From a virus: 25,876 bases of DNA. The position numbers and the translations under genes are program-made. The stretch is from positions 1-25,876 of IMG/VR virus record IMGVR_UViG_3300022851_000098. One strand, given 5' to 3'. Shown here piece by piece: positions 1-25,876 of this stretch. Under the pieces are notes generated by a model. The model was not told the DNA's origin. It ran no database searches and saw only the letters and a program-made list of their open reading frames with translations. How positions within the stretch are numbered: the first letter of the stretch is position 1; every line of letters begins with the position of its first letter.

Positions 1-1
1 A

Positions 2-133
2 TGGGCGGCGGCGTCGGCGGAGTGGGCGGCGAAGTCGGCGGAGGAGAATGCGACGGAGGCGGAACGAGAATTGCAGATCGAAGACATGAGGACCGCCATC
101 ATTAAGGAGACACAATGGACGCACTCAGCCTAG
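2..133 (+). CDS. Partial CDS: C-terminus of an Ala/Trp/Glu-rich repeat protein
   Basis: The frame is open from the left edge and stops at 131-133, so only about 43 C-terminal residues are visible. The first part has a repeating pattern of the WAA-SAE / WAA-KSAEE type, encoded by near-repeats of GCGGCG and TCGGCGGAG. A more ordinary helical tail containing ERELQIEDM follows. This repeating Ala-Trp-Ala-Ala-Ser-Ala-Glu style is one I recall from phage and bacterial hypothetical or immunity-like proteins with short helical repeats; that family link is from memory and not proven here. The end overlaps the next gene by 19 nt in a different frame. The function is unknown, and the start lies outside the window. 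Confidence 0.6.
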   Translation, partial: WAAASAEWAAKSAEENATEAERELQIEDMRTAIIKETQWTHSA

Positions 134-408
134 ATGAAGCCTGCCTTGATAGAGCCATCGAACAATGCAGGGAAACCAACGAACGCTTTAGCCGACCGCC
201 CTACCGCAGGTACGGCGAGGCAGAGAACAACGTCAAGTGGGCCAACCTGATTGCCTTCCGTGATAAGAGCCTCGCACAGAAGGCAAGGGAGAGAGAGACG
301 TACAGGTACGCAGTAGAGCATTGCGACTACTCAGGCAGCTTTGTGGATTGGGTCGGTCTGCCTGTTGTAGTGAGGAACGAGTACGCAACACAAGGAACAA
401 TGAAATGA
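115..408 (+). CDS. Hypothetical protein, 97 aa
   Basis: A strong ribosome binding site (AAGGAG at about 104-109) sits at good spacing before the ATG, which fixes the start. The protein is hydrophilic and rich in Arg, Glu and aromatic residues (ETYRYAVEHCDY). It has no signal peptide or membrane segment, and I see no motif that identifies a family. Its start lies inside the end of the upstream gene. Its stop overlaps the next start as ATGA, so it is probably translationally coupled in an operon of small early phage genes. The function is unknown. Confidence 0.7.
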   Translation: MDALSLDEACLDRAIEQCRETNERFSRPPYRRYGEAENNVKWANLIAFRDKSLAQKARERETYRYAVEHCDYSGSFVDWVGLPVVVRNEYATQGTMK

Positions 409-656
409 GAAGGAACCGATACGAGGGGATATTCGCGGAAGTGGTGGCGACTGTGATAGTGGGCGTGATATGGGTCTGTATGGTAGCGGTGACAGGGTAC
501 TTCGCATCCTGGCTGTTCCAGCACAGTTTCGATGCGGTACTGTCTGAGTTGTTCGGCAGGCCGATGAGCATCTCGATGATGCAGGCTGGTGCGGTGATCG
601 GCTTCGTGTCGTTGCCGATGTGTTTTATGTTGGTTTTAACCAGAGGAGTGAAGTAA
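405..656 (+). CDS. Small two-helix membrane protein, 83 aa
   Basis: The start chosen is the ATG at 405, which overlaps the previous stop (ATGA). An upstream in-frame start at 321 would lie fully inside the previous gene and has no better ribosome binding site. The protein has a short basic N-terminus (MRRNRYEG), a hydrophobic stretch at about residues 9-35 and a second at about 58-79, so two membrane helices are likely. Size and topology resemble a holin, but it lies in an early replication-side cluster with no endolysin nearby, so I do not call it one. It is more likely an unassigned membrane protein acting on the host envelope. Confidence 0.65.
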   Translation: MRRNRYEGIFAEVVATVIVGVIWVCMVAVTGYFASWLFQHSFDAVLSELFGRPMSISMMQAGAVIGFVSLPMCFMLVLTRGVK

Positions 657-949
657 TGCCGATTCAGGTAATCACAAGGACGCAATACAAGACATCGGAC
701 GGTTCGACTTATGACAGTGAACAGAAGGCCATCGACCATGAGGTGTCCATCGAGGTAACAAGACTCTGCGTCAATTTATTTGGTTTTGACTTCCGTGTGT
801 TTGGGAAGAAAGTAACTCCTTATGACTTGACGGAGTTCATAAATAACAATGAATCAATACTCAGACGTGTGTTGGAGATCATGGACAAAGCCAGGGGCGA
901 CCTAGAGGCCGCGAAGCGTTCGCGGGACTCGCTGGATATCAAGGCATAG
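656..949 (+). CDS. Hypothetical protein, 97 aa, with SDG-T-Y-DS N-terminal motif
   Basis: The start at 656 overlaps the previous stop as TAATG and follows an AGAGGAG-like ribosome binding site. A further-upstream in-frame start at 620 would lie within the membrane-protein gene. The N-terminus (TRTQYKTSDGSTYDSEQKA) has the form seen in many small phage proteins in which a strand pair with 'TSDG..(Y/F)' is followed by a helix ending in an Ala-x-x-His-Glu motif. The C-terminal third is charged and probably helical. No enzymatic motif is visible. The gene belongs to the same coupled run of early genes. The function is unknown. Confidence 0.65.
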   Translation: MPIQVITRTQYKTSDGSTYDSEQKAIDHEVSIEVTRLCVNLFGFDFRVFGKKVTPYDLTEFINNNESILRRVLEIMDKARGDLEAAKRSRDSLDIKA

Positions 950-956
950 GGAAGGA

Positions 957-1898
957 ATGGAGCAGGGTATGGGGAAGGACGCCTACTACAATGAGAATGA
1001 CCCCTTCGCCGCCAAGTGGCTGAGGCAACTCATTAACAAGGGCTTGATCGCACCTGGCGACGTAGACGCCAGGTGCATTACAGAGGTGCAACCAGATGAC
1101 ATCAGAGGCTACAGACAGGTCCATCTTTTCGCAGGTATCGGCGGCTGGTCTTACAGCCTCCGTCAAGCGGGCTGGCCCGACGACCTGCCTGTTTGGACAG
1201 GAAGCTGTCCCTGCCAGCCTTTCAGCGGAGCAGGAAAAGGACTTGGCGTCAAAGACCCCCGACACCTATGGCCTGAGTTCATGCGGCTCATCCGCGAGTG
1301 CCAACCTTCAAGGATATTTGGAGAGCAGGTTGAGAGTGCGATTAGACATGGTTGGCTCGATGGAGTATTCGCAGACCTGGAAGCAGAGGACTACGCCTGC
1401 GGGTCGGTCATACTTGGCGCACACAGCGTCTGCTCGCCGCACATCCGACAGCGGTTGTATTGGGTGGGCGACACCCACAACAAGGGACTGGAAGGACGGC
1501 AATTGCTCAGCGGCCAACGTGCCTGTGAACGCACTCCTGGGCAGGCAGGTAACTGGGACAGCACAGACATCATCACCTGCGGAGACGGGAAGTCGAGGAG
1601 GATTAAACCCGGCATTGCCCCGCTGGTTGATGGGCTACCCCGTGGAGTGGTGCCAGGCAGCTATCGTGGCATGGAGATCAATGCCGACGAATCGGCGGAA
1701 GCCAAAGTAATGCGAATCCGAGGCTACGGAAACGCAATCGTGATCGATTTGGCGGTGCAGTTCATTCTGTCCTGGGCAGAAGCAAGGGAATTAACATGCA
1801 AACTGACAAACTTCCAACCTACAAAGACAACGGCAAGACCTTCATCCCCGGGCTTGACAAAGCCTGGGCCTGTAGGGAAGGCCAGGCATACAGAATAA
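957..1898 (+). CDS. DNA (cytosine-5-)-methyltransferase, phage Dcm-type
   Basis: This enzyme should transfer a methyl group from S-adenosylmethionine to C5 of cytosine in DNA. Motif I is at residues 56-63 (HLFAGIGG). Motif IV is GSCPCQPFS at 82-90 with catalytic Cys86. An EQV sequence replaces the usual ENV of motif VI. Motif VIII is IRQRLYWVG, and motif X is GYGNAIVIDLAVQFI near the end. The region between VIII and X is short for a target-recognition domain. No restriction endonuclease adjoins it, so it is probably a solitary protective methyltransferase. The start is ATG 957 or ATG 969; 969 has the better spaced GGAG. The last 103 nt overlap the next gene, and a 204-codon ORF lies inside in another frame. 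Confidence 0.9.
   Translation: MEQGMGKDAYYNENDPFAAKWLRQLINKGLIAPGDVDARCITEVQPDDIRGYRQVHLFAGIGGWSYSLRQAGWPDDLPVWTGSCPCQPFSGAGKGLGVKDPRHLWPEFMRLIRECQPSRIFGEQVESAIRHGWLDGVFADLEAEDYACGSVILGAHSVCSPHIRQRLYWVGDTHNKGLEGRQLLSGQRACERTPGQAGNWDSTDIITCGDGKSRRIKPGIAPLVDGLPRGVVPGSYRGMEINADESAEAKVMRIRGYGNAIVIDLAVQFILSWAEARELTCKLTNFQPTKTTARPSSPGLTKPGPVGKARHTE
1096..1710 (+). CDS. Overlapping ORF inside the methyltransferase gene, 204 aa
   Basis: This ORF lies wholly within the cytosine methyltransferase gene, in the +1 frame. It has a GAGGTG ribosome-binding-like sequence seven bases before its ATG. The translation contains segments I recall from many phage hypothetical proteins: LFGQEAVPAS, SSASANLQGYLESRLRVRLD, TWKQRTTPAGRSYLAHTASA, RRTSDSGCIGWATPTTRDW and LNPALPRWLMGYPVEW. 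These track the methyltransferase motifs in the other frame; for example, LNPALPRWLMGYP is the shifted reading of KPGIAPLVDGLP. It may therefore be a real dual-coded protein, or a conserved shadow that databases have annotated repeatedly. There is no known function. The sequence is Ser/Thr/Arg-rich with no membrane segment. Confidence 0.4.
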   Translation: MTSEATDRSIFSQVSAAGLTASVKRAGPTTCLFGQEAVPASLSAEQEKDLASKTPDTYGLSSCGSSASANLQGYLESRLRVRLDMVGSMEYSQTWKQRTTPAGRSYLAHTASARRTSDSGCIGWATPTTRDWKDGNCSAANVPVNALLGRQVTGTAQTSSPAETGSRGGLNPALPRWLMGYPVEWCQAAIVAWRSMPTNRRKPK

Positions 1899-2140
1899 AA
1901 GCAGGCAATGCAGAAGGACCGTCAGGGTGGGAGTGGTTATTGAAGTATAACTTATGGGTAGGTGGCCCTGCCTTCTCAAGCCCGCAGGCAGCCAGGGAGA
2001 AGCCTTCCCTGAAGGACATGGGCATCTTATGGGAGGACATGCTAGTGGGTGTGGATGTGGTTCACTCAGACACAATGGAAGAAGTGACCGGCTACTTCGT
2101 GTTCAATGGCGACCCTTTCCTTTTCATGGAGATTTTTTGA
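1796..2140 (+). CDS. Hypothetical protein, 114 aa
   Basis: The ATG at 1796 follows an AAGGGAA-like ribosome binding site inside the tail of the cytosine methyltransferase gene. The two genes overlap by 103 nt in different frames. The protein is mixed in composition with many Trp, Gly and Phe residues (WEWLLKYNLWVGGPAF) and an acidic C-terminal half. It looks like a small globular protein without membrane segments. Its stop overlaps the next gene's start by one base (TGATG). I do not recognise a family; tight coupling suggests co-expression with the methyltransferase. Confidence 0.6.
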   Translation: MQTDKLPTYKDNGKTFIPGLDKAWACREGQAYRIKAGNAEGPSGWEWLLKYNLWVGGPAFSSPQAAREKPSLKDMGILWEDMLVGVDVVHSDTMEEVTGYFVFNGDPFLFMEIF

Positions 2141-2598
2141 TGCATCCACATCCGACGATCAGGGCACTTGCCTACGCAGCCAGTCGGGTCGCTGGCATCG
2201 AGCCGAGCACTGGCTTCCTCGCCCGCAGACCGACAGGTAGGCCCCACAAAAACAAGAGCGTCTTGTTCGCTCGCATGATCTTCTGTGTAATGGCACTCAG
2301 GTACACGGGCAGGAGCCGCCACGAAGTGGTTCAGGTGCTCGGCAGCCGCCGGCAGGCGACTGCGAGAGAGGCCGTCAGCAGGTGGGGCAAGTTCAGTGAC
2401 AGGGACGAGGTGCTTCCCGGTCTGACCAAGAGGCACGCGGAGCAGTTGTTCCTGGTGGAGATGTTGCGATATGACCAGATGGGACCGGACCGACGAACTG
2501 GCGGCGAACTGCTTCTCATTCATTCACAACAAAGGAAAGGTCAACGCCCTACAGATTCGCAGGTGGCGTACGGAGGCGAGGGAGGATTCTGGATTTAG
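2140..2598 (+). CDS. DnaA domain IV-like DNA-binding protein, 152 aa
   Basis: The start at 2140 overlaps the previous stop (TGATG); longer in-frame starts upstream would lie inside the preceding gene. Residues about 40-86 (VLFARMIFCVMALRYTGRS, then RHEVVQVLG, then an Arg/Thr-rich helix ending AVSRW) match the layout of DnaA domain IV. In that family an 'ARQ(I/V)..YL.RELTG.S..EIG..FG.RDHTTV..A..KI' helix-turn-helix binds DnaA boxes. That comparison is from knowledge of the family. There is no AAA+ ATPase domain, so it is not a complete initiator. It could bind an origin or regulate replication. The last 128 nt overlap the next gene, and the tail there looks less protein-like. Confidence 0.5.
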   Translation: MHPHPTIRALAYAASRVAGIEPSTGFLARRPTGRPHKNKSVLFARMIFCVMALRYTGRSRHEVVQVLGSRRQATAREAVSRWGKFSDRDEVLPGLTKRHAEQLFLVEMLRYDQMGPDRRTGGELLLIHSQQRKGQRPTDSQVAYGGEGGFWI

Positions 2599-2791
2599 GA
2601 ACAGGTGGCGTGACGCGGTGACGAATGCTCGAAGCCCTGAAGAAATGTATGCTAGATCATTCGGGAACACGGACTCAACCGTATTCTATCGTGCAATCAA
2701 ATACTGGCACATTAAGTCAAAGCTGGTCAAACAGAGGTGGTTGACGGCCTTTGTCGCTTGTGTTATAAGTAAGAACAAGAGAGGATTGTGA
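2471..2791 (+). CDS. Hypothetical basic protein, 106 aa
   Basis: The ATG at 2471 lies 128 nt inside the preceding gene with a GGAGATG ribosome-binding-like sequence upstream. The protein is rich in Arg, Trp and Lys, for example RWRTEAREDSGFRNRWRDAV, with regular spacing that suggests helices. Its C-terminus (WLTAFVACVISKN) is hydrophobic but too short to call a membrane anchor firmly. It could be an independent nucleic-acid-associated protein. The large overlap also leaves open that an indel separates one longer ancestral protein into two frames. No family is recognised. Confidence 0.5.
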   Translation: MTRWDRTDELAANCFSFIHNKGKVNALQIRRWRTEAREDSGFRNRWRDAVTNARSPEEMYARSFGNTDSTVFYRAIKYWHIKSKLVKQRWLTAFVACVISKNKRGL

Positions 2792-2798
2792 GGAACAC

Positions 2799-3086
2799 AT
2801 GAAACGATTCGGAAAGATTCTAAGAGAGGTTCGTGAGGCTCTGGATATGACACAGGGACAGATGGCTGATGCCCTTGAGATCAGCCGAGGCTACGTCAGC
2901 ATGATCGAGAGCCAGGAGTCACCACGAGCTTCGTGGGATGTGATCCTGCGGTTCTGCACCTACGCTGACATCAGCCACAATCAAATAATTCTTGAGATGA
3001 TGGAACCGGAGGAAATGAGCGAAGAATCGCAGGCACTTGTCGAAGCCCTGCGTCAGTCGTTAGAATCACAGATCACAACTTCCTGA
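2799..3086 (+). CDS. XRE/Cro-type helix-turn-helix regulator, 95 aa
   Basis: Residues 4-60 form a classic HTH_3 domain. ILREVREALDMTQGQMADAL covers helices 1 and 2, and EISRGYVSMIESQESPRASWDVI covers the recognition helix and helix 4. The second part is an acidic helical extension (MMEPEEMSEESQALVEALRQSLES) that may mediate dimerisation. An AGGA ribosome binding site sits eight bases before the ATG. The gene lies just before the primase-helicase gene on the same strand. It may control early or replication transcription, but no operator can be identified. Whether it is a lysogeny repressor is undetermined. Confidence 0.85.
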   Translation: MKRFGKILREVREALDMTQGQMADALEISRGYVSMIESQESPRASWDVILRFCTYADISHNQIILEMMEPEEMSEESQALVEALRQSLESQITTS

Positions 3087-3113
3087 CCGTGGCGGCGGAC
3101 AGAGAGGAAATAA

Positions 3114-5720
3114 ATGCCCCTTATCACAGTTTTGCCCAACAAGTTTGTGGGTGGCCTTAAACGCCTCCACGATGAGGTGGATGTTTTTGAGCCGGTGGAA
3201 ATCCAAGATGCCTTCGACCAGAAGCACACGACAGATGCCCACTTTGTCTGCTACTTCGTAGAAGACCCTGATGACGGGCCTGTGGGCCTTCGCCTACAGA
3301 AAGAAGCCCTTGGGCCTGTCCTCAAGGGCGGCGGCAGGGTGATGGCAACCTGCCTGTGCTACGACATCGACAACCCGAGCCATGCTCGGTGGACCGAGGA
3401 GACTCTGGTCCACTTCCTCGAACTGATCGACCGGCTGGACAGCCGCGAGCATGTCGGCATGTGGTCGCACCTCTACACCACGCAAAGCGGTGCCCGTCTG
3501 GTCTACACGCTGTCGGAGCCGCTGTCAGTCATGCAGGCCGATCTTGTGGAAGCGTCCCTGTTCCAGTTGCTCACTGATGCAGGCATAGCCCCTGATGTGG
3601 CCTGCATGGGCTGGTCCCGCCTGTACCGCCTGCCTCGCGTGATTCGTGACGGCAAGAACACAGAGACAAGCCCCTACTTCGTGGAAGCGGACCAGGACAA
3701 GGTGCTGGACGCATCGCTGGTCCCTGCTCTGAACAAGAAGATTCAACGCCCTTCATTCGAGGCTGGTGACTGCCCTGACCCGTTCGAGTCCTCGGAGATG
3801 CTGGAGGAGCTTGATCCCAAATCAGGCAGGATGCGTGCTACCCCCTTCGCCCGCGAAGCCCGCAGAAGGCTGTCGGGACGCAACTGCTTTGGTTGCATCT
3901 TCATGGATGAGCCGATGGCAGCAGAAGGGCATCGGGACGCGACTCTGACCAGCTACGTTGGTCAGGCGGTGGCAATGTTGTATTCCAACACAGCGGTAGC
4001 TGTCACCCCCGAACACATCTACGCCTTGTTTGTCCCTGCGGTGCAGGAGTTCGAGCCGGATGGGCAGACCCCCAATTGGTTCGAGAGGGTCTGGAGCATC
4101 ATCAATCGGATGTGGGAGAAAGAGGAGAGTCACCAACAGTCAGTCGCAGAGGATGTTGAGGATGCCACAGAGGATGCTGTGGGCATGTGCGATAATATGT
4201 GGCGTAGGATTCTCACATGGACTGACGATGAGAGCCTCATTAAGATGCAGTCAGAGGACCAGTTCGAGTGGATCAACAAACACTTGATTGCTTCGATGGG
4301 ACATCAGTATTATCTGATGCGGCGGGATGGCTACTACGATCCGATGTCAGTCAACGAGAAGCAACTGATAGCCCGCATCCGTACCTTAGGCATGGACAAG
4401 TTGATTGAGACCCGCAACTACACCCCCAAGGGCGAACCAAGCAACGATGTGTCGGCCAACAGCATCATCAATAAGCACGCCACCATTGTCAGTGGCGTCA
4501 TCGCCAAGCCGCAGATAGGCGGTGCGGTCCTCCAAAACCCGGACACACACAATGCTCAACTCGTGATCGAGAGCTTCAGCCGGAACCACAGAATCGAGCC
4601 TGTGTACGACCCCGAGGTGGACACTTGGATGAGGCTGATGTTCGGGGCTGAGTACTACATGTGGGCCTGCAAGTGGATTGGTTGGGCACTGGCTTTCGAG
4701 GAAGGCCCGATCTGTGCTTTGTCGATCTGTGCGGGCCAAGGCATCGGCAAGAAGTTGTTGACCGAAGGGCTGGCTGAGTGCCTGTCCGTGCCCTGCATCG
4801 CCACAGCCAAGGACATTGTGGACAAGCACCAGTACGGCCTGATGGCGAGTCCGTTTCTGGTCATTAATGAAGGCTGGCCCAAACAACAGGGCTACAGCCA
4901 CCCTGCTGACACCTTCCGGTCGCTGGTGTCTGGTGATGCGATCTTCGTGGACCGCAAGTACCAGGCTCCTGTGCGAGTCCATAACCCCGTGAGGGTGCTT
5001 CTTACCGCCAACAACATGACAGCCGTTTCAATGCTCACCTCGGGTAAAGACCTGTCGCCCGAGGACCGCCAGGCCCTCGCCATTCGTCTGCAACACATGG
5101 ACCTGAGCAGCGATGCTGCCGTGTGGTTCCAGGAGAACGGAGGCACACGGATGACCGGCAAGCCCGGTCGCAGGTGGATTCGTGGTGACGGCAATGAGCC
5201 TTCGGACTACATCGTAGCAAAGCACTTCATGTGGCTCTATGTGAATCGTGGCGAGCCGACCGGCACACGCCTGCTCATGGAAGGCAGCACCAGCGAGAGC
5301 CTGATGTTCGAGCTTCGCTTGAACTCCGGCAACACACCCCTTGTGCTGGAGTGCATGGTCAAGCTGGTGGAGAGTACAGCAGCGAATGATGGTGTGGTCA
5401 TTCGAGAGGACGGCAGCGTTTACTTCCTGATGGGTGCTGTGATGGACTACTACCGTAGGCACCTGCGAATGGTGACACAACAAACACTCACCATGCAGGC
5501 TGTGCGGCACATCATGCACTCGCTCTGCTCCTCGACGAGCAAGGGCAACTACATCCTTGATGGCGGCAACGAGCTTGGCCCGCAGCGGTGGATTCAGGTG
5601 GACTGCCACCTGCTCTACATGGCATCGACTCATTTCGGGTGGAAAGCACCCAAGTTGTCGAAGATTATTGAGCGAGTCTTGACGGAGAAAGTCCATGAAC
5701 GAGACCCTGATCGTCGATGA
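3114..5720 (+). CDS. Primase-helicase: AEP-like primase with SF3/DUF5906-like helicase
   Basis: The 868-aa protein probably synthesises primers and unwinds phage DNA. The N-terminal third looks like an archaeo-eukaryotic primase core. It has YDIDNPS with D84 and D86 as likely metal ligands, a QSGARLVYTL strand at about 123-132, and WSRLYRLPRVIRDG at about 167-180, typical of phage PrimPol folds. The C-terminal part is a helicase of the D5/VirE-like group: Walker A AGQGIGKK at 540-547 (Lys follows the catalytic Lys in place of Ser/Thr), Walker B FLVINE with N585-E586, and a sensor strand VRVLLTANN. No DnaB or DnaG gene is nearby, so this is probably the replicative primase-helicase. GAGGAAA precedes the ATG. 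Confidence 0.8.
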   Translation: MPLITVLPNKFVGGLKRLHDEVDVFEPVEIQDAFDQKHTTDAHFVCYFVEDPDDGPVGLRLQKEALGPVLKGGGRVMATCLCYDIDNPSHARWTEETLVHFLELIDRLDSREHVGMWSHLYTTQSGARLVYTLSEPLSVMQADLVEASLFQLLTDAGIAPDVACMGWSRLYRLPRVIRDGKNTETSPYFVEADQDKVLDASLVPALNKKIQRPSFEAGDCPDPFESSEMLEELDPKSGRMRATPFAREARRRLSGRNCFGCIFMDEPMAAEGHRDATLTSYVGQAVAMLYSNTAVAVTPEHIYALFVPAVQEFEPDGQTPNWFERVWSIINRMWEKEESHQQSVAEDVEDATEDAVGMCDNMWRRILTWTDDESLIKMQSEDQFEWINKHLIASMGHQYYLMRRDGYYDPMSVNEKQLIARIRTLGMDKLIETRNYTPKGEPSNDVSANSIINKHATIVSGVIAKPQIGGAVLQNPDTHNAQLVIESFSRNHRIEPVYDPEVDTWMRLMFGAEYYMWACKWIGWALAFEEGPICALSICAGQGIGKKLLTEGLAECLSVPCIATAKDIVDKHQYGLMASPFLVINEGWPKQQGYSHPADTFRSLVSGDAIFVDRKYQAPVRVHNPVRVLLTANNMTAVSMLTSGKDLSPEDRQALAIRLQHMDLSSDAAVWFQENGGTRMTGKPGRRWIRGDGNEPSDYIVAKHFMWLYVNRGEPTGTRLLMEGSTSESLMFELRLNSGNTPLVLECMVKLVESTAANDGVVIREDGSVYFLMGAVMDYYRRHLRMVTQQTLTMQAVRHIMHSLCSSTSKGNYILDGGNELGPQRWIQVDCHLLYMASTHFGWKAPKLSKIIERVLTEKVHERDPDRR

Positions 5721-5901
5721 ACAGAAGGCCGTCAGAGAAACAATCTGGTGGCCTTGCCGATTCACTGGACAGCAGGCAGAGGGTCTGGTAGTGTATAAGG
5801 GTTCTGAGATTCAGTACTGCAATGCCCACAACCTTCTGCATTGGGTTGTTTGCAGTGAGGAATACTTCGAGGCATTCATAAAGAGAAAGGTAGAAGAATG
5901 A
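5695..5901 (+). CDS. Hypothetical protein, 68 aa
   Basis: The start lies 26 nt inside the end of the primase-helicase gene, with GGAG nine bases upstream. The stop overlaps the next start by four bases (ATGA). The small protein has paired Trp and Cys residues (WWPCRFTG near the start and LLHWVVCSEEYFEAF near the end) and a basic C-terminus. This is compatible with a compact beta-rich fold, but no metal-binding pattern is complete. The tight coupling on both sides implies co-translation with the primase-helicase and the methyltransferase. The function is unknown. Confidence 0.65.
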   Translation: MNETLIVDEQKAVRETIWWPCRFTGQQAEGLVVYKGSEIQYCNAHNLLHWVVCSEEYFEAFIKRKVEE

Positions 5902-7100
5902 GCAAACAGGAATACAGTATTATTTGTGGTGATTGTCTTGAGGTGATGCCCACGTTGCCTGAATCCTGTGTGGATTCTATTGTGACCGATCCGCCCTATG
6001 GACTTTCATTCATGGGGAAAGACTGGGACCACGGTGTCCCCGGTGAGCATTTCTGGCGTGAGGCCCTGCGGGTCGCCAAGCCAGGTGCGTACCTGCTGGC
6101 GTTCGGCGGCACACGCACGTTCCATCGCCTTGCAGTTGCGATTGAGGATGCTGGATGGGAACTGCGTGACACGATTATGTGGGTTTTCGGTTCGGGCTTC
6201 CCAAAATCGCATGATGTGTCCAAGGCCATCGGCAAGGCTTTGGGTGCGGAGAGGGAGAAGGTGCCCGCATCAGGCGGACTTCATAACAATAAAAACCTTA
6301 ATGACGATGGGTGGAACAAGATCGGAGCCGATGCCCCGGAGATGGATGGGCCTGATCCAGCCACAGACGACGCGAAGCAGTGGGACGGATGGGGCACTGC
6401 CCTAAAGCCCGCATGGGAGCCGATCATCGTGGCGAGAAAGCCCCTCATCGGAACTGTGGCCGCGAACGTGCTGGCCCACGGCACGGGCGGGCTGAACATC
6501 GACGGGTGTAGGGTCAGCACAAACGGGGAGACAGTACATCTTCCGCAATCTAACCCTCTCAATCGAAAGGGTGTTGTGGGAGAAAAGCACTTCGTCACGC
6601 AGAAGTCTATAGAAGGCATGCACGATGCTCAACGTGAGAGCATCGAACGTACCAACACCCTCGGAAGATGGCCTGCGAACTTCATCCATGACGGGTCCGA
6701 AGAAGTAACTGGCCTGTTGGGAGAGGCTGCCCGTTTCTTCTACTGTGCTAAGTCGAGCAAGAAGGATCGGGATGAGGGATGTGAAGGACTAGAAGACCAG
6801 CGGCGGGGGGCAATGGCAGGGAATGTCGATGATGGCAACTTCCTGACCGGCTCTGGAAATCCCAGACAATCTATGGGAAAGAACTCGCATCCCACAGTGA
6901 AGCCCACGGACCTGATGCGGTACCTGTGCCGCCTCGTCACACCACCCGGTGGGATTGTGCTAGACCCATTCATGGGCAGCGGCAGTACGGGCAAGGCGGC
7001 GGTCCTCGAAGGATTCGACTTCCTCGGCATCGAATTGTCTCAAGAGTACGTTGACATCGCAGAGGCTCGAATAACAGCGGCCTTAGAGGAGGAGAAATGA
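5898..7100 (+). CDS. Beta-class DNA N6-adenine/N4-cytosine methyltransferase
   Basis: The enzyme should methylate an exocyclic amino group in DNA using S-adenosylmethionine. Catalytic motif IV, TDPPYG, is at residues 30-35. The SAM-binding motif lies near the C-terminus (DPFMGSGSTGKAA, 356-368). This order, with DPPY first, defines the beta group. A HPTVKPTDLMRYL segment before it is the usual motif X region. A long middle region (about 110-310, containing GTGGLNIDGCRVS and RWPANFIHDGS) is commonly seen in phage enzymes of this type and should hold target recognition. No cognate nuclease adjoins it. Both ends overlap neighbours by four bases. The chemistry (adenine versus N4-cytosine) and target sequence cannot be read from sequence alone. 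Confidence 0.9.
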   Translation: MSKQEYSIICGDCLEVMPTLPESCVDSIVTDPPYGLSFMGKDWDHGVPGEHFWREALRVAKPGAYLLAFGGTRTFHRLAVAIEDAGWELRDTIMWVFGSGFPKSHDVSKAIGKALGAEREKVPASGGLHNNKNLNDDGWNKIGADAPEMDGPDPATDDAKQWDGWGTALKPAWEPIIVARKPLIGTVAANVLAHGTGGLNIDGCRVSTNGETVHLPQSNPLNRKGVVGEKHFVTQKSIEGMHDAQRESIERTNTLGRWPANFIHDGSEEVTGLLGEAARFFYCAKSSKKDRDEGCEGLEDQRRGAMAGNVDDGNFLTGSGNPRQSMGKNSHPTVKPTDLMRYLCRLVTPPGGIVLDPFMGSGSTGKAAVLEGFDFLGIELSQEYVDIAEARITAALEEEK

Positions 7101-8971
7101 GCAGCTACAAGAGAGTCGTGTCAGCTTCGCAATACACCACATTCCTGTCATGCCCGAGGAAGTGGTGGTTGCAGAGCGTTTACAAGATGCCTCGAACAGA
7201 GGAACTCAAGTTCAACTTTGGCACAGTCATGCACTCGGTTATCGAGAGGTTCATGCTGGCTGATATGTCAGGCAGGGACAAGGGCGAGGAAGCTGTTGAT
7301 CTTTTCCCCGATGGATGGGAAGTAGCCGAAGATCGGTTCGGCTCCAAGGACGGCTCGAAACACCAGCCCCTTACTCCTGTAGACCAGTCCACGATTAAGG
7401 CTCTGATCCACCAGGCCATCGAGGCAGGCATCCTTGTCAGGCACCCTGGCAGAAAGGTCGAGGCTGAGTACCGCCTGCCTTTGTCCGAGGAGATCGACTT
7501 CCTCGGCTACATCGACTTGTGCTATGACAATGTGATCGAGGACCACAAATCTACCAGCGACATGAGGTGGGCCAAGAATGCCATTCAGCTTGCCAATGAC
7601 CCGCAGATGCTTTTGTGTGCTGCGGTTCGTCTGATGGAACTCGATGAACAGGGCATCACGCCGGACCACATGGTCCTGAAGCACAACCAGTTCTGCAAGA
7701 ATCCCAACAAACTCAAGGTCAAGCAGACAATTGCTACTGTCAAGAGTGAGTTTGTCATGGAGTATTGGGATTCTTTTGTAAAAGTTGTTCTAGAACAGAT
7801 GCTGCCCTTGACAAGGCAGACCGACCACAATAAGCTAGATAACGCAAAGCAGGACAACCCGCCTGGGTGTGAGGAATATGGTGGATGTGCGTTCAAGTCG
7901 ATTTGTTACAGTAACCAATCACCTGATGCGTTTGCACAGGTAATGTCCAATTCTATAGAGTATGCCCGAGCATTGAAGGCATCAGCAAGTAAAGACAAAG
8001 GAGACAAGCCAGTGGGATTATCTGATCTTATTGCCGCCCGTAAGAAGGCACTGAACAACCAAGGCCCATCTGCCCCCAAGGAAGAAAAGGCTCCCGAGCC
8101 TACTGCCGAAGCCCCGGCCGAGGGGCAGGCCGCCGCTGGCGATTCGCCCCCGTGGGCAAACGCGGAGTGCAAGGCGTGTCTGGGCACAGGCTTCAACTCT
8201 GTGGGTCGCCCTTGCCAGGTGTGCGACATCCGAGCAGCCAAGGCAGGCAAGCCGACCAGCAGGGTCTATGACATTGTGACACAGGAGGATGGCTCGTACT
8301 CGTGGACCGAGAAGCAAAGCAAGGCCCCTGAGCCAGCCAAGGCCCCTGAGCCAGCCAAGGCCCCCGAGCCTGCCCCCGCACCGGCCCCCAAGCCCAAGGC
8401 AGGAAAAGCACCTGCCCCCGATGTGGACGAAGCCCGCCCGGTGGACAAGAATGTATCAGACCAGGCCATCACCGCAGATGGTCAGGCCAAGGCCAAGGGC
8501 GAGTTTGTGTTCCACCCGACCGCAGGCCGCATCCAAGTCAGCGATCACGGCTTTGGTGTGGCGGCAGACAACACGGAGGACCGAGGCATCTATTCGATCA
8601 GCGAGTGCTACTCGAAGCCGCAGAAGGCAGCAGCGACCCGAAAGGCTGCGAGCCGCGACGCAGGAACCGGCTTCGTGCTGGCGATCAACTGTGTTCCCAA
8701 GACCGCCAAGGATGTCCTCTACATCGAGGATGTGATGAAAGTCCTCGGCGACGAGATGGCAGAGGATGCCAAGGTCGAGAGCTACTACATGGTGGATGTG
8801 TTCAAGCGTCGTGATTTCCTCTCAGCCCGTGCCCCCGCGTTCGTGGCCGACCTTGCCCACGGCACCGTGATCTGTGCCATGGGAGTCGGCTCTGGTGCGA
8901 GTGACACAAAGACACTGGTGGATGCTTTGCGTCCGCTGGCATCCGAAGTGTTCTCCGCTATGGCGGGCTGA
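7097..8971 (+). CDS. Cas4/RecB-like Fe-S PD-(D/E)XK nuclease with zinc ribbon and C-terminal extension
   Basis: The N-terminal 275 residues are a PD-(D/E)XK nuclease of the Cas4/AddB type. H46 is in GTVMHSVIE. D140, D149 and K151 lie in GYIDLCYD...EDHKST, and a Q lies in NDPQMLL. Cys19 with C258, C264 and C270 form the expected iron-sulfur cluster set. It probably resects or processes DNA ends during replication or recombination. Residues 358-376 are a DnaJ-like CxxC...CxxC zinc ribbon. A Lys-Ala-Pro-Glu-Pro repeat linker follows (about 400-440). The last 155 or so residues are an unrecognised globular domain. The gene overlaps the methyltransferase by four bases with GGAGGAG upstream. At 624 aa it is much longer than Cas4 (about 200 aa). 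Confidence 0.75.
   Translation: MSSYKRVVSASQYTTFLSCPRKWWLQSVYKMPRTEELKFNFGTVMHSVIERFMLADMSGRDKGEEAVDLFPDGWEVAEDRFGSKDGSKHQPLTPVDQSTIKALIHQAIEAGILVRHPGRKVEAEYRLPLSEEIDFLGYIDLCYDNVIEDHKSTSDMRWAKNAIQLANDPQMLLCAAVRLMELDEQGITPDHMVLKHNQFCKNPNKLKVKQTIATVKSEFVMEYWDSFVKVVLEQMLPLTRQTDHNKLDNAKQDNPPGCEEYGGCAFKSICYSNQSPDAFAQVMSNSIEYARALKASASKDKGDKPVGLSDLIAARKKALNNQGPSAPKEEKAPEPTAEAPAEGQAAAGDSPPWANAECKACLGTGFNSVGRPCQVCDIRAAKAGKPTSRVYDIVTQEDGSYSWTEKQSKAPEPAKAPEPAKAPEPAPAPAPKPKAGKAPAPDVDEARPVDKNVSDQAITADGQAKAKGEFVFHPTAGRIQVSDHGFGVAADNTEDRGIYSISECYSKPQKAAATRKAASRDAGTGFVLAINCVPKTAKDVLYIEDVMKVLGDEMAEDAKVESYYMVDVFKRRDFLSARAPAFVADLAHGTVICAMGVGSGASDTKTLVDALRPLASEVFSAMAG
8321..8374 (+). repeat. 18-bp tandem repeat, three copies, inside nuclease gene
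   Basis: The unit AAGGCCCCTGAGCCAGCC occurs exactly at 8321-8338 and 8339-8356, and with two changes at 8357-8374. It encodes the KAPEPA linker of the nuclease. The near-identity at DNA level suggests recent slippage expansion or contraction, so linker length may vary between relatives. Confidence 0.9.
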
Positions 8972-8981
8972 GTTTTCATAC

Positions 8982-9009
8982 CTGTTGGTGGGCTTGAAAC
9001 CACCAACAG
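8982..9009 (+). other. Perfect 10-bp hairpin after nuclease gene
   Basis: CTGTTGGTGG (8982-8991) pairs with CCACCAACAG (9000-9009) around an 8-base loop, 11 bases after the nuclease stop. No U-run follows, so it is a poor intrinsic terminator. It may protect the mRNA 3' end or form part of the structured region up to 9111. Confidence 0.6.
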
Positions 9010-9013
9010 AACC

Positions 9014-9057
9014 CTCCCCCCTCCTTTGGCTTCTGGCGATTCGCTTAGGAGGGGGAG
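9014..9057 (+). promoter_or_regulatory. GC-rich hairpin sequestering an AGGAGG sequence
   Basis: Bases 9017-9025 (CCCCCTCCT) pair perfectly with 9047-9055 (AGGAGGGGG). A bulged C and two further pairs extend the stem, and a 21-base loop closes it. The 3' arm contains a consensus Shine-Dalgarno sequence eight bases before an ATG at 9061. The hairpin could therefore mask that start, act as a processing or stability element for the tRNA-like sequence that follows, or serve as a weak terminator. There is no U-run, which argues against simple termination. Confidence 0.45.
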
Positions 9058-9062
9058 ATTAT

Positions 9063-9111
9063 GGCAGGACGGCTGGAGCCGCCTAACAGGGTTCGATCCC
9101 CTGTCCTGCCC
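9063..9111 (+). ncRNA. tRNA-like element lacking an anticodon arm
   Basis: GGCAGGA (9063-9069) pairs perfectly with TCCTGCC (9104-9110), like a 7-bp acceptor stem. CAGGG (9087-9091) pairs with CCCTG (9099-9103) around TTCGATC, a canonical 5-bp T arm with a 7-base loop, directly stacked on the acceptor. Between them are only 17 bases: a 4-bp hairpin (CGGC/GCCG with loop TGGA) and CCTAA. C9111 would be the discriminator, and no CCA is encoded. A normal tRNA needs about 25 more bases. Possible readings are a decayed phage tRNA that lost its anticodon arm, or a functional tRNA mimic. It overlaps the alternative ATG at 9061. Confidence 0.5.
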
Positions 9112-9141
9112 TTGATCGACAAACCAACCGGAGAGCAGACG

Positions 9142-9324
9142 ATGGACAGCATTCAGGAAATCAAGGAAGAAGTCCTCAAGGTCTTAGAGACCAGATCCAA
9201 TAAGCTGTCGCCGGAGGAGTATGAAACACTCCTCATCGAGATTGGGGAGGACATCGAAGTTCGGCTGGCGTCTTTCGTGGATGACGTGCCGTTCGATGAG
9301 GACGATGATGAGTACGGGTATTAA
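9142..9324 (+). CDS. Small acidic protein, 60 aa
   Basis: The start chosen is ATG 9142 with GGAGA upstream. An in-frame ATG at 9061 has a stronger AGGAGG, but it lies in a hairpin and the added 27 residues would be encoded by the tRNA-like element. From 9142 the protein is helical and then strongly acidic, ending in FDEDDDEYGY. Such acidic tails occur in phage proteins that mimic DNA or bind basic partners, but nothing specific is recognisable. It begins a run of four small genes. The function is unknown. Confidence 0.6.
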   Translation: MDSIQEIKEEVLKVLETRSNKLSPEEYETLLIEIGEDIEVRLASFVDDVPFDEDDDEYGY

Positions 9325-9336
9325 AGGAGCTTACAA

Positions 9337-9537
9337 ATGCCGGAAACACCGCCAGCAATCAAAGTCAGCAAAGAGTGGGTAGTTATTGGCCTGTTGAATG
9401 CCGTCCTAGACACAGCAGACAACTCAATCATGTCACAGGAGGATATGTCTGACATCACTTCCATGAGAGACAGGCTCATTGAGGCAAGCTGCCGCCCCGA
9501 ACCCAACTCCACCGAGCTCCTGTTCCCGAAGGAATGA
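9337..9537 (+). CDS. Hypothetical protein, 66 aa
   Basis: A good AAGGAG ribosome binding site lies eight bases before the ATG, and the gene starts 12 bases after the previous stop. The protein has one amphipathic segment (WVVIGLLNAVLDTADNS) followed by an acidic helix (EDMSDITSMRDRLIEA) and a short Pro-rich tail. It has no Cys pairs, membrane helix or catalytic motif. It sits in an operon of small accessory genes between the nuclease and the SNF2 helicase. I do not recognise it. Confidence 0.65.
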   Translation: MPETPPAIKVSKEWVVIGLLNAVLDTADNSIMSQEDMSDITSMRDRLIEASCRPEPNSTELLFPKE

Positions 9538-9542
9538 ATAAA

Positions 9543-9710
9543 ATGAAATCAAGCATCAGACATCGAAGACCGTTGAGAGAAAGAATGCCAACAGGCAGGC
9601 TGCTCGACACACTCAGCGGGCTTCCAACAAACATCAAAAATCAAGCAGGTGACCTTGCACATCACTACAAGTCGATGGCAAACAGAGCCCACAAGAAGAA
9701 ATCCCAGTAA
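9543..9710 (+). CDS. Small basic protein, 55 aa
   Basis: The ATG at 9543 begins five bases after the previous stop. An AAGGA sequence at the end of the preceding gene serves as a plausible ribosome binding site. The protein is very basic: its N-terminus includes IRHRRPLRERMP and its C-terminus is SMANRAHKKKSQ, with a neutral middle (LLDTLSGLPTNIKNQAG). It could bind nucleic acid, but there is no recognised domain. Support rests on tight spacing and reasonable codons, since the ORF is short. Confidence 0.5.
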   Translation: MKSSIRHRRPLRERMPTGRLLDTLSGLPTNIKNQAGDLAHHYKSMANRAHKKKSQ

Positions 9711-9757
9711 GAAGCCTGCGTGTGCAGGCAAGATAACGTCTCGAAAGGACAACGATC

Positions 9758-10285
9758 ATGGCAAACCGAATCAACTCACTTCCAATCCGGGACAGGATCT
9801 ACCTGTCGTACTTCTACATCAACAAGATCAAAACCACGGTCACGTATGCCGGTGTCAACCTGCAAGTGTTCAATCAGGACCAGGGCTGGCACAACAACGA
9901 GAACGAGGACAGGGTGATCGCCGACCTGCTCGTTCCGGCCCGCAACAGCATCGCCACGGCCTTCATCGGCCTCACTACATGGTGGGCGGCGAGCAGTCCG
10001 AACATGTGGGGCGACTTCAGCCACCAAGATACTGTTCTGGCACGCTCCGACGAACGGGTGTCGAAAGCATTTGCCGCTCGATCACTCGAATACACCGGCA
10101 ACCTCGGAGCGATCTACTGTGACCGATACTACATCGACGGTCTGACTGCGTGGAACACCACGAAGGCCCGATTCTCTGCTCAGATGGCCCCTGTCGTCAT
10201 CGAACCGCTGGATGAGGCGTTCATTCAACTCGACATGGCGTACCAGTCTGCCAAGCAGCACTGTGCCTCGATTGCGGCCTCCTGA
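9758..10285 (+). CDS. Hypothetical protein, 175 aa
   Basis: An AAAGGA ribosome binding site lies 12 bases before the ATG. The protein is rich in aromatic and Asn residues, with Trp clusters (FIGLTTWWAASSPNMWGDF) and a YINKIKTTVTYAGVNLQVFN segment suggesting beta strands near the start. The middle and C-terminal parts look helical (RVSKAFAARSLEYTGNLG). It has no signal peptide or clear membrane segment. A weak terminator-like hairpin follows, so it may end the small-gene transcription unit. No family is recognised, and a virion role cannot be excluded. Confidence 0.7.
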   Translation: MANRINSLPIRDRIYLSYFYINKIKTTVTYAGVNLQVFNQDQGWHNNENEDRVIADLLVPARNSIATAFIGLTTWWAASSPNMWGDFSHQDTVLARSDERVSKAFAARSLEYTGNLGAIYCDRYYIDGLTAWNTTKARFSAQMAPVVIEPLDEAFIQLDMAYQSAKQHCASIAAS

Positions 10286-10299
10286 CCTTTCTCCCCTCC

Positions 10300-10332
10300 C
10301 TCCCGCATCCGCGAAAGCTGGTGCGGGGGTTT
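10300..10332 (+). terminator. Weak terminator-like hairpin
   Basis: CCCGCA (10302-10307) pairs with TGCGGG (10322-10327). Flanking pairs and two inner C-G pairs around a 9-base loop extend the stem, and GGTTT follows. The U-run has only three bases, so termination would be partial at best. It separates the 175-aa gene from the pair of genes carrying the duplicated start module. Confidence 0.4.
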
Positions 10333-10336
10333 AAGC

Positions 10337-10380
10337 ATCACAGCCACAGGAGAACACCAATGACTGAACGAGACGACCTA
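10337..10380 (+). repeat. 44-bp direct repeat, copy 1 (RBS plus first seven codons)
   Basis: This copy is identical to 10543-10586. It contains the AGGAGA ribosome binding site, the ATG at 10360 and the codons for MTERDDL. The bases on each side differ between the copies, so the duplication is limited to the translation-start module. Confidence 0.95.
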
Positions 10381-10569
10381 TCCGCCAGCGTCTACCCTGC
10401 TGCGGTGGTGGAGCGGCTGGTGGAGGCTCTTCGGAACGTACACCTCCTCGCCAGCGACGACGCGGCGTGCGATCCGGACGAGGCGATAGAACACATTCGG
10501 CGCGCGTCTTTCGCCGCCATCGCCGAGGCCGAGCAATCGGCAATCACAGCCACAGGAGAACACCAATGA
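10360..10569 (+). CDS. Hypothetical protein, 69 aa, with duplicated start module
   Basis: The ATG at 10360 follows a good AGGAGA; the upstream in-frame GTG at 10321 lies in a hairpin and is rejected. The first seven residues (MTERDDL) and the upstream 23 bases are identical to those of the next gene. The body is predicted helical and acidic (VVERLVEALRNVHLL, then DDAACDPDEAIEHIRRASFAAIAEAEQ). This pattern is common in small phage proteins of unknown role. The stop overlaps the next start by ATGA. The function is unknown. Confidence 0.6.
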   Translation: MTERDDLSASVYPAAVVERLVEALRNVHLLASDDAACDPDEAIEHIRRASFAAIAEAEQSAITATGEHQ

Positions 10570-10586
10570 CTGAACGAGACGACCTA
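10543..10586 (+). repeat. 44-bp direct repeat, copy 2
   Basis: This is an exact second copy of 10337-10380. Its first part serves as the coding end of the 69-aa gene and at the same time as the ribosome binding site of the 105-aa gene. The same DNA is therefore coding in one context and leader in the other. Confidence 0.95.
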
Positions 10587-10883
10587 ACCACAGAGCGAGA
10601 CAATGCGGTGAAACGCATTGCGGCGATAGACGCCGAACTGCTGCAGATATCATTGCCGGGCGGATGGACAGGCACGAGCCGGAAGCCGACGGCAGGCAAT
10701 GTCGTACTGGTGCTGCAGGAGTGGTGGGGTGAGTACAGCGTATGTTCCAGTGTTACTGGCGCGTTTTGGGGGGGCAACGCGTGGCGGCAGCCTGGAGGCG
10801 ACGTCGTCGACGACGTCATCGCATGGCGGGAAATCCCCGCAGAGTGGCTGAACAAAGCGAACCCACAAAGTAGCCCTAAGTAG
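10566..10883 (+). CDS. DUF551-like protein, 105 aa
   Basis: The ATG at 10566 overlaps the previous stop and carries the duplicated start module; the longer frame from 10467 is rejected because it lies in the upstream gene. The N-terminus (MTERDDLTTERDNAVKRIAAIDAELLQI) is a short coiled-coil-like helix. Residues about 40-100 have the pattern of DUF551-type phage domains: a strand GNVVLVLQEWWGEYSV, a Trp in a Gly-rich turn (GGNAWRQPGGDVVDDV), then IAWREIPAEW where the family usually has 'VTHWMPLP'. That family's function is unknown. Assignment is from pattern memory only. Confidence 0.6.
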   Translation: MTERDDLTTERDNAVKRIAAIDAELLQISLPGGWTGTSRKPTAGNVVLVLQEWWGEYSVCSSVTGAFWGGNAWRQPGGDVVDDVIAWREIPAEWLNKANPQSSPK

Positions 10884-10911
10884 GTGAAATTGCACAGCCT
10901 TGCCCTTTACT

Positions 10912-10986
10912 GATCGGGTAGCTTCAATTGGATAGAGCAGCGGCCTTCTAAGCCGCAGGTTGAGGGTTCGAGTCCCTCTCCGATTA
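10912..10986 (+). tRNA. tRNA-Arg (anticodon UCU)
   Basis: All four arms fold. The acceptor is GATCGGG with TCCGATT (G-U at both ends); the D stem is GCTT/GAGC; the anticodon stem is GCGGC/GCCGC with loop CTTCTAA, giving anticodon UCU; the T arm is GAGGG-TTCGAGT-CCCTC. The discriminator is A and no CCA is encoded. It reads AGA (and AGG by wobble), codons that the phage genes use often. It sits 20 bases before the GTG start of the SNF2 helicase gene. Confidence 0.95.
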
Positions 10987-11005
10987 TTAGAATTAGGAGA
11001 CTCAG

Positions 11006-13105
11006 GTGAACGTACTGCTTCGTAGAATCGCCGCAATCAACAAAGTCAAGCCCCCACAAGAAGCCCCCGCCCCCTCAATATCACCGGAGCAGGTCAGAGA
11101 GAAACTCAAGGGCCGAGGCAGGATCACATCAGGCAGCGACATTGAGAGAATCCTCGGCCTGCCGATCATCGAACCGTTGGACATCGGCGAGCGAGAGGAG
11201 TTCAATCGCAATCACCTGCTGGCTCGATCCTTCGACAAGGGCTTCCGACTGTTCGACATACAGGCAGATGCTCTCGCGGCCTTCGAGATGACAGGTGGTT
11301 TGTTCGGCGGCATCGGCGTAGGTTGGGGTAAAACCCTGCTCACCTTGATGATCGCTCAGACCGCCTACGTGGATCGCGGCTGCCGCAAGATCATGCTGCA
11401 AATCCCCTCGCAGGTCTACATCCAACTCATGCAGAAAGACATCCGATGGGCCAGAGGCATCATCCCCATGAGCTATCCCATCTATGCTCTCGGCGGCAGG
11501 AGCAGGGCCGCTCGCGTCCAGATGGCAACCAGCGGGCGAGACGGCCTCTACATCCTGCCCTACTCCCTGCTGTCCGTGCCGGACACCCGCGAACTTATCG
11601 ACGGCATCATGCCCGAGTTGGTGATTGCTGACGAGGCTCAGAACTTAGCGAACCGCAGGGCGGCTCGCACCCGCAGAGTGATGGAATATATCAACGACCA
11701 CACGCCCCTAGGAGTCGCGGTGTCAGGCACACTGACCCGCAAGGGAGTGGCTGACTACTACCACCTGATGCGGTGGTGCTGTGGTATGGTGTCTCCCCTG
11801 CCCTTGATCCAAAGCACAGCGTTTGAGTGGGGAGAAATCATCGACTCGGATGCTTCGCAGATCAACGAGGAATCCCCCATCACGCCCGATAGTTCCGGCA
11901 CGCTCCACCAGATCATTCAGTGGGCACGCAGGGAGTTTCCCAAAGACCCGTTGCACAATACCGTGGCAGGCTTTCGACGGGCCTACAACCGCAGGATGAC
12001 CACCTCCCCCTCTGTGGTGTGTTCCTCGGATGCAGAGATTGGTACGTCCTTGATTATCCACAACACACCCGTTGCGAAATACAAAGAGGCTGAGGGATGG
12101 ACTGTCCTCAACGAGTTAATCACACAGGTCGATGAGCTTTGGGTCACACCCAACGGAGATGAGATCGAGTATGCCATCCATTGCTGGAAGTGGCTCAATG
12201 AATTGAGTGCGGGCTTCTACAACCAACTCACCTGGCCGACCGAGGAGAAGGTGGCCCTCAGCAAACAGGTGGACGACAGCGAAGCCGAGGCACTACTTCT
12301 CATGTCGATGGAAGCACACACAGCCCATCAGCACATGGCACGAATGATGCGAATGTTTTTCGATCAGGAGGACAGCCCACTAGACACCCCGATGCTGGTG
12401 GCAAATGACATGGCCCGCAACGGCTCTGAGAATGTGCCCCAAGAACTGTACTCAGCGTGGTCCGAGTGGCACGCTCTGTTGTTCGAGGGGATGCCAGAGC
12501 GAGAGTCAACTGCGGTTCGTGTGTGTTCCTACAAGATCGACGCAGCCGTGGAGTGGGCCAAGTCCCTGAAGAAAGGCGGGCTGATCTGGTACTACCACCA
12601 GGAGGTCGGCAGGTGGATCTACGAGCAGCTTAGGGTTCATGGGGTGGATGTGCTTCACTGTCCTGCTGGGAACGAACACAATGGCACCATCATAGACCTC
12701 GCAAACCAGAGTAAGATGGTGGTCGCCTCGATCTCTGCACACGGCACAGGAAAAAACTTGCAGCACTTCTCGGAGCAGTTCATCATTCAATGGCCTCGAA
12801 GTGCGGGAGATGCTGAACAGATGTTGGGCCGCACCCACAGAAACGGCCAGATGGCAGACGAGTTGATTGTCAATCTATGCAAGACCCTGCCCTTTGACGC
12901 CATCAATTTTGGTGCCTGCTTAAACGATGCCCTTTATGTCCATCAGACGATGGGCAACAAGCAGAAAATCATTTATGCTGGCTACGACCCACTGCCAGAA
13001 GTGTTCCCCACTTCAGTCCTCAGGCAGAGGGGCTTGGAGACCAGAGTACTGACATCAGAACAGGAAAGAATACTCAGAGAGAGGTTTGACATGGGTTCTG
13101 ATTAG
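11006..13105 (+). CDS. SNF2-type SF2 DNA helicase/translocase
   Basis: The 699-aa protein should be an ATP-driven DNA translocase used in replication, repair or fork remodelling. A Q-like segment (FRLFDIQADALAAF) precedes Walker A, GVGWGKT (104-110). Motif II is DEAQ at 209-212, motif III is SGTL, and a motif V-like SAHGTGKNLQHF precedes motif VI, QMLGRTHRNGQ with R609 and R612. The ordering and the 'GR..R.GQ' ending are SNF2-like. A long segment between the two RecA lobes (about 280-500) is unrecognised. The start is GTG at 11006 with AGGAGA six bases before it; the next in-frame ATG would remove conserved sequence. It follows the tRNA directly. Confidence 0.85.
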   Translation: MNVLLRRIAAINKVKPPQEAPAPSISPEQVREKLKGRGRITSGSDIERILGLPIIEPLDIGEREEFNRNHLLARSFDKGFRLFDIQADALAAFEMTGGLFGGIGVGWGKTLLTLMIAQTAYVDRGCRKIMLQIPSQVYIQLMQKDIRWARGIIPMSYPIYALGGRSRAARVQMATSGRDGLYILPYSLLSVPDTRELIDGIMPELVIADEAQNLANRRAARTRRVMEYINDHTPLGVAVSGTLTRKGVADYYHLMRWCCGMVSPLPLIQSTAFEWGEIIDSDASQINEESPITPDSSGTLHQIIQWARREFPKDPLHNTVAGFRRAYNRRMTTSPSVVCSSDAEIGTSLIIHNTPVAKYKEAEGWTVLNELITQVDELWVTPNGDEIEYAIHCWKWLNELSAGFYNQLTWPTEEKVALSKQVDDSEAEALLLMSMEAHTAHQHMARMMRMFFDQEDSPLDTPMLVANDMARNGSENVPQELYSAWSEWHALLFEGMPERESTAVRVCSYKIDAAVEWAKSLKKGGLIWYYHQEVGRWIYEQLRVHGVDVLHCPAGNEHNGTIIDLANQSKMVVASISAHGTGKNLQHFSEQFIIQWPRSAGDAEQMLGRTHRNGQMADELIVNLCKTLPFDAINFGACLNDALYVHQTMGNKQKIIYAGYDPLPEVFPTSVLRQRGLETRVLTSEQERILRERFDMGSD

Positions 13106-13132
13106 TTGTATGGTATTTGCAATGACAAGACT

Positions 13133-13149
13133 AAGGGCTAGTTGCCCTT
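13133..13149 (+). other. Short 6-bp hairpin in leader of ssDNA-binding candidate
   Basis: AAGGGC pairs with GCCCTT around TAGTT in the 83-base gap between the SNF2 helicase and the next gene. No U-run follows, so an attenuator or stability role is more likely than termination. No convincing promoter is seen in the gap. Confidence 0.35.
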
Positions 13150-13188
13150 GATTAAGGTAGCCGAAAGGCATTACGAAAGGATTGTAGT

Positions 13189-13716
13189 ATGGGACTTTTT
13201 TCAGGTATCGACAAGACCAAGCCCCGCAAGGACGCGAACTACTGGCGTGACGGCCACTACCTCGCCCTAGTCGAAAGGGTCGGCAAGGTAGAAACCCGCG
13301 TCAGTGGCGACGGCATCGCCATTGAGTGTCGCATCATTCGAGTCCTCGGCACCGGCCTGGACAGTCCGCATCAGCCGGACGAGACGGTCAGCCAGCTTTT
13401 GCTGGACAAGTACGACGCATCGGGGGGCAACTTCGTTGCGTTCTTGATGACCGCAGGTGGGTTGAAGGAAAGCGACATCACTGACGAGTCCGCAGCAGAC
13501 GTGTACGGAGATGAGAACCCACTGGCCTACACGGTCTTGGAAATCTTCTGCAAGAAGGGCGAAACGCGAGGCAAGAAGGTGCCCTTTGTTTTCGTCAACT
13601 ACCGCCGCAGAATCACTGCGATCGAGACAGACAGTATGCTGACACAGGATGAGAAGGAGCGATTCTTCCCCGAGGGTCTGCTCGAATCCCTCAAGGAAAT
13701 GGAAGCAGCGGACTAA
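13189..13716 (+). CDS. Probable ssDNA-binding / DUF669-like replication protein, 175 aa
   Basis: An AAAGGA ribosome binding site precedes the ATG. The N-terminus (MGLFSGIDKTKPRKDANYWRDGHY) leads into strands LALVERVGKVETRV and IAIECRIIRVLG, then VLEIFCKKGETRGKKVPFVFVNYRRRI. This beta-rich layout is compatible with an OB-like fold. The last 35 residues are acidic (LLESLKEMEAAD), as in many phage ssDNA-binding proteins with acidic tails. Its place between an SNF2 helicase and a family A polymerase fits a replication accessory. The DUF669 or SSB label is an inference from pattern and context, not a firm family match. A strong terminator follows 23 bases later. Confidence 0.5.
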   Translation: MGLFSGIDKTKPRKDANYWRDGHYLALVERVGKVETRVSGDGIAIECRIIRVLGTGLDSPHQPDETVSQLLLDKYDASGGNFVAFLMTAGGLKESDITDESAADVYGDENPLAYTVLEIFCKKGETRGKKVPFVFVNYRRRITAIETDSMLTQDEKERFFPEGLLESLKEMEAAD

Positions 13717-13738
13717 TCTGGACAGGCCGCTGTGGCGA

Positions 13739-13782
13739 GGGGGAGGAGAGTCCGCTTATGCCAAACTCTCCTCCCCTTTTTT
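13739..13782 (+). terminator. Strong rho-independent terminator
   Basis: GGGGAGGAGAGT (13740-13751) pairs perfectly over 12 bp with ACTCTCCTCCCC (13765-13776) around a 13-base loop. TTTTTTAATTT follows. It ends the transcript of the ssDNA-binding candidate, so the polymerase gene needs readthrough or its own promoter. Confidence 0.9.
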
Positions 13783-13809
13783 AATTTACCTCACTGGAGA
13801 ACCCCCGCC

Positions 13810-15909
13810 ATGAAGGTAGTAGCCTTCGACACAGAAACCCATTTGATCGGGCCGGAGAACATCTTCCCGAAGATGGTCTGCATCACCCTCAGCCAGCTTG
13901 ACACAGAAACCAACGCCACAGAAGGCCCCTTCATCGCTTCCTGCCATGTCGATGACTTCGACGCTCTCTGCGACATTCTCGACAGGATTGACAAAGCCGA
14001 CATGATCGTGGGTCACAATGTGGCCTATGACGTTGGCGTACTGATCCGAGAATTGCCGGACTTCGCTGACCTGCTCTATCAGAAGATGGCGGAAGGCAAG
14101 GTCCAATGCACTCGCATGAACGAGAAGCTGATGAACCTGGCTACCACAGGGTCGCCTTACGGCATCAGCACTCGCAGTTACATCAGCCTCGCTGACTTGT
14201 CCCTCACCTACCTCGGAATTGACATCAGCAGCACCAAGACAGAGAGCGATGCGTGGCGAACCAACTACGACGCTTTGGATGGGATGCCCTTGTCCGAGTG
14301 GCCTGCCAACGCCGTTGAGTATGCACTGGGCGATGCGGACATCACCATGATGGTATGGCACGAGCAACAGAAGGCCGCTGAGAGGATTTCTCAGAAGATC
14401 GGCGTACCTGTCCTCAAGGTAGCGGCCTTCCGTGCTGCCGTGGACTGTGCCTTGAAGCAAACGACCTCCAATGGCATCCATGTGGACGCCGAGGAGAAGG
14501 CAAAGCTCGAACAGGAATACGCTGCTGAGTTGGATGGCCCGCAGGTGGCCCTGCTGATCGAGACAGGAATCCTGCGACCCGCCGAGTCGGAACAGCCCTA
14601 TGCAAACAACGCCAAGAACCCTGATGGCACGACCAAGATGAAGGCTGCTAAACATGCTTCCATCGACACCAAGCGACTCACCAAATATGTCCTCGAAGTG
14701 TGTACCAGACTCAAGATCGAGCCTCTCTACACAGACAAAGGCAAGGTCAGCATCGCCGAGGAGTGGCGAGAGGAACACGCCCACAAAGACCCCGTGCTTG
14801 CGGCCTACGACTTCCGGCAGAAGTTGCAGAAGATGATTACCACAGAAATCCCTCGAATGAACGATGCCGATGGCAACACAGCCAAGATGGTGCATGTGCC
14901 TTTCGATAGCCTGAAAGAGACAGGCAGGTGCAGTAGCTCGGCAGACAAGCTGTTCCCGTCGATCAACGGGCAGAATGTCGATCCTCGGGCCAGGGTGTGT
15001 TACGTCCCTCGACCGGACCACCTGTTCCTGTCACTGGACTACAACCAGATGGAACTCGGCACCGTGGCCCAGGTCTGCCTAAGCGTCTTTGACAAGTCGG
15101 TGCTGGCAGAGACGATCAACGAAGGCATTGACGTACACTCTTACACCGGCAGTCAGCTTGCCTTCAGCATGGATACCACCTTTCAGCAGGAGTGCGTGGA
15201 GAGCAATGCCAACCTGCCGATGGAGGTGTTCGAGGCGTTCAGCAAACACAAGGAGAGCGACCCCGGCTTTCACAAGCACTGGCGAACCTTCGCCAAGCCC
15301 ACGAACCTCGGCTACCCCGGTGGTCTCGGGCCTGAGACCTTCGTTCGCTACGCCAAGACTTCCTACGGGGTCGAAGTTAATCTTGAGCAGGCCACGGAGT
15401 TTCGGACTCTGTGGAAGGACACTTACCCCGAGTTCTGGCAATACTTCGATTGGGTCGGCAATGACCTGAACGACCCCCACAACCCCGATGCCTATGCCTA
15501 CATCACACCGATGGGCATGTACCGTGCCAACTGCACCTTCTGTGCTGCCGCCAACGGTGCTGGTTTGCAGAGTCCTTCTGCTGAGGGTGCATTGGCTGCT
15601 TTGTGGGAAACTGTCAGACGAACCATCTGCAAAGAGACGGATAGTTTGTTGACTGGCTGCCGTGTCGTGAACTTCATCCACGATGAGATTATGCTGGAGG
15701 TGCCGATTCTGCCTAATGAGGACTTGCATAAGATTGCAAAGGAGGTAGAATCAATCATGGTTGAGGCGATGAGAAGGATCACGCCTGACGTAACGCCTCG
15801 ATGTGAGGCAGCATACATGGACAGGTGGTATAAGGAAGCCTCTCCCGTGTATGATGAGAATGGACACCTAACTGTTTGGAGACCAGCAGATGAGCAAAGA
15901 ACCAAGTGA
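13810..15909 (+). CDS. polA: Family A DNA polymerase with 3'-5' exonuclease
   Basis: This is the phage replicative polymerase. The proofreading domain has Exo I FDTET (D7, E9), Exo II GHNVAYDV and Exo III YALGDADITM. The polymerase domain has motif A LDYNQMEL (D410, E415), motif B RTFAKPTNLGYPGG (R492, K496) and motif C IHDE (D625, E626). There is no 5'-3' exonuclease domain, as in most phage enzymes. At the position equal to E. coli Phe762 the residue is Leu500, and the usual O-helix Tyr766 position is Gly. The start is ATG 13810 with TGGAGA upstream; a longer frame from 13732 would read through the terminator. The 3' end overlaps the next gene by 20 nt. Confidence 0.95.
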   Translation: MKVVAFDTETHLIGPENIFPKMVCITLSQLDTETNATEGPFIASCHVDDFDALCDILDRIDKADMIVGHNVAYDVGVLIRELPDFADLLYQKMAEGKVQCTRMNEKLMNLATTGSPYGISTRSYISLADLSLTYLGIDISSTKTESDAWRTNYDALDGMPLSEWPANAVEYALGDADITMMVWHEQQKAAERISQKIGVPVLKVAAFRAAVDCALKQTTSNGIHVDAEEKAKLEQEYAAELDGPQVALLIETGILRPAESEQPYANNAKNPDGTTKMKAAKHASIDTKRLTKYVLEVCTRLKIEPLYTDKGKVSIAEEWREEHAHKDPVLAAYDFRQKLQKMITTEIPRMNDADGNTAKMVHVPFDSLKETGRCSSSADKLFPSINGQNVDPRARVCYVPRPDHLFLSLDYNQMELGTVAQVCLSVFDKSVLAETINEGIDVHSYTGSQLAFSMDTTFQQECVESNANLPMEVFEAFSKHKESDPGFHKHWRTFAKPTNLGYPGGLGPETFVRYAKTSYGVEVNLEQATEFRTLWKDTYPEFWQYFDWVGNDLNDPHNPDAYAYITPMGMYRANCTFCAAANGAGLQSPSAEGALAALWETVRRTICKETDSLLTGCRVVNFIHDEIMLEVPILPNEDLHKIAKEVESIMVEAMRRITPDVTPRCEAAYMDRWYKEASPVYDENGHLTVWRPADEQRTK

Positions 15910-16294
15910 TTTTTCAATCAAGAACCCCGAGTCCGCCGATCAGACTCAGTTCGTCAACCGCAGCAACGGCAGCAAGTACCAGCCGATCCTCGATCAAGCT
16001 GTGAAGCTGAAGCAGGGCGAGAAGTTCGACGTGACTGCCCCCAAGGGCATGGAGGTCAACAAGTTCAATGTCCTCGTCACCTCGGCTGTCTCGGCCAAGC
16101 TGTCGAAGATGGCCCCCGCAGGCTCGCACTACTCGAAGCGGAAGACCGCCACAGGGTTGATGATTGGTCTGTTTGCCAACAAGGCCCCGGCAAAGGCCAA
16201 AGCTCCCGTGGAGCCGAAGGCCCTCGAGCCTGCTGCCAAAGCCCCCGTGAAGCCGAAGGCCCCGGCAAAAGCCAAAGCCTCGACCAAGAAGTAA
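15890..16294 (+). CDS. Small protein with basic Ala/Lys/Pro tail, 134 aa
   Basis: The start lies 20 nt inside the polymerase gene, after TGGAGA at eight-base spacing. Residues about 25-95 form a compact domain (KYQPILDQAVKLKQGEKF, then MEVNKFNVLVTSAVSAKLSKM). The remaining 40 residues are a low-complexity tail of KAPAKAKAP and EPKALEP type, like histone H1-like or AlgP-like tails that bind DNA without sequence preference. The same vocabulary appears in the linker of the Fe-S nuclease. Coupling to the polymerase suggests a replication accessory or DNA-packaging role. The folded domain is unrecognised. A terminator follows the gene. Confidence 0.7.
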   Translation: MSKEPSDFSIKNPESADQTQFVNRSNGSKYQPILDQAVKLKQGEKFDVTAPKGMEVNKFNVLVTSAVSAKLSKMAPAGSHYSKRKTATGLMIGLFANKAPAKAKAPVEPKALEPAAKAPVKPKAPAKAKASTKK

Positions 16295-16323
16295 ATCACC
16301 CCCGCCAGGTGATCCCCCTCGGA

Positions 16324-16357
16324 GGGTCGGGAGTAGCTCAAAGCTCCCGGCCCTTTT
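16324..16357 (+). terminator. Strong rho-independent terminator
   Basis: GGGTCGGGAG (16324-16333) pairs with CTCCCGGCCC (16344-16353), with one T-G pair, around a 10-base loop. TTTT follows. It ends the polymerase transcript and lies 25 bases before the resolvase gene. A smaller hairpin (ATCACC/GGTGAT) sits just upstream. Confidence 0.85.
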
Positions 16358-16381
16358 CCATGCACTAGGAGACATTCCCCC

Positions 16382-17005
16382 ATGCTAAGTCCGAAGATGT
16401 TTCTGAGTCGCCTTGAGCGTTTCGATGCTTCCCTGCCAAATCACCTGATTATGGGCTGCGACCCAGGTGTTCACGAGGCTGCGTTCTTCTGGAGAATCGG
16501 CGGCAAGTACCACTACTGTGTGGTGGCATCCGACCACAAGGCACTGGCCGATCCTATGCAGATGGCATCGCCCACAGGTCTCATACCAGCCCTCCGCAAA
16601 GCAATCGCTGGGGGGATCATCCCTGCTGCCGCAAACACGCTGGTGGTCGAGGGGCAGGAGGTATATCGGAACAAGAAGCACATCAACCCCAACGACATTC
16701 GCAGGCTGGCGTTTGCTTCGGGTCTGGTGGCGATGGCAGTAGACCATCAGGCGATTTATTGCCCCGCACCTGTGGCGTGGAAAGGCAACGTACACAAGGC
16801 CATACACCACCAGAGGATTGCCGCGAGGCTAGGCATCAGTGTCATGCTCTCGAAGGGCAAAGACCCCTATGCCATTCCACTGACCAAGGAGGACTGGCTA
16901 AGAGCAGGTCAGCAGCACGACAATGTGAACAAAGGCGATTGGAAGCACCTGTTCGACGCAGCGGGCCTGATGATTCACGGCATTGAGTCGATGCGAATCC
17001 TCTAG
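16382..17005 (+). CDS. RuvC-like Holliday junction resolvase
   Basis: The 207-aa protein has the RNase H-like layout of RuvC endonucleases. The first acidic residue is D27 in MGCDPGVHEAAF, the second is E90 in TLVVEGQEVY, and the C-terminal pair lies in DWKHLFDAAGLMIHG (H189, D192). It should cleave branched DNA formed in replication or recombination, probably before packaging. An AGGAGA ribosome binding site precedes the ATG. The gene converges on the minus-strand minor virion gene: its TAG and the opposing TAG share CTAG at 17002-17005, leaving no room for a terminator between them. Confidence 0.8.
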   Translation: MLSPKMFLSRLERFDASLPNHLIMGCDPGVHEAAFFWRIGGKYHYCVVASDHKALADPMQMASPTGLIPALRKAIAGGIIPAAANTLVVEGQEVYRNKKHINPNDIRRLAFASGLVAMAVDHQAIYCPAPVAWKGNVHKAIHHQRIAARLGISVMLSKGKDPYAIPLTKEDWLRAGQQHDNVNKGDWKHLFDAAGLMIHGIESMRIL

Positions 17006-17589
17006 AAGTTGCCCTGCACGGAGTCCTTCTGCGACAACTCAGTGGCGAACCGCTGCATCTCTGCCGTGAACGAACCAGCCAAGAACTTCGTGGCGAGTTC
17101 CTGCACTGCCTGCCGGAAAGATTGGTTCTCGAAGAAGGGTCTGGCCGTAGTTGGTCCGACCTTCTTTGCTATTCGCATGGGGCCAACCTGCGGTTGGTCT
17201 GGCTTTCTGCGGCGACCGTAGACCTGCTTCTCAACCTGTCGATTGATCGACATCCAGTAGGCAAACTCCTTGCCAAACAGCCTGCGAACGTCAGCCTTCT
17301 TCTCGGGGGTCTGCCTGCCTTGAAACCTCGGGTCAATGCTCGCAGGCACGAACCACACAAAGTAGATGGTGTTCTGCGGCGTCTTAGCCCCCCGGCCCTC
17401 GTGGACGTAGATGGCCCAATAGTGGGGGATGTGCAGTCGAGAGGAAAGCCCCTCGCCCATCTTTACCCTCAACGCCCTCTGCAATGTCTTGGAGGGGATG
17501 GTGGGTCGCACGGCAACAACAGCCTGCCTGCTCATCTGAGTGAGGCCGTCTCTCAATGCACTATGGAATCGTGGACCTACCCTAGTCAT
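17002..17589 (-). CDS. Minor virion protein, HK97 gp10-like or virion-morphogenesis type
   Basis: This 195-aa minus-strand gene overlaps the portal stop by eight bases (ATGACTAG), so it is coupled to the portal. A central segment (HIPHYWAIYVHEGRGAKTP, then YFVWFVPASIDP) and a late ARPFFENQSF motif resemble head-tail completion proteins of the HK97 gp10 or virion-morphogenesis type. In those families a 'H...V..G' strand region and 'ARPF' near the end recur. It probably works at the neck or head completion stage. The assignment rests on these short patterns and on the portal neighbour. It is basic, with no membrane segment. Confidence 0.55.
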   Translation of the reverse strand: MTRVGPRFHSALRDGLTQMSRQAVVAVRPTIPSKTLQRALRVKMGEGLSSRLHIPHYWAIYVHEGRGAKTPQNTIYFVWFVPASIDPRFQGRQTPEKKADVRRLFGKEFAYWMSINRQVEKQVYGRRRKPDQPQVGPMRIAKKVGPTTARPFFENQSFRQAVQELATKFLAGSFTAEMQRFATELSQKDSVQGNF

Positions 17590-18973
17590 TCTTCAATCCG
17601 TCTTTAGGGTCTCGACCCGAACCCTCCGGCTCTCTCATCCTGGTGCTGGTGTCCATCGCATTGACATCAATGGCGTCAGTGATTCGACGGAAGCTGAAGT
17701 CCTTGGGGGCCAGTCCAAGGCCGCCATTCTTCTTGGGGTTGCCAAGAGTCGCACCAAGCACCTGCTGGAAGTGGACCTGAGCAGGACCGATCACAAGAAT
17801 CTGGAATGCCCTCAGAGCATTCGGCAGTTCGTTGGTCGCACCGAGCTTGCCTGGAATCAGGATGCCTGCAAGCAGGGGAGGCACCTGGTGAGCAGTCACG
17901 ATTCGCATTGCCAGACTGTCTGATGTGGCGGGGAAGAAGTCCTCTCGGGATGAGTCCACACCGAGCTTCTCGATCTGAACTTCGACATTGGAGTTGGAGA
18001 AGTTCAAGGCACAGGACTTGAAGGCATTGCCCGAGCCAATGTTGGCCTTGATGGTATTCTCAACTTTCACCCACTCAGCATCAGAAATAACACCACCCTT
18101 AATGATGATGATAAACTCAGGGACTCCTCGGTTGTTGAAGAAGTCGAAGAAATACTGATCCATCATCTGACCGAGTTCAATACTCGGCACAGCAGAAATC
18201 CACTTGGGGATGCCGTACCACTTGCTCTTGCTGGACGACGACCGGAAGGCAATGATCTCGCTGATGTATCTGACGCCGAGCACTTCGGTAATGGCAGCGG
18301 AGTTACCCGTGGCAGATACGTCCGAGGCATCAAGCAGGTCAGGGTTTCTCTCAAGGAACCCCACAGAGTCCCCAAAGGCAGGCATCTTCAGAGTCCCTCT
18401 CTTCTCTGACTCCACCTCGAAGTGGTGATTCACACCATCCTCCTCTACGAAGGCCCAAACCTTGTGTGCTTGGATGTGATGGACACCCACGATCCGAGAG
18501 TTGCCGTTTTTGCCGTTGGGAAGCTCACGCTTAATCTCCATGTAGGCATTGGCCTTCTTGAAGTAATCCTCTGCGAGATCATTCAAGACACTCTGAGCAG
18601 TCTCCATCGTCAGGGGGTTGAGAATGGTGTCCACGTTGGATGGCTCGAATCCCTTATCAGGCATACCATCCCCGTTTACATCCTTGTCGGACTCCGACAT
18701 GATGCCGAGGCCCACTGTGCTTTTGGCTTTGGCCTCGATGCAGGCTGTGTGGTATGGACTGCTCTCGTCAAACTCGTCCACCACGGACATGCCGAATGGG
18801 TGAGGAACCCTCCCCTTGTTAGACTTGTCAGAGGATGCAGATTCAGAAGGAACATCATAGATTTTTCTAAGGAGACTCACAACCTCTCCGTCCAGTTCCC
18901 TGCGGTAGATGCTGTGTCCTGCGTTGTCTACACGGACAGAAAAGAATCTGGTACTATCTTCTTTGTTGCTCAT
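17582..18973 (-). CDS. Phage portal protein
   Basis: The 463-aa protein should form the dodecameric ring at one head vertex through which DNA enters and leaves. The central block is characteristic of PBSX/HK97-type portals: IIAFRSSSSKSKWYGIPKWI, then SIELGQMMDQYFFDFFNNRG, VPEFIIIIKG, and AHQVPPLLAGI. The chosen start is ATG 18973 with GAGG eight bases upstream; a TTG nine codons earlier is possible but lacks a better signal. It is on the strand opposite the capsid genes, which is unusual, and is divergent from the protease with a 93-bp spacer. No terminase gene is next to it. Confidence 0.9.
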   Translation of the reverse strand: MSNKEDSTRFFSVRVDNAGHSIYRRELDGEVVSLLRKIYDVPSESASSDKSNKGRVPHPFGMSVVDEFDESSPYHTACIEAKAKSTVGLGIMSESDKDVNGDGMPDKGFEPSNVDTILNPLTMETAQSVLNDLAEDYFKKANAYMEIKRELPNGKNGNSRIVGVHHIQAHKVWAFVEEDGVNHHFEVESEKRGTLKMPAFGDSVGFLERNPDLLDASDVSATGNSAAITEVLGVRYISEIIAFRSSSSKSKWYGIPKWISAVPSIELGQMMDQYFFDFFNNRGVPEFIIIIKGGVISDAEWVKVENTIKANIGSGNAFKSCALNFSNSNVEVQIEKLGVDSSREDFFPATSDSLAMRIVTAHQVPPLLAGILIPGKLGATNELPNALRAFQILVIGPAQVHFQQVLGATLGNPKKNGGLGLAPKDFSFRRITDAIDVNAMDTSTRMREPEGSGRDPKDGLKND

Positions 18974-19014
18974 TGCATTTTCCTCGGCTACATCTATCAA
19001 AATGAGGCAATCGA

Positions 19015-19066
19015 CTGTTGTTGTTGACTAAGAAACAGTATAGTACCTTTCAATGGAGCTTGTCCT
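19015..19066. promoter_or_regulatory. Candidate divergent promoters between portal and protease genes
   Basis: The 93-bp spacer contains TATAGT at 19039-19044 on the plus strand, with TTGTTG 15 bases upstream. On the minus strand TATACT (plus 19037-19042) has AGGACA 18 bases upstream (plus 19061-19066). The two -10 boxes overlap, so the promoters would compete. The -35 boxes are poor, but this is the only spacer from which both units can be read. The protease ribosome binding site GGAGC is at 19055-19059. Confidence 0.35.
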
Positions 19067-20113
19067 ATGAAAAGACGACTCAAGAAAATCAGAGTCCAAC
19101 ACATCTCGCTCGTACCCCGAGGAGCTAACCAGCTTCCCGTTGTCTTCAAGGAAGATAACAATACGGTCGAGATCAGCACTCTGATTAAGAACAACCTTGA
19201 AGAAAAGGGTGAGCTTCTGTCTGTTGTGTATGCTCCCGAGATGAGAGACAGTCAGGGCGACATCGCCTCTGCTCAAGTCATCAAGGAAATGGCATACGAG
19301 GCAACCCGAGATGGACTGAACCTCGATGTCCGTCACGACGGCAAGACCCTGGGCAAGGACAAGGCATTCGTCGCCGAGTCCTTTATTGTCCAGAAGAACG
19401 ATTCTCGCTTCGACGGCATGAAGGACTACAGTGGAAACCCCGTTGATGTTACAGGCGGGTGGGCCATTGTCGTCAAAGTAGAAGACGAGGGCCTGAAGGC
19501 CCTGTACCGAGAAGGCAAATGGAACGGCGTGAGTCTTGCCGGGCCAGCAGAAGTTGAAGCAGAGAAGGAGGACGACACCGTTGTTGCCTCCTTCCTCAGC
19601 CGACTTACCAAGGCTTTGTTCCCACACACCAACCCGCCCGCAGGAGACCTGGACATGGATCGTAAAGAACTCGACGCACTTCTGGAGAAGCGAGACGAAG
19701 CCCTTCTGGAAAAGATCGGCAAGCTCGTGAAGCCCGAACCCGTTGCACCGACTGATGCTGATTTGGCAAAGGCTGAAGCTGACAAAGCCGAGGCTCTCAA
19801 GGCCGAAGCAGACAAGTCGAAGCCCTTGTTCAAGGGCGACTCCACCAAGCCGGAGGATGTGCAGGCACACTTCGACGCTCTGACCAAGTGGAACCTTCAG
19901 AAGGATGTGGACTGGAGCGATCCGGTCTCCGTCAAGAAGTACCACGAGGAAATCAGCAAGCTGGCCGAAGACGATGGCGTTGAGAAGGAAGAAGAAGTCT
20001 CCGCTGCGGCCAAGGCATCACAGGCTGGTAACAGCAAGGCTGCCCTGAAGAAGGAAGAAAAGTTCATCGCCTGGGGCAAGGCGATGGCGAACGGCGAAGT
20101 CCTGAAGGACTGA
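19067..20113 (+). CDS. XkdF-like prohead protease fused to scaffold
   Basis: Residues 5-165 match the XkdF/peptidase S78-type pattern. They begin RVQHISLVPRGANQLP, continue VVYAPEMRDSQGDIASA and DVRHDGK (H90), then AESFIV (S105), GGWAIVVKVEDEG and WNGVSLAG (S156). H90 with S105 or S156 are the candidate catalytic residues. The second half (about 200-348) is charged, helical and Ala/Glu/Lys-rich (DADLAKAEADKAEALKAEAD), like a delta domain or scaffold. The protein probably scaffolds capsid assembly and then cleaves itself and other prohead parts. It is the first rightward structural gene, followed by decoration and major capsid genes. Confidence 0.8.
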   Translation: MKRRLKKIRVQHISLVPRGANQLPVVFKEDNNTVEISTLIKNNLEEKGELLSVVYAPEMRDSQGDIASAQVIKEMAYEATRDGLNLDVRHDGKTLGKDKAFVAESFIVQKNDSRFDGMKDYSGNPVDVTGGWAIVVKVEDEGLKALYREGKWNGVSLAGPAEVEAEKEDDTVVASFLSRLTKALFPHTNPPAGDLDMDRKELDALLEKRDEALLEKIGKLVKPEPVAPTDADLAKAEADKAEALKAEADKSKPLFKGDSTKPEDVQAHFDALTKWNLQKDVDWSDPVSVKKYHEEISKLAEDDGVEKEEEVSAAAKASQAGNSKAALKKEEKFIAWGKAMANGEVLKD

Positions 20114-20151
20114 CCCCTGTTGACTGACACCGAATACAAGGATCGAAGATC

Positions 20152-20871
20152 ATGGCATACACCGCAAACGAACAGGTGAGCAGCAACAGCCGGAACGCTG
20201 CTCCTCGATTTTTCCCCGAGTCCATCGCACCTAAGACCTTCGGCAATGTGGCGGCGGCTCCCCTGCTGGCACAGCTTACCCCCCTGGTAAAAAGCACTGC
20301 CGACTCTCAGTGGTACCAGTGGACGCAAGGCACTGACGAGGTGAACACCATCTCGATCTCCAGCACCGTGTCTGGCGGTACATTCACCATCACCGCCGGC
20401 GGTCAGACCACGACCGCACTGGCCTTCAACGCAACCGCTGCGACGATTCAGGCGGCCCTCGAAGCCCTCTCGAACGTCGTGGCTGGTGATGTCGTGGTTA
20501 CGGGCGGTCCTGTGGCGACGGCTGACGTGATCCTGACATGGGGCGGCCTGTTTAGTGGTACGGCGATCGTCGTGACCCTGGACGACGCCAGCATCACGGG
20601 CGGCGGCACGGTCGATGTGGCGGAGACGACGGCAGGCGTTGGTGCTGCCAACGATCTGAACGTCATCAAGGGCTTCGTCGCGGATGTCGAAGGCGTGCAG
20701 GTCCATGCCACGGGTGAAGTCCTGGGCAACGTCCTGCTGGCGGGTGACATTCACCGCGATGATGTCGTGTTGCCTACTGGCGAAACGCAGTCACAGCTTG
20801 ACACGGCTCTGGCTACCACGGCTCTGCGAAGCCTTGGCTTCACGGTTCAAGGTCTTGCAAACGTCGGCTGA
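20152..20871 (+). CDS. Head decoration protein with inserted beta domain
   Basis: Both ends fit a capsid decoration or stabilising protein. The C-terminal 70 residues (DLNVIKGFVADVEGVQVHAT, LLAGDIHRDDVVL, ALRSLGFTVQGL) follow the 'GfV..v.........G.i....' plan of lambda gpD-like decoration proteins. Residues about 63-165 are an inserted beta-rich module (GGTFTITAGGQTTTALAFNA, then TAATIQAALEALSNV, then GDVVVTGG). I recall this module from many phage structural proteins with 'AYNATAA.VQAALEAL'. Its codons use more GCG and ACG than the flanks. It lies directly before the major capsid gene, as expected, and should decorate the capsid exterior. Confidence 0.75.
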   Translation: MAYTANEQVSSNSRNAAPRFFPESIAPKTFGNVAAAPLLAQLTPLVKSTADSQWYQWTQGTDEVNTISISSTVSGGTFTITAGGQTTTALAFNATAATIQAALEALSNVVAGDVVVTGGPVATADVILTWGGLFSGTAIVVTLDDASITGGGTVDVAETTAGVGAANDLNVIKGFVADVEGVQVHATGEVLGNVLLAGDIHRDDVVLPTGETQSQLDTALATTALRSLGFTVQGLANVG

Positions 20872-20900
20872 GTTACTCAGCCTTTATTGATCCTCAAGTA

Positions 20901-20915
20901 GACGGCCAGGCCGTC
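20901..20915. other. Inverted repeat before major capsid gene
   Basis: GACGGCC and GGCCGTC flank a single A in the 66-base gap between the decoration and capsid genes. As RNA it could form a 5-bp hairpin with a 5-base loop. It lacks a U-run. It may be a weak attenuator, or chance. Confidence 0.3.
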
Positions 20916-20937
20916 AGAAAACAAGGCGATATACACT

Positions 20938-21993
20938 ATGCCTACTACAGCAGAACTCCTTAACTGGATGACTCTGACGGCCTCTGTCAACGAAATGAAG
21001 CGGCCCAATCAGTTCCTCAAGCGGCTCCTCTACGGCAACCACGAACCCGTGGCTACCGAGAGCATCGAAGTCGGTCTTCTTCAGGAAGATCGTAAGGCTG
21101 CTCCGTTCGTTCGTGCCGGTGCTGAGGCTCTGATGGTGCAAGGACACAGCGATGTGTTCCGCAACATCTCGGCTCCGAACATTCGGATCAAGGCCGCACT
21201 CGATCCCAACAAGCTGATCTCGCAGCGTCGTCCTGGCGACCGCATTTTCGTCAGCGGCAAGTCGGATGTGATTGCATCGGCACAGCGGTACATCACTCAG
21301 ATTCAGCAGGGTCTCGAAGATCAGGTCATCAACGCCGAGGAGTACCTCATCAGTCGCTCCTTGCAGGGCGTGATTTCCTACTCGGTGGCGGATGAAGAAG
21401 TCTTCACCATCACCTTCCCTCGCCCCGCTGCCAACAACGTCACCCTCGATACGTGGTGGGACGATGCTGACCCCGACAACGTGACACTTGAGTTGGACTT
21501 CCATCTCATCAAGTCGCTGGCTTCGGAGACCACCACAGGTCTTCCCCTGACGGATGCGATCATGGGCAGCACCGCTGCCACCGCCTTCCTGAAGCTCGCC
21601 CGGCTGAAGAACATCCCCCTTGGCAATATCAACCAGGGCACCATTGACTTCACCACGCAGTTCAATGAGGATGGTGTGATCTTCCTCGGCACGTTCAGTG
21701 GTGTCCGCCTGTGGCAATACAACCGCAGCGTGATCTTGAATGGTTCGAGCACGGACATGATTCGCACCAACTACGTCGAGTTCATTTCGTCCTCGCCGCA
21801 GACTGAACGGGTGCTGTATTACGGAGCCATCCCTGACATGGACGCCATTGAAAACGGCAACATCGTCAGCGAACGGTTCAGCAAGTCGTGGAAGGTCAGC
21901 GACCCCTCGGCTCGCTACATGCTCGTCCAGTCCCGCCCGCTGCCTGTCCCGCGTCGAGTTGACGCGAGCTTCAGCGTCAAGGTGCTCGCCTGA
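20938..21993 (+). CDS. Major capsid protein, lambda gpE family
   Basis: The 351-aa protein matches the Phage_cap_E (lambda gpE-like) plan. The N-terminal PTTAELLNWMTLTASVNEM and QFLKRLLYGNHEPVATES segment is followed by IEVGLLQEDRKAAPFVRAGA. A middle P-loop-like region (NPNKLISQRRPGDR) and the ETTTGLPLTDAIMGSTAA stretch come next, and the end is SARYMLVQSRPLPVPRRVDA, typical of the family. It should form the icosahedral shell with an HK97 fold. It follows the protease/scaffold and decoration genes in lambda-like order and is followed by a strong terminator. The ribosome binding site (AAGG, 11 bases away) is weak for so abundant a protein. Confidence 0.9.
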   Translation: MPTTAELLNWMTLTASVNEMKRPNQFLKRLLYGNHEPVATESIEVGLLQEDRKAAPFVRAGAEALMVQGHSDVFRNISAPNIRIKAALDPNKLISQRRPGDRIFVSGKSDVIASAQRYITQIQQGLEDQVINAEEYLISRSLQGVISYSVADEEVFTITFPRPAANNVTLDTWWDDADPDNVTLELDFHLIKSLASETTTGLPLTDAIMGSTAATAFLKLARLKNIPLGNINQGTIDFTTQFNEDGVIFLGTFSGVRLWQYNRSVILNGSSTDMIRTNYVEFISSSPQTERVLYYGAIPDMDAIENGNIVSERFSKSWKVSDPSARYMLVQSRPLPVPRRVDASFSVKVLA

Positions 21994-22026
21994 CGTTTGG
22001 TTCTTCGATGTAGAATAGAGACTCAC

Positions 22027-22059
22027 AAAGCGGGAGGGTATTGTTGCCCTCCCGCTTTT
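22027..22059 (+). terminator. Strong rho-independent terminator after capsid gene
   Basis: AAAGCGGGAGGG (22027-22038) pairs perfectly over 12 bp with CCCTCCCGCTTT (22047-22058) around an 8-base loop, ending in TTTT. It should keep capsid-gene transcripts from running fully into the tail genes. Confidence 0.9.
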
Positions 22060-22081
22060 ACGAACAAAGGAAACACCCCCC

Positions 22082-22519
22082 ATGCCTTATGTAGTTGAAC
22101 CCGGTGCCTCGGTCGTCGTCCAGCGAAACGGATACCCCGTGGTCGTTCGCTCCGGTGAGACGATTCCCGACAGTGCCTTGAAGAATGCTGCCGCCCACCT
22201 GAAGTCGGGCTTCGTCCGAAAGGTGAGCGACCGGCAGGCCACAGTTGCAGACAAGTTCGCCCTCACGGGCATCCCTCAGAGGCAGTTAAGCGAGCATGTC
22301 CCTGGCGTCAAGCTCGAAGACACCCTCACCCGAACCAAGGGCGGCTTCATCAACGAGCCGGACGACAAGCCCATCGTGGTCAACACGAAGGACAAGGAGA
22401 AGCCTCCTGTCACCGAGCTTGGTCTGCTGAACGAACAGATCAAGAAGGACCACCCCGGCCTTGGGTCATTCGAGACCATCGAAGAAGCCAGAGCGTTCAT
22501 CGACTCCGAAGACGAGTAA
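22082..22519 (+). CDS. Hypothetical head-tail region protein, 145 aa
   Basis: An AAAGGA ribosome binding site lies nine or so bases before the ATG, just after the capsid terminator. The N-terminus is beta-like (YVVEPGASVVVQRNGYPVVV) and is followed by a helix (DSALKNAAAHLKSGFV). The C-terminal half is charged and probably partly disordered until a final helix (SFETIEEARAFIDSEDE). In many siphophages a small gene at this position encodes a head-tail connector or an unnamed structural protein. The sequence alone does not decide this. It begins a run of closely spaced tail genes. Confidence 0.6.
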   Translation: MPYVVEPGASVVVQRNGYPVVVRSGETIPDSALKNAAAHLKSGFVRKVSDRQATVADKFALTGIPQRQLSEHVPGVKLEDTLTRTKGGFINEPDDKPIVVNTKDKEKPPVTELGLLNEQIKKDHPGLGSFETIEEARAFIDSEDE

Positions 22520-22522
22520 TCA

Positions 22523-23068
22523 ATGGCAACCACACCAGTATTTATTGACTCCGTAGAAACAGTAAAGAGCCGCTTGCGGCTCTCTGGTGCGGTTGCCCCT
22601 GATGCGTTGGAGATGATCGACAACGGCATCGTCAATGCTCGCATCCAAATCTATGCACGGCTCTCCGAGACGAGGGTGTCTGGTATTCAGGCAATTGCAT
22701 TTGTTGAGAATCCGACCAACAGGACTCAGGTACTCAGACTCCTTGCCAATCAGGTCGAATCCAACCTCATCAAGCTGTTCCTTGTCGAACACATGGAAGT
22801 CCGCTTCGTGGACGGTTCCGCTGACAACCAGCAGAACTGGAATGAGGAAGGAATCCTCAGAGGCTTGGACTCCTTCTCTATCGGCAGGCTGAAGGACCAG
22901 CTTCGCAAGGACATCGAGAACGGCTTGTGTGCCTTGGAGACTTCTGATCTGGCGTGTGCTGCTGGCTCTGATATCGTCAGGGCATCATCCTTTGGACCTG
23001 CCACAACTCCGGCTGCCCCCGGAGACACCCTCCGAGGGGGCCTGACTAGCGTATTGGATATCATCTAA
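22523..23068 (+). CDS. Probable head-tail connector/adaptor, 181 aa
   Basis: The start is three bases after the previous stop, and the end overlaps the next start (TAATG). The protein is helical in its first 130 residues (FIDSVETVKSRLRL, MIDNGIVNARIQIYARLSE, then LRLLANQVESNLIKLFLVEHM). This resembles the helical-bundle plan of gp6/gp15-like adaptors. A Gly/Pro/Ala-rich C-terminal tail follows (FGPATTPAAPGDTLRGGL). Position between the capsid and tail tube genes supports a connector function. No specific family motif is certain. Confidence 0.55.
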   Translation: MATTPVFIDSVETVKSRLRLSGAVAPDALEMIDNGIVNARIQIYARLSETRVSGIQAIAFVENPTNRTQVLRLLANQVESNLIKLFLVEHMEVRFVDGSADNQQNWNEEGILRGLDSFSIGRLKDQLRKDIENGLCALETSDLACAAGSDIVRASSFGPATTPAAPGDTLRGGLTSVLDII

Positions 23069-23493
23069 TGTCAGCACGAACTCAGATTCAAGCAGCCCTC
23101 ATCAACCTCGGCAGGGCTGGTACTTTCCACAAGGTCTCTTACGATTCTGTCAACATCCCTACTACATCAGATGAGACAGCCACACCCAAGTCATGTCTCG
23201 CAAATGAGACAGCATCAGGCTTCTCTGTCGATCAGAAGTATGGCAGAAAGATAATCTCTCGTAGGGAGGGGTGGAGGTTCACTCTGCTCCTTAATTTTGA
23301 CGAAGAAGTGGACGCTGGCGACTTTGAGGAGTCTGTTATGGATACTACTATCCAAATAGCAGGAATAAACTCAACTTCCTATCTAGCAGTTATCACATCG
23401 GCAGAGTACAATCACCCAGTAACCAAAGAACCAAGTAGAGGAACTGAAATCCGCTACGGGTTCAACATCATTCCTACTCATCAAGGAGCCTGA
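23068..23493 (+). CDS. Probable tail terminator or neck protein, 141 aa
   Basis: This gene lies directly before the tail tube gene, where siphophages usually encode the tail terminator. Its start overlaps the preceding stop by one base. The protein begins with a helix (MSARTQIQAALINLG). Beta-strand segments then dominate (WRFTLLLNFDEEVDAGDFEES and TSYLAVITSAEYNHPV), consistent with the alpha/beta fold of gpU-like terminators. The final EIRYGFNIIPTHQGA reads like a structural-protein end. The assignment is by position and secondary-structure pattern only. Confidence 0.5.
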   Translation: MSARTQIQAALINLGRAGTFHKVSYDSVNIPTTSDETATPKSCLANETASGFSVDQKYGRKIISRREGWRFTLLLNFDEEVDAGDFEESVMDTTIQIAGINSTSYLAVITSAEYNHPVTKEPSRGTEIRYGFNIIPTHQGA

Positions 23494-23496
23494 CCT

Positions 23497-24348
23497 ATGG
23501 CTGGACCGAACACTACTGGCTTGCCGCAGACCGAAGACTACCAGCTTGGTCGTGGCATTATCTATCTTGGTGTCATTGACACCACCACTGGCCTCGTCAC
23601 TGATGACGGCTGGCGAGACCTGGGCAATGCTCCGGCATTCTCCATCACCGCCAACACTGAGAACCTCACTCACCAATCGTCTCGCGGCGGCTTGGCTGTG
23701 ACGGACCTCGAAGTGCTTCTTCGTGCTGAGTTCCAGATCAGCTTCTCTATTGACGAAATCAACGCCGAGAACCTCTCGATGTTTTTCTTCGGCACCCAGG
23801 CTGCTTTCACCAACCCCTCGGTTGCTGGCTTCACCGAACATGCGATGATCGCGGCTGTGAAGCTCGGTCGTCACTACGAAGTCGTCAACTCCGCTGGCGT
23901 CCATGCCTACGGCTTCACTGCGTCTGACTTGGTTATGACCAAGGAAGCGTCCCCCTCGGACATCGCTCTCGTCGTGGGTACTGACTACACGGTAGACCCC
24001 ATCATGGGCACGATCTTCCTGAAGTCCACGGCATCCAACATCGCAGACGGGGACACGCTCAACGCGACCCTCACGGCGAATGCGACCGCAGGTACCGTCA
24101 CGGAAGTTCGTGGCCTGCTCCAGACCAACCTCCGTGTGACGTTGAAGTTCATCGGTGAGAACCCGGCGAACAACGACGTGCAGACCGAGTACGTCTTCTA
24201 TAAGGTCAACATTCGCCCGCAGGGTGATAACTCCCTGATCGGCGACGACTGGACTCAGTTGACGTTCGAGGGTGTGGTTGAAGCCAACAGCCTTGCGAAC
24301 GCCGCTTCTCCGTTCTTGACCATCCGAAACGCTACGGCTGCGACCTAA
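23497..24348 (+). CDS. Major tail tube protein
   Basis: The 283-aa protein has the feel of phage tail tube proteins. The start GRGIIYLGVIDTTTGL is followed by WRDLGNAPAFSITANTENLTHQSSR. A repeated-strand body (VLLRAEFQISFSIDEINAEN) and a late LRVTLKFIGENPAN come next. The segment at about 140-200 (DYTVDPIMGTIFLKSTASNIADGD) looks like an inserted beta module that may project from the tube. A good AAGGAG precedes the ATG by eight bases. No sheath gene adjoins it, which favours a long non-contractile tail. The gene is followed by a nested hairpin and the tail chaperone gene. Confidence 0.75.
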   Translation: MAGPNTTGLPQTEDYQLGRGIIYLGVIDTTTGLVTDDGWRDLGNAPAFSITANTENLTHQSSRGGLAVTDLEVLLRAEFQISFSIDEINAENLSMFFFGTQAAFTNPSVAGFTEHAMIAAVKLGRHYEVVNSAGVHAYGFTASDLVMTKEASPSDIALVVGTDYTVDPIMGTIFLKSTASNIADGDTLNATLTANATAGTVTEVRGLLQTNLRVTLKFIGENPANNDVQTEYVFYKVNIRPQGDNSLIGDDWTQLTFEGVVEANSLANAASPFLTIRNATAAT

Positions 24349-24362
24349 TCCTCGCACACGGC

Positions 24363-24431
24363 GGGGGCTGTGTTTCCCACTGGCCGGGCCATTGCTACAA
24401 TGGTCCGGCCAGCTTTATAATGACAGCCCCC
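24363..24431 (+). terminator. Nested double-stem structure between tail tube and chaperone genes
   Basis: An inner 14-bp stem pairs CTGGCCGGGCCATT (24380-24393) with AATGGTCCGGCCAG (24399-24412), with one G-T pair and a 5-base loop, followed by CTTTAT. An outer stem pairs GGGGGCTGT (24363-24371) with ACAGCCCCC (24423-24431). It probably reduces tail chaperone mRNA relative to tail tube mRNA. The short U-run makes termination partial. Confidence 0.65.
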
Positions 24432-24457
24432 CTCTAACCCCCGCAAGGAATCACAAC

Positions 24458-25000
24458 ATGGCAAGTTTTCTCAACAAGCGTAGAACCGTGACTCATTCGA
24501 TCAACGGCGAGTCACTCGTGTTCAGGTCCATGAGCATGTCTCTGGTCCTGAAGGTCACTCAGATCGGCAAGCCCCTCACCAACGCTATCTCCACCATCGT
24601 CTCGACATGGGGGATGCCCTCGGTCAAGTCCAGCAAGCGTGACTTTGTGGAGGGAGAGGCCGTCAGCAGCGTGGTCGAAACAAGCACGGACATCGAAAGC
24701 ATGTCTCTGAAGATGTCGCAGAACAAAGATGCCATCGACCAGCTTTTCTCTGTGGCACTGAACAACAAGGCACTGCTGTTCGAGGTCGCAAAGGACTGCC
24801 TGCGGGATCAGTTGGACATCAACGAAGAACAGTTCCTCGACCAACTCGACCTCGATACCTTCGTCCAACTGGTCGATGGTTTCTGGAAGGTCAACGAGGA
24901 GTCCTTTCGCCCTTTGGTCCGAAGGTTCAGAAAGCTCGTGCCCGAAAGCCCGCCCGCGGCAAACGAGGAGCAAAGCCCGACGCCCCCGCAAGAGTCTTAA
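24458..25000 (+). CDS. Tail assembly chaperone, gpG-like, 180 aa
   Basis: The start is ATG 24458 with AAGGA upstream; a longer frame from 24392 would lie in the hairpin. The protein is helical and hydrophilic (SMSLVLKVTQIGKPLTNA, DAIDQLFSVALNNKALLF, LDLDTFVQLVDGFWKV) and ends in a Pro/Glu/Ser tail. Its position between tail tube and tape measure, and the following ORF in the -1 frame, match gpG/gpGT-type chaperones that keep the tape measure soluble during tail assembly. The slippery site CCCTTTG at 24910-24916 is in the correct phase. This is the unshifted product. Confidence 0.75.
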   Translation: MASFLNKRRTVTHSINGESLVFRSMSMSLVLKVTQIGKPLTNAISTIVSTWGMPSVKSSKRDFVEGEAVSSVVETSTDIESMSLKMSQNKDAIDQLFSVALNNKALLFEVAKDCLRDQLDINEEQFLDQLDLDTFVQLVDGFWKVNEESFRPLVRRFRKLVPESPPAANEEQSPTPPQES

Positions 25001-25299
25001 GTCACGATGAGATTATAGATCAGAGCTTTATGATCCTCATCGGACATGGCTTCTCAGAGGACTTCCTGTACGACTTGGACCTTGAGCATTATCAGATACT
25101 TGTCGAAAGGCATTTTACTCAGTTCATAGAGGAAACAATGGAGCAGACGTGGAGGACACACATGGCTACTCAAGGTAGTTCTGCTGAACTGAAGAAGTTC
25201 CTGTCTGATTATGAACCTGAGAAGAAGTCCTCGCCCGACAGAGTAGCCGACCCTAATGAAGTGGCGGCAGCGTTTGGTATCAAGCTGACGGGAATGTGA
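24458..25299 (+). CDS. Tail assembly chaperone GT fusion via probable -1 frameshift, 280 aa
   Basis: The -1 frame is open from before the slippery heptamer through to the stop at 25297-25299. A slip at 24910-24916 would join 153 residues of the G protein to 127 residues of the T part. The join gives GPKVQKARARKPARGKRG, then SHDEIIDQSFMILIGHGFSED, which reads as normal protein before the ATG at 25030. That ATG has no ribosome binding site, which argues for expression by frameshift. In lambda and many siphophages the GT fusion links the tape measure to tail tube subunits. The second part could instead be a separate 89-aa protein starting at 25030. Confidence 0.7.
24910..24916 (+). promoter_or_regulatory. 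Slippery heptamer CCCTTTG (-1 ribosomal frameshift site)
   Basis: The sequence has the form X XXY YYZ in the chaperone's reading frame (C CCT TTG), which permits re-pairing as CCC TTT. A possible stem (CTCGT at 24935-24939 with ACGAG at 24963-24967, plus GCC/GGC) starts 18 bases downstream. That is farther than usual, so the stimulator is uncertain. Confidence 0.6.
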
Positions 25300-25300
25300 A

Positions 25301-25876
25301 ATGGTCGATAAAGGTGGACTCGATTACAGAATTGACGTAAACGGCTCGTTCGAGTCTGTGCTGCAATCCTTCCGCACCGAGACAGACCTGGCTCGCAAGT
25401 CATGGACTGACTTCAAGAAAGCCTTTACTGCATCTGCCTCAGAGACCAACAAGACCCGCAAAGCCATTGCCTCTGTAACTCAGGAGAGTGAGAAGCAGAG
25501 GAAGTCCAACAGTAAGACCATCGAGCAACGACTGAGGAACATCTCTGCTACCAAAGCAGAGGCTGTTGCTATCAGGCAGTTGACACGGGAAGCTTTCGCT
25601 CAGGAGGTCTCCCTACAGAAAGCACTGATCTCCCGCCGCATCGAGTTCCAGATTCAACGCCGCCGCTTCCAGCAGGTGCAGCAGCAAGTCTTGGCTGAAC
25701 AAAAGCTCACGCAGGTACTTAACCAGCGTGGTGCGGGTGCTGCCATCGAAGCACAGGCATTCAAGCAGAGAATCAGCCTGACAGATCAGGAGAAGCGGCA
25801 ACTCAAGCTGCTCACCTCCGCACAACTCGAACTGCTCCGTGTCAAGGAACAGTTGAAGAAGCAGGGGGATCGACTC
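25301..25876 (+). CDS. Partial CDS: tape measure protein, N-terminal 192 aa
   Basis: The frame starts at ATG 25301, one base after the chaperone stop, and stays open to the right edge. The start segment (KGGLDYRIDVNGSFESVLQSF) resembles tape measure N-termini of the form 'DY.V...g.f......f'. Long, charged helices with coiled-coil spacing follow, rich in Gln, Arg and Glu (IEFQIQRRRFQQVQQQVLAE and DQEKRQLKLLTSAQLELL). The tape measure sets tail length and enters the cell with DNA. The order chaperone then tape measure is universal in siphophages. The end of the gene is outside the window. Confidence 0.8.
   Translation, partial: MVDKGGLDYRIDVNGSFESVLQSFRTETDLARKSWTDFKKAFTASASETNKTRKAIASVTQESEKQRKSNSKTIEQRLRNISATKAEAVAIRQLTREAFAQEVSLQKALISRRIEFQIQRRRFQQVQQQVLAEQKLTQVLNQRGAGAAIEAQAFKQRISLTDQEKRQLKLLTSAQLELLRVKEQLKKQGDRL

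Follow-up and report, generated by a model that had tools for sequence, protein, structure and literature searches.

The window analyzed here is a 25,876-base IMG/VR virus record, taken over its full length. On its plus strand, positions 957 to 1898 encode a C5-cytosine methyltransferase of 313 amino acids, which we call alpha. Its sequence matched phrog_363 (E = 4e-67), PF00145 (E = 1.7e-17), and the M.HhaI profile. Reading the sequence directly, we located motif I (HLFAGIGG, 1122 to 1145), motif IV (PCQP, 1209 to 1220), motif VI (GEQV, 1320 to 1331), motif VIII (RQR, 1446 to 1454), and motif X (GYGNA, 1722 to 1736). By motif reading, profile, and fold matches, alpha has the motif content of a large chain, with motifs I to VIII and X. 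It does not have the organization of a canonical single-chain enzyme, in which the target recognition domain (TRD) and motif IX are in the same chain, and its score against the canonical single-chain family TIGR00675 was 43.6 bits, under the cutoff of 100.65.

A second open reading frame, beta, is nested in alpha on the same strand (1096 to 1710), in the +1 frame. Exactly as an earlier note on this DNA had described, it opens with an ATG (1096 to 1098), runs for 204 codons, and is preceded by GAGGTG (1083 to 1088). This ribosome-binding-site-like stretch and start (1083 to 1098) lie inside the alpha coding sequence, with 9 nt from the end of the GAGG core to the ATG. The peptides quoted in the note were found in both frames. 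Its statement that beta covers motifs I to X had to be shortened: because beta stops at 1710, before motif X, it spans motif I to approximately motif IX. Beta matched phrog_1008 (E = 1.4e-26) and also phrog_31772, and it had no matches in Pfam or NCBIfam. The phrog_1008 profile was matched by 47 of 47 aligned homologues.

In canonical C5 enzymes, the TRD lies between motifs VIII and X. Residues 177 to 258 of alpha (1485 to 1730), where a canonical enzyme has this domain, are poorly conserved in the alpha frame. We regard them as a passenger stretch on the basis of the A2 alignment, low pLDDT, and a beta-frame codon-position pattern. In the structure model of alpha, the catalytic domain was folded and matched the fold of M.HhaI; there was no folded recognition domain, and pLDDT was below 50 for most of residues 177 to 258. 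The AlphaFold2 model of beta was poor overall (pTM = 0.25). Its only confidently modeled central part (residues 66 to 115) was a helix (residues 66 to 85) followed by a beta-hairpin (residues 89 to 115), encoded at 1291 to 1440, where pLDDT reached 97. A fold search with this model returned no significant PDB match, and searching PDB sequences with the profile of beta yielded only chance matches to lipases. Given the poor model and the absent PDB match, a TRD-like fold for beta is a candidate only. Beyond the hairpin, alignment identified a recognition-like PTP module, GWATPTTRDWKDG (1462 to 1500), which many relatives repeat. Farther along is a candidate motif IX, LNPALPRWLMGYPVEW (1603 to 1650), which lines up with LHPRECARVMGYPDSY of M.HhaI.

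Elsewhere in the window, the gene for an additional DNA methyltransferase, from a different family (5898 to 7100; phrog_67, E = 1.3e-75), is followed by an exonuclease-like gene. There are also long antisense open reading frames of 411, 472, and 389 codons on the minus strand (13786 to 15021, 17582 to 19000, and 20914 to 22083, respectively). Two of the three face the genes for DNA polymerase and the major head protein. All may be composition effects.

The +1 frame is a selected gene

We evaluated the openness of the +1 frame against a null in which each alpha gene's codons were permuted among synonymous positions, keeping both the protein and its codon usage. The frame was significantly open in the window (p = 0.007) and in 45 of 46 homologues (p < 0.05), while seven other large window genes, put through the same test, gave p values of 0.09 to 0.77. 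Across the 46 distinct homologous loci, the +1 frame was open for 214 to 443 codons, and the encoded beta proteins were only about 33 to 46% identical to the window's beta. The relatives examined for stops within the frame, which the earlier note had named as a sign of a shadow, had none; among the loci listed, +1 stops usually fell before the beta start and after the beta end. Furthermore, the homologous +1 frames resembled the window's beta more than expected from a synonymous-shuffle null (mean z = 5.7).

The note had also proposed that synonymous divergence in the methyltransferase frame should be reduced inside the overlap, and this was borne out. At 4-fold degenerate sites of alpha, divergence was 0.532 outside the overlap versus 0.334 inside, with a minimum of 0.117 in the motif IX stretch that encodes most of LNPALPRWLMGYP; third-position divergence, computed on pairs at 70 to 80% identity, was 0.52 upstream and 0.59 downstream, compared with 0.36 in the core overlap and 0.22 at motif IX, and since the sequence pairs in both tests are non-independent, the evidence lies in the contrast between regions and not in a P value. 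The reduction did not extend over the whole of beta. Divergence at 4-fold sites did not drop over alpha codons 47 to 75, so the N terminus of beta is loosely constrained. Synonymous constraint was little or absent over its first 40 or so residues, and constraint on the +1 frame began at about alpha codon 91.

The internal start was conserved as well. An ATG opening the beta frame with a Shine-Dalgarno (SD) core 4 to 11 nt upstream was present at 35 of 46 loci, compared with 4.6 ± 2.0 expected (null maximum, 12). In the common GAAAGGAGT, the arginine codon was AGG at 19 of 46 loci and the serine codon was AGT at 18 of 46, against a gene-wide usage of about 12%. Beta is a real second gene under selection at the amino acid level, not a shadow of alpha, and its internal start is under selection.

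Distribution and annotation of the overlap

A tblastn search with the +1 protein matched 221 phage records. The overlap was found in phages of enterobacteria, pseudomonads, alphaproteobacteria, cyanobacteria, Paenibacillus, Lacticaseibacillus, and mycobacteria, in keeping with the suggestion that an overprinted gene has been retained across families. At every examined locus with beta, the alpha frame was one base behind it. Within a non-exhaustive set of plasmids, phages, and viral contigs, we found no beta without an adjoining alpha.

GenBank records treat the nested gene inconsistently. Both open reading frames are annotated in Escherichia phages K1G and K1ind2, fTaEco03, Xanthomonas phage PhiXhv-28, and Paenibacillus phage Sitara; only beta is annotated in PMG1, FoX4, and Cr-LKS3, and only alpha in LASTA and epsilon15. 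Names vary too: the nested gene is a "Mte8-like protein" in Escherichia phages K1G, K1H, and K1ind and a "g59 internal gene" in Sitara. Labels for phrog_1008, phrog_31772, and the nested products are limited to "DNA methyltransferase" or hypothetical protein. In Pseudomonas phage PMG1, the N-terminal part of alpha and its remainder are in different frames, with the change near locus position 1470 to 1500, while beta is intact and corresponds to the annotated gene. In a prophage of Escherichia coli ECCTRSRTH03 (locus L147, 1986 to 3155), automatic annotation reports the dual-coding methyltransferase as two pieces, each an "incomplete" pseudogene.

Recognition region and motif IX

We examined which frame selection follows between motifs VIII and X. 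In the window's family (family A), divergence in the recognition region at alpha codon positions 1, 2, and 3 was 0.38, 0.23, and 0.19, which is the pattern of the beta frame. Family B, which is distant from the first, comprises a Shinella plasmid locus (L057) and its relatives; the offset was +1 at 80 of the 81 loci tabulated. There (41 sequences) the pattern was extreme: the corresponding values over codons 241 to 280 were 0.26, 0.08, and 0.01 and 0.17, 0.03, and 0.02, and divergence at 4-fold sites was 0.005 and 0.001. Over the stretch from motif VIII to motif X, third positions of beta are free and second positions are fixed. Because this DNA diverges in the codon rhythm of beta, selection on the recognition region acts in the beta frame.

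Beta contains, in order, the helix and hairpin, then one to several modules of the form [GL][WL]PTPxAxD, then LNPxxxxWLMGxPxxW, the consensus that aligns with motif IX of M.HhaI. The small-chain motif IX was the most constrained stretch of all, and it precedes motif X both in a phage locus with a single-chain enzyme (L177) and in gp76 of Mycobacterium phage Peaches. The same bases read in the alpha frame (RRIKPGIAPLVDGLP) aligned weakly with motif IX of M.HhaI (domain 3, score −3.1). This resemblance to a degenerate motif IX makes it insecure to describe alpha as lacking that motif.

The same modules occur in either frame. In L177, motifs I to VIII, five PTP modules of the kind seen in the window, motif IX, and motif X share a single frame. 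This protein was matched by a beta profile made exclusively from family A, over a region that begins at the modules and takes in motif IX (32.6 bits; single-sequence E = 3e-12). We chose L177 as the single-chain example because all of its motifs are in frame and its motif X is intact. Another candidate, L159, was dropped; its open reading frame passes motif X into unrelated sequence, and an indel or sequencing error could account for its frame. In Peaches, gp77 contains motifs I to VIII, and gp76, one base ahead, contains three PTP modules, motif IX, and motif X. One module, TPRATDGTxGGPNQxG, is in the +1 frame at three window-family loci (L004, L010, and L058) and most actinophage-type loci, and in frame 0 at L177, L178, and L159. 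At the loci Darolandstone and L202, the modules are in +1 but motifs IX and X are in frame 0; L195 and L220 carry modules in the two frames at once. Taken together, L195, L220, L159, L202, and L142 show PTP modules in frame 0 or +1, or in the two frames of a single locus, and the frame of motifs IX and X likewise varies between phages.

These arrangements might reflect a frame-mobile cassette, an idea that we hold tentatively. The specificity region of phage C5 enzymes would favor the +1 frame but be readable in either, and indels could shift modules between the catalytic and beta chains, changing or multiplying specificity; the conserved central part of beta, which overlies motifs where complete streptococcal enzymes retain a +1 frame as well, could then have a second role such as assembly or regulation. 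We also observed HNH-like sequence in the +1 frame, at or just past the site of beta's motif IX, in Komagataeibacter phage phiKX1 (L050, 2490 to 2900) and at L044. Homing-type endonucleases may insert at this site while the alpha frame stays open through it. At L018 and L019, the tail of beta is duplicated.

A probable split methyltransferase

We interpret the locus as a split C5-cytosine methyltransferase encoded in two frames of one stretch of DNA, with beta as a separately started specificity subunit, and we give this reading a probability of roughly 80%. Alpha would be the catalytic chain, carrying motifs I to VIII and X and binding AdoMet. Beta would be translated from the same message, from its internal ATG with its own Shine-Dalgarno sequence, and would supply the functions of the small domain, namely one or more recognition-like modules between motifs VIII and IX, together with motif IX itself. 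Alpha and beta would come together as a single enzyme, methylating the phage's DNA at a specific site. The proposal draws on L177, where the beta modules and motif IX are in one chain with motifs I to VIII and X. We infer that this phage produces the beta protein, that the protein forms a complex with alpha and is needed for activity, and that a target site is recognized. The earlier note had offered beta as a partner or a regulator of the methyltransferase; partner is the best reading, and a regulatory role is not needed.

Nested methyltransferases of this kind are already known from the alpha and beta chains of M.EcoHK31I and from overlaps in streptococcal phages. M.EcoHK31I (YGGCCR) consists of chains of about 309 and 176 residues, compared with 313 and 204 in the window, and its small gene is nested in the large gene in another frame, as in the window. 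Its large subunit has motifs I to VIII and X, and its small subunit has motif IX (PMC3404938); by this published description, it resembles the proposed enzyme of the window in having two chains and in those motif placements. The TRD of M.EcoHK31I was placed in the large chain by prediction (PMC3404938), which tells against our reading of beta; in the window, by contrast, selection between motifs VIII and X follows the small chain's frame. Furthermore, M.EcoHK31I belongs to a restriction-modification system, while the window has a phage gene with no recognized partner nuclease. M.AquI is likewise a natural two-chain C5 enzyme, but its small chain has motifs IX and X (PMC3404938); in the window, motif X stays in the alpha frame, past the beta stop. 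Peaches gp77 and gp76 are nearer to the M.AquI layout than the window is.

Totally overlapping C5 methyltransferases have been described in Streptococcus thermophilus phages of the 5093 group, with reference to pneumococcal phage MM1 and Tn5252 (PMC5601072). As in the window, two products annotated as C5 methyltransferases are encoded by the same DNA in different frames, and we confirmed the +1 offset in phage P0092. In P0092, however, alpha has the full motif set, including motif IX, in one frame. Its +1 product differs from beta in lacking the PTP modules and LNPxxxxWLMG, and the beta profile does not match it. Three streptococcal phage loci (L167, 1501 to 2364; L168, 1534 to 2691; and L169, 1486 to 2568) encode one-frame C5 enzymes with a +1 open reading frame of 141 to 161 codons (p = 0.003 each); these frames have a CSLSDILE motif near the end and are unmatched by the beta profile. 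Since complete streptococcal enzymes keep a long +1 frame, beta-like proteins, in their upstream part, may do more than supply motif IX.

The streptococcal +1 frames, which lie over motifs IV to VIII of enzymes that are complete without them, fit a different account to which we give a small chance: that beta is real and translated but is an independent phage protein, such as a regulator or an anti-restriction factor, overprinted on the methyltransferase. Such independence is at odds with the joining of beta's modules and motif IX to motifs I to VIII in L177 and to motif X in Peaches gp76, and with our failure to see beta without an adjoining alpha among the examined loci. Beta is best read as carrying the recognition region and motif IX, not as an unrelated overprinted protein. 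Ribosomal frameshifting from frame 0 to +1, perhaps with a return, could instead yield a fused polypeptide and leave the beta ATG incidental, and in Peaches the +1 reading does continue directly past motif VIII. We consider this improbable: constraint on the +1 frame starts well upstream of any useful shift point, the ATG and SD core are under selection, and alpha is conserved through motif X. It is most improbable that the methyltransferase protein and its codon usage simply force an open, seemingly conserved +1 frame; although much of beta overlies conserved motifs, which forces some similarity and puts the synonymous-shuffle null itself above zero, all of the frame-specific tests contradict a shadow, and conservation of the module at the protein level holds for whichever frame contains it. 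Preservation of synonymous sites by RNA structure or a regulatory site can be dismissed with similar confidence, since divergence between motifs VIII and X follows the periodicity of the +1 codons.

To our knowledge, outside compact viruses there are few long same-strand overlaps with demonstrable selection on both frames, and a mechanism is available for only a small number of them. Beyond previous single cases, this overlap is under selection and is common to phages of very distant hosts. What is added here is a specificity region in the +1 frame, spread over distant phages, with the same module read in either frame, and the layout is broader and more regular than in the literature that we examined. 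Most likely, the products of the two frames work as a single enzyme, so that the overlap would place its catalytic and specificity functions on the same DNA. This would explain a widely mislabeled phage family whose members are called "DNA methyltransferase" without having catalytic methyltransferase motifs. Gene finders that forbid overlaps would miss or fragment half of an enzyme common in phages, and expression of the annotated open reading frame with recoded codons would destroy its second subunit.
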